From Acidimicrobiia bacterium (lineage in GTDB: Bacteria > Actinomycetota > Acidimicrobiia > IMCC26256 > PALSA-610), in contig DATBAK010000085.1 in NCBI GenBank assembly GCA_036271555.1, positions 1-64,000 of the forward strand: DNA of 64,000 nucleotides, written 5' to 3'. The first letter of the stretch is position 1. Each line of letters starts with the position of its first letter. The notes under the pieces were generated by a model. It was given only the letters and a program-made list of their open reading frames with translations, was not told where the DNA came from and searched no databases. The position numbers and the translations under genes were made by a program. This document shows, piece by piece, positions 1-64,000 of the stretch.

Positions 1-140
1 CTCAGACACCTGATGCAGGGGTTCTGCAACAACTTCTTCAGGGCGGCGCCACGGCGGTCGATGAGCAGCCGAGGGTCAGGCGGGCGGATCGGAGGTCGCG
101 GCGGGCGACCGGCTCCCGCGGGCGATCTCTGGGAGCGCGC

Positions 141-2162
141 GTGTCGAAGGCGAAGCGGTTCGGAGCGATCGCGAGCGCGGTGCTCGTCGCGGTCGTCGGA
201 TGGGTGACGTCGGTGACGCCACCGGCGGGCGCGAGCGGTCCGCTGACGTTCGGCACCGTGCCGACCACCGTGCAACGGCTCAACGCGGTGGCGTGCCCGT
301 CGACGACGACGTGCATCGCGACCGGATACGACCAGTCGTCGGATCCGCTGATGGCGAAGACGACCGACGGCGGCCTGAACTGGACCACCGGATCGTTCCC
401 GAGCCCGAGCGGACCGAGCGGGCAGGCCATCGCATGTCCGACGCTGACTCGCTGTGTCGTGGCCACGGACACTGCAATCGAGGTGACCGACGACGGTGGT
501 ACGACGTGGACGGCCGGAACCCTTCCCGGCGGATTCCTCCGGTTCTACGGCGTGGCGTGCGCCACAGGGAGCGACTGTGTCGCGGTCGGCAGGGGCGGGA
601 GCTTCGGCGGCACGATCATCACCAGCGCCGACGGTGGCGGCACGTGGACCGTCACCGCGGCACCGTCGCGCACCATGTACGCGGCGAGTTGCCCGACGGC
701 GACCCACTGTGTCGCGGTCGGTCCGTACACCGTCGACACGAGTGACGACGGTGGCCAGACGTGGACGGAGCAGGCGCTGACCCACGAGTACCTCGAAGCG
801 ATCTCGTGTGCGACCGCGACCTCGTGCGTCGCCGGGGGCTTCGACTCCGTCAGCGGCGCCGCGCTTGCGATGGTGTCGGCCGACGGCGGCGCGAGCTGGA
901 CGGACCAGACCGTGTCGTCCAACGGGAACGTCAGTGCGCTCGCGTGCCCCGCCGTGAACGTCTGCGCGACCGCCGGAGACGACGGCGGTCCGATGATCGC
1001 GACGACGACCGACGGCAGCACGTGGAGCCTGCCGGCCGTCGACGCGTCGATCCACGGGATCTACGGCTACGGCGTCTCGTGTCCCTCGGTCGCGTGGTGC
1101 ATCGCGGTCGGCGACACGAACTCGAACGACGGGTTCGCGCTGCGCGTCCCGTTGCTCAGCACGACGCTCGGTATCGACACGCCGGGCGCACAGGCGGGCG
1201 ACGCGGGCCACGCGGTCGTGCCGCTCTCGCTGCACGCGACCGACTCGTGGAACGCGGCGACGCTCGGGTACTCCGCGACCGGGCTGCCGTCAGGGCTCGC
1301 GATCGATCCGAACACCGGTGTGATCACCGGCACGCCACAGGGCGCGTGCACGTGCTCGGTGCAGGTGACCGTGACCGACGACGCCGAGTCGACGGCTTCC
1401 GCGTCGTTCGCCTGGACCGTGACCGCGCAGTCGACCGGTGGGTACCGGCTGGGTGCGCGCGACGGCGGTGTGTTCTCGTTCGGCGCCGCGGACTTCGCGG
1501 GCTCCGCGGCACCGGTCGCGGGCGCTCCCATCGTCGGCATCGCGGCGACGCCGGATCACGCGGGCTACTGGCTCGTGTCGTCCGCCGGTGTCGTGCGCGC
1601 GTTCGGCGCCGCGCACGCGTTCGGCAACGCGAATGCGACCGATGTCGTCGGCATCGCATCGACGTCGAGCGGCGACGGCTACTGGGTCGTCGGTCGTGAC
1701 GGCGGCGTGTTCGCCTTCGGCGACGCGCACTTCTACGGATCGGCTGTGGGGATGACGGCGCACGCGGTCGTCGGCATGACACCGACGCCCGACGGCGACG
1801 GCTACTGGCTCGCGGCGGCCGACGGTGGGGTGTTCTCCTTCGGCGCCGCGCACTCGTACGGTTCCGCGGCCGGCATCGCGTTGCGTGCGCCGGTCGTCGG
1901 CATCACGGCGACGAGCGACGGTCACGGCTACTGGTTGGTTGCGTCCGACGGTGGTGTGTTCGCGTTCGGCGACGCCGCGTTCTTGGGCTCGGCGGCGCCG
2001 ATCACCATCGGTGCGCCGATCGTCGACATGGTCGCGACCGCCGACGATCGCGGTTACTGGGTCGTGGGTGCCGACGGCGGCATCTTCAGCTTCGGTGCCG
2101 CGGGCTTCGACGGCTCGACCGCGTCGGCGCGCCTCGTCGCCCCGGTCGTCGGCATCGCATAG
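141..2162 (+). CDS. Secreted protein: YCF48/BNR-like propeller, Ig-like domain and C-terminal GYW repeats
   Basis: 673 residues from a GTG start. Residues 1-31 form a signal peptide (KAKR, hydrophobic stretch, AGA cleavage region). Residues 33-330 hold repeated C-x-T/S-x-x-C and DGGxTW motifs like photosystem-assembly YCF48/BNR-type propeller blades. Residues 345-425 contain a putative-Ig domain (GLPSGLAI..TGVITGTP). The last 240 residues are six repeats of the GYWLVASDGGVFAFGDA type, widespread in actinobacterial exported proteins. No catalytic residues are recognisable, so a surface or wall-associated binding role is inferred. The protein ends directly after the sixth repeat. Confidence 0.85.
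   Translation: MSKAKRFGAIASAVLVAVVGWVTSVTPPAGASGPLTFGTVPTTVQRLNAVACPSTTTCIATGYDQSSDPLMAKTTDGGLNWTTGSFPSPSGPSGQAIACPTLTRCVVATDTAIEVTDDGGTTWTAGTLPGGFLRFYGVACATGSDCVAVGRGGSFGGTIITSADGGGTWTVTAAPSRTMYAASCPTATHCVAVGPYTVDTSDDGGQTWTEQALTHEYLEAISCATATSCVAGGFDSVSGAALAMVSADGGASWTDQTVSSNGNVSALACPAVNVCATAGDDGGPMIATTTDGSTWSLPAVDASIHGIYGYGVSCPSVAWCIAVGDTNSNDGFALRVPLLSTTLGIDTPGAQAGDAGHAVVPLSLHATDSWNAATLGYSATGLPSGLAIDPNTGVITGTPQGACTCSVQVTVTDDAESTASASFAWTVTAQSTGGYRLGARDGGVFSFGAADFAGSAAPVAGAPIVGIAATPDHAGYWLVSSAGVVRAFGAAHAFGNANATDVVGIASTSSGDGYWVVGRDGGVFAFGDAHFYGSAVGMTAHAVVGMTPTPDGDGYWLAAADGGVFSFGAAHSYGSAAGIALRAPVVGITATSDGHGYWLVASDGGVFAFGDAAFLGSAAPITIGAPIVDMVATADDRGYWVVGADGGIFSFGAAGFDGSTASARLVAPVVGIA
1438..2162 (+). 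repeat. Six in-frame ~40-residue GYW/DGGVFxFG repeats
   Basis: Coding repeats at the 3' end of the secreted protein gene. Each unit has a GYWxV core, DGGVFxFG, an A-x-FxGS turn and a closing VVGI/A-T segment. The second unit is the most diverged (SSAGVVRAFG). Confidence 0.85.
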
Positions 2163-2179
2163 CTCGGTGGGGCGCGTGG

Positions 2180-2722
2180 TCAGACGTTGTTCACCGCGTC
2201 ACGGGCGGCGGCGACGACGGCGGCGGAGCCGGTGATCTGGAAGCCGTCGATGAACACCGCGGTGTCGCCCTTCAGGAAGCCGACCGCGGTGCGGGTCTTG
2301 CCGAAGTCGTCGAGGTAGGCGTCGTCGCCGAGACCGCTCAGCTTCTTGGCCTTCGGCGCCTCCATCGACGGGTCGTAGAACTCCTTGCCCTGGAAGACCT
2401 GCACGAGCACGGACGAGCCGTTGCCCGGGTGCCAGCTGCACTGGTGGCCGCGGTTCTCGCTCGTCGGTCCCGTGGGCTTCGCGGCGGTGCCGAGGATCGC
2501 CTGGACGTCGGCGGCGCTCACGATCGTGCAGGGGTTCGGGCCGTCGTCGGATCGGCCCGACGGGGCGTTCACGACGCCGGTGCCCGCGACCTGCGAGGTC
2601 GTGCTCGTGGGCGTGCCGGCCTTGTCCGCGGCGGCACCCAACGAGTCGGACGACGAGCAGGCGGCGGCGCCGACGCCGAGGGCCGCGATCAGCAGCGTGG
2701 AGGTGAGCAGGCGGGCGGGCAT
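2180..2722 (-). CDS. DUF3558-like lipoprotein
   Basis: 180 residues from the ATG at 2722, chosen because it gives a clean lipoprotein signal: MPAR, hydrophobic LLIAALGVGAA, lipobox GAAAC with Cys about residue 22. The mature part has a Ser/Thr-rich linker and then a domain beginning NPCTIVSAADVQAILG, with a second Cys (QCSWH) and a GLGDDAYL motif, typical of the actinobacterial DUF3558 lipoproteins. Function is unknown; it should sit on the outer face of the membrane. It is convergent with the preceding repeat protein, only 17 bases away. Confidence 0.75.
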   Translation of the reverse strand: MPARLLTSTLLIAALGVGAAACSSSDSLGAAADKAGTPTSTTSQVAGTGVVNAPSGRSDDGPNPCTIVSAADVQAILGTAAKPTGPTSENRGHQCSWHPGNGSSVLVQVFQGKEFYDPSMEAPKAKKLSGLGDDAYLDDFGKTRTAVGFLKGDTAVFIDGFQITGSAAVVAAARDAVNNV

Positions 2723-2833
2723 GGTTCGGTCTCCGTTCCGAGTCGGGCGTGCCGACCCAGTGGACCGCGAACCAGCCCTCCGCCACCTGAGCAATCGTTG
2801 CTCAATCTCTTCGAGCCCGGCCCCGCCCGCCGC

Positions 2834-4459
2834 TCACGCGATCGGCGGCACCGGCTGCGGCGGGGCTTCACCGCGGTAGTGCGCGCTCGGGCGGATCAAC
2901 CGGTTGTCGGCGGCCTGCTCGAGGATGTGAGCGCACCAGCCGATCGCACGGCTCGACGCGAACGTCGGCGTGAACATCTCGCGCGGCACGCCGCACGAAT
3001 CCATCACGATGCCCGCGTAGAACTCGACGTTCGTGTAGAGCTTGCGGCCCGGCTTGAGCTCCGCGAGCACGTCGATCGCCGTCGCCTCGATGTGGCGGGC
3101 GCGCTCCATCTTCTCGCCGCCGAGTGACTCGGCGACGTCGCGCAGCATGAGCGAGCGCGGGTCGTCGGTCTTGTAGACACGGTGCCCGAAGCCCATGAGC
3201 CGGTCGCCCCGCTCGACCGCGGCGCGCAGCCACCCCTCGGCGCGGTCCGCGGTGCCGATCTGGTCGAGCATGTCGAGCGCGCGGCTCGGCGCGCCGCCGT
3301 GGAGTGGACCCGAGAGCGCGCCGATCGCGCCGACGACCGCGGCGCCGAGGTCGGCACCGGTCGACGTGATGACGCGCGCCGTGAACGTCGACGCGTTGAA
3401 GCCGTGGTCGATCGTCGAGATGAGGTACTTCTCGACCGCGGCCGCGTGCTCATCGGTCGGGACCTTCCCCTGCATCATGTAGAGGTAGTTCGCGGCGTAG
3501 CCGAGCTTCGGGTCGGGCGCGACCGGGTCGAGGCCCTGTCGCAACCGGAACAGCGCGGTGACGAGCGTGGGGATCGCCGCGCAGACGAGCATCGCGTTCG
3601 CACGCAGCTCGGTCGACTCGACGTCGAGCGACGGCTTGAACCCAGTCGCGGCGCCGAGGAGCGAGACCGCGGTCCGCAACGCGTCGAGGGGCACGAACGT
3701 GTCGCCCGCCTTCGCGATCTCGGGCAGCACGCTCGCGACCGACTCGGGGAGCGCGCGCAACGGGCGGTTCTCGTGGTGGAACGCCTCGCGCTCCGCGAGC
3801 GTCGTCGGGAGCGCACCGTCGAACATGAGCCGCCAGATGTCCTCGATCGGCCGCGACTTCGCGAGGTCGATCGCGCTGTATTGGCGGTAGTGGTAGAAGC
3901 CTTCGAGGCCGCGCACGTCGCCGACCTCGGTCTCGGCGACGACGACGCCTTCGAGGCCGCGCGGTGTCTCGTGCGCGAGCGCCTCGACCGGTTGGATCAT
4001 CGCGATGCGCATGAGATCGCGCATCGACACGATGCCGATGAGCTTCCCGCCTTCGACGACGGGGATGTGGCGATACCCGTGCTCGGCGACGTGCGCGAAC
4101 GCCTCGCGCGCCGAGAGGTCGGGCCCAATGGTGTCGGGCTCCGCGGTCATCCACTCCGACACCTTCGCGGTCGACGCGTCGGATCCCGCGGCCGCGAAGC
4201 GCAGCATGTCGCGCTCGGTGAGGATGCCGGTGGCGCGACCGTCGGCGTCGACGATCACGACCGATCCCACCTTCTGCTCCCGCATGCGCCCCGCCACGGT
4301 GGCGATGGTCTCGGCTGCGGTGGCCGAGGCGACCGGGGCGCTCATGACCTCGCGGATCGTGCGCTCGGCTGTGTTGGTCTTGTCCTGCTCCGGCATGGTC
4401 ACCTTCTTCTCGTCTGCCTCTTTTTGGGTCTTGCGATCTTTTCGGCGTCCTCCGCTCAC
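2834..4459 (-). CDS. Citrate synthase with an N-terminal CBS-domain pair
   Basis: 541 residues. Two CBS motifs come first (about 33-95 and 97-155: TIREVMSAP..GSVVIVD..GILTERDML and VSEWMTAEP..HIPVVEGGKLIGIVSMRDLM). A citrate/2-methylcitrate synthase domain follows (about 175-535) with the expected catalytic residues H352 (DHGFNAST), H387 (GPLHGG), H426 (GHRVYK) and D487. It should condense an acyl-CoA with oxaloacetate, probably with allosteric control by an adenine nucleotide bound to the CBS pair. The GTG start overlaps the stop of the upstream enoyl-CoA hydratase gene (GTGA). An ATG at 4396, preceded by AGAAGGTG, would remove a Lys/Arg-rich leader and is an alternative start. Confidence 0.9.
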   Translation of the reverse strand: MSGGRRKDRKTQKEADEKKVTMPEQDKTNTAERTIREVMSAPVASATAAETIATVAGRMREQKVGSVVIVDADGRATGILTERDMLRFAAAGSDASTAKVSEWMTAEPDTIGPDLSAREAFAHVAEHGYRHIPVVEGGKLIGIVSMRDLMRIAMIQPVEALAHETPRGLEGVVVAETEVGDVRGLEGFYHYRQYSAIDLAKSRPIEDIWRLMFDGALPTTLAEREAFHHENRPLRALPESVASVLPEIAKAGDTFVPLDALRTAVSLLGAATGFKPSLDVESTELRANAMLVCAAIPTLVTALFRLRQGLDPVAPDPKLGYAANYLYMMQGKVPTDEHAAAVEKYLISTIDHGFNASTFTARVITSTGADLGAAVVGAIGALSGPLHGGAPSRALDMLDQIGTADRAEGWLRAAVERGDRLMGFGHRVYKTDDPRSLMLRDVAESLGGEKMERARHIEATAIDVLAELKPGRKLYTNVEFYAGIVMDSCGVPREMFTPTFASSRAIGWCAHILEQAADNRLIRPSAHYRGEAPPQPVPPIA

Positions 4460-5259
4460 GGCGCCTTCGGCGCCGGGCCGCCTGGGCCCTGGATCGCGCG
4501 GGCGCCGTGGCGTCCGGCGCCGGCACTGAAGCGGGATGCGCCGGCGGTGGCCTCGCCCGAAGCCAGGGATTCGAGGGCGTGGAGGTACTCATTCTGCATC
4601 GCGGCGTCGAGGTCGAGAGACCACTGCTCGTAGCTCGAAAGCCGGTCGTGGCGCAGACACACCTGGGGGAGCGCGGCGAGCTCGGTCGCGAGGGCGATCG
4701 CGGCCCGGCGGGCGTCGCCCTTCTCGACCAATCGGTTCGCCAGGCCCATGCGCAGGGCCTCGTCGCCGGAGACGCCGCGGCCCGTGAGGATGAGGTCGAG
4801 CGCGTGCGAGTGGCCGATCAGGCGCGCGAGGCGCACGGTGCCGCCGTCGACGAGCGGCACGCCCCAGCGCCGGCAGAACACCCCGAACACGGCGTCGCGC
4901 GCGGCGACGCGCAGATCGCACCAGATCGCGAGCTCGAGCCCGCCCGCGACGGCGAACCCCTCGACCGCGGCGATCACGGGCTTCGGCAGCAGCATGCGCG
5001 TCGGGCCCATCGGTCCGTCGCCGTCGGCGAGCACGCGGTTGCCGCGCCCTTCGGCGACCGCCTTGAGGTCGGCGCCCGCGCAGAAGGTGCCGCTCGCGCC
5101 GGTGAGCACCGCGACCGCTTGCGAGTCGTCGTGCTCGAACTCACGGAACGCGTCGGCGAGCAGTGCGGCGGTCGGGCCGTCGACCGCGTTGCGTGCGGCG
5201 GGCCGGTCGATCTCGACGATCGTGACCGCCCCCTGACGGTCGACGTTCACGGCGCTCAC
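4456..5259 (-). CDS. Enoyl-CoA hydratase/isomerase family protein
   Basis: 267 residues, crotonase fold. The oxyanion-hole region reads GTFCAGADLKAV and the second is AAVEGFAVAGGLELAIWCDLRVAA. The usual hydratase glutamate of the GGG-x-E motif appears here as GGLELA. The GTG start overlaps the stop of the phosphatase gene and its own stop overlaps the start of the CBS-citrate synthase gene, so the three are probably translated as one operon. The substrate cannot be read from sequence. The C-terminal 30 residues are Gly/Ala/Pro-rich and probably disordered. Confidence 0.85.
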   Translation of the reverse strand: MSAVNVDRQGAVTIVEIDRPAARNAVDGPTAALLADAFREFEHDDSQAVAVLTGASGTFCAGADLKAVAEGRGNRVLADGDGPMGPTRMLLPKPVIAAVEGFAVAGGLELAIWCDLRVAARDAVFGVFCRRWGVPLVDGGTVRLARLIGHSHALDLILTGRGVSGDEALRMGLANRLVEKGDARRAAIALATELAALPQVCLRHDRLSSYEQWSLDLDAAMQNEYLHALESLASGEATAGASRFSAGAGRHGARAIQGPGGPAPKAP

Positions 5260-5882
5260 GGTTGACGCTCCGGCGCGTCATCGCGTGTCGCTTCGAGGTG
5301 CGCGTGCTCGTTCAGCGTTGCGATGCTCCGGATCCCGTTGCGCGACGCGACGACGCGCGAGATCGACGTGTACTTCGGTTCGAACCAGAGGTAACGGTCG
5401 ATGCCGAGGATCGACGCGAGCGCGCAGTTGATCACGCCGCCGTGGCACACCGCGACGACGCGCCGGCCGGGGAAGCGGTCGACGATCTCCTCGACCGCGT
5501 TCGCGACGCGCGCCTTGAACACGTGTGCAGGATCGGCGCCGAAGTCTTCCCACCGACCTTCGACCATCGCGTGCCAACGGGGATCACCCGACGCCTGCAG
5601 CTCGTCCATCGGGATGTAGTCCGCCGAAGCGGCGTCGTACTCGACGAGTCCGTCGACGATCTCGATGTCGAGCCCGTGCATGGTCGCGATCGGTTGGGCG
5701 GTCTCGCGCGCGCGGTGCATCGGGCTGCTGAGCACGACGTCGACCGCTTCGGCCGCGAGCCACTGCGCGAGCCGCCGGGTCTGCTCGTTGCCGAGCTCGG
5801 TGAGACCGGGGTCCGCCGGCCCGTCGACGCTGCCCGCCGGCGTGCGCACGGGCTCCGCGTGCCGAACGAGCGCGAGGTCCAT
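5256..5882 (-). CDS. Histidine phosphatase (phosphoglycerate-mutase-like)
   Basis: 208 residues from the ATG at 5882, which places the catalytic LVRHAEP motif at residues 4-10. Other family residues are visible: SSPMHRARETAQP (arginine of the phosphate pocket), an acidic E near LVEYD, and CHGGVI with the second catalytic histidine. It is a branch-1 histidine phosphatase; the substrate is not inferable. It is first in a coupled operon with the enoyl-CoA hydratase and CBS-citrate synthase genes. Confidence 0.85.
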   Translation of the reverse strand: MDLALVRHAEPVRTPAGSVDGPADPGLTELGNEQTRRLAQWLAAEAVDVVLSSPMHRARETAQPIATMHGLDIEIVDGLVEYDAASADYIPMDELQASGDPRWHAMVEGRWEDFGADPAHVFKARVANAVEEIVDRFPGRRVVAVCHGGVINCALASILGIDRYLWFEPKYTSISRVVASRNGIRSIATLNEHAHLEATRDDAPERQP

Positions 5883-5916
5883 CAGCGCAACGAGAACCCG
5901 AGGTCTGACGCGCGTG

Positions 5917-7902
5917 TCAGTGGACGTACTTCGCGATGCGGCCGTTGCCGCCGGTGCCGACGAACACTGCACCGTCGGTCACGGCCGGCGCACTCGGCGA
6001 GTTGGATCCGACGAACACCGTCGTGAGGATGGCGCCGCTCGGTGAAAGCGCAACCAGCTCGCCACCCGTGTTGGTGACGTAGACGACCCCGTCCGCGATT
6101 GCCGGCTTCGACTCGATGGCCGCGCCGGTCTGGGTGTTCCACGACTCGTCGCCGGTGAGCGCCGACACCGCTCGCAACGTCCCGTGAGGGTCGCTCCCAC
6201 CGATGAAGAGGACGCCGTTCGCGAGTGCGAGGTTCTCGTCGAGCGCGTACCCGGTCGAGATCAGGCGGTGGTTCTGCCAGCCCCGTGAGCCGTCGGCCGC
6301 GTTGAACGCGTAGACGTTCCCGTTCGCGGATCCGACGTACACCTTGCCCCCGGGCCCGTAGAACTTGTTCGACAGGACCGGGTTACCGAGTGCGAGCTTG
6401 CCCGCCTGCTTCTGCCACACGACCTGTCGAGTCGCGCGGTCGATCGCGTAGAGCATGCCGTTGTCGGCGCCGACGTACAGGTTCTTGTCGTCGAGCGTGA
6501 GCGCCGAGTGGATCTTCGGGGAACCGGGGAGCGTGATCGGCCACCCTGGCTCCGACTGCCCGGTCGGTTCCTTCACTGCGACGATCGACCCGTTCTCGTC
6601 GGTCGCGTACAGGACGAGGTCGCGCACCGCGGGCGAACTGTCGAACACGAAGCTGCTCGTGCTGCCGCTGGGGTACTGCCACAGATGTGCGGGCCCGAGA
6701 TGCGGATCGAACCCGTACAGGAATCCGTTGTGCTCTGCGATGAAGACGCGTCCGGAGTCGACGACCGGCGGCGCGTTGACCGAGCTGCCGGTCGCGACCT
6801 GGCCGACCGAATCGGGTTTGCTGCTCGTGCTGTCCTCGCGAAACGCGAACGCCGAGCCCTCCGCGGAGTTGACGTAGACGACACCCTCGGCGATCGCAGC
6901 TGCCGACGCCTGACTCCCGCCGACGTGCGCCGACCACGCGCGGTGCAGCCCAGCGTGAACCCTGGTCGAGTCGAGCACGTTCTCGGTCGGGTTCTCGGAC
7001 GCCTTCTGCGCGTCGTAGCCGAACTGGTTCCAATCGGTGTGCACGTAGAAGTCGGCGGTCGCCTTCCGCTTGCTCTGCAGACCCTTCGCGACGATCTGGT
7101 CCGAGCCCGGCGGTGCCGACGTCGGCACGTTGAAGGCCAGATCGAAATGGCCGGCGCCGTCGGTCGGCGGGGTCACGGTGACGGGCCGTCCCGCGACCGC
7201 GACCTGCACCCGCTCGTCGGGCAGGAATCCGTATCCGTGCATGTACGACGCGGTGCCCGGCGGACCGTCGCCGACCTTGAGCGTGATCTGTCCCGTCGGA
7301 ACCGTCGGGGCATCGGTGCACAGCGAGTCGACGGTGAAGAAACCGGTACCGGCATCGATCGTGACCGAATTGATCAAGTTCGCGCCGCCGGTGAGGTCGT
7401 ACTGCGTCATGTGCCGGCCGTGCGAGTTGTTGATGTGCGCGACCCCGCCGAGGTCGTTGTCGTTCTTGTCGAGTGCGCTCACGGTCACGTTCGTGCCCGC
7501 CGCAGAGTCGACGAGCAAGCTCAAGGTCGTCGCCGCGTGCGTCAGCGTGATCGTCGGGGTCGACGCGGGCGTGAACGTCGCGAAGTGCGTCTGCTCGCTC
7601 GAGAAGTCGCCCGCGGGGTACTTGCCGTCGTACTCGCCGGTCCCGAAGTCGCCGACCCTCCAGCCGCTCAATCCGAGACCCTTGACCGACGAGTTGGAGA
7701 GGCTCTGCGCGTCACCGAACTGCTCGAACCCCACGAAGCCGCCGCTCGTGCAGGTGAACGAGTCGGGGTTGATCTCTTTCCAGGTCCCGGTGACGGTGTC
7801 CCTGCGCGTCGCCCCGGCTCCCTGTGGCACGAGCGCGACGGCGCCGAACCCCACGGAAGCCGCGAGAAGCGTCACGAATGCTCGACGAGTGCTCCGCCGC
7901 AT
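5917..7902 (-). CDS. Exported PQQ-type beta-propeller protein
   Basis: 661 residues from the ATG at 7902, which follows a G-rich ribosome-binding site. The N-terminus MRRSTRRAFVTLLAASVG ending in AGA is a signal peptide, possibly Tat-like. Residues 35-200 look like a beta-sandwich domain with a predicted-cysteine pair (FTCTSGG, DSLCTD). The rest is a propeller of PQQ/YncE-type blades with repeated G-x-VYV-x-(S/N), D-x-x-TGxxxW patterns. No quinoprotein dehydrogenase active-site set is obvious, so a structural or binding role outside the membrane is more likely. Confidence 0.75.
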   Translation of the reverse strand: MRRSTRRAFVTLLAASVGFGAVALVPQGAGATRRDTVTGTWKEINPDSFTCTSGGFVGFEQFGDAQSLSNSSVKGLGLSGWRVGDFGTGEYDGKYPAGDFSSEQTHFATFTPASTPTITLTHAATTLSLLVDSAAGTNVTVSALDKNDNDLGGVAHINNSHGRHMTQYDLTGGANLINSVTIDAGTGFFTVDSLCTDAPTVPTGQITLKVGDGPPGTASYMHGYGFLPDERVQVAVAGRPVTVTPPTDGAGHFDLAFNVPTSAPPGSDQIVAKGLQSKRKATADFYVHTDWNQFGYDAQKASENPTENVLDSTRVHAGLHRAWSAHVGGSQASAAAIAEGVVYVNSAEGSAFAFREDSTSSKPDSVGQVATGSSVNAPPVVDSGRVFIAEHNGFLYGFDPHLGPAHLWQYPSGSTSSFVFDSSPAVRDLVLYATDENGSIVAVKEPTGQSEPGWPITLPGSPKIHSALTLDDKNLYVGADNGMLYAIDRATRQVVWQKQAGKLALGNPVLSNKFYGPGGKVYVGSANGNVYAFNAADGSRGWQNHRLISTGYALDENLALANGVLFIGGSDPHGTLRAVSALTGDESWNTQTGAAIESKPAIADGVVYVTNTGGELVALSPSGAILTTVFVGSNSPSAPAVTDGAVFVGTGGNGRIAKYVH

Positions 7903-7941
7903 TGTCGGCCCCCCCAAGATGCTGCGTCGAATGGTTGGAAG

Positions 7942-8544
7942 CTAGGAGTTGAGCTCCGCGACCGTCAATACGTCGCTGCGTTGCTCGACGATCGTCTTCA
8001 ACTCGGCGATCTGCTGCGACAACGCGAGGAAGTGCTGAGTCTCGTAGTCCGGCGTTTTGAGCATCGTGACGATGGCGCCGTTTGGTTCGAGTACCGCGCG
8101 CTCGACCTCGGCCACGTCGGAAGCACCCTGTTGCGCAATCGCCGCGAGCAGGTCCTCCTTGCAGATCTTCTCGTGACGGAGCGCCTTCTCGATGAACACT
8201 CCATCTTCGATGAGCACGGTCGCAGATCCCTCGACGAGCTTGCGGGCGCGGACGCTGCGGAAGATGAGCGCCGCCATCAAGGCGTTCACGCCGAACAACA
8301 CGCTCGCACCGACGACCGCGCCCGTGACGGTGTTGTCGTTCCCGATGATGCCGTTCTGGACGGCGTTCGCCACCGCGAGCAGGACGACGAAGTCGAGCGT
8401 GTTGAGCTGCCCGAGCTCGCGTTTGCCGGCCAGCCGCAAGCCGACCACGAGGAATGCGTACACGAGCAGGGCCCGCACCACCTTCTCGATGATGGGAACG
8501 TCGAGGTGAAACAGGCTGTGAGCGATTCCGATTGCACACAACAT
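7942..8544 (-). CDS. DUF421/YetF-family membrane protein
   Basis: 200 residues. Three hydrophobic helices lie in about the first 95 residues (VRALLVYAFLVVGLRLAGKRELGQ, FVVLLAVANAVQNGIIG, VGASVLFGVNALMAAL), followed by a cytosolic DUF421 domain (ARKLVEGSATVLIEDG..LRHEKICKEDLLAAI..VERAVLEPNG). This is the architecture of YetF/YdfR-like proteins, known in Bacillus as germination-associated; the function here is unknown. The start lies 2 bases after the stop of the PsiE-like gene, so the two are co-translated. Confidence 0.85.
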   Translation of the reverse strand: MLCAIGIAHSLFHLDVPIIEKVVRALLVYAFLVVGLRLAGKRELGQLNTLDFVVLLAVANAVQNGIIGNDNTVTGAVVGASVLFGVNALMAALIFRSVRARKLVEGSATVLIEDGVFIEKALRHEKICKEDLLAAIAQQGASDVAEVERAVLEPNGAIVTMLKTPDYETQHFLALSQQIAELKTIVEQRSDVLTVAELNS

Positions 8545-8546
8545 CG

Positions 8547-9134
8547 TCAGTGCTCCTTCTTGATGTCGAAGTGCTTGACCAAGACCAGGGCGACGACGAG
8601 CAGCAGCGCGATCATCAGATCGACGCCGAGCGAGATCATGTGCTGCAAGAACAGCGAGTCGTGTTGAGAACCCGACAATGACGATCTCGCACCCACGACC
8701 AGGATCTCGCGCACGGCCGAGATGACTCCGATGACGAGGAACGGCTGGAGTTGCAGCCTTCCGTCGCGAAAATGCGCGAGGACCGTCGTGAAGATCTCGA
8801 GCACGATGATGACGAACAAGACGCTGTCGACCAGCTCCGGTACCTGGGTCTGAAAGCTCGTCGAGTGGAGGAGCGCCGCGCCGACCGAGTGCACGAGCGC
8901 GACGCCCGCAGCCGCGACGAGCACGAGTGCCACCGCGTAGTGCAGGAGGTCCTCGGCCCAGACGAGGGGCCGCATTGCACGCGGAGTGCCTCGGTGCACC
9001 CGCCGCCGCCGAGGCCAGTGGCGCGCTTCGGCTTCATCGGCGACGCCCTCACCCGTGGGCGCGGTCGAGTCGTTCGGCAGACGAGCACTTCCCGTCGGCA
9101 GCCACGCGTGCTCGACGACCGTCTGGCCCGTCAT
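8547..9134 (-). CDS. PsiE-like (phosphate-starvation-inducible E) membrane protein
   Basis: 195 residues from the ATG at 9134, whose ATGA overlaps the stop of the small gene upstream. After a charged, probably cytosolic leader of about 55 residues come four predicted helices: LLHYAVALVLVAAAGVALV, VLFVIIVLEIFTTVLAHF, FLVIGVISAVREILVVG and ISLGVDLMIALLLVVALVLV. The helix pattern and the R-L/D-E-I-F-T-T and RE-ILV positions fit the PsiE family. Biochemical role unknown. Confidence 0.7.
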   Translation of the reverse strand: MTGQTVVEHAWLPTGSARLPNDSTAPTGEGVADEAEARHWPRRRRVHRGTPRAMRPLVWAEDLLHYAVALVLVAAAGVALVHSVGAALLHSTSFQTQVPELVDSVLFVIIVLEIFTTVLAHFRDGRLQLQPFLVIGVISAVREILVVGARSSLSGSQHDSLFLQHMISLGVDLMIALLLVVALVLVKHFDIKKEH

Positions 9135-9301
9135 TGCGCGTGTCCGTTCAGCGTGCAGGTCACCTGCTGAACGAGTCCGGGCTTCACGCCCGCCAACTGG
9201 TACAGGACGCAGGTCGCCTTCTGCTGCGTCTGGTTCGCGTAGAAGAACCATGGAGCGAGGACGAGCATCCCGATGGTCACGAGAAGCTTCAAAGGTCGCA
9301 T
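9131..9301 (-). CDS. Small 56-residue exported or membrane protein
   Basis: Read directly from the minus strand: ATG at 9301, stop at 9133-9131. A strong AAAGGA ribosome-binding site lies 7 bases before the start. The product begins MRPLKLLVTIGMLVLAPWFF, one hydrophobic segment or uncleaved signal, followed by about 35 polar residues with two cysteines (ATCVLYQ, QVTCTL). Its last codon overlaps the PsiE-like start (ATGA), so it heads a three-gene operon with PsiE-like and DUF421. The two cysteines could form an extracytoplasmic disulfide. No family recognised. Confidence 0.7.
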   Translation of the reverse strand: MRPLKLLVTIGMLVLAPWFFYANQTQQKATCVLYQLAGVKPGLVQQVTCTLNGHAQ

Positions 9302-9335
9302 GTCGACGTTCCTTTCGATTCGTGCGCCGTGGGAC

Positions 9336-9791
9336 TCACGGCTGCGATGACGGGTCCGGGCAGTTCGCAGTGACGTAGTCAGAGACCCGCTGGAACGGGC
9401 CCGCGGCCGTGAGCGACGAAGCGATGCCGCCGATCAGGCCACCGAGCGGGTTCGACGCCATGCCGCTGACCGATCCGAGCTGCTGCTTGAAGGAGTCGCG
9501 GACGGCGGCGACGTCGGGCTCGATATCGGGCGGGGCCACCTTGTCGAGCCGGTCGAAGATGACCGGAATCTCGCCGAGGGAGCTCATGCCGGTGACGAAT
9601 CCCTGCAGCGGGTCCTGTCCCGAGGTGTCGTACTCCGACAGGAATTGCTGCTTCTGCTGTGCGAGCGTGTTGCAGAACGCCGTGACCGAACGCGGTGTGG
9701 AGTGGCTGCACGCGGCGAGCGGCGCGACGAGCGCCGCGGTCGCGAGCACGCACGCGATCGACACGCGCGATCTGAACGGACGCTGGTTCAT
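9336..9791 (-). CDS. Small lipoprotein of unknown function
   Basis: 151 residues from the ATG at 9791, which has GAAGGAG just upstream. Signal peptide MNQRPFRSRVSIACVLATAALVAP with lipobox LAAC (Cys about residue 28). The mature domain has conserved-looking Cys pairs (AFCNTL, NCPDP) and a helical centre with a GGLIGG stretch. The start lies 2 bases after the stop of the ABC1-kinase gene, so it is translationally coupled to it. No family recognised. Confidence 0.7.
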   Translation of the reverse strand: MNQRPFRSRVSIACVLATAALVAPLAACSHSTPRSVTAFCNTLAQQKQQFLSEYDTSGQDPLQGFVTGMSSLGEIPVIFDRLDKVAPPDIEPDVAAVRDSFKQQLGSVSGMASNPLGGLIGGIASSLTAAGPFQRVSDYVTANCPDPSSQP

Positions 9792-9793
9792 GA

Positions 9794-11188
9794 TCAGACT
9801 CCTTCGGGTGCTGGGTTGGTGATCGAGGTGACGTCGCTGCAGGCGCGCCGGCGCGCATCGATCAGCGCGCGCCAGTTCGCGGGCACGTGAAGCTGAGCGA
9901 GGGTCGCCATGACGCCCCACATGACGCGATCGACGAAGAAGTAGCTCGGTGGAACTTCGATCTCGGCGAGCACCGCGGCGTGGGGTCCGTGCGGATCGAA
10001 CGTCGTTCGCGCGACGTGCAGCAGCCACTCTTCCCGGCACCGGCGCTCGCCCGGAGCGAACAGCGCGAACGGCTCTCGTAAGAACGCGGCGACGGCTGCG
10101 GGAGAAGACGCGCAGTCGTTCGGCAGGAGGCCGGCTTCCCGCGCGGTCCTGAAGACGGACGCGTCGTCGCCGTCGAGGAGCGCGTCGAGCAGCCGCAGGA
10201 ACCGCCCGCGCTCGTCGTTCGTCAGGCGCCGAACGAGGCCGTAATCGAGCACCGTGACGACGCCGTCGTCCGAGAAGCGCACGTTGCCCGGGTGCGGATC
10301 GGCGTGAAAGCTGCCGAACCGGAACACGGAATCGAACGAGAACGCCAGCAGTGTCTCGGCGGCGGTGCGCCGCGCCGCCGGTGAGCCGGCTCGGGCGAAC
10401 GACGCCAGATCGTGCCCGTCGACCCACTCCGTCACGAGCACGCGTCGCGAGCTGTGCTCCAAGAAGACGCGCGGTACGCGGACACCGGCACTTCCGGCCC
10501 ACCGGTTCGCGAACTCGACCTGCCGTTGCGCCTCGCCGCGATAGTCGAGCTCGTCGAGCAGCGCGCTCCGCATCTCGTCGATGAGGAGAGTGGTGTCGAC
10601 TCCCGGGAACGCGAGTCCGGAGAACACGCGCGCGATTCGCCCGACGTTGCGCAGGTCGGCACCGAGACACTCGTCGAGGCCGGGGTACTGCACCTTCACG
10701 GCGACCGCGGTCCCGTCGAGCATCCGGGCGCGGTGTACCTGGCCGATCGATGCCGCGGCGACCGGCGTCGGGTCCCACTCACGGAAGATCTGGACGACGT
10801 CCGACCCGAGGTCCTCGCGGACGATTCGCTCGGCGAGGCCCGGCGCCATCGGCGGCACGTGCGACTGCAACGACGTCAGCGCGGCGCGAGCGTCATCCGG
10901 AAGTCCGATCGCGGCGACGCTCAGAAGTTGACCGAGCTTGACCATCGCGCCGCGCATCTCGCCGAACTCGCGCGCGATGTCCTGCGCGCTCCGGACCTGA
11001 TAGCGCTCGGCGATCGTCGGTCGGCTCTGGCCGCGGTGCACGAGCTGCTGCGACCGCATGACCATGTAGCCCGACGTCCGGCGGGCCGCGAGCCGGCCCA
11101 GACGGGCCGCGCGCCACCATCTCGTCGAAGCTGCGTGCGTCGATTCGGAACTCGTCGACCGCAGGGCTCCCGCCTGGACCGCGCTCAT
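9794..11188 (-). CDS. ABC1/UbiB-family atypical kinase
   Basis: 464 residues from the ATG at 11188. Diagnostic ABC1 features: the KxGQ motif (AMVKLGQLLS, about residues 81-90), ExD-like VREDLG, the QVHRA nucleotide loop (ASIGQVHRARM) with AVKVQYPG, and the catalytic segment FHADPHPGNV followed by LDYGLVRRL. UbiB/ADCK-type ATPases support ubiquinone-linked lipid metabolism in other bacteria; in a menaquinone-using actinobacterium the target is unclear. No membrane anchor is visible at the C-terminus. It is coupled to the lipoprotein gene downstream. Confidence 0.85.
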   Translation of the reverse strand: MSAVQAGALRSTSSESTHAASTRWWRAARLGRLAARRTSGYMVMRSQQLVHRGQSRPTIAERYQVRSAQDIAREFGEMRGAMVKLGQLLSVAAIGLPDDARAALTSLQSHVPPMAPGLAERIVREDLGSDVVQIFREWDPTPVAAASIGQVHRARMLDGTAVAVKVQYPGLDECLGADLRNVGRIARVFSGLAFPGVDTTLLIDEMRSALLDELDYRGEAQRQVEFANRWAGSAGVRVPRVFLEHSSRRVLVTEWVDGHDLASFARAGSPAARRTAAETLLAFSFDSVFRFGSFHADPHPGNVRFSDDGVVTVLDYGLVRRLTNDERGRFLRLLDALLDGDDASVFRTAREAGLLPNDCASSPAAVAAFLREPFALFAPGERRCREEWLLHVARTTFDPHGPHAAVLAEIEVPPSYFFVDRVMWGVMATLAQLHVPANWRALIDARRRACSDVTSITNPAPEGV

Positions 11189-11390
11189 CGTCCGCCTCCC
11201 CCGTCGTGTCCGCCGGGGCCCCCGCACCGGCTCGAACACGTGAGGAGATCGTCGACCTCGGGAGCGGTCGCGACCGTCCGGGGTGTGACATCGGGAGTGT
11301 CAGCAAGCCGACAATCGGTTGCGCGCGGGCGCTACCGGGAGCGCCGCCGGCTTTGGTCCCCAGGATCCTGATCGGGCAGTGCGCGCGCGA

Positions 11391-12011
11391 TCAGCGCAAC
11401 GAGAAGCCGAGCACGGCCTCGAGATCGGTGATCGCCTGCGCCGGCGAGTCGACCTTGATCGTCGTGATGCCCAGCGCACGCGCGGGCTTGAGGTTCATGC
11501 CGATGTCGTCGAGGAACACCGCGTCGCGCGCGTCGACCGCGAGCCGCTCGAGCGTGAGCTCGTAGATACGGGGATCGGGCTTGCGCATCCCCTCGACCGC
11601 GGACTCGACGACGACGTCGAACGCGTGCAGCGACCGCAGTCCCGGCGGCGAGCCGTTCTCGGCCGGCCAGTTGTTGGTGAGCGCGGCGATCTTCAGCCCG
11701 TGCTCACGGATGCGTTCGATCGCGGCGAGCATCTCGGGGCGCGCGCCGATACCGCGGCCGACCATCGCCATGATCTCGGCCGCGTCGATCGTGTGGCCCT
11801 CGGCGCGCGCCTCGGCCTCCAACGTCGCGAAGAACTCGGGCATGCTCAGCTCGCCGCGTTCGAGCGCGGCCCACGCGCCGTCGACACTGCTGCGCGCGAT
11901 CACGCCCCGCACGCAACCGTCGGGCAGGCCGTGGATGCGGTCGTACTCGTCGAAGTGCTCGAAGGGCGAGCCGAACACCACGCCGCCCAGATCGAAGATG
12001 ACGGCCTTCAC
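11391..12011 (-). CDS. HAD-superfamily hydrolase (HAD-IA)
   Basis: 206 residues, GTG start. Motif I is VIFDLGGVVFGS (the second acidic residue of DxD is replaced, as in epoxide-hydrolase-N/ACAD10-like HADs), motif II ALTNN, motif III lysine in GMRKPDPRIY, and motif IV FLDDIGMN. The order matches HAD subfamily IA with an alpha-helical cap. It probably hydrolyses a phosphorylated small molecule. It is followed on the same strand, after 200 bases without a recognisable gene, by the ABC1-kinase operon. Confidence 0.85.
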   Translation of the reverse strand: MKAVIFDLGGVVFGSPFEHFDEYDRIHGLPDGCVRGVIARSSVDGAWAALERGELSMPEFFATLEAEARAEGHTIDAAEIMAMVGRGIGARPEMLAAIERIREHGLKIAALTNNWPAENGSPPGLRSLHAFDVVVESAVEGMRKPDPRIYELTLERLAVDARDAVFLDDIGMNLKPARALGITTIKVDSPAQAITDLEAVLGFSLR

Positions 12012-12114
12012 GTGCGCGCTCGCGCTGCTTCGTCGTCCTGGCTGCGCCCGCCGTCCATGACGCGGGACGGGAGCGAGTCGGGTCGCCGGCTCGCTTCGCT
12101 CTCGGCGCTCCGGC

Positions 12115-12876
12115 TCATGTCGGTTTCGAGAGATCCGCGTCGCGTTTCTCGACGAACGCCTGGCGGAGCTCGTCGCTGTCGCCGAAGAGGTTGACCTCGA
12201 ACGTGAAGCCCTGCTCGAAGCGGTAGGCCTTCTTCACGTCGATCGGCTCGATGCCGTTGAGTGATTCCTTGGCGCGGCGGATCACGAGCGGGCTCTTCTC
12301 CGCGATCGTGTTCGCGATCTCGAGCGCGGTGTCGAGCAACTGGTCGCGCGGCACCACGCGCTCGCACGTTCCGAAGGCGAGCAGGTCGGCGGCCGTCACC
12401 ATCTGACCGGTGAAGAACATCGCGCGCACCTTGTGCTGCGGTACGAGGCGCGCGAGGTGCGTTGCGGTGCCGAGCGCGCCGCGGTCGACCTCGGGGACGC
12501 CGAACGTCGCGTCGTCGGACGCGATGAGGATGTCGGCGTTGCCCGCGATGCCGATGCCGCCGCCGAGGCAGAAGCCGTTGACGGCCGCGATCACCGGGAC
12601 CGGGCAGTCGTAGACCGCGGCGAAGGTCTCGGCGCAGCCACGGTTGACGCCGATGAGGCTGCGGTGCGTCGGGTCGGCGGCGAGCTCCTTGATGTCGACA
12701 CCGGCCTGGAAGCCGCGGCCCTCGGCCGCGACGATCACCACGTTCGTCTCGTCGTCGCGGCCCGCGCTGCGGATCGCGTCGGCGAGCATGAACCAACCGG
12801 CGACCGGCAGCGCGTTCACCGGCGGATTGGCGATCGTGACGATCACCACGGCGCCGCGGCGCTCGGTCCGGATCAT
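12115..12876 (-). CDS. Enoyl-CoA hydratase/isomerase
   Basis: 253 residues, crotonase fold. Oxyanion-hole motifs: GRGFQAGVDIKELA and AAVNGFCLGGGIGIAGNADILIA. The usual catalytic glutamates lie in DRGALG and the GGG-I-G-I helix; the first Glu position is not conserved, so hydratase activity is not certain. It lies on the same strand as the HAD hydrolase, 103 bases upstream of it. Substrate unknown. Confidence 0.85.
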   Translation of the reverse strand: MIRTERRGAVVIVTIANPPVNALPVAGWFMLADAIRSAGRDDETNVVIVAAEGRGFQAGVDIKELAADPTHRSLIGVNRGCAETFAAVYDCPVPVIAAVNGFCLGGGIGIAGNADILIASDDATFGVPEVDRGALGTATHLARLVPQHKVRAMFFTGQMVTAADLLAFGTCERVVPRDQLLDTALEIANTIAEKSPLVIRRAKESLNGIEPIDVKKAYRFEQGFTFEVNLFGDSDELRQAFVEKRDADLSKPT

Positions 12877-12992
12877 CCCGCTCTCACCGTCGGTCCCCGT
12901 TCACGCGGGGCACACTACCGACCCTCCCGACCGGTGGCGCCGAGCCGCTCCGCGCTGGTAGCAAGGCGGGACCGAGGAGCCGAGAGGACGTC

Positions 12993-15461
12993 GTGAGCGA
13001 GCGGATCGACACTCTGGTGGCGAACCTGACGCTCGCCGAGAAGTGCGCGCTCGTCGCCGGCACCGACCTCTGGCACCTTCCCGCGATCGATCGCCTCGAC
13101 ATCCCCGCGCTCAAGGTGAGCGACGGTCCGAGTGGCGTGCGCGGCGAGCGCTGGACGGGACGCGCGTCGGCGTTGTTCCCGTGCGGCAGCGCGCTCGGCG
13201 CGACGTGGGATCCCGCGATCCTCGAACGCGTCGGCGCGGCGTTGGGTTCCGAAGCGCGCGACCGCGGTGTGCACGTGGTGCTCGCGCCCACCGTCAACCT
13301 GCACCGCACGCCGATCGGCGGCCGCAACTTCGAGTGCTACTCGGAGGATCCGCACCTCAGCGCGCGCCTCGCGGTCGCGTTCGTCACCGGCATCCAGGAC
13401 ACCGGCGTGTCGGCGTGCGTGAAGCACTTCACCGCGAACGACACGGAATACGAGCGCATGACGATCTCTTCGGAGCCCGACGAGCGCACGCTGCGCGAGC
13501 TGTGTCTCGTGCCGTTCGAGGCCGCGGTCGTCGAGGCCGGAACGTGGTCGATCATGACCGCGTACAACCGGCTGTACGGCACGTACTGCAGCGAGAACGA
13601 GATGCTCATCACCGACGTGCTGCGCGGCGAGTGGGGTTTCGACGGCCTCGTGATGTCGGACTGGTTCGGCACGCACAGCACGGCTCCCGCGGCGCGCGCG
13701 GGTCTGGATCTCGAGATGCCCGGTCCGCCGCAGTGGTTCGGTTCGAAGCTCGCGGAGGCCGTCGGCGCGGGGGAGGTCGACGAAGCGGTCGTCGACGCGA
13801 AGGTCTGGCGCATGCTCACGCTCGCCGAGCGCACCGGGCTCTTCGACCGGGAGCCGCACGACGAGCAGTCGATCGACCGCCCCGAGCACCGCGCGCTCGC
13901 GCGCGACGCGGCGATCGGGTCGATCGTGCTCCTGAAGTCCGACGCCGACGTGCTGCCGCTCCTCGGCGCGCCGGAGTTGCGCACGCTCGCCGTGATCGGT
14001 CCGAACGCCGACATCCCCGCACTCGAAGGCGGCGGGAGCGCGGCGGTCACGACGCACGAGGTGCGCACGCCGCTGCAGGCGATTCGCGACCGCGCGGGCG
14101 ACGACGTCGACGTCCGGTTCGAGCGGGGATGCGTGAGTCATCGCCGCACGCCTCCGCTCGAGGGCCGGCGCCTCGCCGAAGGCGCGCTGCACGTCGAGTA
14201 CTTCGCAGGTACTGAGCACGCGGGCGCGCCGGTGTTCGCCGAGGACACGACGCGCGCGTGGTTCGTGTGGCTCGGACCGTGGGAAGCGAGCGTGCCCGGC
14301 GAGTTCTCGGCGCGCGTCACGGGCACGTTCGTCGCGGAGGAGACCGGCGCGTGGCGTTTCTCGCTCGTGAGCGCGGGTCGCAGCCGGCTGCTCGTCGACG
14401 GCACGGTCGTCGTCGACAACACCTCGCCGACGCCCGGTGGCAGTGATTCGTTCTTCGGGCTCGGGAGCACCGAGGTCGGCGCCGACGTGTGGCTCGACGC
14501 GGGTTCCGAGCACGCGATCGTCGTCGAGTACGCCAACCCCGGCCTACCCGGTCTCGGCGGCCTCGCGATCGGGTGCGAGCCGCCGCGCCCCGACGACCAG
14601 TTCGAGCGCGCGGTCGCGCTGGCGCGCCGCGCCGACACCGCGATCGTCGTCGTCGGCACGTCGGCCGAGTGGGAGAGCGAAGGCCACGACCGCCGCGACA
14701 TGACGCTGCCCGGTCTGCAGGACGAGCTCGTCGCCGCGGTCGCGGCCGTGAACCCGCGGACGGTCGTCGTCGTGAACGCAGGCTCGCCGGTCGGCATGGA
14801 CTGGGCCGACGACGTCGCGGCGATCGCACAGCTGTGGTTCCCCGGTCAGGAAGGCGGGCCCGCGCTCGCGGCCGTGCTGTTCGGCGACGCCGATCCCGGC
14901 GGCCGGTTGCCGACCACCATCCCGCGCGCGATCGAGGACACACCCGCGTTCACGAGCTACCCCGGCGAACGCGGTCATGTCGTGTACGGCGAGAGCGTGT
15001 ACCTCGGGTACCGCTGGTACGACCGGCGGCGCATCGAGCCCCGTTTCCCCTTCGGCCACGGGTTGTCGTACACAACCTTCGAGCTCGGCGCGCTCGAAGC
15101 CGACCGCACCGAGGTCGCCGCGAGCGCGGCCGCGTCGGGTACTGACACGTTGGTCGAGCTGCGCGTGCCGATCACGAACACCGGCACGCGTTCGGGAACC
15201 GACGTGCTCCAGCTCTACGTGCACGACGTGGAAGCGACCGTCGCGCGGCCCGAGCAGGAGCTGCGTGCGTTCGCGAAGGTCGCGCTCGGTCCGGGTCAGA
15301 GCGCGACGGTGACGTTCGGTCTCGACCGGCGCGCGTTCGCGTACTGGGATCCCGACCGGCACGACTGGCACGTCGAGCCGGGCGAGTTCGAGATCCGCAT
15401 CGGCGAGTCGTCGCGCGATATCCGTGCGGTGGCCGTCGTCACCGTCAAGGGCGACGAGTAG
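12993..15461 (+). CDS. Glycoside hydrolase family 3 beta-glucosidase with PA14 insert
   Basis: 822 residues, GTG start, no signal peptide, so probably cytosolic. N-terminal GH3 barrel with KVSDGPSGVRG, substrate loops KHFTANDTEYERM, and the nucleophile D223 in VMSDWFGTHST. The second GH3 domain is interrupted by a PA14-type beta-barrel (about residues 395-530: LHVEYFAG..RFSLVSAGRSRLLVDG). The C-terminal fibronectin-III-like domain ends the protein (ELRVPITNTG, GEFEIRIG). The layout equals known PA14-containing beta-glucosidases that hydrolyse oligosaccharides taken up by the cell. Confidence 0.9.
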   Translation: MSERIDTLVANLTLAEKCALVAGTDLWHLPAIDRLDIPALKVSDGPSGVRGERWTGRASALFPCGSALGATWDPAILERVGAALGSEARDRGVHVVLAPTVNLHRTPIGGRNFECYSEDPHLSARLAVAFVTGIQDTGVSACVKHFTANDTEYERMTISSEPDERTLRELCLVPFEAAVVEAGTWSIMTAYNRLYGTYCSENEMLITDVLRGEWGFDGLVMSDWFGTHSTAPAARAGLDLEMPGPPQWFGSKLAEAVGAGEVDEAVVDAKVWRMLTLAERTGLFDREPHDEQSIDRPEHRALARDAAIGSIVLLKSDADVLPLLGAPELRTLAVIGPNADIPALEGGGSAAVTTHEVRTPLQAIRDRAGDDVDVRFERGCVSHRRTPPLEGRRLAEGALHVEYFAGTEHAGAPVFAEDTTRAWFVWLGPWEASVPGEFSARVTGTFVAEETGAWRFSLVSAGRSRLLVDGTVVVDNTSPTPGGSDSFFGLGSTEVGADVWLDAGSEHAIVVEYANPGLPGLGGLAIGCEPPRPDDQFERAVALARRADTAIVVVGTSAEWESEGHDRRDMTLPGLQDELVAAVAAVNPRTVVVVNAGSPVGMDWADDVAAIAQLWFPGQEGGPALAAVLFGDADPGGRLPTTIPRAIEDTPAFTSYPGERGHVVYGESVYLGYRWYDRRRIEPRFPFGHGLSYTTFELGALEADRTEVAASAAASGTDTLVELRVPITNTGTRSGTDVLQLYVHDVEATVARPEQELRAFAKVALGPGQSATVTFGLDRRAFAYWDPDRHDWHVEPGEFEIRIGESSRDIRAVAVVTVKGDE

Positions 15462-15471
15462 AGGAGGCAGC

Positions 15472-16569
15472 ATGCGCGCGGCGTTGCTCACCGCGGTGAA
15501 GGAGCCGCTCGAGGTCGTCGACGACGTCGAGATCGAGCCGCCGCGCGCCGGCGAGGTCCTCGTGCGTGTCTCGCACTGCGGGGTGTGTCACTCCGACCTG
15601 TCGAACGTCGACGGCACGTTTCCGCCACCCCTGCCGCTCGTGCTCGGACACGAAGCCGCCGGAACCGTCGAAGAGATCGGGCCCGGCGTCACCACGGTGA
15701 AGCCCGGTGACCGCGTCGTGCTCACGCCCGCGCCTCCGTGCGGTCACTGCCCGTTCTGCCTGCGCGGACAGTTCAGCATCTGCGTGAACAGCACCGCGGT
15801 GTTCACGAGCATGTTCAACGACGGCAGCACGCGTCTCTCGCGCGGTGGCGCGACCGTCTTCCGCGGCCTCGGCGTCGGCGGGTTCGGCGAGCTCGTCGTC
15901 ACGCAGGAGTCGGGCGCGATCAAGATCGACGACGACACGCCGCTCGACGTCGCCTGCGTGATCGGCTGCGCGGTGCAGACGGGAGTCGGTGCGGTGTTCA
16001 ACACCGCGAAGGTCGAGCCCGGCGACACCGTGCTCGTCATCGGGCTCGGCGGTGTCGGCATCTCGATCGTGCAGGGTGCGCGCATCGCGGGCGCGACGCG
16101 GATCATCGTGAGCGATCCGGTGAGCGAACGCCGCGACTCGGCGGCGCGCTTCGGCGCGACGGACGCGATCGACCCGACGAACGACGACGTCGTGGCGCGC
16201 ACGCACGAGCTCACGGGCATCGGTGCCGACTTCGCGTTCGAGGCGGTCGGGCGGGGCGCGCTCGGGCAGGCCGCGATATGGGCGACGCGACCGGGCGGCA
16301 CCGCCGTGCTCGTCGGCGCCGGCCCGCTCGAAGAGGCCGTGAGCATCGATCCTGCGGTCGTCTTCATGGCGTCCGAGCGGCGGATCGTCGGCTCGTTCCT
16401 CGGCAGCAGCAACTCGCCGCGCGAGATCCCGCGGCTGCTCGCGCTGTGGCGCGCCGGGCTCCTCGACCTCGAAGGCATGATCACGAAGCGCCGGCCGATC
16501 ACCGAGGTCAACGCCGCCTTCGACGACCTCCGCGCCGCGCGCGGCCTGCGAACCGTCCTGGAGCTGTAG
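15472..16569 (+). CDS. Zinc-dependent alcohol dehydrogenase (MDR family)
   Basis: 365 residues from the ATG at 15472, which follows GAGGAGGCAGC. Catalytic zinc ligands C36 and H60 (CGVCHSD, GHEAAG); structural zinc C90, C93, C96 and C104 (CGHCPFC..C). A Rossmann motif GLGGVGIS is near residue 190. The class resembles NAD- or mycofactocin/NDMA-type long-chain dehydrogenases of actinobacteria. It heads a same-strand run with an SDR, a SnoaL-like protein and an MDMPI-family protein, a set often found in catabolic clusters. Confidence 0.88.
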   Translation: MRAALLTAVKEPLEVVDDVEIEPPRAGEVLVRVSHCGVCHSDLSNVDGTFPPPLPLVLGHEAAGTVEEIGPGVTTVKPGDRVVLTPAPPCGHCPFCLRGQFSICVNSTAVFTSMFNDGSTRLSRGGATVFRGLGVGGFGELVVTQESGAIKIDDDTPLDVACVIGCAVQTGVGAVFNTAKVEPGDTVLVIGLGGVGISIVQGARIAGATRIIVSDPVSERRDSAARFGATDAIDPTNDDVVARTHELTGIGADFAFEAVGRGALGQAAIWATRPGGTAVLVGAGPLEEAVSIDPAVVFMASERRIVGSFLGSSNSPREIPRLLALWRAGLLDLEGMITKRRPITEVNAAFDDLRAARGLRTVLEL

Positions 16570-16637
16570 ATGAGTGACCGGGCGCAGGCCGAAGGCGCGG
16601 TCACGCCACGGGAGCACGGCGTAGATCTCCGGATCGA

Positions 16638-16700
16638 GCGCCGGAGGATGGAGCCGAATGAGTGGCCAGGCGCGCGCCGGAGGATGGAGCCGAATGAGTG
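16638..16700 (+). repeat. 27-bp direct repeat duplicating an RBS and start codon
   Basis: Identical 27-bp copies at 16638-16664 and 16674-16700, offset 36 bp. Each copy contains GGAGGATGGAG followed by CCGAATGAGTG, that is a ribosome-binding site and ATG start. Both ATGs (16658 and 16694) are in frame with the SDR gene. Confidence 0.9.
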
Positions 16701-17461
16701 CAGGTGATTTCGAGGGCAAGGTGGTGCTCGTCACCGGTGCGGCCGGTGGCATCGGCGCGGCCGCGGCCGAGATCTTCGCGAGCCGGGGCGCGCGTGTCGT
16801 CGCCGCGGATCGCAACGTCGACGGCGCGTCGGTCACGGTCGCGACGATCCGCGCCGCGGGCGGGACCGCGACCGAGCACGAGGTCGACGTCGCCGACCCC
16901 GCGTCCGTCGACGCCATGGTCGCGGCCGCGGTGTCGACGTACGGCCGGCTCGACTGCGCGTTCAACAACGCGGGTATCGGCGCGGGTTTCCACGCGTTCG
17001 CCGACGTCTCCGTCGACGACTGGCAACGCGTGATCGCGATCAACTTGAGCGGCGTGTTCTGGTGCTTGCAGGCCGAGCTGCGGCAGATGCTCGCGCAGGG
17101 CGCCGGCGGCGCGATCGTCAACACGTCGTCGGGGGCGGGGGTCGTCGTCGCGCCCGGCCAGCCTGCGTATACGGCCGCGAAGCACGGTGTCCTCGGGCTC
17201 ACGAAGGCCGCGGCGACCGAGTACGCGCGCAACGGGATCCGCGTGAACGCGATCCTGCCCGGCTCGACCGACACGCCGATGCTGCGCACGTTCATGGAGG
17301 AGAACCCGCAGATGGAGAAGTTCCTGCGCCGTTCGTCGCCGACCGGTGACCTCGGACGACCCGAACAGGTCGCGGAAGCCGCGGTGTGGCTGTGCTCCGA
17401 CGCGGCGTCGTTCGTGAGCGGCGACTCGATGCTCGTCGACGGTGGCCAGGTGTGCCGGTGA
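16694..17461 (+). CDS. Short-chain dehydrogenase/reductase
   Basis: 255 residues from the ATG at 16694. Classical SDR: cofactor motif TGAAGGIG, NNAG, catalytic Ser (NTSSG), and YxxxK (PAYTAAKHG), with the C-terminal GDSMLVDGG. An in-frame ATG 36 bases upstream (16658) sits in a duplicate copy of the start region and would add 12 residues (MSGQARAGGWSR). It lies between the alcohol dehydrogenase and SnoaL-like genes, which suggests oxidation of an alcohol or ketone in the same pathway. Confidence 0.88.
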   Translation: MSAGDFEGKVVLVTGAAGGIGAAAAEIFASRGARVVAADRNVDGASVTVATIRAAGGTATEHEVDVADPASVDAMVAAAVSTYGRLDCAFNNAGIGAGFHAFADVSVDDWQRVIAINLSGVFWCLQAELRQMLAQGAGGAIVNTSSGAGVVVAPGQPAYTAAKHGVLGLTKAAATEYARNGIRVNAILPGSTDTPMLRTFMEENPQMEKFLRRSSPTGDLGRPEQVAEAAVWLCSDAASFVSGDSMLVDGGQVCR

Positions 17462-17534
17462 GTCGCGGAGCAGGTGCGCGCTCAGCGCGAGAACCACGGC
17501 GGAGCCTCGCGCCGAGCGGAGAGAGCATGCGACC

Positions 17535-17987
17535 ATGAGCGCTTCCCCGGAAGCCGCGATCCGCGCGCTGATCCACGAGTACGCGTTCCGTATCGACGCG
17601 GGCGATCTCGACGGGCTCGCCGCGCTGTTCGAGCACGCCGAGCTCGGCTCGTCGATCCGGCCCGAGCGCCGGCGCGGCGCGGCCGAGGCCCGTCGCAACT
17701 ACAACGGCGTGATCATCTACGACAACGGCACGCCGTGCACGATGCACTGCATCACCAACGTCACGATCACGGTCGACGAGGACGCGCAGACGGCGGCCGC
17801 GCGCAGCTATTTCACGGTGATCCAGAAGGTGCCCGACGTCGCGCTGCAACCGATCATCGCGGGCCAGTACCGCGACACGTTCGCGGTGATCGACGGCGCA
17901 TGGTGGTTCACCGAGCGCATCATCCACCCCGATCTCATCGGGGACCTGTCCAACCACATGACGGCGAAGTGGAGGCTGCCGCAATGA
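17535..17987 (+). CDS. SnoaL/NTF2-like protein
   Basis: 150 residues from the ATG at 17535. The cone-shaped NTF2 fold is indicated by the N-terminal helix (AIRALIHEYAFRIDAGDLDGLAALF), a central strand pair (MHCITNVTITVD) and the closing strands (GQYRDTFAVIDGAWWFTERII). Such proteins can be isomerases, dehydratases or hydroxylating partners; no catalytic set is evident. The ATGA at its end overlaps the start of the MDMPI gene. Confidence 0.8.
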   Translation: MSASPEAAIRALIHEYAFRIDAGDLDGLAALFEHAELGSSIRPERRRGAAEARRNYNGVIIYDNGTPCTMHCITNVTITVDEDAQTAAARSYFTVIQKVPDVALQPIIAGQYRDTFAVIDGAWWFTERIIHPDLIGDLSNHMTAKWRLPQ

Positions 17988-18808
17988 GCGGCGAAGCAGA
18001 CGTGCTCGTCGCGCTGTCGAGCGTGTGGGCGTCGATGCAGCAGCTCGGCGACACGCTCGACGAGGCGCAGTGGAAGCTGCCGACCGACTGTCCCGGCTGG
18101 ACCGTGCAGGACAACCTCGCGCACATCATCGGTATCGAGTCGGTGATCATCGGGCTGCCCGAACCGAAGGTCGAGCTGCCCGCCGGCCTTCGCCATGTGA
18201 AGAACGAGCTGGGCCGTTCGAACGAGGTGTGGGTCGAGTCGTTCCGCGGCTGGACCGGTTCCGAGGTGCTGCACGAGTTCCGCGTGATCGCGACCTCCCG
18301 CTTGAACCAGCTGCGCTCGTACACCGACACCGACTGGGCGGCGCCGTCGTGGACGCCGGTCGGCGACGGTCAGGTGCGCGACCTCATCCCGTTCCGCGTC
18401 CTCGATTCGTTCGTGCACGAGCTCGACATGCGACGCGCGCTCGGCACGCCCGCCGACTTCGAGGCGCCGGCCGCGAAGCTCTCGCTCGATCGCATGCGCG
18501 CCACGTTGGGGATGATCGTCGGCGCGCGGCTGCGGCCGCCCGACGGTACGCGCGTCGCATTCGTCGTCGAAGGTCCCGGCGGGTTCGCCACCGCGCTCGC
18601 GATGCACGAGAGCCGCGCGGAGGCGATCGACCCGGTGCCCGATCCCGTCGCGAGCGGCGTCGACGTCACGCTGCACATGGATCCCGACACGTTCGTGCGC
18701 CTCATCGGCGGACGCGGCGAGCTCGACGCCGTCGCGACCGCAGTACGCATCGAGGGCGACGCGGGCCTCGGCCGCCGCGTCGTCGAGCACATGAAGGTGC
18801 TGATGTAA
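17984..18808 (+). CDS. Maleylpyruvate isomerase-family (TIGR03083-like) mycothiol-dependent protein
   Basis: 274 residues, ATG at 17984 overlapping the upstream stop. The DinB-like four-helix start has the family pattern LPTDCPGWTVQDNLAHIIGIE, and metal-ligand candidates H in NLAHII and the HELDMRRALG segment (His and Asp). The C-terminal half resembles the MDMPI C-terminal domain, ending in an SCP2-like fold (DVTLHMDPDTFVRLIGG). Family members use mycothiol as cofactor, which fits an actinobacterium. The substrate is unknown. Confidence 0.8.
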   Translation: MSGEADVLVALSSVWASMQQLGDTLDEAQWKLPTDCPGWTVQDNLAHIIGIESVIIGLPEPKVELPAGLRHVKNELGRSNEVWVESFRGWTGSEVLHEFRVIATSRLNQLRSYTDTDWAAPSWTPVGDGQVRDLIPFRVLDSFVHELDMRRALGTPADFEAPAAKLSLDRMRATLGMIVGARLRPPDGTRVAFVVEGPGGFATALAMHESRAEAIDPVPDPVASGVDVTLHMDPDTFVRLIGGRGELDAVATAVRIEGDAGLGRRVVEHMKVLM

Positions 18809-18872
18809 CAGGGTGTGACTGCCCTGAGACCCCGATGTCGGGCGTCGCAGGGCGACGGGTACGGTCGCGACG

Positions 18873-19592
18873 GTGGTCCGAACCGTGTCCGATCCTCCGC
18901 GCGCCGACGGTTCGCGCCCGGACGCGGTCGGGATCGAGGTGCGCGGCCTGCGTCACGAGTACCGCCTCGACGGTCAGCCGCTGCGCGTGCTCGACGACCT
19001 CGACTGGTCGGTCGACGCGGGGGAGTTGATCGCGGTCACCGGTCGCTCGGGCTCCGGGAAGACGACGCTGCTCTCGATCCTCGGCGGGCTCGAACGGTTG
19101 CAGTCGGGCTCGGTCCGCGTGGGAGAGACCGACCTCGCGTCGCTCACCGGCAACGCGCTCGCCGACTACCGCCGCACGACCGTCGGCTTCGTCTTCCAGG
19201 ACTTCGGCCTGCTCGGTTCGCTCACCGCGCTCGAGAACATCGAGCTCGCGCTGACGTTCGCCGCGGTCCGCGGCGCGAGCCGGACGCGTCGGGCGCGCGA
19301 GCTGCTCGACTCGGTCGGGCTCGCCGACCGCGCGAATCATCGGCCGGTCGCGCTCAGCGGGGGCGAGAGCCAGCGCGTCGCGATCGCACGCGCGCTCGCG
19401 AACCGGCCCCGGTTGGTGCTCGCCGACGAGCCGACGGGCAACCTCGACGACGATTCCGCGGCGCGCGTGCTCGATCTGCTCACGGCGCTGCCCGACGATC
19501 ACGCGTGCACGCTCGTGGTGGTCACGCACAACGCGTCGGTCGCCGCACGCGCCGATCGCGTGCTGCGGCTCGATCAGGGTCGCCTGCAGTGA
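18873..19592 (+). CDS. ABC transporter ATPase, LolD/MacB type
   Basis: 239 residues, GTG start; another GTG at 18885 is possible. Walker [11 protein letters not shown]-loop [10 protein letters not shown], signature [15 protein letters not shown], Walker [13 protein letters not shown] with catalytic Glu, and H-loop VVTHN. It ends in a GTGA overlap with the permease gene. MacB/LolD-type ATPases drive mechanotransmission or export of lipoproteins, peptides or drugs. Confidence 0.9.
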
Positions 19593-20971
19593 GCTATCGG
19601 GACGCGATCGCTATAGCAGCGCGCAGCGTCACGCGCCGGCTCGGCCGCGCGGTGTTGACCGTGCTCGCGGTCGCGCTCGCGGCCGCGCTGCTCTCGTCGT
19701 TGCTCATCGCGGGCAGCGCCGCGCGCACGCGGGTGCTCGACGACGTGAGTCGCGGCGGTCCGCTCACCGGCATCCGCGTCGACGCGGCGGCGCCCGACCC
19801 CGGGTCGCTCGACTCCGACGATCCGCCGACGGGGAGGCCGCGCGCGATCGACGACGCCGCGCGCCACCGCATCGCCGGGCTGCCCGACGTGCGCGCGGTC
19901 GTGCCGGTCGTCGTCACACCGATCCAGGTGCTCCGGCCCACGAACCTGCCGGCGCCGAAGCGCACGACGACGTCACGCCGGCGGGCCGGGGCGCGTCGGC
20001 GCGCGGGCACCGCCTCGGGCGGCTCGTCGCTGATCAGCGACGAGCTCATCGGTGTCGATCTCGCGCGTACGAACGACGTTCCGGTCGCGCTCGAGGCCGG
20101 GCGCCTCCCCGCGCCGGGCTCGACGACCGAGGTCGCCGTGACCGACGGGTTCCTCGCCCGGTTCGGTCTCTCGAAGGCCGACGCGCCGAGCCTCCTCGGC
20201 CTCCACCTCCAGTTCGGCGCGCCGCGCTTCTTCGACGAGTCCGGCGGCGCGACGCTGCGCCACTCGAGCCTGCGTGCCCGCTGGACGCGGATGGAGATCG
20301 TCGGCGTCGCGGCGCAGGAGCTCAGCGGCGGGCAGTTCGTCGTCCCGATCGCGGTCGCGCAGGCGGCGCGCCGCTGGACCCTGACCGGTCCGAGCGCGGC
20401 GATCTTCGGCGGTAACGCGTCGCCCTACTCCGCGCTGTTCGTCATCGCGAGCTCGCTGGGCCACGTCGGGTCGGTGCGCGCGGAGATCACCAACGTCGGG
20501 TTCTCGACCAGCGCGCCCGAGACGCTGATCGAGTCGGTGCAGCATTACGTGCACGTCGTCGAGATCGTGCTCGCCGGCATCGGCCTCATCGGTCTCGTGA
20601 TCGCCGCGCTCGGGATCGCGAACGCGATGCTCGCGGCGGTGCGCGAGCGGCGCCGGGAGATCGGCGTGCTGAAGGCGATCGGCGCGCGCGATCGCGACGT
20701 TCGCCGGATCTTCCTCCTCGAGGCCGCGACGCTGGGCTGCATCGGCGGCGTCATCGGCACGGTCGCCGGGTGGCTGACCGCGCGCGCCCTCGCGGGCGTG
20801 GTGAACGGCTATCTCGCGAAGGAGGGCCTCGCGGGCGTCACCCTCGGAGTGCCGACCGTGATCCTCGTCGGCGGCGTGGTCGGCGCGACCGCGATCGCGC
20901 TCATCGCCGGCACCGTTCCCGCGCAGCGCGCCGCGCAGCTGCCCGCGCGCCAGGCGATGGGCGACCGGTGA
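19589..20971 (+). CDS. FtsX/MacB-type ABC permease
   Basis: 460 residues from the GTG at 19589 that overlaps the ATPase stop. One N-terminal helix ([23 protein letters not shown]), a large extracellular MacB-PCD-like region of about 250 residues, then three C-terminal helices with the cytosolic FtsX signature [25 protein letters not shown]. It pairs with the preceding ATPase as a type VII ABC system. The following lipoprotein gene overlaps it by 4 bases, so the lipoprotein could be a partner. Confidence 0.88.
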
Positions 20972-21615
20972 CGCGTCGCGCGCCGGCGGCGCTCGCGGTC
21001 GTGCTCACGGTCGCGGTCGCGCTCGCGGCCTGCTCGCACGCGTCGTCGAGCGGCGGCCTCGCCGCGCCCACGACCGCCACGGCCGCGCAGGAGGTGTTCG
21101 TCGCGTTCGGCTCGACCGCCGGCCTCGGTTCCGGTCTCGCCGACAACCTTCGCGACGCCTGGCCGCAGGTGGTGTTCCGCGATTCGTTCCCGTTCTCGAC
21201 CGTGCTCATCAATCTGTCCGACGATCCGTTGCCGATCGACGACGCCGTCACGCTCCAGCTTCCGGTTGCGCTCGAACAGCACGCGAAGGCCGCGGCGATC
21301 TGGCTCGGGCCCACCCGCGGCGATTGCACGACCGACACGACCGCGACGATGTTCACGCCGCAACTCACCGCGCTCGTGAAGCCGCTGCGCGACTCGGGTG
21401 CGCGCGTGGCCGTCGGCAACCTTCCGGACGGCGTCCCCTGCGCCGTCGCATTCAATGCCGCGGTCACGAACGTCGCGCGCGCGAATGGTGCGACCGTGGC
21501 CGACGTCGCGTCCGCGCTCGCGTCGACACCCACGATCGGTCCGAGCTCGAAGATCACGGTCGCGCAGGGTCACGCCGTCGCGGCCGCCTTCGGTGCCGCG
21601 CTCGCCCCATCGTGA
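20968..21615 (+). CDS. Lipoprotein with degenerate SGNH-like fold
   Basis: 215 residues from the GTG at 20968 that overlaps the permease stop. Signal and lipobox: [14 protein letters not shown]. The mature start [13 protein letters not shown] resembles the SGNH hydrolase block I, but GDS is replaced by GST and no DxxH is seen at the C-terminus. It is therefore probably inactive as an esterase, or only resembles one. Its coupling to the MacB-type permease suggests a role in that transport system. Confidence 0.6.
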
Positions 21616-21677
21616 CGCGTGGGGCATGATGCCCCGGACGCGCGGAACGCGCGTCGGTTGGCGAGAGGAGTGGGGAC

Positions 21678-22628
21678 GTGCGTGCGATGCGCAAGCCTTT
21701 CGTGCTCGTGAGCGCGGCTGTCGCGATGGCCACCGGAATGTTGCTGCCGATGGCGGCGAGCTCGGCGGCGACGGCCCCGCCTCCGCCGACGAACCTGCAG
21801 GTCACGGTTCCGCATCCGCGGCACTCGTGCACGGGTGACCGCGACACGTTGCGCTGGGATGCCCCCGCCGACACCGGCGGCGATCCGGTCACCGGGTACC
21901 ACGTGCACTGGTTCGTCAACGGCATGACCGACCCGCCGTTCAGCCGCACGCTCGACCTTCCGGCCGCTCCCACGAGCCTGCCCTTCGACGCGCAGGTCGG
22001 CAACAACCAATTCGAGATCTCGACCGTCACCGCGGCGGGCACGTCGGCGCCCGCGACCGTGCAGGTCGACGTCGCGCAACGCCCGGGCCCGCAGTCGTTC
22101 AGCAACGCCTACATCGAAGATCAGGTGCACCAGCACGCGATCAAGGTGGCGGTCGCGTGGTCCGTGATGACGAAGCCGCCGTTGGAGACCGGCCACATCA
22201 AGGTCGCCATCACGCTCGTCGGCGGACCGACCGAGAGCGGATCGCGCGCGACGTTCCGTCACCTCGTCGCGCACACGCAGTATCAGTTCGACGCGGTGAC
22301 CGCCAACGAGTGCGGCTCGGCGATCGACCACGGACCGGTCATCGCGACCGGGTGGGTGCCGAACTTCAAGCATGCCGACCCTCCGCTCACCGCGTCGGTC
22401 GGCGCGCACTACGGCTATCACTTCCACGCCGCCGGCGATCCCGCGCCCACGTACTCGCTCGACACCGCGCCGAGTTGGCTCACGATCGATCCCGGCACCG
22501 GCGCGCTGAGCGGTACCCCACCCACCGGGACCACCTCGTTCACGTACTCGGTGCGCGCCGCGAACTCGGCCGGCCTGTTCGGTGCCGCGAGCGACGACGC
22601 CGGACCGTTCACGGTCTCGGTCGACTGA
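21678..22628 (+). CDS. Secreted fibronectin type III/Ig-like protein
   Basis: 316 residues, GTG start (alternative ATG at 21687). Signal peptide MRAMRKPFVLVSAAVAMATGMLL ending in ASSAA. The first domain looks like fibronectin III (PPPPTNLQVTVP..DTLRWDAPADTGGDPVTGYHVHW). The C-terminal domain is putative-Ig (SVGAHYGYHFHAAGDPAPTYSL..GTGALSGTPPTGT). Both are adhesive or architectural modules common on actinobacterial surfaces. No enzyme domain is present. Confidence 0.75.
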   Translation: MRAMRKPFVLVSAAVAMATGMLLPMAASSAATAPPPPTNLQVTVPHPRHSCTGDRDTLRWDAPADTGGDPVTGYHVHWFVNGMTDPPFSRTLDLPAAPTSLPFDAQVGNNQFEISTVTAAGTSAPATVQVDVAQRPGPQSFSNAYIEDQVHQHAIKVAVAWSVMTKPPLETGHIKVAITLVGGPTESGSRATFRHLVAHTQYQFDAVTANECGSAIDHGPVIATGWVPNFKHADPPLTASVGAHYGYHFHAAGDPAPTYSLDTAPSWLTIDPGTGALSGTPPTGTTSFTYSVRAANSAGLFGAASDDAGPFTVSVD

Positions 22629-22712
22629 CCGGCGCGGCGCCCGCCGCCCCGTGATTTCGGGCCCATCGCGAGCCGGTAGCGTGAGCGGGAGGTCGTTCCA
22701 GGAGGCTCGCGC

Positions 22713-23708
22713 ATGTCGCTCGTGACCAATGTGATCGCCGGTTCGGGCGCCCGGCGGGTGCTGTTGCTGATCCACGGCTACGGCGCCGACGAGCGCGACC
22801 TCGGTGGGCTCCTCACGTATCTCGACCCGGACGGCGAGTTCGTCGCGGTCATGCCGCGCGGCCCGCTGGCGGCGCCGGGCGCGCCCGGCTTCTCCTGGTA
22901 CGACATGTCGGCGCCGCCGAACGCGGCCGCGTTCGACGATGTGCTCGACTCGCTCGACGAGCTGCTCGATGCAAGCTGCGCGGAGCACGACTTCGCGCGT
23001 TCGGAGGCGATCGTCGGCGGTTTCTCCCAGGGCGGCGGGCTCGCGATCGCGCTCGCGCTGCGCGCGGGCGCGTCTGCGCATCCTGCGGGTGCGCTCGCGA
23101 TGAGCCCGTTGCTCCCCGCGCTCGACGGGTTGGAGATCGACGACGCCGCAGCCGCGTCGACCCCCGTGTTCGTCGCGCACGGCACGCACGACCCGATGAT
23201 CCCCGTGAAGCAGTCGCGCGCGCTCGCGCGCGCGCTGCGGGGCGCCGCTGTACCCGTCGTGTTCCGCGAGTACCCGATGGAGCATCAGGTCGCGCTCGAG
23301 GAGCTGCGCGACGCGCGCACGTGGATGGAGGGTGTCGCGGCGGGGGAGCGGCCCGACGAGCCGGTTCCCGACGACCCGGTCGAGGCGGTGCCGTCGGTCA
23401 CGACCGCCACGTTCCCGCGCGAGGTGCTCGAGTCGTCGCAGCCCGTGATCGTCGACTTCTGGGCGCCGTGGTGCGGACCGTGCCGGCAGGTGTCGCCGAT
23501 CGTCGAGCAGATCGCGCGTATGCGCGACGGCTCCTACAAGGTCGTGAAGGTCAACATCGACGAGGAGCCCGCGCTCGCGCAGCAGTACGACGTGCAGAGC
23601 ATCCCGCTGATCGGGCTGTTCCGGAACGGCCGGCTCGAGCGCTCGTCGCTCGGCCTGAAGTCCCGTCAGCAGCTCGAAGCCGAGCTCGGCATGCTCGTCA
23701 TTCCGTGA
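22713..23708 (+). CDS. Alpha/beta-hydrolase esterase fused to thioredoxin
   Basis: 331 residues. Residues 1-210 form a phospholipase/carboxylesterase-type alpha/beta hydrolase: oxyanion region LIHGYGADERDLGGL, nucleophile S105 in GGFSQGGG, Asp in HGTHDPMIP and His in MEHQVALEEL. A 25-residue acidic/Pro linker (ERPDEPVPDDPVEAV) leads to a thioredoxin domain with WCGPC at 253-257 and the cis-Pro loop QSIPLIGLF. No signal peptide, so cytosolic. The frame runs continuously across the junction with no internal stop. Confidence 0.85.
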   Translation: MSLVTNVIAGSGARRVLLLIHGYGADERDLGGLLTYLDPDGEFVAVMPRGPLAAPGAPGFSWYDMSAPPNAAAFDDVLDSLDELLDASCAEHDFARSEAIVGGFSQGGGLAIALALRAGASAHPAGALAMSPLLPALDGLEIDDAAAASTPVFVAHGTHDPMIPVKQSRALARALRGAAVPVVFREYPMEHQVALEELRDARTWMEGVAAGERPDEPVPDDPVEAVPSVTTATFPREVLESSQPVIVDFWAPWCGPCRQVSPIVEQIARMRDGSYKVVKVNIDEEPALAQQYDVQSIPLIGLFRNGRLERSSLGLKSRQQLEAELGMLVIP

Positions 23709-23747
23709 CCGCCGGTCGCGTTCGCTCCGCTCGCCGCTGCTGACGCG

Positions 23748-25100
23748 TCAGCCGCCGACCGAGGTCGCGCCGCTCGCTCCGCTCGCGCGCTGATGCGGGA
23801 CCCGTTGCCACCCGCCGAAAAAGCCGTCGTCGGATTGCCGCGCCCACCAGGCCGACAGGTAGGCGGCCGCGGCGAGGTAGAGGCGGCGCGCCGCGGGCTC
23901 GTCGGCCGCGGCATCGAGGCACGCGTGCGTGTACTTCACGAGGTGTGCGTCGTGGTGCACCGCGGCGCGCGTGACGAGCTCGCTCGTGATCGCCGCCCGC
24001 GCGTCCTCCGACGAATGCCACACGTACGCAGCGGCTTGCGAGGGCCCGGTCTCGATCGCGTCGGCGAGCGTGCGCGTCGACGGGCGCGGCGGTCGCCACT
24101 CGGGATCGAGGGTCACGGCACCGAGCCCGGCGCGGAAGCCCGCGACGAACGTGCCCGCGACCGCGACGGCCGTGCGCGCCGCGACGGCACCGCCCGCGAG
24201 TCCCATCACGGCCTGCGCCATCGTGAGGCAGTGGGTCCACCCGTAGGGCGCGTAGGTCGACGGTTCTTGCAGCATCGACCACGCGGCGACGCGCGCGATG
24301 TCGCGCCGCGCCCACGCGACGTCGATCGGCGAGTCGACCGCGTGGGTGAGCAGCGACGCGGCGACGCCGGCTTCCTCGACCTGGTGCATGAGCGGGTAGA
24401 TGAAGTCGTTCCCGGGCAGGCCGAGCGACGGCGTCTGCACGAGCGCGTCGAGCAAGGCGGGTCTGTCACTCGCGGCTTCCGTCGCGTCGTGCCACGTGAT
24501 GCGCCAGTCGGGGTGGCGCGCGATCTCGCGGGCCGGGCCCCGCACGACCTCGACGGTCACGCCGCTCGCGAGCGCGACGCGCGGGAAGTGATGCAGGAGG
24601 ATCGGCGCGTGCCCCGCCGCGCCGAGCGCCGGCGTCAGCGCCTCGCCGAGCAGGCGCCCGAGGTCGTGCGGTTTCGCCTGCACGCCGAGCTGGGTTGCGA
24701 ACCGGTCGACCGCATCGAGGTCGCCCGCGCCGATCGCGGCGACGAGATCGGCGGCGAGCGTGGCGAGCGGGCGCACCGAGATCGACGCCGGGTCGGCGAC
24801 GGGTTCGCCCGCGGCCTCGTACGCCGCGCCCAACTGCACGATGCGGGCACGCGCCTGCTCGCGTGCGCCGGGCGCGACGTGCGGCAGCAATGCGGCGCGC
24901 CCGATCAACTCGAGCGGCGCGTGCAGGACGAAGGAGTCCGCGGGTGCGGCGCGCGGCACGGCGAGCACGCGGCCGGCGGCGGCGACGAGCTGGTGGTCGT
25001 CCCATTCCGCGATCCCGCGGTCGCGGTACTCGCGGTGCACGGCGTCGGGTGTGATTCCCGATAGGTCGGCGGCCGTGGTCACAGTCTGCGGCGTCGGCAT
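23748..25100 (-). CDS. Questin-oxidase-like (DUF4243?) oxidase, SoxR-controlled
   Basis: 450 residues from the ATG at 25100. The sequence is helical and rich in histidines: ILLHHFPRV, YPLMHQVEEAG, GWTHCLTMAQAVMG and a C-terminal DAHLVKYTHACLDAA. The GWTH and HLVKY motifs resemble bacterial questin oxidase family (DUF4243) proteins, but the N-terminus does not match well, so the family call is tentative. It is divergent from a SoxR-type regulator, and its promoter carries a SoxR box, so it is probably induced by redox-active compounds such as quinones. Confidence 0.6.
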   Translation of the reverse strand: MPTPQTVTTAADLSGITPDAVHREYRDRGIAEWDDHQLVAAAGRVLAVPRAAPADSFVLHAPLELIGRAALLPHVAPGAREQARARIVQLGAAYEAAGEPVADPASISVRPLATLAADLVAAIGAGDLDAVDRFATQLGVQAKPHDLGRLLGEALTPALGAAGHAPILLHHFPRVALASGVTVEVVRGPAREIARHPDWRITWHDATEAASDRPALLDALVQTPSLGLPGNDFIYPLMHQVEEAGVAASLLTHAVDSPIDVAWARRDIARVAAWSMLQEPSTYAPYGWTHCLTMAQAVMGLAGGAVAARTAVAVAGTFVAGFRAGLGAVTLDPEWRPPRPSTRTLADAIETGPSQAAAYVWHSSEDARAAITSELVTRAAVHHDAHLVKYTHACLDAAADEPAARRLYLAAAAYLSAWWARQSDDGFFGGWQRVPHQRASGASGATSVGG

Positions 25101-25107
25101 GGGTCGC

Positions 25108-25138
25108 ACCCTAAATGCTCAAGCTCACTTGAGGTCAA
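25108..25138 (-). promoter_or_regulatory. MerR-type promoter of the SoxR-controlled gene (leaderless)
   Basis: On the minus strand: -35 TTGACC (25138-25133), a 19-base spacer and -10 TAGGGT (25113-25108). The 19-base spacer is the stretched spacing typical of MerR/SoxR-activated promoters. The expected transcription start, about 7 bases after the -10, falls on the ATG at 25100, so the mRNA is probably leaderless. Confidence 0.65.
25117..25134. promoter_or_regulatory. SoxR box
   Basis: GCTCAAGCTCACTTGAGG. The outer arms CTCAAG and CTTGAG are perfect inverted repeats around a 4-base centre, and the site matches the known E. coli soxS operator (CCTCAAGTTAACTTGAGG) in all but the first base and the centre. 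It lies inside the 19-base spacer of the minus-strand promoter and 30 bases before the soxR start. Confidence 0.85.
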
Positions 25139-25163
25139 GGCCTCGCGGCCGTAGGGTCACGAG

Positions 25164-25622
25164 ATGACCTCCGACGAGCTCTCCATCGGCGAGGTCGCCG
25201 ACCGCACCGGTGTCGCGGTCTCGGCGATCCGCTTCTACGAGCAGGAGGCGCTGATCGCCGCACGCCGCAGCGACGGCGGTCAGCGCCGGTTCCACCGCGA
25301 CGTGCTGCGGCGCATCGCCTTCGTGCGGGTCGCGCAGCGCGTCGGGCTCACGCTCGACGAGATCCGGGCCGCGCTCGACCAGCTTCCTGCGGGCCGCACG
25401 CCGACGAAGTCCGACTGGGCGCGGCTCTCGCGTGCCTGGCGGCCGCAGCTCGACGAGCAGATCGCGGTGTTACAGCGACTGCGCGACGACCTCGACTCGT
25501 GCATCGGCTGCGGCTGCCTCTCGCTCAAGGAGTGCGCGCTCTACAACCGCGACGACGCGGCCGCGGCGCTCGGCACCGGCCCGCGCTATCTCCTCGGCAA
25601 CACCCCCGACGACATCGGTTGA
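25164..25622 (+). CDS. soxR: Redox-sensitive MerR-family activator SoxR
   Basis: 152 residues. N-terminal winged-helix MerR domain (LSIGEVADRTGVAVSAIRFYEQEALI), dimerisation helix, then the SoxR 2Fe-2S cluster signature C113-x2-C116-x-C118-x5-C124 (CIGCGCLSLKEC). SoxR is activated when its iron-sulfur cluster is oxidised by redox-cycling drugs and turns on promoters with over-long spacers. Here the only adjacent target is the divergent oxidase-like gene. Confidence 0.93.
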   Translation: MTSDELSIGEVADRTGVAVSAIRFYEQEALIAARRSDGGQRRFHRDVLRRIAFVRVAQRVGLTLDEIRAALDQLPAGRTPTKSDWARLSRAWRPQLDEQIAVLQRLRDDLDSCIGCGCLSLKECALYNRDDAAAALGTGPRYLLGNTPDDIG

Positions 25623-25678
25623 CGAGTTGGTCCGCACCGCCGACGCGCTCCTCGACCGCGCTCGCCGCGCGCGCCACC

Positions 25679-25719
25679 TTGCGACCTTCCGTATCCCTTC
25701 AGGGCACTCACGGTCGCAA
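25679..25719. terminator. Imperfect hairpin between convergent soxR and selD
   Basis: TTGCGACC (25679-25686) pairs with GGTCGCAA (25712-25719), with an inner CCCT/AGGG stem. It lies in the gap between two convergent genes and is probably a two-way terminator. There is no clear T-tract. Confidence 0.45.
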
Positions 25720-25751
25720 AGTGCGGGCCGCGCGGTCGGTTGGGAGAGCGC

Positions 25752-26828
25752 TCAACGGACGCAGATCGTGCCCGCGTGCGCCGCGGTCGTGTGCCCGATG
25801 ATCGCGGCGGCCGGCGTCGCGCGTGCGCGCAGCGCGGCGACGAGCGCGTCGGCGCGCTCGGGTGCGACCGACAGCAGCAACCCGCCCGACGTCTGCGCGT
25901 CGGCCAGCAGGTACTGCTCGTCGAGCGACAGTGCACCCCAGTCGACCGCGTCGTCGACGAACGCGTGGTTGCGTTGCGTTCCCCCCGCGACCATGCCGGC
26001 GGCGAGGAGCTCGCGCACGCCGTCGATCACCGGCACCGCCGTCGCATCGATCTCGGCGCCGACGCCCGACCCGCGCACGAGCTCGAGCAGGTGACCGGCG
26101 AGACCGAAGCCGGTCACGTCGGTGGCCGCGTGCACGCCGACCTCGAGCGCGGCGTCGCGCGCGCCGGCGTTCAACGTCGTCATCACCGTGATCGCATCGC
26201 GGAGATGGGCTTCGGTTGCGCCGTCGCGCTTCAGCGCGGTCGCGAGCACGCCGAGTCCGATCGGCTTCGTGAGCACGAGCGCGTCGCCGGCGCGCGCGGC
26301 GCGGTTCGTGAGGATCGCGTCCGGATGGACGGTGCCGACGACCGCGAGCCCGTACTTCGGTTCCGCGTCGTCGATCGAATGGCCCCCCGCGATCACGCAA
26401 CCGGCGTCGGTTGCCGCGGTCGCGCCGCCGTCGAGCACGCGCGCGAGCAACGCGAAGTCGAGACCCTCACGCGGCCACGCGACGAGGTTGAGCGCGAGTG
26501 TCGGTGTGCCGCCCATCGCGTAGACGTCGGAGAGCGCGTTCGTCGCGGCGATGCGGCCCCATTCGAACGGGTCGTCGACGATCGGCGTGAAGAAGTCGGT
26601 GGTGACGACGACCGCGAGGTCGTCGCGCAAGCGGTAGACGGCGGCGTCGTCTGCGGTCTCGAAGCCGACGAGCAGATCCGTGTCCGCGGCGGGCGGCGTG
26701 CGAACGAGACCGAGCACCGTGCGCAGGTCCGCGGGCGAGAGCTTGCAGCCGCAGCCCGCGCCGTGCGAGAAGCGCGTGAGGCGGACCGGTGCCGGCGGGC
26801 GTGCCGGCGAACGTTCGGTCGCGGTCAT
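25752..26828 (-). CDS. selD: Selenide, water dikinase
   Basis: 358 residues. N-terminal RFSHGAGCGCKLSP contains the family's reactive cysteines (C26 and C28) and K29, matching E. coli SelD in this segment. Further AIRS/PurM-type motifs: GFETADDAAVYRL, VVTTDFFTPIVDDP, GRIAATNALSDVYAMGG and DVTGFGLAGHLLEL. It makes selenophosphate from selenide and ATP for selenocysteine or selenouridine synthesis. No selA, selB, selC or ybbB homologue lies in this window. Confidence 0.96.
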   Translation of the reverse strand: MTATERSPARPPAPVRLTRFSHGAGCGCKLSPADLRTVLGLVRTPPAADTDLLVGFETADDAAVYRLRDDLAVVVTTDFFTPIVDDPFEWGRIAATNALSDVYAMGGTPTLALNLVAWPREGLDFALLARVLDGGATAATDAGCVIAGGHSIDDAEPKYGLAVVGTVHPDAILTNRAARAGDALVLTKPIGLGVLATALKRDGATEAHLRDAITVMTTLNAGARDAALEVGVHAATDVTGFGLAGHLLELVRGSGVGAEIDATAVPVIDGVRELLAAGMVAGGTQRNHAFVDDAVDWGALSLDEQYLLADAQTSGGLLLSVAPERADALVAALRARATPAAAIIGHTTAAHAGTICVR

Positions 26829-26876
26829 CGGGCCGAGCCTACGGCGCGCCGAAGCGAACCTCGCTCGCGCTCGACG

Positions 26877-28034
26877 TCAGGGACGTGCGGCGCCGGTGTA
26901 ATCGTCGCGGTAGATGCTCGAGTACTTCACGAACGCACCGGTATGCGGTGCCTCGACCATCGTGCCCCTGCCCACGTACATGCCGACGTGGTGGATCGGA
27001 CTCCCGAAGAACACCAGGTCGCCCGGCGCCAGTTGGCTGATCGGCACGTGCGGGAACTCGGTGTACTGACCGGCCGACGAGTGGACCATCGACACGCCGG
27101 CGTGGGCCCAGGCGTACATCACGAGCCCGGAGCAGTCGAACTCCGAAGGTCCCGCGGCGGCGTAGCGGTACGGCTTGCCGACCTGGGCTTCGGCGACCGA
27201 CACCGCGGTGGCGGCCCGGCCGCTCGGCGGCGGCAGGTTCGTCGGCGGCGCCTCGTAGTGCCCGGACGAACCGCCGGACGACCGCTCGCGCTGGAGCTCG
27301 GCCTCGTGCTCGAGCCGGGCGCGTGCCGCGGCCCGTGCCGCCGCGGCCTCGGCTTCCTGCTGCTGCTTGACGAGCGTGCCGATCTGACCCTTCACCTGCG
27401 TGAGCAGGTTCTGTGCCTTCGAGTTCGCCGACTGGATCGCGTCACGCGTGCTCGAGAGTCGATGACTCGCGGTCGCCGCCTTGTCGCGCGCTTCGGTGAG
27501 CGACTTCTGCTTCGAGTTGAACTGCGCGGTCGCGGTGCGCAGGCTCGAGAGCAACGTGCTGTCGTGCGAAGCCGCGGCGGCGGTGTAGGTCGTGCGCGAG
27601 GCGACCTGCTGCGCGTTCTTCGCGTCGAGCTGCGGGAAGAGCGTTCCGGAACGCGAGCTCATGTAGAGGTCGGCGGCGCGCGAGCGCACTTGGTCACGCA
27701 GGTGATCGGTGTGCCGCTGCGCGGTCTTCAAGCTCGCCTTCGCCGTAGCGATCTGCTTGTTCAGCTGCGCGACCTTCAACACCGACGCGTTGTACTGCTC
27801 GTCGAGCACGTCGATGCGGTTGTTGTTCGCGTCGATCTCGTTCGCGAGGTGCGACGCTTCGGCGCGCTTCTGATCGAGCGGGCTGGTCGCGAACGCACTG
27901 TTCGCGAACGGCGCGATCATGCCGCCGAGAAGCGCGACCGCGAGAAGCACACTGAGCCGACCGAGGCCCCGAGGGCGCTTGCGGGCGGCGACGTTGTGGC
28001 GGATTGCCGGTTCCGTTCGCAACATCTTCCTCAA
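26877..28034 (-). CDS. NlpC/P60 peptidoglycan endopeptidase with coiled coil
   Basis: 385 residues. Start uncertain: TTG at 28034 or ATG at 28025. Signal peptide (GRLSVLLAVALLGGMIAPFANSAFA), then about 190 residues of coiled coil of the RipA/CwlO type, a Gly/Ser/Pro linker, and an NlpC/P60 domain with Cys in FDCSGLVMYA and His in IHHVGMYVG. It should cut D-Glu to diaminopimelate bonds in peptidoglycan during division or growth. The coiled coil is likely the autoinhibitory segment. Confidence 0.88.
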   Translation of the reverse strand: MRKMLRTEPAIRHNVAARKRPRGLGRLSVLLAVALLGGMIAPFANSAFATSPLDQKRAEASHLANEIDANNNRIDVLDEQYNASVLKVAQLNKQIATAKASLKTAQRHTDHLRDQVRSRAADLYMSSRSGTLFPQLDAKNAQQVASRTTYTAAAASHDSTLLSSLRTATAQFNSKQKSLTEARDKAATASHRLSSTRDAIQSANSKAQNLLTQVKGQIGTLVKQQQEAEAAAARAAARARLEHEAELQRERSSGGSSGHYEAPPTNLPPPSGRAATAVSVAEAQVGKPYRYAAAGPSEFDCSGLVMYAWAHAGVSMVHSSAGQYTEFPHVPISQLAPGDLVFFGSPIHHVGMYVGRGTMVEAPHTGAFVKYSSIYRDDYTGAARP

Positions 28035-28240
28035 TAATAGACACGGGCCTCAGTGGCTGCGCAACCGCAGTCCTTCGGCCCGTTGGCGGAACCTAGCAGT
28101 TGTCGGCACGAACATCGAGAACTGAAGGGCCGATCGCGAGAAGTTCGCCTCTGACCTGGGGCGCCGCGCATTCGAACATCATGTGTGTCCAGATGAGCGC
28201 GCGTTCATCACGCAACGCCGCGTCGACGATATTGCGAAGC

Positions 28241-28726
28241 TCAAGCGCTCAGCGCCCAACCCGGAGTTGGACGCGGATTACCGGCAGCCGCGATCTGCGG
28301 GCTCGTCCAGTGCTCTTTCTTCGCGAGCGCGTCGGCGACGCGTTGCCACTCGCTCGGACTCCAACCTTGCGCGACGTTCACGAGTGACGTGTCCTGTCGC
28401 AGATGCACGAACGCGGGAAGTCGTTCGAGTGCGAGTGACGACGCGAGCGCGCCGTCGGGGTCGCAGAACGTGAGCCAACGATCGGCCGCGTCACCGAGGA
28501 TGCGGCGCGCGATCGATTCGTTCGCCGACACGCACACCGTCGTGCGCACATCCGAATCGCCGAAGGTCGCGTAGATGCGATCGATGACCGGCACCCACGC
28601 GGCGGCTTCGGGTCGTGGCGGCAGCAGCACGATCGCGAGGTTGAACACGGTCGCCCAGTCGTCGAGCGTGCGCGTGACACCGGCGATGCTCGTCAGCTGG
28701 AGCGAGGGATCGGGATTGTTCGCCAC
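28241..28726 (-). CDS. Thioredoxin-fold-like protein without CxxC
   Basis: 161 residues. A thioredoxin-like fold is suggested by VFNLAIVLLP and the LPAFVHLRQDTSLVNVAQGW segment, which has the cis-Pro strand and the last helix of the fold. There is no CxxC active site; the two cysteines are TVCVS and LTFCD. It ends about 200 bases from the NlpC/P60 start, on the same strand. Function unknown. Confidence 0.6.
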   Translation of the reverse strand: MANNPDPSLQLTSIAGVTRTLDDWATVFNLAIVLLPPRPEAAAWVPVIDRIYATFGDSDVRTTVCVSANESIARRILGDAADRWLTFCDPDGALASSLALERLPAFVHLRQDTSLVNVAQGWSPSEWQRVADALAKKEHWTSPQIAAAGNPRPTPGWALSA

Positions 28727-28866
28727 GGGCGGAGAAACTACCTGGAGGCGAGCGCGGTCATCGGTTCCGACCAGAACCGGCGGGTCGCTGTGCGGGCCGC
28801 CGGCACCGGCTACGTGAGGCGTCGATGGGGGCGAAGCTTGCGAGCCCGACCGGTAATCTCCGATTC

Positions 28867-29550
28867 ATGGGCCAGATGATCGATTTCCGGAGCAACGGCG
28901 GCACCGCGCAGGGTTACCTCGCGATCCCGGAGTCGGGTTCCGGCCCCGGGGTCGTCATCATCCAGGAGTGGTGGGGCCTGAACGACCAGATCCGCGAGAC
29001 GTGCGACTCGTGGGCGGCCGATGGCTTCGTCACCCTCGCACCCGACCTGTACCACGGCGTCGTCACGAAGGAACCGGACGAGGCCGGCAAGATCCTCATG
29101 GGTCTGAATCTCGAGCAGGCCGCGAAGGACATGGTCGGTGCGGTCGACGTGCTTGCCGCGCACGACGCGGTGTCGAGTGACGGTGTCGCGGTGATGGGCT
29201 TCTGCGCGGGCGGCGCGCTCGCGCTGTGGCTCGCGACGCTGCGTCCGGAGAAGGTGCGCGCGTGCGCGCCGTACTACGGGATCATCGGCTTTCCTGCGAC
29301 GACTCCCGAATGGTCGAAGCTGGCGGGTCCGGTGCAAGGCCACTACGCGGAGAACGACGACTACGCGTCACCCGACGCGGTCGCGCAGTTCGCCGACGAG
29401 TTGCGCGCGCTCGGCAAGCAGGTCGAGATCTTCACGTATCCCGGTACGGAGCACGCGTTCACGAACCACCAGCGTCCCGAGGTCTACGCGCCCGAAGCGA
29501 CGCAGCAGGCGTACGCCCGCACGAAGGCGTTCTTCAGAGCGAATCTCTAG
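28867..29550 (+). CDS. Dienelactone hydrolase-family protein
   Basis: 227 residues from the ATG at 28867. The DLH family is shown by VVIIQEWWGLNDQIRE, the nucleophile elbow GFCAGGALALW with Cys in place of Ser (typical of this family), Asp in HYAENDDYAS and His in YPGTEHAFTN. It should cut enol-lactones or small esters. It stands alone, with the MBL-fold gene convergent after about 100 bases. Confidence 0.9.
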   Translation: MGQMIDFRSNGGTAQGYLAIPESGSGPGVVIIQEWWGLNDQIRETCDSWAADGFVTLAPDLYHGVVTKEPDEAGKILMGLNLEQAAKDMVGAVDVLAAHDAVSSDGVAVMGFCAGGALALWLATLRPEKVRACAPYYGIIGFPATTPEWSKLAGPVQGHYAENDDYASPDAVAQFADELRALGKQVEIFTYPGTEHAFTNHQRPEVYAPEATQQAYARTKAFFRANL

Positions 29551-29649
29551 CGCGGGCCCCGCCACGGCGGGCAAGCCGCTCTGCGGCGCCGCCCGACTCG
29601 AAACCTGAGGCGTCAGGAGCGGCGGGCACAGCGAGCGCGACCATCAGGC

Positions 29650-30492
29650 TCAGAGCAGCCCTATTGCCTTGAGCATCGCGGGCGGCATGACGTCCTCGCC
29701 GCGCGCGAGCAGTGCGGCGCGCTGCACGTTGATCGCGTCGCGATCGCGCTCGAGCCAGTCGTCCCACGGGCCCGGCGGGATCGCGTTCTCGTCGCCCTTC
29801 GCCGCGACGCACGCGCGCAGATAACCCTGGAGCGCGCGCAGTTCGGGCTCGCCGCCGATCGGACCGTGCCCGGGCACGATCGTCGTCGCCAGCCCGACGA
29901 CCGCGTCGAGCACGTCGGCCCACGCGCGCGGATCACCTTGGAAGGCGAGGGGCGTCACACCGAAGAAGCAGAGGTCGCCCGCGAAGAGCACGTCGGCGTC
30001 TTCGACGAGCACGAGCAGATCGCCTGCCGTGTGACCCGACGCGGGGATCACCTCGACGCGCGCACTGAGTCGCGCGGCATCGGTCACGAGGTGCGTCACC
30101 TGACGCGTGCCGAGCTCGTCGAGGTCGTCGAACTCGTCGGTGAACGCGGGCATGAACGACTTGTACGCGTCGATCGGCATCGCGCCCTCGAGCAGCTGGC
30201 TCGTCTGCAGCGAACCCAACACCTTCGGTGTCGGGAACGCGCGCGTGCCGCCGACGTGGTCGACGTGCGCGTGCGTGAGCACGAGGCGCGAGATCGGCCG
30301 CTGCAGCGCCTGCACGGCGGCCGCGAACGGCTCCCACTGCGAGCGCACCATCATCGTGTCGATGACGGTGACGCCGTCGTCGTCGATGACGACGCCGGCG
30401 TTGCTGACGCCGGATTCTCCGCCGGGCTGGAGCCACACGAGCACCCCGTCGGCGATCTCGTGCAGCGTGTTCGTCGGGGTCGCAGCGGCCAC
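29650..30492 (-). CDS. MBL-fold metallo-hydrolase
   Basis: 280 residues from the GTG at 30492. Zinc ligands: HAHVDH (HxHxDH), His in SGHTAGD, Asp in FAGDLCF, and the last His in PGHGPIGG. This is the glyoxalase-II-like/lactonase type; the substrate is unknown. A longer frame upstream on this strand is antisense to the lyase and oxidase genes and is not coding. Confidence 0.85.
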   Translation of the reverse strand: MAAATPTNTLHEIADGVLVWLQPGGESGVSNAGVVIDDDGVTVIDTMMVRSQWEPFAAAVQALQRPISRLVLTHAHVDHVGGTRAFPTPKVLGSLQTSQLLEGAMPIDAYKSFMPAFTDEFDDLDELGTRQVTHLVTDAARLSARVEVIPASGHTAGDLLVLVEDADVLFAGDLCFFGVTPLAFQGDPRAWADVLDAVVGLATTIVPGHGPIGGEPELRALQGYLRACVAAKGDENAIPPGPWDDWLERDRDAINVQRAALLARGEDVMPPAMLKAIGLL

Positions 30493-30552
30493 GTTCGCAC
30501 CGTACCCGTCCCGGGTTGGAGTGAGACGGGCACGACCCGTACCCTTCCGCCC

Positions 30553-31491
30553 ATGTCGGAGCGCACCCGCAACCTGCCCCGCCGTACGTGCCACGCCACG
30601 CCCGGCTCGAACGAGAAGATGCTCGGCAAGGCGCCCGGTCTCGGCGCCGACCAGGTCTTCCTCGATCTCGAGGACAGCGTCTCGCCGCTCGAGAAGGAAG
30701 CCGCGCGCGCCAAGGTCGTCCGTGCGATCAACGAGCAGGAGTGGGGCGAGACCGTGCTCTGCGTGCGCGTGAACGCGTGGGATACGGAGTGGACGTACCG
30801 CGACGTCGTGACCGTGTGCGAAGAAGCGTCGGAGCGACTCGACGAGATCATGCTGCCGAAGGTGCAGTGCGCGGCCGAGGTGCAGGCGCTCGACATGCTG
30901 CTCACGCAGATCGAGCGCGTCACCGGACGGCAGAGCCGCATCGGCATCGAGGCGCAGATCGAGACCGCGCAGGGCCTCATCAACGTCGAGGAGATCTGCG
31001 CCGCGAGCGACCGACTCGAGACGATCATCTTCGGTCCCGCCGACTTCGCGGCGTCGACGGAGATGCCGGTCCTCACGGGCGGCGTGCAGATCCCCGAGTA
31101 CCCGGGCGACCACTTCCACTACGTGTTCTCGAAGATCCTCATGGCCGGGCGCGCGAACGGTCTCCAGGTGATCGACGGTCCGTACCTCAAGATCCGTGAT
31201 CTCGACGGTCTGCGCGACTACGCCATGCGCACGCGCATCCTCGGTTACGACGGCAAGTGGTCGTTGCACCCCGACCAGGTCGGCGTCATCAACGACGTGT
31301 ACACGCCGACGCAGGAGCAGTTCGACCACGCGTTCGATCTCCTCGAGGCGTACGAGAAGGCGACGACCGAGGGCGAGCGCCGCGGCGCGGTGATGTTCGG
31401 CGACGAGATGATCGACGAGGCCAGCCGCAAGATGGCCACGAAGTTCGTGGGTCGCGGCGAGCGGGCCGGGATGGCGCGCAGCGCGTCGTGA
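30553..31491 (+). CDS. Malyl-CoA/beta-methylmalyl-CoA lyase-like (HpcH/HpaI, CitE family)
   Basis: 312 residues from the ATG at 30553. Family motifs: FLDLEDSVSPLEKEAAR (metal-binding), LCVRVNAWDTEW, IMLPKVQ, IEAQIETAQGLINVEEI and IIFGPADFAAST. Length and motifs match Mcl1-type CoA lyases that split malyl-CoA or beta-methylmalyl-CoA into glyoxylate plus acetyl- or propionyl-CoA. It is followed by an oxidase gene after 9 bases, and Mcd lies 1.1 kb further. I infer a place in the ethylmalonyl-CoA pathway. Confidence 0.85.
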   Translation: MSERTRNLPRRTCHATPGSNEKMLGKAPGLGADQVFLDLEDSVSPLEKEAARAKVVRAINEQEWGETVLCVRVNAWDTEWTYRDVVTVCEEASERLDEIMLPKVQCAAEVQALDMLLTQIERVTGRQSRIGIEAQIETAQGLINVEEICAASDRLETIIFGPADFAASTEMPVLTGGVQIPEYPGDHFHYVFSKILMAGRANGLQVIDGPYLKIRDLDGLRDYAMRTRILGYDGKWSLHPDQVGVINDVYTPTQEQFDHAFDLLEAYEKATTEGERRGAVMFGDEMIDEASRKMATKFVGRGERAGMARSAS

Positions 31492-31500
31492 GGTGACGCG

Positions 31501-32586
31501 GTGACGCGCACCGACGTCGTCGTCATCGGCGCCGGCGTGATGGGATCGGCGGCGGCCTGGCGGCTCGCCGCTCGCGGCCGGTCGGTCGTCGTGCTCGAGC
31601 AGTTCGAACGGGGCCACACACGCGGAAGCTCGCACGGTGGCTCGCGCATCTTTCGCTACGCGTATCCCGACGCGGAGTACGTCGCGCTGGCGCGGCGCGC
31701 GCGACCGCTCTGGTCCCAGCTCGAGTCGGAAACGGGCGCGCGCGTCATCGACGTCACCGGTGGCGTCGACCACGGCGCGCCGGTCGCGGTCGACGCGATT
31801 GCCGACGCGCTCGCGGGCGCGGGTTTGCCGTTCGAACGCTGGCGCGCCGACGAAGCCGCCGAGCGATTCCCCAGGCTTCGCTTCGACGGCGACGTCTGCT
31901 TCCAGCCGGACGCGGGCCGCTGCCGCGCCGCGGACGCGCTCGCCGCGTTCGCGGGCGCCGCGCTCGCGCATGGCGTCGAGTGGCGTGAGCACGAACGCGT
32001 CGTCGCGATCGAACCGCACGCCGACGGTGCGCGCGTGCAGACCGAGTCGGCCACGTTCGACGCGGCCGGTGTCGTCGTCGCCGCGGGCGCGTGGGCCGGC
32101 GGGCTGGTGGGCCTCGCGCCGCTGCGGGTCACGCGCGAGCACTACGTGCACCTCCCGCCGCGCGATGGCACCACGACGTGGCCGTCGTTCATCCACTACC
32201 GCGAGCCGTTCGCGGCGTACGGGCTCGAGACGCCGGGTGAAGGCATCAAGCTCGGCGAGCATCACTCGGGTCCGCCGCTCGCGACGCCCGACGCCGCCGA
32301 CGAGCCCGCGTTCGCCGCGAACGCGACGCGCCGCTTGCTCGAATACGCGCGCGACTGGATCCCGGGCGTCGAGCCGCGCGCGGTCTCCGAGGCGACCTGC
32401 CTCTACACGTCGACGGCGAACGAGGACTTCGTGCTCGACCGGGTCGGGCCCGTCATCGTCTGTTCACCGTGCTCCGGGCACGGCTTCAAGTTCGCGCCGC
32501 TCGTCGGCGAGATCGTCGCCGACCTCGTCGACGGCCGCGCCGCCCCCGCCCGCTTCCGCCTCGGCACCCGCACTCTCGGTCTCTAG
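31501..32586 (+). CDS. Monomeric sarcosine oxidase/N-methyltryptophan oxidase-like flavoprotein
   Basis: 361 residues, GTG start. Dinucleotide fold VVVIGAGVMGSAAAW, the family loop GSSHGGSRIFRYAYPD, the Cys in SEATCLYTSTANEDFVLD equivalent to the covalent-FAD cysteine of MSOX, and CSPCSGHGFKFAPLVGE. It should oxidise a secondary amine (N-methyl amino acid), releasing formaldehyde and peroxide. It follows the lyase gene by 9 bases, so it is probably co-transcribed, although a pathway link is not obvious. Confidence 0.87.
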   Translation: MTRTDVVVIGAGVMGSAAAWRLAARGRSVVVLEQFERGHTRGSSHGGSRIFRYAYPDAEYVALARRARPLWSQLESETGARVIDVTGGVDHGAPVAVDAIADALAGAGLPFERWRADEAAERFPRLRFDGDVCFQPDAGRCRAADALAAFAGAALAHGVEWREHERVVAIEPHADGARVQTESATFDAAGVVVAAGAWAGGLVGLAPLRVTREHYVHLPPRDGTTTWPSFIHYREPFAAYGLETPGEGIKLGEHHSGPPLATPDAADEPAFAANATRRLLEYARDWIPGVEPRAVSEATCLYTSTANEDFVLDRVGPVIVCSPCSGHGFKFAPLVGEIVADLVDGRAAPARFRLGTRTLGL

Positions 32587-32629
32587 TGGTACTGCGTTGT
32601 CGGCGTATAGCCGAACAACGCAGTACCAC
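32586..32629. terminator. Near-perfect 19-bp inverted repeat between convergent genes
   Basis: The arms 32586-32604 and 32610-32629 pair along their length with a single bulged T; the loop is GTATA. The repeat starts at the last base of the sarcosine-oxidase-like stop codon and lies 12 bases before the end of the Mcd gene. It is probably a bidirectional terminator, and also has the form of a palindromic repeat. Confidence 0.7.
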
Positions 32630-32640
32630 CGAGCGCCGCG

Positions 32641-34284
32641 CTACGAGTGCGAGGCCAACGCCTGCTCGGCGAGGCGGCGCGCGATGACGCGCAGGCACAG
32701 CGTCTCGTCGGCGCCCTCGAAGATCGACAGCACACGCGCGTCGACGTAGTAGCGCGACACCGGGAACTCCTCCGCGTAGCCCATGCCGCCGTGGATCTGC
32801 ATCGCCTCGCGCGTCACCCACTCCGCGGCGCGGCACACGTACGCCTTCACCATCGACGCCTCGAGCGTTCCCTCGCCGTTCGCCATCTGCCGCGCGACCG
32901 CGTACGCAAACTGACGACCACCCTGGATCAGCGCGGCCATGCGCGCGAGCTTCACCTTCGTGAGCTCGTAGTCGAACACCGCGCGACCGAACACCTTGCG
33001 TTCCTGCGCGTACGCGATGCCCGCCTCGAACGCGGCCTGCATGAGTCCCACCGCGCGCGCCGCGGTCTGCAGACGGCCGTTCTCGAAGCCGGCCATCTGG
33101 AGGTAGAAGCCGCGGCCCCGACCCTCCTCGCCGCCGACGAGGTTCTCGGCGGGCACGAACCAGTCCGAGAACGACACCTCGAACGAATGCATGCCGCGGT
33201 AGCCGATCGTGTCGATCGCGCGGCCGTCGAGCACGCCGCCGTGCGGCTGCTCGAACCGGAAGCTGTGACCCGCGACCGGCTCCTTCTCGACGACGAACAC
33301 CGACAGCCCGCGATGGCCCTTGCTGCGGTCGGGGTCGGTGCGCGCGAGCAGCATGATGACGTTCGCGCGGCCGGCGAATGTCGCCCACGTCTTCACGCCG
33401 TTGATGTGCCAACCGCCGTCGACCGGCGTTGCGGTGACCGACACGCCCGCCACATCGGAGCCGTAGTCGGGCTCGGTCACCATGATCCCGGCCATCAGCT
33501 CGCCCGTCGCGACGCGCGGCAACCAACGCCGCTTCTGCTCTTCCGTGCCGCCGGTCACGAGCGCGCGCGTGAGGATCTCCGGTCGCGTGATGAGCGAGCC
33601 GCCGATGCCGAGCGACCCGCGCGACAGCTCCTCGGTCGACACGACCATGCCGAGGTAGTCGCTCTCGCCGCCCGACGCGAACCCGTCGTACTCCTCCGGG
33701 ACCGACAGGCCGAACCCGCCGAGCTCGGCGAGTCCGGTGATGAGCTCTTCGGGGACGTCGCCGTTCGTGCGGTGCACGTGCTCGGCGACCGGACGGATGC
33801 GGTCGTCGGCGAAGCGGCGGAAGGTCTCGGCGACGAGCTCGAAGTCGTCCGACAGGTGTCCCGGTCCGGTGCCGTGCTGAGCGGTCGCGTCGCCGAGCTC
33901 CGCGAGGAACGACGGCGCGCGGTGCGCTTCGACGAACGGCATCGCGCCCGCCAACGCGTCGAGCCCGCTGCCCCAGACCGATTCGCGTCCGACGAGACGC
34001 GCCGCGATGTCGCTCACCGCGTCGGCCACGTACGCGCGCGCGAGCATCGACTCGAGCTCGCCGTGCTGCGCGTACTCGAGCATCACGCGGCTGCCCTCGG
34101 TTGCCGCCGCGGCGTGCGCGAGGTCGTACGCCAGCACCTGGTGCTGGTCGAGCCGGTCCACCGAGATGCGCGTGCCGTCGGCGGCGAGCTCGGCGAGCCG
34201 GCCCGCGGCGCGCGCGACGACCCCGGCCGCGGCCTCGACCGCACCCTCGGCGTCACCCCGCGCGGAAGATGAGCTGTCGGTCAT
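32641..34284 (-). CDS. mcd: (2S)-Methylsuccinyl-CoA dehydrogenase
   Basis: 547 residues, longer than ordinary acyl-CoA dehydrogenases (about 380). The extra N-terminal 160 residues (LAYDLAHAAAATEGSRVM) are characteristic of Mcd of the ethylmalonyl-CoA pathway. The core is strongly Mcd-like: DTIGYRGMHSFEVSFSDW, QMAGFENGRLQTAARAVG, TREAMQIHGGMGYAEE and SIFEGADETLCL, which holds the catalytic Glu. It oxidises (2S)-methylsuccinyl-CoA to mesaconyl-CoA with FAD, passing electrons to ETF. Confidence 0.9.
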   Translation of the reverse strand: MTDSSSSARGDAEGAVEAAAGVVARAAGRLAELAADGTRISVDRLDQHQVLAYDLAHAAAATEGSRVMLEYAQHGELESMLARAYVADAVSDIAARLVGRESVWGSGLDALAGAMPFVEAHRAPSFLAELGDATAQHGTGPGHLSDDFELVAETFRRFADDRIRPVAEHVHRTNGDVPEELITGLAELGGFGLSVPEEYDGFASGGESDYLGMVVSTEELSRGSLGIGGSLITRPEILTRALVTGGTEEQKRRWLPRVATGELMAGIMVTEPDYGSDVAGVSVTATPVDGGWHINGVKTWATFAGRANVIMLLARTDPDRSKGHRGLSVFVVEKEPVAGHSFRFEQPHGGVLDGRAIDTIGYRGMHSFEVSFSDWFVPAENLVGGEEGRGRGFYLQMAGFENGRLQTAARAVGLMQAAFEAGIAYAQERKVFGRAVFDYELTKVKLARMAALIQGGRQFAYAVARQMANGEGTLEASMVKAYVCRAAEWVTREAMQIHGGMGYAEEFPVSRYYVDARVLSIFEGADETLCLRVIARRLAEQALASHS

Positions 34285-34334
34285 CGGCGCAGGCTAGCGA
34301 GGGGCCCGCGATGGCTTCACTTCGGCGCGCGCGG

Positions 34335-35474
34335 TCAGGTGTGCGTCGTCGTGGTCGAGGACCCGCCGTGTTTCGGAGCCGTCGTCGTCGTCGTGTGCTT
34401 CGGCGCGGTGGTGGTCGGCGCCGCGGTCGTCGCGGTCGGCTTCGTCGTCGTCGGTGCCGCGGTCGTCACGACCGTTGCCGCGGTCGTCGTCGTGGAGTGG
34501 TAGTGGTTCGTGAGGTGCACGCCGCCGATCGTGCCGCTCTTCGGTTCGATCGTGTACGGGATCGGCTCGCTGCGCTCTGCCTGCGTCGTCAGGTTCCAGT
34601 GCGAGTCGAGCAGCGCGTAGACCTTCTGCGCGAGGAACTGCGCGCCCGCGACCGTGAAGTGCACGCCGTCGCCGGTGCGCATGCGCACGCGCTCACCGCT
34701 CGCGTCGTTCACGTACGCGGAGTACTCGCCGTTCACGGAAAACAGGCTGTACGCGTCGACGTAGACGATGCTCGGTCGCTTCGCCGCTTCCTCGCGCATC
34801 ACGCGGTCGACCTCGGAGGCGCCATGGTCGTACTTCGTTCCGAGCGTCGGTGAGCCGATCCAGAACACGGTGCGATGGGTCGCGCCGACGAGGAGGTCCA
34901 TCATCGTGTCGAGCTTCGCCCGGTACTTCGCCTCCCACGCGGGTTGTCCGCTCGCGTCCTTCGCGGTACCGACGATCGGTGCGTCGTTCGCGCCGACCAT
35001 GAACACGAGCGACTCGGGCTGGTACTGCGCGTTCTCGTCGGTGAAGTTGGCGGGCCAGTCGCGTATCGCGTTGCTCGCGAGGCCGCTCGAGACCTTGTAG
35101 TCGACGTGCGCGCTCACGACGCCGGTGTTCGTGAGCATCGGGCCGAGCTGGTAACCGAGGTCGCCGGCGAGCGAGTCGCCGCCGACCCAGAGCCGCAGCG
35201 GCGCGGCGTGGCTCAACGGTCGCGCCGGATGGCTCGTCTTCAGCTGCGCGAGCGCATTGCTCGCGCTCGGTGCCGTCGGGAGCGGTTTCGTCTTGCCGCT
35301 CGCGAGCGACGGGCCGTGACCGCCGACGCGCCACGTGTCGGTCGCGATGAGCGCGACGAGCAGCACGACCGCGAGCGTCACCAGCGTGCCCACGGTGTTG
35401 GCGCGCTTCTGCCGGCGCGTGCGGCGCTGTCGCTCGCGGAAGCGTCGCGAGGTTGGTTGCGGTTCGTCGACCAT
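34335..35474 (-). CDS. SGNH hydrolase (DUF459/OafB-like) with Thr-rich tail
   Basis: 379 residues from the ATG at 35474. An Arg-rich cytosolic N-terminus, one TM helix (VGTLVTLAVVLLVALIATDTW), then an SGNH domain: GGDSLAGDLG (Ser), Gly in DYKVSSGL, Asn in MVGANDAP and D-x-x-H in GDGVHFT. The last 55 residues are a Thr/Ala/Pro-rich low-complexity tail, probably a spacer outside the cell. The likely role is deacylation or acylation of a wall polymer. It is divergent from the acyl-CoA dehydrogenase gene. Confidence 0.82.
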   Translation of the reverse strand: MVDEPQPTSRRFRERQRRTRRQKRANTVGTLVTLAVVLLVALIATDTWRVGGHGPSLASGKTKPLPTAPSASNALAQLKTSHPARPLSHAAPLRLWVGGDSLAGDLGYQLGPMLTNTGVVSAHVDYKVSSGLASNAIRDWPANFTDENAQYQPESLVFMVGANDAPIVGTAKDASGQPAWEAKYRAKLDTMMDLLVGATHRTVFWIGSPTLGTKYDHGASEVDRVMREEAAKRPSIVYVDAYSLFSVNGEYSAYVNDASGERVRMRTGDGVHFTVAGAQFLAQKVYALLDSHWNLTTQAERSEPIPYTIEPKSGTIGGVHLTNHYHSTTTTAATVVTTAAPTTTKPTATTAAPTTTAPKHTTTTTAPKHGGSSTTTTHT

Positions 35475-35622
35475 CACGTTCCCGATGCATTGCGCGACGA
35501 CGCGCGGGTGCGGAGGGCGGTTCGGGCGGAAGATTTCAGAGGGTAGCCGCGCCGTCCGGCGCCCAAGTAGCGAGCCTGTGAACGGTCGACCATCATGCGG
35601 GGACACACGTTCGGGGGAGCCG

Positions 35623-36774
35623 ATGATCACCACCGATCAAGAGACGCGTGACGCGCTTGTCGACACCGTGCGCCGCTTCATCGCTCGCGACGTCATGCCC
35701 GTCGCGTCACAGATGGAGCACGCCGACGAATACCCCGAGGCGATCGTCGAGACGATGAAGCAGCTCGGACTGTTCGGCCTGACGATCCCCGAGCAGTACG
35801 GCGGGCTCGGTCTCGACCTCCTCACGTACATCGGCGCCGTCGAAGAGCTCTCGTACGGATGGATGTCGCTCTCGGGTGTCGTGAACACGCACACGATCGC
35901 GGCGAGCATCATCAGCGGGCACGGCACCGAGGAGCAGAAGCAACGGTGGTTGCCGCGCATGGCGACCGGTGAGCTGCGCGGCTGCCTGTCGCTCTCCGAG
36001 TCCGACGCGGGGAGCGACACGCGCAACGTGTCGTGCAAAGCCGTGCGCGACGGCGACGAGTACGTGATCACGGGCACGAAGATGTGGGTCACGAACGGCG
36101 AGCGTGCGGGCATCGTCGCGCTCGCGGCGCGCACCGACGAGGGCATCAGCTGCTTCGTCGTCGAGAAGGAGCCCGGCGCGCGCTTCGGTGGCATCACCGT
36201 GAGTCGCGACATCGGCAAGCTCGGCTACCGCGGCATCGAGACGGTCGAGATGGTCTACGACGGTCATCGCGTGCCTGCCGACGCGCTGCTCGGCGACCCC
36301 GGCCGCGGACTGTCCTACATCCTCGGTGCCCTCGAGGTCGGTCGCATCAACATCGCGGCCCGTGCCGTCGGCCTCGCCCGCGCCGCGTTCGACGCGTCGC
36401 TGCAGTACGCGCAGGAGCGCGTCACGATGGGCAAGCCGATCGCGCAGCACCAGGCGATCCAGATGAAGCTCGCCGACATGGCGACGAAGCTCGAAGCTGC
36501 GCGGCTGCTGACGCGCCGCGCCGCGGAACGGCGGCAGGCCGGCGAGCGCGCCGACGTCGAGGCGGGCATGGCGAAGCTGTTCGCGAGCGAGACCGCGTTC
36601 GAGATCGCGACCGAGGCGATGCGCATCCACGGCGGCGTCGGCTACACGACCGAGCTCCCGATCGAGCGCTACTACCGCGACGCACCGCTCATGCTGATCG
36701 GCGAGGGCACGAACGAGATCCAGCGCATCGTCATCGCGCGCGGACTGCTGGCCAGAGGAGACACGAGCTCATGA
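35623..36774 (+). CDS. Acyl-CoA dehydrogenase
   Basis: 383 residues from the ATG at 35623, with GGGGGAG upstream. Standard FAD acyl-CoA dehydrogenase: LSLSESDAGSDTRN, GTKMWVTNGE, ARAVGLARAAFDASLQYA, HQAIQMKLADM, RIHGGVGYTTE and the catalytic Glu region IGEGTNEIQ. It ends in a 4-base ATGA overlap with the MaoC gene, the same acyl-CoA dehydrogenase-MaoC pairing seen next to CoA-lyase genes in actinobacterial ethylmalonyl-CoA clusters. Substrate not certain. Confidence 0.88.
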   Translation: MITTDQETRDALVDTVRRFIARDVMPVASQMEHADEYPEAIVETMKQLGLFGLTIPEQYGGLGLDLLTYIGAVEELSYGWMSLSGVVNTHTIAASIISGHGTEEQKQRWLPRMATGELRGCLSLSESDAGSDTRNVSCKAVRDGDEYVITGTKMWVTNGERAGIVALAARTDEGISCFVVEKEPGARFGGITVSRDIGKLGYRGIETVEMVYDGHRVPADALLGDPGRGLSYILGALEVGRINIAARAVGLARAAFDASLQYAQERVTMGKPIAQHQAIQMKLADMATKLEAARLLTRRAAERRQAGERADVEAGMAKLFASETAFEIATEAMRIHGGVGYTTELPIERYYRDAPLMLIGEGTNEIQRIVIARGLLARGDTSS

Positions 36775-37283
36775 CGATCTACGAGCGGCCGTTCGGCCGG
36801 TACTACGAGGACTTCGAGCCCGGCGACGTGTACAAGCACTGGCCGGGCAAGACGATCACCGAGGCCGACGACCACCTCTTCTGCATGATCACGATGAACC
36901 ACCATCCGCTGCACACCGACGCGTGGTTCGCGGAGACGCAGACGCAGTTCGGCAAGAACGTCGTCGTCGGGAACCTCGTCTACTCGCTCGTGCTCGGCAT
37001 GAGCGTTCCCGACGTCAGCGGCGCGTGCATCGCGAACCTCGAAGTCGAGACATTGCAGCACAAGCGCCCGACGTTCCATGGCGACACCATCTACGCGGAG
37101 ACGCGCGTGCTCGAGCGCGTCGAGTCGTCGAGCAAGCCCGACCGCGGCATCGTCTCCGTCGAGACGTTCGGCTTCAACCAGCGGGGCGAAGAGGTCTGCT
37201 ACTTCCGCCGCAAGCTCATGGTCTACAAGCGCGACGCCGCGCCGCCGAGGCAGCGTCCGTACACGAACGACGAGCGCGCCTGA
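36771..37283 (+). CDS. MaoC-like dehydratase (mesaconyl-CoA hydratase candidate)
   Basis: 170 residues, ATG at 36771 overlapping the upstream stop. Hotdog fold with the hydratase motif: FGRYYEDFEPGD, ITEADDHLFCMITMNHHPLHTDAWFA and VVGNLVYSLVLGMSV. The Asp/His pair of the R-hydratase active site is in D-x-x-x-x-N-x-H-P. In this setting (Mcd, CoA lyase, acyl-CoA dehydrogenase nearby) I infer mesaconyl-CoA hydratase; an enoyl-CoA hydratase of another acyl-CoA is the alternative. Confidence 0.82.
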   Translation: MTIYERPFGRYYEDFEPGDVYKHWPGKTITEADDHLFCMITMNHHPLHTDAWFAETQTQFGKNVVVGNLVYSLVLGMSVPDVSGACIANLEVETLQHKRPTFHGDTIYAETRVLERVESSSKPDRGIVSVETFGFNQRGEEVCYFRRKLMVYKRDAAPPRQRPYTNDERA

Positions 37284-37697
37284 GTGAGTGACTGCCTCTT
37301 CTGCCGGATCATCGCCGGCGAGGCGGAAGCGCAGGTCGTGGCGAGCTCGGAGATCGCGGTGTCGTTCCTCGACCACCGTCCGGTGTTCAAGGGGCACACG
37401 CTCGTCGTGCCGCGCGCGCACGTCGTCACGCTGAACGACCTGCCCGCCGAACGCGTCGGTCCGTACTTCCTCGAGGTGCGGCGCATCACCGCCGCGGTCG
37501 TCGCGGGCGTGGAGGCCGATGGCAGCTTCGTCGCGATGAACAACGTCGTGAGCCAGTCGGTCCCACACCTCCACACCCACGTCGTGCCCCGCCGGCGCAA
37601 GGACGGACTGCGGGGCTTCTTCTGGCCGCGGACCAAGTACGCCGACGGCGAGGCCGCGGAGTACGCGGCCCGCATCGTCGCCGCGCTCCCCGTTTAG
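37284..37697 (+). CDS. HIT-family hydrolase
   Basis: 137 residues, GTG start directly after the MaoC stop. CLFCRIIAGE at the N-terminus, F-K-G-H-TLVVPRAH and the catalytic HLHTHVVPR triad. The HIT superfamily hydrolyses nucleoside phosphoramidates or dinucleoside polyphosphates. It is part of the same transcript as the acyl-CoA genes by position, but probably housekeeping. Confidence 0.9.
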   Translation: MSDCLFCRIIAGEAEAQVVASSEIAVSFLDHRPVFKGHTLVVPRAHVVTLNDLPAERVGPYFLEVRRITAAVVAGVEADGSFVAMNNVVSQSVPHLHTHVVPRRRKDGLRGFFWPRTKYADGEAAEYAARIVAALPV

Positions 37698-38731
37698 ATC
37701 TTCGGGACGGTGCTCGTCACCTTGCCCGGGTTCTGGTTGCCGACCGCGGTGTTGTCGCCCAGGGAGATGATCCGTCCGAACGACGGCTTCGCGGTGACCG
37801 CGAGTCCTTTTGCGTTGTCGCGAATCGTGTTCGCGCTCAGGTAGACCGTCGCGTTGCCGGACGCGCCCGGCACGCCTCGGCCCGACAGCACGCCGGTCGC
37901 GTCCTGACCGATCTGATTGCCGGTCGCAGTGATCACGCAAGAACCGGTCGACTGCGTGACGCACGCGAGCCCTTGCGCGTCGCCGTTCACGTTGCTGCCG
38001 TCGATGGTGACATCGGAGTAGTCGGCGGCGAGCACTCCGGCCGCCGCGTTCGCCTCGATCGTCGAGTCCTTCACGCTGACGGTCGCGACCGCGGTCGACG
38101 ATGCTCCGGTCGCGTTCACGCCGTTCGCGCCGTTCCTACGAATCGTCGAGCGCTCGATGACGACCTGGCCGCCGGCCGTCGGCGCGACGTGCACGCCGTC
38201 GCCGGTGAAGCCTTCGATCACCGAGTCCTCGATGTAGAGCGCCTTGCCGGAGATGAAGTTGATGCCGTGCAGACCGATGCCGAAGCCCTCGAGGTCGACG
38301 TGGCGCAGGACGACGACGTCGTTCGCCGGCGCGGCGATGTCGATGCCGTCGATCCCGCTCACGGTGTTCTGCAGCACGATCTGGTTCGCGCCACCGTCGA
38401 TGTCGATGCCGCCGTTGATCGTGAACGGCGACAGGTACGAGTTGCTGTTGCCGTAGCTGCCGGGATCGATGGTGGTGATCTCGCCGTCGGGTTGCGCGGT
38501 CTTGGCGAACGCCCCCTGGACGGTCTTGCAGGGCGCGGTGCGGCTGCACGGGTTGGCATCGTCGCCGAAGCCCGAGAGCCACGTCACGTGGACCGCGCCG
38601 TCGCCGTTGTCGGCCGCGGTCGCCGAATGGGCGAGCGCGAGACCGATCGCCGCGAGCGGCACGAACAGGATCGCGACGAGCGCCGGAACGGCCCACCGTT
38701 GCTTCCACTGCCGCATCTGAACCCTGTGCAT
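37694..38731 (-). CDS. Exported right-handed beta-helix protein
   Basis: 345 residues from the ATG at 38731 (GAGGGGGCAGCC upstream). Signal peptide VPALVAILFVPLAAIGLALAHSATA, a short stretch with two cysteines (NPCSRTAPC), then repeated beta-helix coils (IDIAAPANDVVVLRHVDLEGFG, YIEDSVIEGFTGDGVHV, VIERSTIRRNGANGVN). This is a pectate-lyase-like right-handed helix with no catalytic set visible. It is convergent with, and overlaps by 4 bases, the HIT gene. Confidence 0.8.
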   Translation of the reverse strand: MHRVQMRQWKQRWAVPALVAILFVPLAAIGLALAHSATAADNGDGAVHVTWLSGFGDDANPCSRTAPCKTVQGAFAKTAQPDGEITTIDPGSYGNSNSYLSPFTINGGIDIDGGANQIVLQNTVSGIDGIDIAAPANDVVVLRHVDLEGFGIGLHGINFISGKALYIEDSVIEGFTGDGVHVAPTAGGQVVIERSTIRRNGANGVNATGASSTAVATVSVKDSTIEANAAAGVLAADYSDVTIDGSNVNGDAQGLACVTQSTGSCVITATGNQIGQDATGVLSGRGVPGASGNATVYLSANTIRDNAKGLAVTAKPSFGRIISLGDNTAVGNQNPGKVTSTVPKI

Positions 38732-38817
38732 GGCTGCCCCCTCGTGCCGGCCCACCGATCTCCGTCGACTCTGACGGCGAGCGGTTACAGCGACGCATCA
38801 GCCGCCGGCGACTTGCG

Positions 38818-38825
38818 GAACTTGC
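38818..38825 (+). repeat. Left 8-bp target-site duplication
   Basis: GAACTTGC, immediately outside the left inverted repeat of the IS1595-family element. An identical copy flanks the right end at 41969-41976. Confidence 0.88.
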
Positions 38826-38850
38826 GGCACCGACTTACTTGCCTCACCAG
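38826..38850 (+). repeat. Left terminal inverted repeat
   Basis: 25 bp, GGCAC start, core CGACTTACTT, CTCACCAG end. It differs from the reverse complement of the right repeat at positions 5, 16 and 17. Confidence 0.88.
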
Positions 38851-38889
38851 GCTACGAGCGGGATGTAGCTGACGATGCCTGACGTCAGT

Positions 38890-39708
38890 TCAGATTTCAG
38901 CCGCGAATATTCCGGTGAGCCCGAGAGGAAGGGCCTGGGCGGAGGGGGTCATCGCGGTCCGCGTTATGCGGATGAGATCCTCACGACCGACGCGCTGTCG
39001 CGGCGGCCAGGCGACGGTGCCGTCATGCTCTGGGTAGACGCGGGCGAGCGTGTCGAGGTGCTCTGCCGGGTGTGTCGCAATCTCGTCAGTTACGACGCGC
39101 TGATGCAGCACGAACATCGCAAGTTCGCTGAAGTAGAACATCGGGCTGCTCCAGTCGTACTCAAGCAGCGTCCGATCTGGCAGGTCCGCTGGCGCAAGGT
39201 GTCGTACGTGCTGCTCCGCCCATGGCATCTGCGCCACCCAGATGTACGTACCAGGCGGGGGCGGCTGCATGCCTCGCGGTTGACCGCCCTCGCGGAGCCA
39301 CTGCCAGAGGAACTGTGGGATCGGGAACTGCGCCGCGTGCGCGCGCAGGATCGAAGTCTTCAGGACCCAGCGCCCAACGGTTACCTGTTGCGCCGGGGTG
39401 AGGAACATGAGGCCGAGATCTGTCGGCTGGCACCGGATCATCGGCTTCATGAAGGCTGACGCCGCTTCCTCGAACTTCTTACCGAGCCGGCTGTTGCATG
39501 GCTTGCAGATGTGCAACAGCACGTTGAGCCCCTCAGGGCGCGGTCCGGTTGTACGACCGTTCCAGGTGTTCACGACGTCGAACTCGGGAACCTGACAGAC
39601 GGCCCACCATGGAATCACGTGCTCGGGTCGCAGCCACGCCTCCTGACCGCAGAGCGGGCACGTTCCCCACACGGGCGGCCCAGGTTTAGGTCGTCGACGC
39701 TGCCTCAC
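38890..39708 (-). CDS. HNH endonuclease carried by the transposon
   Basis: 272 residues. The N-terminal zinc-HNH module has C17-x2-C20 (CPLC), H30 in EHVIPWW, C68-x2-C71 (CKPCNSRLGKKFE) with the adjacent Asn. The remaining 190 residues are helical with many aromatic residues (FLWQWLREGG, YDWSSPMFYFSELAMFVLHQ) and match no family I recognise. It ends 39 bases from the left inverted repeat and lies 15 bases after the transposase stop on the same strand, so the two are probably one transcript. A role in cargo mobility or host DNA cutting is inferred. Confidence 0.75.
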   Translation of the reverse strand: MRQRRRPKPGPPVWGTCPLCGQEAWLRPEHVIPWWAVCQVPEFDVVNTWNGRTTGPRPEGLNVLLHICKPCNSRLGKKFEEAASAFMKPMIRCQPTDLGLMFLTPAQQVTVGRWVLKTSILRAHAAQFPIPQFLWQWLREGGQPRGMQPPPPGTYIWVAQMPWAEQHVRHLAPADLPDRTLLEYDWSSPMFYFSELAMFVLHQRVVTDEIATHPAEHLDTLARVYPEHDGTVAWPPRQRVGREDLIRITRTAMTPSAQALPLGLTGIFAAEI

Positions 39709-39723
39709 GCGTTCGCAAATCTC

Positions 39724-40725
39724 TCACGTCTCCGTTAGCTGCGCCCAGGTGAGACGACGACCAACTGACTGAGCGAGCGCCGTCTCGAACCGTTCCAGGT
39801 CGGTGCGCTCGCGCAGGTTGTACGCGAACGTGCGCTCGTCGACGTAGCGCGAGAGATGCTCGGGCGCGACCTGCACGTACGTGCCGTGGATGCTGCGCTT
39901 CAACAACGACCACAGATTCTCGACGCCGTTCGTGCTGATCGAACCGCGGACGTACTCACCCTTGCTGTGCGTGACCGTGGCGTGCTTGTAGCCGTCCCAC
40001 CGGAGGTAGAAGTAGGCGCTGGCCTCGTCGGTGTAGACCTGCGCTCCGGGATCGACGTTGGTGGTCACGAACCGCATGAGCGTCTTGCTCGTCCGGTCCG
40101 GGACGACGCGAGCGCGGGCCTTGCCGCCGCGCTGACGGGCTCCGACGACGATCGTTTTGCCGGCGCCTCCGATACTCGAACCCTTCGGTGGCCGCTTCGA
40201 CGCGTGCTTGTTATCGACCTTGCCGCCGATGAACGTCTCGTCTACTTCGATCGTGCCATCGAGCAGCTCGAACGTTCCGTCGCGCAGCGCCTCGCGGCAA
40301 CGGTGGAGAAGGTGCCTTGCGGACTTTTGTGTGATGCCGAGAGCGCGGGCAACCTCGTGGCTGCTGACGCCGTTCTTCGAGTTCGCGATCAGCCACAGGC
40401 CCGGCAGCCATTTGTCGAGCCCGAGCGGCGACTGCTCGAAGATCGTGCCCTTCTTGACCGAAAACTGCTTCTTGCAGTCCTTCGCCTTGCACTTCCACAC
40501 GCGACGGCTGGCGAGGTAGATGATCTCGGTGCCGCCGCAGGCGGGGCACACAGGGCCGTTCGGCCAGCGCAGCCGGGCCACGTACTCGATGCACACGTCC
40601 TCGTCCGAGAAGTACCGCACCGCTTCAATCAGGGTCCGGGGCTTGCGTGCCGACGTAGAATGGTCGGTGGAGACGACGGGGATCGAACCCGCTTGCCCTG
40701 GATGATTGGCCCGGGTGGCTTCCAT
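39724..40725 (-). CDS. IS1595-family (ISXO2-like) transposase
   Basis: 333 residues as an open frame from the ATG at 40725. Zinc ribbon C60-x2-C63..C79-x4-C84 (CPACGG, CKAKDC), then a helix-turn-helix (SSHEVARALGITQKSARHLLHRC) and a DDE domain with D162 (EVDETFIGGK), D233 (YTDEASAYFYL) and E269 (TNGVENLWSLLKR). The first ~20 residues would be read from a tRNA-like sequence, so translation may really begin downstream, for example at GTG 40620. The catalytic set is complete. Confidence 0.93.
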   Translation of the reverse strand: MEATRANHPGQAGSIPVVSTDHSTSARKPRTLIEAVRYFSDEDVCIEYVARLRWPNGPVCPACGGTEIIYLASRRVWKCKAKDCKKQFSVKKGTIFEQSPLGLDKWLPGLWLIANSKNGVSSHEVARALGITQKSARHLLHRCREALRDGTFELLDGTIEVDETFIGGKVDNKHASKRPPKGSSIGGAGKTIVVGARQRGGKARARVVPDRTSKTLMRFVTTNVDPGAQVYTDEASAYFYLRWDGYKHATVTHSKGEYVRGSISTNGVENLWSLLKRSIHGTYVQVAPEHLSRYVDERTFAYNLRERTDLERFETALAQSVGRRLTWAQLTET

Positions 40726-40737
40726 TGCCTCGTCCCC
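40668..40737 (-). ncRNA. tRNA-like sequence inside the transposon
   Basis: On the minus strand GGGGACG (5') pairs with CGTCTCC (3') as a 7-bp acceptor stem with a G3-U70 wobble, followed by discriminator A and CC. The T-arm is GCGGG-TTCGATC-CCCGT, a canonical loop. The D-arm is only GGC/GCC, and the anticodon stem CCCGG/CCAGG has one mismatch with a 9-base loop. At 70 nt it is not a standard tRNA. It could be a decayed tRNA or tmRNA end or a functional mimic. Confidence 0.4.
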
Positions 40738-40747
40738 TGTTTCACGG

Positions 40748-40771
40748 AGCCCCCGGGTGCAACCGGGGGCT
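40748..40771. terminator. GC-rich hairpin between transposase and divergent cargo genes
   Basis: AGCCCCCGG pairs with CCGGGGGCT around the loop GTGCAA, followed by TTCTTCATCTTC on the plus strand. It has terminator form on the plus strand, although no plus-strand gene lies just before it; it may instead insulate the element's promoter region from read-through. Confidence 0.5.
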
Positions 40772-40804
40772 TCTTCATCTTCAGTATACAGATGAGGAGA
40801 TAAA

Positions 40805-40853
40805 AGTCAACTCCGCATCTGAGGTTGACTCGGCATCTCGGCGTCTGTAACTT
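40805..40853 (+). promoter_or_regulatory. Promoter and operator-like inverted repeat of the cargo pair (leaderless)
   Basis: -35 TTGACT (40825-40830), 17-base spacer, -10 TAACTT (40848-40853). The predicted start, 7-8 bases on, is the ATG at 40861, so the mRNA is probably leaderless. The inverted repeat AGTCAAC (40805-40811) and GTTGACT (40824-40830) overlaps the -35, as an operator would. Confidence 0.55.
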
Positions 40854-40860
40854 AGCTGCC

Positions 40861-41652
40861 ATGACGCAGACGTGGGAAGACCACAAGCCGCGCAAGGGCC
40901 GCAGCCCGAGCTACCCCGGCATCAACCTGGAAACGGCGATCAGCCGAGCCCAGAAGCTCTACGCCGAGGAAGGCCGGAACGCCGCGCCGATGGGCGCGAT
41001 CACGGGGCATTGGGGCTACACCTCACCGAAGACGGGACCCGCCGCGGTGACGTACGCCGCGCTCAAGAAGTTTGGCTTGTTGGGCGAGAACGGCCGAGGC
41101 GACGAGCGCATGGGGAAGCTGACAGACCTGGCGCTCGACATCATCCTCAATCCGGACCAGTCGGCGCAGGCCCGCGCGATCCGTTCGGCTGCGCTGACGC
41201 CGCCGATTCACACCGAGCTTTGGGAGAAGCACAAGGAACACGGCCTGCCATCGGATGACTCGCTCCGGTACGAACTGGTACGCAACCGTGGATTCACCGA
41301 GAGTGGCGCAGCCGAGTTCATCCGCGAATTTCGGGACACAGTCTCCTTCGCTCAACTGACGCAAGCTGCTACGGTCGGGCCTGAAATCCCACCGAGCACT
41401 CCGCGCCTACCGGAGCAGAAGCCGCCATTGATGCCGCCCGCCACGCCGACTGTCGGCCGTTCGCTTCTCCTGCCGCTCCCTGGGGGCGGAAGCGCCACGA
41501 TAGAGACCACGCGTCCCGTCACCGAGGCGGAGTGGACGATGCTCGAAACGGTGCTCTCGACCATGAAGGCGAGCTTCATCGGCACTCCGGATGCGGCCCC
41601 CGTCGACGTTGTCGATCGCGGCGCGCTCGATCCCGACGACGAGGACGAGTGA
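40861..41652 (+). CDS. Transposon-borne protein of unknown function
   Basis: 263 residues from the ATG at 40861. The first 100 residues (AISRAQKLYAEEGRNAAPM, then GYTSPKTGPAAVTYAALKKFGLLGE) look like a winged-helix/repressor-like fold, and the acidic C-terminus ends DPDDEDE. A Pro-rich segment lies at about 185-205. No family recognised. It is coupled by a GTGA overlap to the next gene. It may bind DNA and regulate the element. Confidence 0.7.
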   Translation: MTQTWEDHKPRKGRSPSYPGINLETAISRAQKLYAEEGRNAAPMGAITGHWGYTSPKTGPAAVTYAALKKFGLLGENGRGDERMGKLTDLALDIILNPDQSAQARAIRSAALTPPIHTELWEKHKEHGLPSDDSLRYELVRNRGFTESGAAEFIREFRDTVSFAQLTQAATVGPEIPPSTPRLPEQKPPLMPPATPTVGRSLLLPLPGGGSATIETTRPVTEAEWTMLETVLSTMKASFIGTPDAAPVDVVDRGALDPDDEDE

Positions 41653-41936
41653 CCGATCACGATCCCGGCTCAGACGATGAGCCCGACGACGAGAACCCCG
41701 AATTCGACGCCTTCGAGGAACTGACGAAGCGGCTCGTCGAAGCGAAGCCGCGGTCCGATGGTTGGGTCGTCGTGGTCGATTGGGCTCGGCTGGCCGAGGC
41801 AGACGTTCTGTGGCAAGCGTGGCAGGACGCACACCTAGCCGAGGCCACTGCGCTCGATCCCAAGACGGACATACGCAAGGACGTCGGCCGGTTCGAAGGC
41901 GGCGACCAATGCCGCTACCTCATCCGCCGAGCCTGA
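41649..41936 (+). CDS. Small acidic transposon-borne protein
   Basis: 95 residues from the GTG at 41649 overlapping the upstream stop. An Asp/Glu-rich leader (PGSDDEPDDENPEFDAFEEL) precedes a short domain (GWVVVVDWARLAEADVLWQAWQ). It ends 7 bases before the right inverted repeat. No family recognised. The GTGA coupling suggests the two proteins act together, like a two-gene module. Confidence 0.65.
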   Translation: MTDHDPGSDDEPDDENPEFDAFEELTKRLVEAKPRSDGWVVVVDWARLAEADVLWQAWQDAHLAEATALDPKTDIRKDVGRFEGGDQCRYLIRRA

Positions 41937-41943
41937 TCCGCGG

Positions 41944-41968
41944 CTGGTGAGCGAAGTAAGTCGTTGCC
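41944..41968 (-). repeat. Right terminal inverted repeat
   Basis: The reverse complement begins GGCAA, then CGACTTACTT, and ends CTCACCAG; 22/25 match to the left repeat. Confidence 0.88.
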
Positions 41969-41976
41969 GAACTTGC
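41969..41976 (+). repeat. Right 8-bp target-site duplication
   Basis: GAACTTGC, identical to 38818-38825. Confidence 0.88.
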
Positions 41977-42008
41977 GGGCAGGAATGATGTAATGATGTA
42001 ATGGCTGC

Positions 42009-42536
42009 ATGACGAACGACAAGACGGTCCAGGGTTGGTTTGCCGGTCGGCTCCCCGACGGGTGGTTCACGGAGGCGCCGGAGGTGACGGTCGACCGGGA
42101 CGAGATCCTGGTCATCGGCGACGTCACCGAGCCCGACTATCCCGACAGTGCCGACGACGCCAAGCGCGCGGCCCAGCTCGCCCGCATCCAGCGGTTCCGC
42201 GAGGAGACCCGGGAGCAGCGGATGCGCATCGCCGACGAAGCCGAGGCGCGTACCGGCCGCAAGGTCGCGTGGGGTGCGACGTGTGGTGCCGAGACGCACG
42301 TCTTCACGTCGCTGTCGATCCCGGTGATGACCCGGCTGCGGATGAGTGAGCGCCAGGTGCTCGACACGCTGGTCGGCGGCGGTGTCGCGCGGAGCCGGAG
42401 CGAGGCGCTCGCGTGGTGCGTACGGCTGGTCGGCGACCATCAGTCCGACTGGATCCAGCAGCTGCGCGACGCCCTCGTCGCCGTGCGGGCCGCCCGCGCC
42501 GACGGCCCGACCCCCTCCGGAGACGCCTCCAACTGA
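42009..42536 (+). CDS. Conserved actinobacterial hypothetical protein
   Basis: 175 residues. N-terminal WFAGRLPDGWFTEAPEVTVDRDEILVIG is a small beta-rich segment; the middle has a long charged helix (ARIQRFREETREQRMRIADEAEA), and the C-terminus a helix-turn-helix-like stretch (MSERQVLDTLVGGGVARSRSEALAWCVRLVG). It resembles a family of actinobacterial proteins of unknown role. It lies just outside the transposon, 32 bases after the target duplication. Confidence 0.7.
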   Translation: MTNDKTVQGWFAGRLPDGWFTEAPEVTVDRDEILVIGDVTEPDYPDSADDAKRAAQLARIQRFREETREQRMRIADEAEARTGRKVAWGATCGAETHVFTSLSIPVMTRLRMSERQVLDTLVGGGVARSRSEALAWCVRLVGDHQSDWIQQLRDALVAVRAARADGPTPSGDASN

Positions 42537-42616
42537 TCGAGAAAAGTGACGCGCCCGCGTCACCTCGCTCGATCAGTTCCGTAGAACCCCAGGTGGGCGC
42601 CGAGCCGGTGTTTGTG

Positions 42617-42644
42617 CACGAACGATTCGTGTGCTAATAATTAG
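42617..42644 (+). promoter_or_regulatory. Operator-like palindromes and AT-rich -10 before the MarR gene
   Basis: CACGAA-CGA-TTCGTG (42617-42631) and CTAATAATTAG (42634-42644), both perfect inverted repeats. The second contains the likely -10 (TAATAA at 42635), 17 bases after a TTGTGC -35. The gene start follows within 7 bases without a clear ribosome-binding site, so the mRNA is probably leaderless. Autoregulation by the MarR protein is inferred. Confidence 0.55.
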
Positions 42645-42650
42645 TCCCGC

Positions 42651-43119
42651 ATGGGACAGCAGGCCCAAGCCGGCGAAGGCCGGCACGACGACCTCCGCAT
42701 CGGGCGCGTGCTCGCCCTCGCGCAGAAGGCGGTCCACGAGGTCATCGACGAGCGCCTCGCCACGCACGGCGGCAGCCTCGCGACCTGGCTCGTGCTGCAC
42801 CACGCGGTCGTCGAGCCCGACCTCGGTCAGTCGCGGCTCGCCGCGCGCCTCTACATCGAGGCGCCGACTCTCGTCCGCCACCTCGACAAGCTCGAGGCCG
42901 ACGGTCTGCTCGAACGCCGTCGCGATCCCCGCGACCGGCGCGTGGCCCGCATCCGCGTCACCGAGGCCGGCATGCAGGCCGAAGCGCGCATGCGCGAGAC
43001 GGTCGACGCACTGAACGCCGAGCTCGCGGCGCTGCTCGGCGCCGACAACGACGCCTTCCTGCGCGCGCTGGAGAAGATCCGCGCGCACGCCCTCGACTCC
43101 CTCGCGGAGAGGAAACGCG

Positions 43120-43133
<14 letters not shown>
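42651..43133 (+). CDS. MarR-family regulator
   Basis: 160 residues. Winged helix: LGQSRLAARLYIEAPTLVRHLDKLEADGLLERRRDPRDRRVARIRVTEAG, the typical MarR core with the D-x-R wing. The final 14 bases overlap the ABC ATPase start, so it is the first gene of a MarR-DrrA-DrrB-type operon and probably represses it until a toxic ligand appears. Confidence 0.9.
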
Positions 43134-44069
<936 letters not shown>

Positions 44070-44073
<4 letters not shown>

Positions 44074-44927
44074 CCGCCATCGACACGCCGCTCGGCAACG
44101 TCGCGCCGCCGCGTAGCGCTCAGGCCGCGTCTTCGGTCGCGTTCCGCGCGCTGATGCTGCGCGACCTCACCGTGCTCTGCAAGAACCTCAAGGAGTTCAT
44201 CCCGCGCACGTTGCTGCAGCCGTTCCTCCTGGTGTTCGTGTTCACGTACGTGTTCCCGCGCATCGGACAGGGCGTCGGTGGCTCCGGCGCGGCCGCGGCC
44301 GCGTTCTCGACCCGCCTCGTCGCGGGCGTGATCGCGCTGACGATCATCTTTCAAGGCATCCAGTCGGTCGCGCTGCCGCTCGTGCAGGAGTTCGGCTACA
44401 CGAAGGAGATCGAGGACCGCGTGCTCGCGCCGCTCCCGATCTGGCTGGTCGCCGTGGGCAAGATCACGGCCGGCATGTTGAACGGTCTCTTCGCCGCGTG
44501 CCTCGTGTTCCCGATCGCGGCGATCGTGCCGGCGACACCGGTGCACCTGCACGTCAACTGGCTCGTGCTGCTCACGCTCACGCCGCTCGCGCTGCTCACC
44601 GCGGCCGCGCTCGGGTTGTCGTTCGGCACCCGCTTCGAGCCGCGGCAGGTGCCGATCCTCTTCGGCATCATCGTGCTGCCGCTCACGTTCCTCGGCGCGA
44701 TCTACTACTCGTGGTCGACGCTCGGTCCGGTGAAGCTGTTCGGCTTCTCGTGGCTCAAGTGGCTCGTGCTCCTGAACCCGCTCGTGTACATCAGCGAGGG
44801 CTACCGGGCCGCGCTGACGCACGGTCCGCACATGTCGCTCTGGGCCGTATACGGCGCGCTGATCCTGTTCGCGAGCTTCCTCACGTGGCAGGGACTCGAG
44901 GGATTCCGCGCGCGCGTCGTCAGCTGA
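44070..44927 (+). CDS. ABC-2 type permease (DrrB-like)
   Basis: 285 residues. Six predicted helices, including LLQPFLLVFVFTYVFP, FSTRLVAGVIALTIIFQGI, AGMLNGLFAACLVFPIAAI, VLLTLTPLALLTAAALGL, IIVLPLTFLGAIYYSWSTL and LWAVYGALILFASFL. It pairs with the ATPase that overlaps it by 4 bases. It should export the ligand sensed by the MarR protein. Confidence 0.9.
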
Positions 44928-44979
44928 GTGCCCCGACCGCGCTCTGGGCGCACCGGTTGCGGATGGGTATTCTCCGGGT

Positions 44980-45858
44980 ATGTCCGGGGGGATGGGAGCG
45001 CGAGTCGAGTTCCACGGCGTCCGCGGGTCGACGCCGTGTAGTGGCGAGCAGTACCAGCGCTACGGCGGCCACTCGTCGTGCGTCGCGATCACGGCCGAGG
45101 GTCACACGCCGGTCGTGTTCGACCTCGGCACCGGTCTGCGACCGTGGGGCGAGCGACTCGGGTGCGACACGCCGTTGCACGCGTCGGTGCTGCTGACGCA
45201 CCTGCACTGGGACCACGTGCAGGGGCTCCCGTTCTTCAAGCCGCTGTTCAACGGTGACACCACTTTCGACATCTACGGGCCGCGCCAGGAAGCGGGTCCG
45301 CTCGGCGAGGTGTTCACGGGGCTCATGCAGCCGCCGTACTTCCCCGTGCGACCCGATCAGCTCGCCGCCGACATCCGTTTCCACGACACCGGCGACGACG
45401 ACTTCCCGGTCGGGCACGCGAAGGTGCGTTCGCGCTGGGTGCGCCACGTCGGTCCGACGCTCGGCTACCGCGTCGAGCTGAACGGCGCGTCGGTCGCGTA
45501 CATCTCCGATCACGGACCCGGTTGTCGCGACGACGCCGACGACTTCGTACCCCAGGAGATCCTCGAGCTCTGCGACGGTGTCGACGTCGTCATCCACGAC
45601 GCGCAGCACACCGCCGAGGAGTACGCGCCGAAGCGGCATTGGGGCCACTGCACGTACGACTACGCCGTGCACGTCGCGCGCGAAGCCGGCGCCAAGCTGC
45701 TCGCGCTGTACCACCACGATCCGGTGCACGGCGACGACGCCGTGGACGCGATCGCGGCGCGCGCCGCCGACGTGTCGGCGCGCGTCGGTGGCCCCGAGGT
45801 GATCGCGGCCGCGGAGCGCATGGTCCTTGATCTGGGTCCGCCCGCGTCGGCCTCCTAG
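44980..45858 (+). CDS. MBL-fold metallo-hydrolase (beta-CASP/PhnP-like)
   Basis: 292 residues, ATG at 44980 (44992 also possible). FHGVRGSTP start, then LTHLHWDHVQGLPFF (HxHxDH), ISDHGPGC, and DAQHTAEEY with zinc-ligand histidines. The RGSTPCSG start and the order of motifs are like cyclic-nucleotide/PhnP-type MBL proteins. Substrate unknown. Confidence 0.85.
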   Translation: MSGGMGARVEFHGVRGSTPCSGEQYQRYGGHSSCVAITAEGHTPVVFDLGTGLRPWGERLGCDTPLHASVLLTHLHWDHVQGLPFFKPLFNGDTTFDIYGPRQEAGPLGEVFTGLMQPPYFPVRPDQLAADIRFHDTGDDDFPVGHAKVRSRWVRHVGPTLGYRVELNGASVAYISDHGPGCRDDADDFVPQEILELCDGVDVVIHDAQHTAEEYAPKRHWGHCTYDYAVHVAREAGAKLLALYHHDPVHGDDAVDAIAARAADVSARVGGPEVIAAAERMVLDLGPPASAS

Positions 45859-45867
45859 GATCCGCCC

Positions 45868-46371
45868 GTGACGCAAGCACGCCCGACGTGGGGTCTGGAG
45901 CCGGACGCCGCGACCTACCGGACGGTGCTCGGGCACTTCGCGACGGGCGTCACGATCGTGACCGCGTTCGACGGCAACGAGCCGATCGGCATGGCGTGCA
46001 ACTCGTTCAGCTCGGTGTCGCTCGACCCTCCGCTCGTGCTGTGGTGCGCGGCGAAGAGCTCGAGCACGTGGCCGCAGATGCGCGGCGCGGGACACTTCGC
46101 GGTCAACGTGCTCGCCGAAGACGGTGAACCGATGTGCCGAGTGTTCGCGACGAAGGGCATCGACCGCTTCGAAGGGGTCACGCACCACCGCGCGGTGACC
46201 GGCGCGCCGATCCTCGCCGAGGCGCTCGCGTACATCGACTGCGAGACGTACGCCGAGCACGACGCCGGCGACCACGTGATCGTCGTTGGGCGTGTCGTCG
46301 AGCTCGGCTACGCGACCGAGGGCAAGCCCCTCCTCTTCTACCGCGGCGGGTACGGCCACTTCGAGAGCTGA
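45868..46371 (+). CDS. Flavin reductase-like FMN-binding protein
   Basis: 167 residues, GTG start. Flavin-reductase fold: HFATGVTIVTAFDGNEPIGMACNSFSSVSLDPPLVLWC, then FAVNVLAEDGEPMCRVFA and the C-terminal HDAGDHVIVVGRVVEL. Such proteins supply FMNH2 to two-component monooxygenases. It lies among single-gene units with no monooxygenase next to it. Confidence 0.88.
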   Translation: MTQARPTWGLEPDAATYRTVLGHFATGVTIVTAFDGNEPIGMACNSFSSVSLDPPLVLWCAAKSSSTWPQMRGAGHFAVNVLAEDGEPMCRVFATKGIDRFEGVTHHRAVTGAPILAEALAYIDCETYAEHDAGDHVIVVGRVVELGYATEGKPLLFYRGGYGHFES

Positions 46372-46383
46372 GCGGGATCGCTC

Positions 46384-46872
46384 GTGGGTCCGACCGGTCC
46401 CGCGCTCGCGCTCGCATGTCGCATCGTGCTCGCGGCGGTTCTCGTGATCGCGGCGGTGGGCAAGATCGCCGATCACGCGCAACTGCCCGCGCGACTCCAG
46501 GAAGCCGGTGTCGGCGCGCGCGGCGCGCGCATGCTCGCGATCGGGCTGCCGGCCACGGAGCTCGTGGTCGCGATCGCGCTGTTGCTCGATTTCCACTCGC
46601 CGATCCCGGGCATCGCCGCGATCGTGCTGCTGCTCGCGTTCAGCGTGTTCCTCGTCCGTACCGCGCGTCGCGCGGTGCCCTGCCCGTGCTTCGGCGCGGT
46701 CCGCACCGGCGCTCGCACGACCGCGGCGGCGGCCGTCGTCCGCAACGGCGTGCTCGTCGCGCTCGCGGTGCTCGCGACGGGAACCGCGGAGCGGGCCCGG
46801 CTGCTCGGGACGACCGTCGACTTCGTGGTGGTGGCCGCCGTGGCCGGTCTCGCGATCGCCCGCGTAGCCTGA
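46384..46872 (+). CDS. MauE/DoxX-like membrane protein
   Basis: 162 residues, GTG start. Four hydrophobic helices (LACRIVLAAVLVIAAVGKIA, MLAIGLPATELVVAIALLL, GIAAIVLLLAFSVFLV, VVRNGVLVALAVLATG) and the CPCFG motif between helices 3 and 4. MauE proteins help in disulfide exchange for methylamine dehydrogenase; here no such enzyme is near, so the role is probably generic redox in the membrane. Confidence 0.8.
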   Translation: MGPTGPALALACRIVLAAVLVIAAVGKIADHAQLPARLQEAGVGARGARMLAIGLPATELVVAIALLLDFHSPIPGIAAIVLLLAFSVFLVRTARRAVPCPCFGAVRTGARTTAAAAVVRNGVLVALAVLATGTAERARLLGTTVDFVVVAAVAGLAIARVA

Positions 46873-46877
46873 CGATC

Positions 46878-47726
46878 GTGGAGTCCACGCTCGCGCTCAC
46901 GCACGTGCCCGCGACGGCCGACGGTGAGCGCATCGCCACCGTGATGGCCGAGGAAGGCGCGGTCGTCATCGACGAGCTCGCGTCGCCCGAGGTCGTCGAT
47001 CGCATCCTCGCCGAGGTCGACCCGTACCTCGCGACGACGGAGTTCGGGCCCGACGAGTTCAGTGGGCGCAACACGCGCCGCACCGGCGCGCTGATCGCGC
47101 GTGCGCCCGCCTCGCGCGACCTGATCGCGCACCCGCTCGTGCTCGACGTCGTCGGCCGCGTCCTCGCGCACGCGACGACGTTCCAGCTCCACCTCACCCA
47201 GATGATCGCGATCGGACCCGGCGAGCCCGCGCAGATGCCGCACCGCGACCAGTGGGCGTACGACTTCTTCAGCTTCCCGCCCGGCTTCGAGGTGCAGGTC
47301 AGCACGATGTGGGCGATGACCGACTTCACCGAGGCGAACGGCGCGACGCGCGTCGTGCCCGGAAGTCACCGCGCGCCCGACCGCTTCCGATACACGCACG
47401 ACGACACGATCGGTGCGGCGATGCCGCGCGGCTCGGTGCTCCTCTACACCGGTTCCGTGTACCACGGTGGGGGTGCGAACCAATCGGACGCGGTGCGCGT
47501 CGGGATGAACGTCGATTACAACGTCGGCTGGCTGCGGCAGGAGGAGAACCAGTACCTCGCCGTACCGATCGAGGTCGCGCGCACCCTGCCCGAGTCGATG
47601 CAGCGGCTCATCGGCTACGCGCGCGGCGCCTACGCGCTCGGCTACGTCGGCGACATGCGCGACCCGATCGAGGTGCTGCGCCCCGACGCGGGCCACACCG
47701 GTTTCGGCACCGCGTCGAAGCCGTAG
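46878..47726 (+). CDS. Phytanoyl-CoA dioxygenase-family protein (PhyH)
   Basis: 282 residues from the GTG at 46878. Iron ligands: H-x-D in MPHRDQWAYDF and the distal His in VYHGGGANQSD with the 2-oxoglutarate-binding Arg in AVRVGMNVDYN. The Fe(II)/2-oxoglutarate dioxygenase fold fits PhyH. The substrate, possibly a hydroxylated natural product or fatty acid, is unknown. Confidence 0.85.
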   Translation: MESTLALTHVPATADGERIATVMAEEGAVVIDELASPEVVDRILAEVDPYLATTEFGPDEFSGRNTRRTGALIARAPASRDLIAHPLVLDVVGRVLAHATTFQLHLTQMIAIGPGEPAQMPHRDQWAYDFFSFPPGFEVQVSTMWAMTDFTEANGATRVVPGSHRAPDRFRYTHDDTIGAAMPRGSVLLYTGSVYHGGGANQSDAVRVGMNVDYNVGWLRQEENQYLAVPIEVARTLPESMQRLIGYARGAYALGYVGDMRDPIEVLRPDAGHTGFGTASKP

Positions 47727-47732
47727 GCGCGA

Positions 47733-48170
47733 TCAGCGCCGGCGGTTGCCGCCGCCGAACAAACGCCGGCGGACCGCGGCCTCGACCGAGATCCCGGTCG
47801 TCGCGTGCACTGCGCACACGCCCGCCTCGACGAGGGCGAGGAGCCAGGCCGCGCCCCCGATGTCGAGCGCGAACACCAACGTCGCCAGCGTCAGCATCGC
47901 CACCGCGAACAACTCGGAGAACCGCACCGCCCGCGCCGACTCGGTCGCCGTGACCGGTCCGAGGCGATCCTCGGCGACGGCCGCGAACACCTGCCGGAAG
48001 AGGTTCCCCCGGGCACCGAAGCCGACGCCGACCGCGACGATCACGGCGAGCGCGGGCACCGCCCAGGGGATCCGGAACACGAAGGCGCCGAGCAGGACGA
48101 CCGCCAGCGCCGCGAGCTCGAAGCGGACCGCCCGCGCGTCGACGGCGGATTCGGGCCGGTCGGCGTCCAC
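47733..48170 (-). CDS. DUF4395-like membrane protein
   Basis: 145 residues. Four hydrophobic segments: FELAALAVVLLGAFVFRIPWAV, ALAVIVAVGVGFGARGN, LFAVAMLTLATLVFAL and AWLLALVEAGVCAVHATTG. The leader DARAVRFELA and VRFSELFAVAML agree with the DUF4395 family. It is antisense to the upstream region of the FtsH-like gene and ends 6 bases from the PhyH stop. Confidence 0.65.
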   Translation of the reverse strand: MDADRPESAVDARAVRFELAALAVVLLGAFVFRIPWAVPALAVIVAVGVGFGARGNLFRQVFAAVAEDRLGPVTATESARAVRFSELFAVAMLTLATLVFALDIGGAAWLLALVEAGVCAVHATTGISVEAAVRRRLFGGGNRRR

Positions 48171-48312
48171 GCGCCGGACCCTACCGGCGGTGACGCCCGA
48201 ACCGGCCGCCGGAAGCCCGGGAACGCGGCGCCGCGACGGCCCGTCGCCCTGGTCCGGGACTGGACAGGGTTGCTACTCTGAGCGTCAGCACGGACGCGAA
48301 CGGGAGCTGCGG

Positions 48313-50145
48313 GTGGAACTAGGGGCGCTGGCCGACAACGCGGTCGTCCGGGGGGCCGCGGTCGATGTCGTCCGCCAGCGGGAGGCGACCCGGCAGCGCC
48401 GGATCACGCGGGTCGCGTGGTTCCTGGTGCCCTTCGTCGTCTATCTCTGGCACCGGGTCCTGATCAACGAGCCCCTCCATTTCGGTTGGCCGCACCTGAC
48501 CGAGACCGAGATCAACCTGCTGCCGCTGGTCCTGTTGATCGTGATCCTCGGGCCGTTGCTCGTGATGCCGGTCATGCTCGCGGGCCGCTCGCCGCACCAA
48601 CGGTTCCAGCCGAGCGAGATCGATGTCGGCTTCGACGATGTCGTCGGCCTCGGCGTGGTGAAGGACGAGGTCCTCAAGACCTTGAACCTGTTCCTCACCT
48701 ACCAGACGTTTCGCGACACGATGGGCGGCAACCCCCGCAAGGCGATTCTCTTCGAGGGGCCGCCCGGTACCGGGAAGACGTACATGGCGAAGGCCATGGC
48801 GCGCGAAGCCGGGGTGCCGTACCTGTTCGTGTCGTCGAGCGCGTTTCAATCGATGTACTACGGCCAGACGAACCGCAAGATCCGGTCGTACTTCCGCGCG
48901 TTGCGCAAGGCCGCGCGTGAAGAGGGTGGCGCGATCGGGTTCATCGAGGAGATCGACGCGATCGCCGGTGCTCGGAGCGGCATGCGCGCCGAGCCACTGC
49001 CGCCCGGTCTCGCGCGTTCGGTCGAGCGGGCCGCGGGCGAGGGCATCAGTGGCGTCGTGAACGAGCTGCTGATCCAGCTCCAATCGTTCGAGCACGCGAC
49101 CGCGGGCGGCCGGGTCCAGGGCTGGCTGATCGAGAAGGTGAACCGTTTTCTCCCGGTGCACCGGCAGTTGCAGAAGAAGCCGGCGGTCCAGCCCAACGTG
49201 CTCGTGATCGGCGCGACGAACCGCGCCGCCGACCTCGATCCCGCGCTGCTGCGGCCGGGTCGCTTCGACCGCTCGATCCACTTCGACCTGCCGAGCCGTT
49301 CGGGTCGACGCGAGATCATCGATTACTACCTCTCGAAGAAGGCGCACGATCCCGTCCTCGACAAGCCCGAGCGGCGCGACCAGCTCGCGGCGATGACGTT
49401 CGGTTACACGCCGGTGATGATCGAGCACCTCTTCGACGAAGGGCTCATCTGGGCGCTGCGCGAAGGCCGCGAGTCGATGAACTGGGACGACGTCGCGCAG
49501 GCGAAGATGACCGAGGAGATCGGTCTGAAGCAGCCCGTCGAGTACGACGAGCTGGAGAAGCGGACGATCGCGACGCACGAGGCGGGCCACGCCGTGGTCG
49601 CGCACCTCATCGGCCTCGACCGCAAGCTCGAGGTCCTGTCGATCATCAAGCGCCGCGACGCGCTCGGCCTGCTCGCGCACTCCGACACGAGCGAGCGGTT
49701 CACGCGCCGGCGCTCGGAGCTCATCGGCGTCATGCAGATCGCGTTCGGCGGGATGACGGCCGAGGAGCTGTGGTTCGGCGAAGCCGGCACCGGCCCGAGC
49801 AGCGACCTGCATCACGCGACGACGATCGCCGCGCAGATGGTCGGCTCGTTCGGCATGGCCGGTTCGCTCGTGTCGTTCGAGGCGATGGAGAACGGTCCGA
49901 TCAACGCGGGCATCGTCGCCAAGGTGCTCAACAACGACGACGGCCGCAGCGCGGTGTCGAAGATGCTCGAGCAGGCGAAGGCCGACACGACGAAGCTGCT
50001 CGACGAGCACCGCTACATGGTCGAAGCATTGCGCGACGAGCTGCTCGCACGCGAAGAGCTCATCGGCGACGAGATCACCGACGTGCTGCGCGAGGCGGAG
50101 GCGCGGCACTCGCTGGCGACTCCCGTGGAAGGCGCGGCGCAGTAG
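48313..50145 (+). CDS. Divergent FtsH-like AAA+ zinc protease
   Basis: 610 residues from the GTG at 48313 (GGAG upstream). Two TM helices (ITRVAWFLVPFVVYLW, INLLPLVLLIVILGPLLVMPVMLA). AAA domain: Walker A FEGPPGTGKT (147-156), pore segment MYYGQ, Walker B region GFIEEIDAI (209-217, with Glu in place of the FtsH Asp), an insert about 220-295, and SRH TNRAADLDPALLRPGRFDR. Protease: HEAGH 422-426 and third ligand in GPSSDL. It should unfold and cut membrane proteins. Walker B and the insert make it atypical. Confidence 0.88.
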   Translation: MELGALADNAVVRGAAVDVVRQREATRQRRITRVAWFLVPFVVYLWHRVLINEPLHFGWPHLTETEINLLPLVLLIVILGPLLVMPVMLAGRSPHQRFQPSEIDVGFDDVVGLGVVKDEVLKTLNLFLTYQTFRDTMGGNPRKAILFEGPPGTGKTYMAKAMAREAGVPYLFVSSSAFQSMYYGQTNRKIRSYFRALRKAAREEGGAIGFIEEIDAIAGARSGMRAEPLPPGLARSVERAAGEGISGVVNELLIQLQSFEHATAGGRVQGWLIEKVNRFLPVHRQLQKKPAVQPNVLVIGATNRAADLDPALLRPGRFDRSIHFDLPSRSGRREIIDYYLSKKAHDPVLDKPERRDQLAAMTFGYTPVMIEHLFDEGLIWALREGRESMNWDDVAQAKMTEEIGLKQPVEYDELEKRTIATHEAGHAVVAHLIGLDRKLEVLSIIKRRDALGLLAHSDTSERFTRRRSELIGVMQIAFGGMTAEELWFGEAGTGPSSDLHHATTIAAQMVGSFGMAGSLVSFEAMENGPINAGIVAKVLNNDDGRSAVSKMLEQAKADTTKLLDEHRYMVEALRDELLAREELIGDEITDVLREAEARHSLATPVEGAAQ

Positions 50146-50154
50146 GTTGCCGCG

Positions 50155-50424
50155 ATGACGGCGGCACGCGACACGCTCGACAACCGGGTCGTCGTGGTGG
50201 CGGACGCCGACGGTGCGCGCGGCGCCGATCTGGCGCGTGCGATGGCGGCCGTGCACGCGGTCGTCGTGCTCACGGGCGAAGACGCCGACGCGCTGGGCGC
50301 GCTCGCGGCCGAGCTCGTCGACGCGGGCACCCGCGTTGCGGTGTTCACCGGCGATGCCGCGAGCGAGGATGGTCGCGCCGCGCTCGTCGAGCTCGTCAAC
50401 GAGCTGTTCGGGCCGAGATCCTGA
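50155..50424 (+). CDS. Short Rossmann/SDR-like fragment protein
   Basis: 89 residues starting 10 bases after the FtsH-like stop. It reads as the first half of an SDR fold (RVVVVADADGARGADLARAMA, VLTGEDADALGALAAELV, RVAVFTGDAASEDG) without the catalytic Ser-Tyr-Lys. Either a small stand-alone protein or a truncated SDR remnant. No function assigned. Confidence 0.5.
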   Translation: MTAARDTLDNRVVVVADADGARGADLARAMAAVHAVVVLTGEDADALGALAAELVDAGTRVAVFTGDAASEDGRAALVELVNELFGPRS

Positions 50425-50427
50425 CGC

Positions 50428-51312
50428 TCAGATGCACCAGACGCGAAACTGCGCGCTGCCGGCGAGACGGCCGCCGGCCTCGCCCGCCCGGCGCATCCAC
50501 AAGCCTCGCTTGGCGGGCTGCGCGACGTACGGCAGGCGGTACACGAGCCAGGCCCACGTGCGCAGCCGCTTCTTCACGGGAACGCGCGTGAGGCCTTGGG
50601 CGCGGTAGTCGCGGTAGAGGCGCACCGAGTCGATGCCGGTCAGGTACGCCTGCTTCCAGATCCCGCGCGGCGACGTGCGGTAGCGGTAGTGGACGACGGC
50701 GCCGGGCGCGAACCCGAGCGTGTGCGAGGAGAGCTGCACGCGCCACGACCACTCGACGTCGTGCGATTGCGGATAGCTCTCGTCGAAGCCGCCGGTCGTC
50801 GCGAACACGTCGGCCCATACGCCGAGGTTGCACGACGGCGCGAACGGGAGGAACGTCGACCGCGGCATCCCGTTGGTCCGGGGCGGACGCCACGTCTGCA
50901 CGATCTCGCTGTTGATGACCGACGCGTCCTGCTTGCCGGTCACCGCGTCGTAGTCGCACGCGCCGGCGGCGAGCGCGGCGAGCCAGTCGGGGTCGACGAC
51001 GTCGTCGGAGTCGCAGAACGCGAGGAAATCACCGGTGGCCTTCGCGGCGCCGCAGTTGCGGGCAAAGCTCGAGCCCGCGCGCGCCGACGCGTCGACGACC
51101 GTGAGGTTCGGAAGCCGCCCCGACCAGCGCGCCGCGAGCTCGCGCGTGCCGTCGGTCGAGCCGTTGTCGGAGATCAGGACTTCCCACTCGCCGGCGTAGC
51201 GCTGGACCGCGAGGGCGTCCAGCTGCTCGCCGATCGTCTCCGCTCCATTGCGCACCGGGATGATGACGCTGACCCGGCGGGGCGCTGGATGCGGGGAAGC
51301 CCCTGTTGCCAT
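50428..51312 (-). CDS. Family 2 glycosyltransferase
   Basis: 294 residues. GT-A fold: VSVIIPVRNGAETIGEQLDAL, DNGSTDGTRE, CDSDDVVDPDW (DxD-like SDDV), then the acceptor domain with DVEWSWR. It transfers a sugar from a nucleotide donor; acceptor unknown. It is divergent from a second glycosyltransferase with only a short gap. Confidence 0.87.
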   Translation of the reverse strand: MATGASPHPAPRRVSVIIPVRNGAETIGEQLDALAVQRYAGEWEVLISDNGSTDGTRELAARWSGRLPNLTVVDASARAGSSFARNCGAAKATGDFLAFCDSDDVVDPDWLAALAAGACDYDAVTGKQDASVINSEIVQTWRPPRTNGMPRSTFLPFAPSCNLGVWADVFATTGGFDESYPQSHDVEWSWRVQLSSHTLGFAPGAVVHYRYRTSPRGIWKQAYLTGIDSVRLYRDYRAQGLTRVPVKKRLRTWAWLVYRLPYVAQPAKRGLWMRRAGEAGGRLAGSAQFRVWCI

Positions 51313-51443
51313 ACTGGGACGGTAGCGGAGCGCACGCCGTCGACGGCTGGGGCGGCAACGGGCGAGGGGTCAGTGAAAGCAAGGCACAAGGCGGCGTCGG
51401 CGCGGCGCGGGCGACCGCGATCTGTCGACGCCTGGACGCGGCG

Positions 51444-52313
51444 ATGAACGCTCGGGATCGAGTGGATCTGTCGGTCGTGATCCCGTGCCTCGACGCGGCC
51501 GAGGTCCTCGCGGGGCAGCTCGAGGCGCTGCGCGCGCAGCAGTGGCGCGGCTCTTGGGACGTGATCGTCGCCGACAACGGATCGACCGACGACACGCGCA
51601 CGGTCGCGGAGAAGTTCCGTCCCGTGCTCGACATCCGCGTCGTCGACGCGTCGGATCGTGCCGGCCGGCAGCACGCGTGCAACGTCGGCGCGCGCGCCGG
51701 TGGTCGCGCCGTCGTGTTCGTCGACGCCGACGACGAGGTCGCGCCCGGATACATCGCGGCGATGGGCGAGGCGCTCGCGCAGCACGCGATCGTCGCCGCG
51801 CGCATCGACCACGTGACGCTGAACGACGGGTGGGTCGTCGACGGCCGCTCCGCCGCACAGACGAACGCGTTGCAGAACCACCTCGGATTCCTGCCGTTCG
51901 GGAGCGGCGGCACGCTCGGCGTGCGCGCGGACGTCTTCGAGGCGGTCGGTGGCTTCGCGTCGGACATGCACTACGCGGAGGACATCGATTTCTGCTGGCG
52001 CGCGCAGCTCGCGGGTTACGACATCGGCTTCGTTCCGGACGCGGTGTTGCGCTACCGGTACCGCACCCGTCTGCGGTCGATGTTCACGCAGCACCGCAAG
52101 TTCGGCCGGGCATCGGCGTTGCTGTACCGGACCTATCGTGACCGCGGCATGCCCCGATTCGGAACGCAGTCGATGCTGCGCGAATGGCGTCAGGTCGCGA
52201 CCGGTCTGCTGCTCGTGCGCGGGCGCGGCGACGCGGCGCGCTGGGCCCGTCGGATGGGGCGCGACGTCGGCCGGCTGCAGGGGAGCGCGCGCTTCCGGGT
52301 GTGGTTCCCGTGA
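51444..52313 (+). CDS. Family 2 glycosyltransferase
   Basis: 289 residues from the ATG at 51444, since VDLSVVIPCLDAAEVL then begins the fold. DNGSTDDTRTV, VFVDADDEVAPG (DxD-like), and YAEDIDFCWRAQLAGYDIGF, similar in order to the gene at 50428. It overlaps the next glycosyltransferase by 4 bases. Together they probably build a surface polysaccharide. Confidence 0.87.
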   Translation: MNARDRVDLSVVIPCLDAAEVLAGQLEALRAQQWRGSWDVIVADNGSTDDTRTVAEKFRPVLDIRVVDASDRAGRQHACNVGARAGGRAVVFVDADDEVAPGYIAAMGEALAQHAIVAARIDHVTLNDGWVVDGRSAAQTNALQNHLGFLPFGSGGTLGVRADVFEAVGGFASDMHYAEDIDFCWRAQLAGYDIGFVPDAVLRYRYRTRLRSMFTQHRKFGRASALLYRTYRDRGMPRFGTQSMLREWRQVATGLLLVRGRGDAARWARRMGRDVGRLQGSARFRVWFP

Positions 52314-53338
52314 GCGGGAAGAACGCTCGGCGAACCGGCGGGCGCGTGCTGCGCAAGCTCGGTCTGCGCGCCGCGCCCGAACCCCGAACGCCGTGGGTGA
52401 GCGCCGTCGACTTCGCGTCGCCGGAGCCGCTCTCCGAGCTCAAGCTGTTCGCGATCCTCGGTGCGTGGATGGAAGAGGACGTGATCGCGGCCACGGTCGC
52501 GAACGCGTTCGCGCAGGGCTGCGAGCGCGTCTTCCTCGTCGACAACGACAGCTCCGACGGCACGGTCCGCGAGGCCGTCGCCGCGGGCGCCGAGTTGGCG
52601 GAGGTGTTCCGGACCGAGCAGTACGACGAGGTGCTGCGACTCGACATCATGAACCGCGTCGTGCGCGAGCAGTCGGAGCTCGACGGCAGCGAGCACATCT
52701 GGTGGCTCTGGCTCGACGCCGACGAGTTTCCGCACGGGCCGCGCGGCTTGACGGTGCGGGAGTTCCTGGAACCGCTCGATCGGCGCTACCGCATCGTCGG
52801 CGCGCGCTTCATCAACCACTATCCGGACCGCGTGCCCGCGTCGGCTCCGGGTCGCCACCCGCTCGACTTCCAGCCGCTGTGCGAGGAGCATCGACTCGGC
52901 TGCGCGCTCAAGCATCGCAAGCACTCGTTGCAGCGTTACGACCGCGGCGGCGTCCCGATCCTCTCCGACCGCGGCTTCCACCGCGCGACGAGCGAGGAGC
53001 GGCCCCTGCTCGAGCCGGTCGAGGCGATCTACCTCCATCACTTTCCGTATCGCGAAGAGGACGTGACGCGCCGCCGGCTCGCGCTGCTCTGCGGCACCGA
53101 CGAGCACGGCAACACGCGCGTGCAGGAAGGCGACGACGCCGCCGACGGGATGGTGCCGCGCTTCCAGACGCTCGACGCGGTGTACCGCGGCGACTGGGCG
53201 AACGTGCGCAACTACCGACCCGACGGCGAGTTCGCGGTCGCGAACCCGATCGAGTGGTCGCAGCTCGCGCGCCCCGAGGACCTCGCCGTGCGCCGCTGGT
53301 ATCCGGACGCGCAGACGTCGCATCCGCGCAATCCCTGA
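52310..53338 (+). CDS. Family 2-like glycosyltransferase (GT2/GT92 type)
   Basis: 342 residues from the GTG at 52310 (GTGA overlap). FAILGAWMEEDVIAATVANAFAQGCERVFLVDNDSSDGT is a short GT-A start, WLWLDADEFPHGP carries the DxD metal motif, followed by FINHYPDRVP and a His-rich C-terminal region (IYLHHFPYREEDVTRR). It differs from the previous two genes. Probably the third transferase of the same polymer. Confidence 0.8.
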   Translation: MSGKNARRTGGRVLRKLGLRAAPEPRTPWVSAVDFASPEPLSELKLFAILGAWMEEDVIAATVANAFAQGCERVFLVDNDSSDGTVREAVAAGAELAEVFRTEQYDEVLRLDIMNRVVREQSELDGSEHIWWLWLDADEFPHGPRGLTVREFLEPLDRRYRIVGARFINHYPDRVPASAPGRHPLDFQPLCEEHRLGCALKHRKHSLQRYDRGGVPILSDRGFHRATSEERPLLEPVEAIYLHHFPYREEDVTRRRLALLCGTDEHGNTRVQEGDDAADGMVPRFQTLDAVYRGDWANVRNYRPDGEFAVANPIEWSQLARPEDLAVRRWYPDAQTSHPRNP

Positions 53339-53420
53339 CGGGCGCGTCAGGCGCGCTGGTACAGTCCCGAATCCGCCTCGGGGCCCGCCGGCCCGGGTGG
53401 GACCGGGGAGAAAGCACGGC

Positions 53421-55235
53421 GTGGAAGCGGACAAGGAGCTCCGGCGCGACGGCTGGCGCCTCATGCGGAGCACCGTCCGGCCGCACCGCCGCATGGTGTG
53501 GGTCGGCGTCGCCGCCGGACTCGTCTGGACCGCGGCGCGCGTCGCGGTGCCGACCATGGTGGGAATCGCGGTCGACCGGGCGATCGTGAAGCGACACGAC
53601 AACGGTGCGCTGATGCGGTGGGTCATCGCGATCCTCGCGGTCGGCGCGCTGCAGGCGTTCTGCACCGGCATTCGTCGCTACGCCGCGTTCAAGCTCGCGT
53701 ACCGCGTCGAGACCGACATCCGGATGCGGCTCGTCGCGCACCTTCAACGTCTGCACTTCGCGTTCCACGACGAGGCGCAGACCGGTCAGCTCATGTCGCG
53801 CGCGAACAGCGACATCCAGCAGATCAACAACGTCGTCCTGCTCGTCCCGCTCACCATCGCGAGCACGGTCACGATGCTGCTCGTGGTCGCGATCCTCGTG
53901 TACCGCAGTCCCGGTCTCGCGTTCTTCGCGCTCGTGAGCCTGCCGGTGCTCAACGTCGCGGCGACGCGCTTCACGCGTCGCATGTACCCCGTCGGGCTCG
54001 AGCTCCAGCAACGGCTCGCGGAGGTGTCGAGCGTCGTCGAGGAGACGGTGAGCGGCATCCGTGTCGTGAAGGGCTTCGGTGCGGAACGGCGGCAGGTCGA
54101 GTCGCTGCGCGTCGAGACCGACGCGGTGTTCGAACGCTCGATCGCGGCGGCGAACCTGCGCGCCGGCTTCCTCCCGCTGATCGACCTGCTGCCGACGCTC
54201 GGCCTCGTCGGCATCCTCTGGTACGGCGGGCACCAAGTGCTCTCCGGCCACCTGACCGTCGGCGACATCGTCGCCGCGAACTTCTACGTGCTCATGCTCA
54301 TCTGGCCGCTCCGGATGGTCGGGATGCTGCTGGGCCAGATCCCGCGCGCGGTGTCGGCCGCGGGCCGGATCCACGAGGTCATCTCGACCGATCCCGCCAT
54401 CAGCGAGCGGGCGGGCGCACGCGCGCTGCCGGTCGGTGGCCCGGGCGAGCTGCGCTTCGAGGGCGTGACGTTCGCGTACGGCCGCGGCCGGCCGGTGCTC
54501 GAAGACCTCGACCTCGTCATCCGCGGCGGCGAGGCGGTCGCGCTCGTCGGCGCGACGGGCTCGGGCAAGACGACGATCGCGCGGCTCGTCCCGCGCTTCT
54601 ACGACGTCACCGACGGGTGCGTGCTGCTCGACGGGGTCGACGTGCGCGACCTCAACCTCACCGAGCTCCGGCGCGCCATCGGCATCGTGTTCGAGGACAC
54701 GTTCCTCTTCTCCGAGAGCGTGCGCTCGAACATCGCGTTCGCCGAACCCGATGCGCCGATGGAGCGCGTGCGCGCCGCGGCGCGCCTCGCGGGCGCCGAC
54801 GGGTTCGTATCCGCGTTGCCCGGCGGCTACGAGACCGTCGTCGGCCAGCACGGGTTCACGCTCTCCGGCGGTCAGCGCCAGCGGATCTCGATCGCGCGCG
54901 CCGTGCTCTCCGACCCGCGCGTGCTCATCCTCGACGACGCGACGTCGTCGGTCGACCCGACGAAGGAGCACGAGATCCGCGCCGCGCTCGCGGAGGTGAT
55001 GCGCGGTCGCACCACGCTGATCATCGCTCACCGCCCCGCGACCATCGCGCTCGCCGATCGCGTCGTGCTGCTCGACGGCCACCGGGTCGTCGCCGACGGC
55101 ACGCACGAGTCGTTGCTCGCGACCTCCGACGCCTACCGCGCGGTGCTCGCGCGCGCCGAGCTCGACGGCAGCGAGCACCACGCCGCCGAAGAGGAAGTCG
55201 CCGAGCTCGTCGGGCTCCGAGAGGAAGCCGGATGA
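53421..55235 (+). CDS. Heterodimeric ABC exporter, degenerate-site subunit
   Basis: 604 residues from the GTG at 53421. Six-helix TMD followed by an NBD: Walker A GATGSGKTT, Q-loop FEDTFLFSESV, signature LSGGQRQRISIARAV, Walker B LILDDATSSVD, H-loop IIAHRP. The residue after Walker B is Asp instead of catalytic Glu, the mark of the degenerate site in asymmetric exporters. It pairs with the next gene by a 4-base overlap. Confidence 0.88.
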   Translation: MEADKELRRDGWRLMRSTVRPHRRMVWVGVAAGLVWTAARVAVPTMVGIAVDRAIVKRHDNGALMRWVIAILAVGALQAFCTGIRRYAAFKLAYRVETDIRMRLVAHLQRLHFAFHDEAQTGQLMSRANSDIQQINNVVLLVPLTIASTVTMLLVVAILVYRSPGLAFFALVSLPVLNVAATRFTRRMYPVGLELQQRLAEVSSVVEETVSGIRVVKGFGAERRQVESLRVETDAVFERSIAAANLRAGFLPLIDLLPTLGLVGILWYGGHQVLSGHLTVGDIVAANFYVLMLIWPLRMVGMLLGQIPRAVSAAGRIHEVISTDPAISERAGARALPVGGPGELRFEGVTFAYGRGRPVLEDLDLVIRGGEAVALVGATGSGKTTIARLVPRFYDVTDGCVLLDGVDVRDLNLTELRRAIGIVFEDTFLFSESVRSNIAFAEPDAPMERVRAAARLAGADGFVSALPGGYETVVGQHGFTLSGGQRQRISIARAVLSDPRVLILDDATSSVDPTKEHEIRAALAEVMRGRTTLIIAHRPATIALADRVVLLDGHRVVADGTHESLLATSDAYRAVLARAELDGSEHHAAEEEVAELVGLREEAG

Positions 55236-57025
55236 GGGGCCAGGGTCACTGGGCCGACGGGGTCCCTGACGAGAAGCTCACGCGCGCCGAGGCGCAGCGG
55301 GTGCTGCGGCGCCTGCTCCGGATGTTGCGACCGTACCGGCCGATGATCCTCCTCACGATCGTGATGCTGATCGGTCAGGTCGGCGCGCTGCTCGGCGGAC
55401 CCGCGCTCGTCGGTCGCGGTGTCGACGCGATCCAGCACCACCACGTCGGAACGCTCGACCGCGCCGCCGCCGCGTACCTCTTCCTTGCGCTCCTCGCGCT
55501 GGTGATGGGACGGTTCGTCATCCGCGTCGTCGCGAAGACGGGTGAGTCGTTCCTGCGCGGCCTGCGCACGCAGGTGTTCGCGCATCTCATGTCGCTGTCG
55601 ATGAACTTCTTCGAGAACGAGAAGACGGGCCGCCTCGTCGCGCGCATGACCTCCGACATCGACGCGCTCGACGAGTTGCTCGCGCAGGGCCTCGTGCTGC
55701 TCGTACAGAACGTGCTCATCTTCGTCGGCGCGCTCGTCGCGATCTTCCTGATGAGCTGGGAGCTCGCGCTCGTCGTCACCGTGATCGTGCCGCCCGTGTA
55801 CCTCGCGAGTCGATGGTTCCGGCGCGTGTCGAACAGGGCGTACCTCGAGGTGCGCGACAGCATCGCTACGAACATGAGCACGCTCCAGGAAGGACTCGAA
55901 GGCATCCGGGTCGTGCAGGCGTACGGGCGCGAGGACTCGTTCACCGACCGCTTCGAAGCGACGAACGAGGAGCAGTTCCAGAAGAACCTCGTGACCGTGC
56001 GCATCTCGTCGCTCTACTTCCCGGTGATCGAGTACGCGGGCGTCGCCGGCACGGCCGTGATCATCGGCGTCGGTGGCTGGCTGTCGTCGCGGTCGGTGAT
56101 CTCGGTCGGGACGGTCGCCGCGTTCGCGCTGTACCTGCAGAACCTGTTCGACCCGGTGCAGCAGCTCAGCCAGCTCTACAACACCGTGCAGTCGGCCGGC
56201 GCCGCGTTGCGCAAGGTCTTCGAGCTGCTCGACGAGCGGCCGTCGGTGTCGGAGAAGCCGGGTGCGGTCGACCTGCCCGAGCGGGGCACGATCGACGCGG
56301 TCGACGTGTCGTTCGCATACGTCGACGAGATCGTGCTGCGTGACGTCACGCTGCACATCGAGCAGGGTGAGCGGCTCGCGCTCGTCGGTCCGACCGGCGC
56401 GGGCAAGTCGACCCTCGCCAAGCTCCTCGCGCGCTTCTACGACCCGGTCTCCGGCTCGGTCACGGTCGGCGGCGTCGACCTGCGCGACGCCACGATTCGA
56501 TCGCTGCGCGAGCGGATCTGCGTCGTGCCGCAGGAGGGCTATCTGTTCGCGGGGACGCTGCGCGAGAACGTCCGAGTCGGCCGGCCCGAGGCGACCGACC
56601 ATGAGGTCGCGACTGCGCTCGGCGCGCTCGGCCTGCTCGATCGCTTCGAAGCCTTCCCCGACGGTCTCGACACCGAGGTGCGCGAGGGCGGCTCGCGCCT
56701 TTCGGCGGGGGAGAAGCAACTGATCTCGCTCACGCGCGCCGCGCTCGCCGATCCTGCGATCCTCGTGCTCGACGAGGCGACGTCGAACCTCGACCCTGGT
56801 ACCGAGCACGAGGTCGAGCAGGCGCTCGAGCACCTGATGGAGGGTCGGACCGTGATCGTGGTCGCGCACCGGCTGTCGACGGCCGCGCGCGCCGACCGCA
56901 TCGCCGTGATCGACGAAGGGCATCTGGCCGAGCTGGGCTCGCACGCCGAGCTCGTCGCCCTCGGCGGCCGCTACGCCGCGCTGTACCGCGCGTGGTCGTC
57001 CCATCACACGGCCGAGGTCGCGTGA
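55232..57025 (+). CDS. Heterodimeric ABC exporter, catalytic-site subunit
   Basis: 597 residues from the ATG at 55232. TMD with helices RPMILLTIVMLIGQVGALLGG and others, then NBD: Walker A GPTGAGKST, Q-loop VPQEGYLFAG, signature LSAGEKQLISLTRAAL, Walker B LVLDEATSNLD with catalytic Glu, H-loop VVAHRLST. LSAGE deviates from LSGGQ, as expected for the partner of a degenerate subunit. Substrate unknown. Confidence 0.88.
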   Translation: MRGQGHWADGVPDEKLTRAEAQRVLRRLLRMLRPYRPMILLTIVMLIGQVGALLGGPALVGRGVDAIQHHHVGTLDRAAAAYLFLALLALVMGRFVIRVVAKTGESFLRGLRTQVFAHLMSLSMNFFENEKTGRLVARMTSDIDALDELLAQGLVLLVQNVLIFVGALVAIFLMSWELALVVTVIVPPVYLASRWFRRVSNRAYLEVRDSIATNMSTLQEGLEGIRVVQAYGREDSFTDRFEATNEEQFQKNLVTVRISSLYFPVIEYAGVAGTAVIIGVGGWLSSRSVISVGTVAAFALYLQNLFDPVQQLSQLYNTVQSAGAALRKVFELLDERPSVSEKPGAVDLPERGTIDAVDVSFAYVDEIVLRDVTLHIEQGERLALVGPTGAGKSTLAKLLARFYDPVSGSVTVGGVDLRDATIRSLRERICVVPQEGYLFAGTLRENVRVGRPEATDHEVATALGALGLLDRFEAFPDGLDTEVREGGSRLSAGEKQLISLTRAALADPAILVLDEATSNLDPGTEHEVEQALEHLMEGRTVIVVAHRLSTAARADRIAVIDEGHLAELGSHAELVALGGRYAALYRAWSSHHTAEVA

Positions 57026-57068
57026 AGCGTGTGAAATACACGGACGCTCGGTCGCGTTGACGCCCTTC

Positions 57069-57485
57069 ATGCCCGACGTGAACGATCACAACCGAACCAT
57101 CATCGACGAGTTCCGCGCCAACGGCGGCAAGCTCGGCGGCAACTTCGAGGGTGCGCCGATGCTGCTCCTGCACTCGACCGGCGCGCGCAGCGGACAACCC
57201 CGCGTCAACCCGATGATGTATCTCCAGGACGGTGATCGCCTCGTCGTGTTCGCGTCGAAGGCGGGTGCACCGACGAACCCCGACTGGTATCACAACCTCG
57301 TCGCACATCCCGACGCGTCGGTCGAAGTCGGTGAGGAGACCGTTCCCGTGCACGCGACCGTTCTCATCGGTGCGGAGCGCGATCGCTTGTTCGCGAAGCA
57401 GGCGCAGCTCTATCCGGGATTCAAGGAGTACGAGGAGCGCACGACGCGCGTCATCCCCGTCGTCGCACTGACGCGAACCTCCTAA
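57069..57485 (+). CDS. F420-dependent Ddn-like nitroreductase
   Basis: 138 residues from the ATG at 57069. Split-barrel family: MLLLHSTGARSGQPRVNPMMYLQDGDRLVVFASKAG and TNPDWYHNLVAHPDASVEVG, then PGFKEYEERTTRVIPVVAL. Ddn/DDN family proteins use deazaflavin F420 and reduce quinones or nitroimidazoles. It lies 43 bases after the ABC exporter genes. Confidence 0.87.
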   Translation: MPDVNDHNRTIIDEFRANGGKLGGNFEGAPMLLLHSTGARSGQPRVNPMMYLQDGDRLVVFASKAGAPTNPDWYHNLVAHPDASVEVGEETVPVHATVLIGAERDRLFAKQAQLYPGFKEYEERTTRVIPVVALTRTS

Positions 57486-57522
57486 GGGTTGACGCGTTCC
57501 GCCAACGGGTACGACAGTCCCC

Positions 57523-58401
57523 ATGGCTGCAACGAAGAAGACCACGTCCCGAGCCCGTCCGGCCGCGAAGAAAGCTCGCGCTGCGAAGAAGCGCACGACG
57601 CGTGCCGTGAAGCGGGCTCCGGCGACGAAGACCGCGAAGAAGTCGGTGCGGGTCGCCAAGAAGCGCGCAACGACGGCCAAGAAGACGGCGCAGCGGACCG
57701 CGAAGAAGACGGTTCGCAAGGCCGAGAAGCGGGTGAGCACCGCGAAGAAGGCGGCACGCGCGAATGTCCGCAAGGTCGCCAAGGCGACGTCGCCGGCGCG
57801 GACGAACGGTGCCCGTCCGAGCGGCCGGCGCCCCGATGCGATCGCGCTGCTGAAGGCCGATCACCGCGAGGTGAACGCGCTCTTCAAGCAGTTCGAGCAA
57901 GCCGGCTCCGCACGCGCGAAGAAGTCGCGCTTGGTGCAGACGATCATCGAAGAGCTCTCGCGCCACGCGGCGATCGAAGAGCTCGCGTTCTATCCCGCGG
58001 TGCGGCGCGAGGTCGCCGGCGCGACGCCTGACGTGCTCGAAGCGATCGAGGAGCACCACGTCGTGAAGTGGTTGCTCTACGAGCTCGAGGGCCTGTCGCC
58101 CGCCGACGAGCGCTTCGACGCGAAGGTGACCGTCCTCATCGAGAGCGTGCGCCACCACGTGCGTGAGGAAGAGAACGACCTGTTCCCGCGGGTGCGGGCG
58201 CGTCTCGGCCGCGAACGCCTGGTCGCCATCGGTGACGAGTTGCGTGCCGCGAAGCCAAGGGTCTCTACGCGACCGCACCCGCGTGCTCCTGACGAGCCGC
58301 CGGCCAACGCGATCGTCGCCGGCGCGGTGGGCGCGCTCGACAAGGCTCGCGAGGTCGGCAAGAAGGCCGTCGAGCGGGTTCGCGAGGAGATCGCGAGCTG
58401 A
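57523..58401 (+). CDS. Histone H1-like tail fused to a hemerythrin domain
   Basis: 292 residues. The first 95 are Lys/Ala/Arg-rich with AKKT/AKKA repeats like histone H1 or HupB tails and nearly free of acidic residues. The hemerythrin domain (about 100-245) has ligand His in KADHREVNAL, LSRHAAIEELAFYPAV, EEHHVVKWLLYELE and VRHHVREEENDLFPRV, with the paired carboxylates. The C-terminus is again basic (EVGKKAVERVREEIAS). It should bind DNA and hold a diiron centre, suggesting protection of the nucleoid against oxidants or iron. Confidence 0.85.
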   Translation: MAATKKTTSRARPAAKKARAAKKRTTRAVKRAPATKTAKKSVRVAKKRATTAKKTAQRTAKKTVRKAEKRVSTAKKAARANVRKVAKATSPARTNGARPSGRRPDAIALLKADHREVNALFKQFEQAGSARAKKSRLVQTIIEELSRHAAIEELAFYPAVRREVAGATPDVLEAIEEHHVVKWLLYELEGLSPADERFDAKVTVLIESVRHHVREEENDLFPRVRARLGRERLVAIGDELRAAKPRVSTRPHPRAPDEPPANAIVAGAVGALDKAREVGKKAVERVREEIAS

Positions 58402-58446
58402 GCGGTTTGCTCGTGTCGGTCCTCGCCGCTAGCGTGCATGGTCCGC

Positions 58447-58523
<77 letters not shown>

Positions 58524-58533
58524 TCGAAAATGG

Positions 58534-58569
58534 AACGGGACCCTCCGTGTTGCGGGGGGTCCCGTTTCT
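58534..58569 (+). terminator. Strong terminator after the initiator tRNA
   Basis: AACGGGACCC (58534-58543) pairs with GGGTCCCGTT (58557-58566) and is followed by TTCTGTTCT. It begins 11 bases after the tRNA. Confidence 0.85.
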
Positions 58570-59016
58570 GTTCTACGAACGTGACTGCCAGCAGACTGCC
58601 AGCAGTGGCGGAACGAAGCGCTGCCGGCGCGTCGGCCGGAAGGGATGCGACGTTGCGGATCCGAGACGAGGAGCGGCGATCAGTACCGGCCGTCGTCGTC
58701 GACCCTTTGGAGTGTCGGTAACCACTTCAAACGCACACGACGCGTTCGATGGACTGCGTGACCCGATCGGCTGGCCACCCCTGGGTTCCGGGGTGTTACT
58801 CAGGGTTCCGGTTGCGCTCCCCGGCCGTGCTGGACGACGCGGCGATACCGAAGGTCGCCCCCCGGGCCTTCGGGCCGGGGGCGTTCCCGTCCCTCCGGCA
58901 GACCGCCGCCGGCATCGTGATCATCGCCAAGGTGAGCGACGCGTCGCGCACAGAGGGGCGCACCCGCGGTGATCGGTCTTAGGGTTCTCCGCGAGGGCTG
59001 ACACGGGGGGCTGCAG
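58570..59016. other. 447-base stretch without a supported gene
   Basis: No open frame with family similarity or codon pattern. It begins with two tandem copies of ACTGCCAGCAG (58584-58605) close to the tRNA. The short frames here do not look coding. It may be an old integration scar, but no integrase or attachment duplicate of the tRNA end is present. Confidence 0.6.
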
Positions 59017-60882
59017 ATGCCGACGCGACGCGAGGTACTGAAGGGCGGGGGAGGGGCCGTGCTCGCGGGCGCGGCCGGCTGGTTCGGGCGCGGTACCGCG
59101 GCGCATGCCGCGACGCCGGACCACGACGTGGAACCGCGCGCGGCTTCGTCGGCGACCCGTTCGGCGACCGCGCGTGCCTTCCGACCGGGCGGCGCGGGAC
59201 CGCTCTACTGGAGCACGTACGGCTACGAGAACAGCACGAACACGATGATCCCCGAGCACGTGTGGAAGGCGAACGTCGACTGGGTCGCCGACACCTTCCG
59301 CGACGACGGCTACACGATGGTGTGCACCGACGGCTGGATCGACAACACCCAACGCACCACGAAGCACGGTTACATCCTCAGTCAAGCCGACGACTGGGAG
59401 CACGACTGGGCCTGGTGGGCGAAGTACCTGGAGCGCAAGGGTCTCGGGCTCGGCGTCTATTACAACCCGTTGTGGGCGACGAACTCCGCGGTCGACGACC
59501 CGACGGTGACGGTCGTCGGCCGGCCCGACATCAAGGTCGCCGACATCGTCAACCCGGGTGACGACTTCGGCGGACTGCTGCATTGGATCGACACGAATCG
59601 TGACGGCGCGAAGGAGTACGTGCAGGGGTACGTCGACTACTTCCGCCGGCTCGGCGCGGTGTTCTTCCGGATCGACTTCCTCGCCTGGTACGAGAACGGA
59701 TACGACCAGAACGAGGGGACGGTCGCGGTCGCGCACGGTCGCGAGGCGTACGTACGCGCGCTGGAGTGGATCTCGGAGGCGGCCGGCGACATGCAGCTGA
59801 GCCTCGTGATGCCGAACCTGTTCGATCACGGGTCCGCGGAACGTCGCTACGGCGACCTGATCCGCATCGACAACGACGCCAGCTTCGGGAGTTGGTACAA
59901 CCTCAGCGGCGGCCGCGAGACGTGGCAGCCCGAGTGGTCGCAGTGGAACAACCCGTTCCTCGGGTTCACCGGCTTCGCCGACATCTCCGGTCGCGGCCAG
60001 GCGATCCTCGACGGCGACCCGCTGATCATCCGCTCGTTCCAGAACGACGCCGAGCGGCAGAGCGCGATCAGTCTGTTCACGATCGCCGGTGCGCCGATCG
60101 CGATCACCGACCGCGTCGACACGATCAAGGGCAGCGCGAACATCTTCAAGAACCAGGAGGTGCTCGCACTGCGCAAGGCCGGACTCGTCGGCAAGCCGGT
60201 GTTCCACAACGGGCACGCCTTCGAGTACGACGGGTCGAGCCGCGATCCTGAGCGCTGGATCGGACAGCTGCCCGACGGACGCTGGGCGGTGGCGTTGTTC
60301 AATCGCGCCGACGGCACCCGCGCGCGCACGAAGTCCATCGACTTCGCCGCCGCGCTCGGCATCACCGGCCCCGCGGCGGTGCGCGATCTCTGGAGGCACG
60401 AGGACCTCGGTTCGATGACGCACTTCGAGGTCGACCTGAAGCCGCACACGTCGGTGCTTTTGCTCGTGACGCCGCGCGGCAAGGCGCAGTTCCAAGCCGA
60501 TGTCGGCGCGTGGGCGGGTTCGGCCCGCTTCGAGAACACCTTCGGCGGCCACACGGGCATGGGCTACGTCACCGGTCTCGACACCGAGGGCAGCAGTGTC
60601 GGCGTGGGCATCTCCGTTGCCGACGCGGGCACGCACCGACTCAAGTTCCGCGTCGCCAACGCCACGGGCCACTCGTCGTCGCTGACCGTCCGTACGCTCG
60701 ATCCCGTCACCGGCGCGGCCCACGGCCAGGCGACGCTCGACGTCCCGACCACACGCGCGTGGACGTCGTGGCAGGACCGTCCGGTCGCGTTGAAGATGGC
60801 CGCGGGTACGAACCTCGTGGTGTGCGGCGTCGACGACTCCGACCACGGTGCCGTGAACCTCGACTCGATCACGGTTCTCTGA
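59017..60882 (+). CDS. Tat-exported GH27/GH36-like glycoside hydrolase with CBM35
   Basis: 621 residues. Twin-arginine signal PTRREVLKGGGGAVLAGAAGW and AHA cleavage. A barrel of about 350 residues: YWSTYGYENST, DGYTMVCTDGWID, LGLGVYYNPLW, and VFFRIDFLAWYENG whose Asp is the candidate nucleophile of alpha-galactosidase-type enzymes; LIRIDNDASFGSW is the acid/base candidate. A beta-sandwich follows (VALFNRADGTRA), then a CBM35-like domain. It should release galactose or a related sugar outside the cell. Confidence 0.8.
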   Translation: MPTRREVLKGGGGAVLAGAAGWFGRGTAAHAATPDHDVEPRAASSATRSATARAFRPGGAGPLYWSTYGYENSTNTMIPEHVWKANVDWVADTFRDDGYTMVCTDGWIDNTQRTTKHGYILSQADDWEHDWAWWAKYLERKGLGLGVYYNPLWATNSAVDDPTVTVVGRPDIKVADIVNPGDDFGGLLHWIDTNRDGAKEYVQGYVDYFRRLGAVFFRIDFLAWYENGYDQNEGTVAVAHGREAYVRALEWISEAAGDMQLSLVMPNLFDHGSAERRYGDLIRIDNDASFGSWYNLSGGRETWQPEWSQWNNPFLGFTGFADISGRGQAILDGDPLIIRSFQNDAERQSAISLFTIAGAPIAITDRVDTIKGSANIFKNQEVLALRKAGLVGKPVFHNGHAFEYDGSSRDPERWIGQLPDGRWAVALFNRADGTRARTKSIDFAAALGITGPAAVRDLWRHEDLGSMTHFEVDLKPHTSVLLLVTPRGKAQFQADVGAWAGSARFENTFGGHTGMGYVTGLDTEGSSVGVGISVADAGTHRLKFRVANATGHSSSLTVRTLDPVTGAAHGQATLDVPTTRAWTSWQDRPVALKMAAGTNLVVCGVDDSDHGAVNLDSITVL

Positions 60883-60890
60883 GTCCGACA

Positions 60891-60913
60891 GATAGACAAC
60901 GTGGTTGACTATC
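60891..60913. promoter_or_regulatory. MarR operator site 1
   Basis: Palindrome with arms ATAG-n-CAAC and GTTG-n-CTAT (60892-60912), plus one more pair outside. It overlaps the -35 TTGACT at 60905-60910. Confidence 0.65.
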
Positions 60914-60933
60914 GCGCCTGGGGCCGCAATACT
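60905..60933 (+). promoter_or_regulatory. Promoter of the cupin/MarR/PatB operon
   Basis: -35 TTGACT (60905-60910), 17-base spacer, -10 AATACT (60928-60933). Transcription should begin near 60940, inside operator site 2. Confidence 0.6.
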
Positions 60934-60935
60934 CC

Positions 60936-60960
60936 AGATAGTCCACCACGTTGACCATCT
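60936..60960. promoter_or_regulatory. MarR operator site 2
   Basis: Palindrome AGAT-n-GTC-n-AC / GT-n-GAC-n-ATCT. Core GTCCAC..GTTGAC matches site 1. It spans the expected transcription start, so repression is likely. Confidence 0.65.
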
Positions 60961-60971
60961 AGGAGATGACG

Positions 60972-61346
60972 ATGTCCGTGCTCCCGGCTCCCGCGATGCC
61001 CACGCACGACCTCGGCGGGACGCGCTTCACGTCGCTGGCAACGCCGAGTCGCGGCGCGACCGACACCGCGGTCTGGAAGGTCGAGATCCTGCCCCGCACA
61101 CCGGCGACGCCGCACTCGCTGACTCGGGAGGAAGTGTTCGTCGTCCTCGAGGGCACGGCGTCGGTCCGCATCGCCGGCCGCGAGGACCTCGCCCGCACCG
61201 GCGACGCGATCGTCGTGCCGGCGGACGTCGACTTCGAGCTCGCGAACGCGGGCGACGAGCCACTGCAGCTCGTCTGCTGCATGCCGGTCGGTGGGCAGGG
61301 GCGCTTGGCCGACGGTGTCGCGTTCACGCCGCCGTGGGCGGAATGA
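60972..61346 (+). CDS. Cupin-domain protein
   Basis: 124 residues from the ATG at 60972, since AGGAG lies 6 bases before it (the ATG at 60966 abuts the site). Small beta-barrel: HSLTREEVFVVLEGTASVRIAG and GDAIVVPADVDFELANAGDEPLQLVCCMPV. Metal ligands are partly present (H, E). It may be a dioxygenase, isomerase or ligand sensor. The ATGA end overlaps the MarR start. Confidence 0.82.
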   Translation: MSVLPAPAMPTHDLGGTRFTSLATPSRGATDTAVWKVEILPRTPATPHSLTREEVFVVLEGTASVRIAGREDLARTGDAIVVPADVDFELANAGDEPLQLVCCMPVGGQGRLADGVAFTPPWAE

Positions 61347-61813
61347 CTCCTGCGCACCACGACGGGCCGCCGCTGGCCCGACTCTTCGCCATCGCGTACC
61401 GGTCGCTCGTCGACGGCCTGCACGAGCGACTGCGGTCGCGAGGTTGGACCGACGTTCGTCCCGCGTTCGGGTTCGTGCTGCTCGCCGCGCGCTCGGGCCC
61501 GACGACGTCGACCGCGCTCGCGACGAACATGGGCACGACCAAGCAGGCGGCGTCGAAGCTCGTCGACACGATGGAGGACGCGGGGTACGTGCGGCGCGCG
61601 GTGTCGCCGGACGACGCCCGATCGCGACCGGTCGTGCTGACTCCTCGGGGCAAGCGCCTGCTGGCCGCGGTGGAGGAGATCTACGTCGAGCTCGAGCGGG
61701 AGTGGGAGCTCGTCATCGGCGCGGCGCGCGTGCGCGAGCTGCGCCGCGACCTCGTGCGCGTGCTCGCGACCGGCGACGACGGCGAGCTGCCGCCGGTCCG
61801 CCCGACCTGGTGA
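61343..61813 (+). CDS. MarR-family regulator
   Basis: 156 residues from the ATG at 61343. Winged helix: TSTALATNMGTTKQAASKLVDTMEDAGYVRRAVSPDDARSRPVVLTPRGKRLL. It overlaps the cupin stop and the aminotransferase start. The two palindromes before the operon are its probable binding sites. Confidence 0.9.
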   Translation: MTPAHHDGPPLARLFAIAYRSLVDGLHERLRSRGWTDVRPAFGFVLLAARSGPTTSTALATNMGTTKQAASKLVDTMEDAGYVRRAVSPDDARSRPVVLTPRGKRLLAAVEEIYVELEREWELVIGAARVRELRRDLVRVLATGDDGELPPVRPTW

Positions 61814-62976
61814 GCGCGCCGATGGCGGAACGTTTCGACGACGTCGACCTCGACGCGCTGCGCCGGCGCCGCACGGTCAAGTGGTCGTTGTACGGACCCG
61901 ATGTGCTCGCGGCGTGGGTCGCCGAGATGGACTTCGACGTCGCGCCGGCGATCCGTTCGGCGGTGCTCGCGGCCGTCGACCGCGAGGACTTCGGCTACAC
62001 GCAGGCCGACACGACCGAGCTCACCGCGGCGTGCTCGTCGTTCCTTCGCGACGTGTACGCATGGGAGGTGCCCATCGCGCGCGTCTTTCTCGTCGCCGAC
62101 GTGCTGACCGGTGTCGCCGGCGCGTTCGACGTCTTCGTGCCGGCAGGCAGCCGTGTCGTGATCCCGACGCCCGCGTACCCGCCGCTGTTCGAGGTCGTCG
62201 AGCTCGGCGGCCGACAGGTGGTCCCGGTGCCGATGACCGAGGACGCGGGTCGTTCGACGCTCGACCTCGACGCGATCGAAGCCGCGTTGCGCGCCGGCGC
62301 GCGCTCGGTGCTGCTGTGCAGCCCGCACAACCCGACCGGACGCGTGTTCTCCGAGGACGAGCTCTGCGCGCTCGCGACGATCGTCGAGCATCACGGTGCT
62401 CGGGTGGTCTCCGACGAAGTGCACGCGCCGCTCGTGTACTGCGGGCACCGCCACGTTCCGTACGCGAGCGTGTCGGAGGGCGCGGCGAACCACACGATCA
62501 CGGTCACGTCCGCATCGAAGGCGTGGAACGTCGCGGGTCTGAAGTGCGCGCAGGTGATCGTGTCGAATCACGCCGACGCGGTCGTGTGGCGGCGCCTGCC
62601 GGTGTTCAAGGTTGCCGGCGCGACACCGTTGGGAATCGCGGCGTCGACGGCGGCGTACACGGAAGCGCGCGAGTGGCGCACCGAGCTGGTCGCCTACCTC
62701 GACGGCAACCGTCGTTTCCTCGGAGAGCTGCTCGCCGACAGCCTGCCCGGTGTCGAATACCGCGCGCCGGACGCGACGTTCCTCGCGTGGCTCGACTGCC
62801 GCGCGCTGGAGCTGGCGGATCCGGCCCGGCACTTCCTCGACCACGCCGGCGTCGCCGTGAGCGACGGACCGCCGTTCGGCGCCGGGTACGAGCAACACGT
62901 GCGCCTCAACTTCGCGACGTCGAGTGCGGTGCTCGAACGGATCGTGCGCGCGATGGGCGCGTCCCGACGCGCTTAG
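61810..62976 (+). CDS. PatB/MalY-type aminotransferase or C-S lyase
   Basis: 388 residues from the GTG at 61810 (GTGA overlap). Fold-type I PLP: WVAEMDFDVAPAI, PTPAYPPLFEVVEL, LLCSPHNPTGRVF, VSDEVHAPLVY and the PLP lysine in SASKAWNVAGLK. This sub-family includes cystathionine beta-lyase-like C-S lyases. The reaction may feed the cupin protein, or the operon may remove a toxic thio-compound. Confidence 0.88.
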   Translation: MSAPMAERFDDVDLDALRRRRTVKWSLYGPDVLAAWVAEMDFDVAPAIRSAVLAAVDREDFGYTQADTTELTAACSSFLRDVYAWEVPIARVFLVADVLTGVAGAFDVFVPAGSRVVIPTPAYPPLFEVVELGGRQVVPVPMTEDAGRSTLDLDAIEAALRAGARSVLLCSPHNPTGRVFSEDELCALATIVEHHGARVVSDEVHAPLVYCGHRHVPYASVSEGAANHTITVTSASKAWNVAGLKCAQVIVSNHADAVVWRRLPVFKVAGATPLGIAASTAAYTEAREWRTELVAYLDGNRRFLGELLADSLPGVEYRAPDATFLAWLDCRALELADPARHFLDHAGVAVSDGPPFGAGYEQHVRLNFATSSAVLERIVRAMGASRRA

Positions 62977-63497
62977 TCGCGCACCGCGTACCGAAGCTCG
63001 ACGACGCCCGCGGGCCACGGTCGCGCGTCCTGGAAGTCGAGCGTGGTGTTCGTGTCGAAGTCGGGTGTCAGCCGGAGACCGGTACCGGTGAAGATCGGCA
63101 GCACCATGAGCCGTACCTCGGCCAGCGCGCCGAGCCCCCGAATCGTCTCGAGCGTGCGCGGGCCGCCGATGAGGTGGACATCACCGTGGGGCGCGACGGC
63201 GCGGAGCCGTGCGAGCAGGCGCGCGGGATCGGATTCGACGACGACGTCGTCCGGGGTTCCTGCCGCCCGCTGACCCCCGAGCACGAAGACCGGCAGCTCC
63301 CCCCAGGGCCAGTGCGGCGCGCCCAGCGCGGGTTCGAAGGTCGTGCGGCCCATCAAGACCGCGGCGCACTGCGACTGCACTTCGTAGAAGCCGAGCGCGC
63401 CGGCGTCCCAACCGTCGAACGCGAGCTGCACGGGGAGCCCTTCGGGCGTCGTGACGAAGCCGTCGAGGCTGGTGCACATGCGGGTGAAGATCTTCAT
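62973..63497 (-). CDS. RibD C-terminal/dihydrofolate reductase-like protein
   Basis: 174 residues from the ATG at 63497. MCTSLDGFVTTPEG start, AAVLMGRTTFEPAL, ELPVFVLGGQ, GGPRTLETIRGLGALAEVRLMVLPI. This is the small DHFR-like family of actinobacteria, often an NADPH-linked reductase of unknown substrate. It is convergent with the aminotransferase, overlapping by 4 bases. Confidence 0.85.
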   Translation of the reverse strand: MKIFTRMCTSLDGFVTTPEGLPVQLAFDGWDAGALGFYEVQSQCAAVLMGRTTFEPALGAPHWPWGELPVFVLGGQRAAGTPDDVVVESDPARLLARLRAVAPHGDVHLIGGPRTLETIRGLGALAEVRLMVLPIFTGTGLRLTPDFDTNTTLDFQDARPWPAGVVELRYAVRD

Positions 63498-63508
63498 CGC
63501 CGTGTCCT

Positions 63509-64000
63509 TCACGCTCGTGGGGCCCAGCCGGGATCGCGACCGGTGAGCGCGATCGCGCGCTCGAGCAACGACGCGCCGGCATCGGGCGCGACGGGATCGC
63601 CGTAGGCGGTGCCGCGCATCTCGGCCTGGTCGGGGCCCGCGAACTGCGAGACGAATCCGATCACGGCCTGTGCGGACGCGTCGTCGATCGCGTAGGACTG
63701 CCCGATCGCGCGCGCGAGGTCCCACCCGTGCACGACGAGCTCCTCGACCGCGACGATCCCCGCGACCTCGCCGGGCATCTCGATCCCACCGGCGTTCGTC
63801 ATCCCGTCGCGCGCACCCGGCTCGCTCCAAGCGAGCACGAGCGCGTCGAGGCGCCGAGGGATCTCGTTGCGCCAGTCCGGGTGCAGGTGCGCGCGGTCAC
63901 CGGGCGGCGGGGGCCCGCTGTTCGAAGGCCCCGACTTGCGGGCGGCCTCGGTGAACGCGAGCGCCAGGCCCGCGATGTGATCGAGCAGGTCGGCGACGGT
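63509..64000 (-). CDS. TIGR03086-like MDMPI-family protein, 5' end off the window
   Basis: Partial, at least 163 residues. TVADLLDHIAGLALAFTEAA is the DinB-like start with the metal-ligand His, then VAVEELVVHGWDLARAIG with the second His. This is a mycothiol-dependent-type family, similar in type to the gene at 17984. The stop lies 12 bases from the dihydrofolate reductase-like start, so it may be in the same operon. Confidence 0.8.
   Translation of the reverse strand, partial: TVADLLDHIAGLALAFTEAARKSGPSNSGPPPPGDRAHLHPDWRNEIPRRLDALVLAWSEPGARDGMTNAGGIEMPGEVAGIVAVEELVVHGWDLARAIGQSYAIDDASAQAVIGFVSQFAGPDQAEMRGTAYGDPVAPDAGASLLERAIALTGRDPGWAPRA

Follow-up and report, generated by a model that had tools for sequence, protein, structure and literature searches.

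The stretch of an Acidimicrobiia contig analyzed here (the window, 64,000 nt) raises the question of whether positions 38826-41968 form one transposon, what that element carries and how its transposase might be controlled. An earlier note had described an intact IS1595-family transposon with cargo and both ends visible, and this description proved right. The interval is one 3,143-bp element, whose terminal inverted repeats (TIRs) match at 22 of 25 positions (26-nt arms with 88% complementarity by inverted-repeat comparison) and are bordered on either side by the perfect 8-bp duplication GAACTTGC (Table 1). An end search of the whole window returned no other TIR pair with an 8-bp duplication. 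The empty site that was to be sought in relatives is present in a genome of the same family (G050, L317), where the joined flanks align without interruption (GACTTGCGGCACTTGCGGCAG versus GACTTGCGGAACTTGCGGGCAG) and GCACTTGC occurs once. The insertion lies between genes, at a site with little conservation among relatives, and the element is present as a single copy in its own genome. The observation of a transposon with TIRs and an 8-bp duplication is confirmed.

The transposase matches Pfam DDE_Tnp_IS1595 (PF12762, 2.7e-41) and, through an N-terminal zinc ribbon, Zn_ribbon_IS1595 (PF12760, 1.5e-14), and it scores above the NCBIfam cut-off for transpos_IS1595 (NF033547). With IS1595 insertion sequences and their passenger-carrying forms, the element shares the DDE transposase, the IS1595 zinc ribbon, passenger genes, TIRs of about 25 bp that start with GG and the 8-bp target duplication; the same ends are found in the mapped relatives. 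In contrast to these forms, its cargo set combines an HNH gene with a gene pair, U1-U2, and the start of its transposase is fused to a tRNA-like domain. It is probably an apparently intact IS1595-family passenger transposon with cargo. From what is known of the family, the DDE transposase would act on the observed 25-bp ends and leave the observed 8-bp duplication. No relatives of the transposase or of the HNH protein were found in a viral scan, and in plasmid searches the only matches were transposases below 60%, a single U1 relative and a weak HNH relative.

Table 1 Features of the element, with window coordinates
Feature	Position	Strand	Basis
Left target-site duplication GAACTTGC	38818..38825	.	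sequence; single GCACTTGC at the G050 L317 empty site
Left terminal inverted repeat	38826..38850	+	repeat comparison, end search
Predicted HNH-type nuclease, 272 aa	38890..39708	-	sub-threshold HNH_5 match and motifs by eye
IS1595-family transposase, 333 aa	39724..40725	-	Pfam and NCBIfam matches
Possible leaderless upstream ORF, 49 codons, MKKPPVAPGG...	40629..40778	-	ORF list and -10/ATG spacing in relatives
tRNA-like domain without canonical anticodon arm, 73 nt, alanine-type	40665..40737	-	Rfam tmRNA match, shuffles, comparison with host tRNA-Ala
Strong GC-rich hairpin preceding the tRNA-like domain	40746..40773	-	inverted-repeat and folding analysis
Sigma70-like promoter TTGACT-16-TATACT, for hairpin, tRNA-like domain, transposase and HNH gene	40783..40810	-	promoter search
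Proposed divergent promoter TTGACT-17-TAACTT for U1-U2	40825..40853	+	read in the sequence; below tool threshold
U1, 263 aa, family without match	40861..41652	+	distant relative in the cargo of L034
U2, 95 aa, acidic N-terminus	41649..41936	+	ORF list; family without match
Right terminal inverted repeat	41944..41968	-	repeat comparison, end search
Right target-site duplication GAACTTGC	41969..41976	.	sequence

The cargo comprises two protein modules, a predicted HNH nuclease in the position of an operon partner of the transposase and a divergent, translationally coupled U1-U2 pair. The HNH gene starts 15 nt downstream of the transposase gene on the same strand and is therefore probably co-transcribed with it. 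Its earlier designation as an HNH endonuclease stands for the motif residues, with C-x2-C, EHVIP and C-x2-CN readable by eye, but not for the family match, as HNH_5 falls below the Pfam gathering cut-off (E 0.0013, 19.1 bits versus 27.5). The start of U2 overlaps the stop of U1 by 4 nt, and neither protein matched anything in Pfam, NCBIfam, PHROGs or PADLOC, in agreement with the claim of a coupled pair of no known family. In the same four databases, no known toxin-antitoxin or defence component was matched by U1-U2 or the HNH protein. The combination of an HNH gene with this two-gene module, considered possibly new, was not found elsewhere in the searches. As to whether the pair always travels with the transposase, a distant U1 relative does adjoin the transposase of L034, one of the closest related elements, but further U1 relatives lie apart from any IS1595 transposase, so U1 is not strictly bound to one.

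For comparison, 38 end-mapped elements with related transposases were used, all of them 1.85-5.4 kb in length. Most of the ORF lists examined from these elements contain passenger genes, with restriction-modification or toxin-antitoxin types common among them; cargo carriage is therefore ordinary in this lineage. The TIR-bounded examples carry BglII with a methyltransferase (L105), methyltransferase-Mrr proteins (L106 and L125), PemK/MazF (L120), Fic (L122), PIN (L093), DUF5615/DUF433 (L133) and the U1-like gene (L034). By analogy with such cargo, the modules described here would most likely serve in defence or retention.

Neither the 40746-40773 hairpin nor the tRNA-like domain, which is the most unusual feature of the element, appears in the earlier note. 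The sigma70-like promoter upstream of them is the only promoter-like site in the element above the tool threshold (shuffle mean, 0.4). The divergent promoter, as proposed, would give a leaderless U1, and the -35 boxes of the two promoters form an inverted repeat (AGTCAAC/GTTGACT). The possible leaderless 49-codon ORF lies in another frame and overlaps both the domain and the start of the transposase gene. The domain itself overlaps the transposase start codon. Its acceptor pairs GGGGACG (40737-40731) with CGTCTCC (40675-40669), its T-arm lies at 40692-40676, and G3:U70 and A73 are followed by CCG in place of CCA. The Rfam tmRNA model (RF00023) matches it with 32.3 bits (E 1.5e-10), below the gathering threshold of 47, and no comparable structure was found in 30 shuffles of 112 kb. 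As in tmRNA, an alanine-type acceptor and a T-arm are present without an anticodon arm; an mRNA-like domain with a tag reading frame was not found, the entire domain being only 73 nt long. ARAGORN, run with default settings for a cloverleaf with D-arm and anticodon arm, reports no tRNA here. Folded without constraints, the domain reaches a minimum energy slightly below that of its tRNA-like form (-29.0 versus -27.3). An origin as a remnant of host ssrA was rejected, the acceptor of the host tmRNA (GGGGGTG/CACCTCC) being different. The tRNA-like region, together with its 3' edge, supplies the codons for residues 1 to about 28 of the transposase, and homology to other transposases begins at about residue 17-30, with most alignments opening at query residue 13-30.

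The anticodon-less form is observed in two of the 38 elements, and two further elements carry more normal tRNAs; the position relative to the transposase gene differs among them. The transposases of the closest relatives lack the domain, and its interpretation as a general family feature was rejected. The second case, L100, has the same layout with a different sequence, matches Rfam tmRNA with 34.6 bits and has a hairpin directly 5' of the domain. A search of 325 genomes of the class gave three instances of the pattern: the window, L100 and L155 of genome G555. The last was discounted because only three of five T-stem pairs form and it lies beside tRNA genes. Many viral contigs contain message-less tmRNAs of similar build, in dozens of distinct sequences. 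The Tunturiibacter and Pseudomonas phage matches were not accepted as such, since they look like the 3' piece of a permuted tmRNA. With the viral message-less tmRNA model (R1), L100 scores 35.4 bits, and the window domain, with 29.2 bits, falls within rather than above the 27-33 bits of tRNA-Ala genes.

Further known systems resemble parts of this arrangement. The RNA of mycobacteriophage DS6A that consists only of a tRNA-like domain, without a CDS, is reported to inhibit tmRNA, and CDS-less tmRNA also occurs in Mallomonadaceae plastids (PMC4131195, PMC11915505); in the literature searched, DS6A is the only phage source of message-less tmRNAs that was found. Shared is a message-less tRNA-like domain of about 65-73 nt, which in the present element has the alanine-type acceptor, a T-arm and no canonical anticodon arm. 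In contrast, the present domain is part of a transposon, extends across the start codon of a protein and lacks the tmRNA D-loop signature (GG..TCGAY) of the viral set; its viral-model score is no better than that of tRNA-Ala. In Carsonella, the smpB mRNA overlaps ssrA, and tmRNA maturation would cut the smpB message (PMC4131195); the overlap of a coding message with a tRNA-like RNA is the same, but there it concerns a host gene pair and here a transposase. In Edaphobacter, allo-tRNA-like sequences are reported to overlap a transposon-related ORF (Mukai 2017, reviewed in PMC7609411), and some allo-tRNAs have G3:U70. These aberrant tRNAs carry an anticodon, and their 12-bp acceptor branch is divided 8/4 or 9/3, whereas the present domain, divided 7/5, lacks a canonical anticodon arm.

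With the hairpin and the alanine-type domain placed between promoter and transposase, the most likely mechanism would be control at the RNA level, although this is advanced only tentatively. The 5' acceptor strand holds the likely ribosome-binding site, and the centre holds the transposase ATG. When folded and processed by tRNA-maturing enzymes, the domain would mask the transposase message or cause it to be cut; with the domain unfolded by ribosomes, transposase would be made. Competition of the freed domain for AlaRS or SmpB may in addition lower trans-translation, as is reported for the message-less tmRNA of DS6A. The proposed role of the RNA is a regulatory or anti-rescue one. Its rarity among the 38 elements and absence from the closest relatives, its varying position relative to the transposase gene, the viral-model score of the window domain and the slightly better unconstrained fold speak against this role, whereas the shuffles, the host-like acceptor and the second case, L100, speak for it.

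The main rival to an RNA role, which we rate at somewhat under an even chance, is that an ordinary passenger IS1595 element captured a degenerate tRNA-Ala fragment by chance, now read as the first transposase codons and functionless as RNA. The acceptor is identical to that of host tRNA-Ala(UGC), including G3:U70 and A73, ordinary tRNAs of the host genome likewise give matches to the tmRNA model, and CCG stands where the CCA end would be. The domain includes an ATG with an SD-like AGGGG and would therefore now serve as a coding leader. Decay, however, should break pairing at random, yet the acceptor (7/7) and T-stem (5/5) are perfectly paired, and relative to the host tRNA the T-stem has changed in a compensatory manner, from GTGGG/CCCAT to GCGGG/CCCGT. 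The middle of the domain has no tRNA-Ala similarity (shuffle fractions 0.15-0.98), and L100 provides a second case, alike in acceptor type, length and upstream hairpin.

For the proteins, it is possible, if doubtful, that the HNH nuclease and U1-U2 act together as a single defence or addiction system, with the nuclease restrained by U1-U2 and the whole carried as a retention module. The restriction and toxin cargo of related elements, the divergence of the coupled pair from the nuclease operon and the inverted repeat of the -35 boxes, a candidate regulator site, are consistent with such a system. Against it stand the sub-threshold HNH match, the three cargo proteins without a PADLOC match and the U1 relatives in L037, L045 and L108, beside which no HNH homologue was found; the single-sequence AlphaFold models (pLDDT 34 for HNH, 44 for U1) were too poor for use and were left uninterpreted. 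The earlier suggestion that the HNH protein biases inheritance of the element as a homing-type enzyme found no support and is very improbable. An HNH-like motif is its one point in favor, whereas the element has its own DDE transposase, TIRs and 8-bp duplication and sits as a single copy at a poorly conserved intergenic site.

Annotation usually treats IS1595 elements as plain insertion sequences. Many of those described here bring restriction or toxin cargo with them, and a tRNA-like gene is present in at least four. A bolder proposal, which we regard as rather unlikely, is that certain transposons resemble certain phages in encoding message-less mimics of alanine tRNA, and that here maturation of the mimic, fused to the transposase start, would destroy the transposase message while the released RNA would block host ribosome rescue, a switch linking transposition and trans-translation. 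Should the anticodon-less RNA be produced, it would extend to mobile elements the message-less tmRNA class known from phage, and it would link the expression of a transposase in a new way to the processing of tRNA and to ribosome rescue.

The transposon in the window, for which the earlier note had claimed both ends and a target duplication, encodes a clear IS1595-family transposase and is bounded by inverted repeats (see table), with GAACTTGC flanking it on either side. A scan around the transposase yields this single repeat pair with an 8-bp duplication, and the host genome holds one copy of the element. An empty site, which the note had proposed to seek, is present in a genome of the same family (G050): when the joined element flanks are aligned, the site is uninterrupted and contains one GCACTTGC. 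The insertion point precedes a conserved gene by ~33 bp and is close to a conserved TGTAATGATGTAATG motif.

Transposase relatives (~30-60% identity) were collected within the order, class and phylum and in further collections, giving 38 elements with both ends and a 7-8-bp duplication (the window element counted, one spurious pair dropped). These span 1.85 to 5.4 kb, and thus all 38 are longer than a bare insertion sequence of the IS1595 family. By analogy, the window cargo fits the selfish-retention or defence gene pattern of related elements. The combination of a predicted HNH nuclease, itself weakly assigned, with the coupled genes U1-U2 had been suggested as new, and this trio is unique so far among the elements compared. 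The association of U1 with the transposase holds in part: element L034, with a transposase ~57-59% identical to that of the window, carries a distant U1 relative as cargo, and other U1 relatives lie outside IS1595 elements. Toxin-antitoxin-type cargo is common around the IS1595-family transposases compared here (L120, L122, L093 and L133), with HicA and SocA-like genes near related transposases at L118 and L123, where element ends were not found. In L105 and L106, the transposase and end segment are almost identical and the cargo differs, as if cargo had been exchanged.

Coordinates and contents of the features compared
Locus	Position	Strand	Feature
Window	38826-38850, 41944-41968		25-bp inverted repeats (22/25)
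Window	40665-40737	-	Rfam tmRNA-type match (tRNA-like domain)
Window	40804-40830		-35 boxes of divergent transposase/U1 promoters, inverted repeat AGTCAAC/GTTGACT
L105	3606-6401		IS1595 element; cargo: BglII endonuclease, methyltransferase
L106	3718-6523		IS1595 element; cargo: methyltransferase with Mrr-like domain (fusion)
L125			Cargo: methyltransferase with Mrr-like domain
L120			Cargo: PemK/MazF
L122			Cargo: Fic
L093			Cargo: PIN
L133			Cargo: DUF5615/DUF433
L107	6200-6289	+	tRNA directly 3' of transposase gene
L008	6189-6261	-	tRNA inside IS1595-family element
L164	4804-4866	+	Viral message-less tmRNA
L187	3833-3895	-	Viral message-less tmRNA
L170	3085-3146	-	Viral message-less tmRNA
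L166	1418-1487	+	Viral message-less tmRNA
L248 (Tunturiibacter phage Tunturi_4)	1122-1535		Unannotated tmRNA-like 3' half and RF-1-domain protein

The tmRNA-type match, on the transposase strand and under the curated cut-off, arises because an alanine-type acceptor (a perfect 7 bp, GGGGACG/CGTCTCC, bearing G3:U70 and A73 as the alanine signature) and a T-arm, likewise perfect, are joined by 38 nt without a canonical anticodon arm. Since the tmRNA family searched genome-wide also matched ordinary tRNAs, the match by itself is insufficient to call a tmRNA. In close relatives, the transposase is leaderless, its start codon lying 4-6 nt past the -10 box. In the window element, an ATG at this distance after the -10 box TATACT opens a short out-of-frame ORF, followed by a hairpin and then the tRNA-like domain, inside which lie the usable transposase ATG and an AGGGG ribosome-binding site. 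A hairpin and tRNA-like cassette appears to have been inserted between the promoter and the transposase body. The inverted repeat formed by the -35 boxes is a possible regulator binding site.

A role for the domain as RNA is plausible but unproven, and a captured tRNA remnant is a serious rival. The acceptor is identical to that of host tRNA-Ala(UGC) and the T-stem differs by one compensatory change; in the domain's middle, tRNA-Ala likeness does not exceed that of shuffled sequence. Under strict structural criteria, three tRNA-like genes of this kind were recovered from 112 kb of elements (window, L100, L107) and none from 30 Markov shuffles, while 275 kb of flanks gave two ordinary tRNAs and nothing else. 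L100 shares the anticodon-less plan (34.6 bits) and has a strong inverted repeat immediately 5' of it; the L107 tRNA has a long variable arm and a CCA anticodon, and that of L008 an anticodon loop apparently one base short. A search of 325 genomes places the anticodon-less pattern at three sites: in the window, in L100 and at one poorly paired site adjoining tRNA genes.

In viral contigs, this pattern matched 91 stretches, many of them true 71-nt tRNA-Ala genes; ~39 distinct sequences, 61-70 nt long, are for the most part message-less tmRNAs. Many of these have a D-loop of tmRNA type, and the whole message domain is replaced by a single short hairpin. When 20 viral members are aligned, both partners vary at eight base pairs. 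Another search pattern identified 46 distinct viral sequences, with the acceptor fully paired in 45 and the T-stem in all 46; because the pattern fixes part of the acceptor, evidence from the acceptor is limited to its free positions. Under a model built from the viral sequences, L100 reaches 35.4 bits, more than tRNA-Ala genes do (27-33), so that L100 may belong to the viral class, and the window domain reaches 29.2 bits, inside the tRNA-Ala range. Dozens of distinct viral contigs carry 61-74-nt message-less tmRNAs, in which a tRNA-like domain with a D-loop of the tmRNA type is combined with a single covarying hairpin that replaces the message. In phage Tunturi_4, a gap of ~30 nt separates an RF-1-domain protein from the tmRNA-like 3' half downstream of it; the two may form a rescue-related pair.

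An RNA of the message-less kind from phage DS6A was reported to inhibit tmRNA (PMC4131195; PMC11915505); in the literature searched, DS6A alone among phages has a described message-less tmRNA. The Carsonella smpB message would be cut when the overlapping tmRNA matures (PMC4131195), and a further precedent is provided by allo-tRNA-like sequences that overlap a transposon ORF (PMC7609411). A transposon with cargo is of a kind already known; the embedding of its transposase start in an alanine-type tRNA-like domain makes the window element a new form of it.
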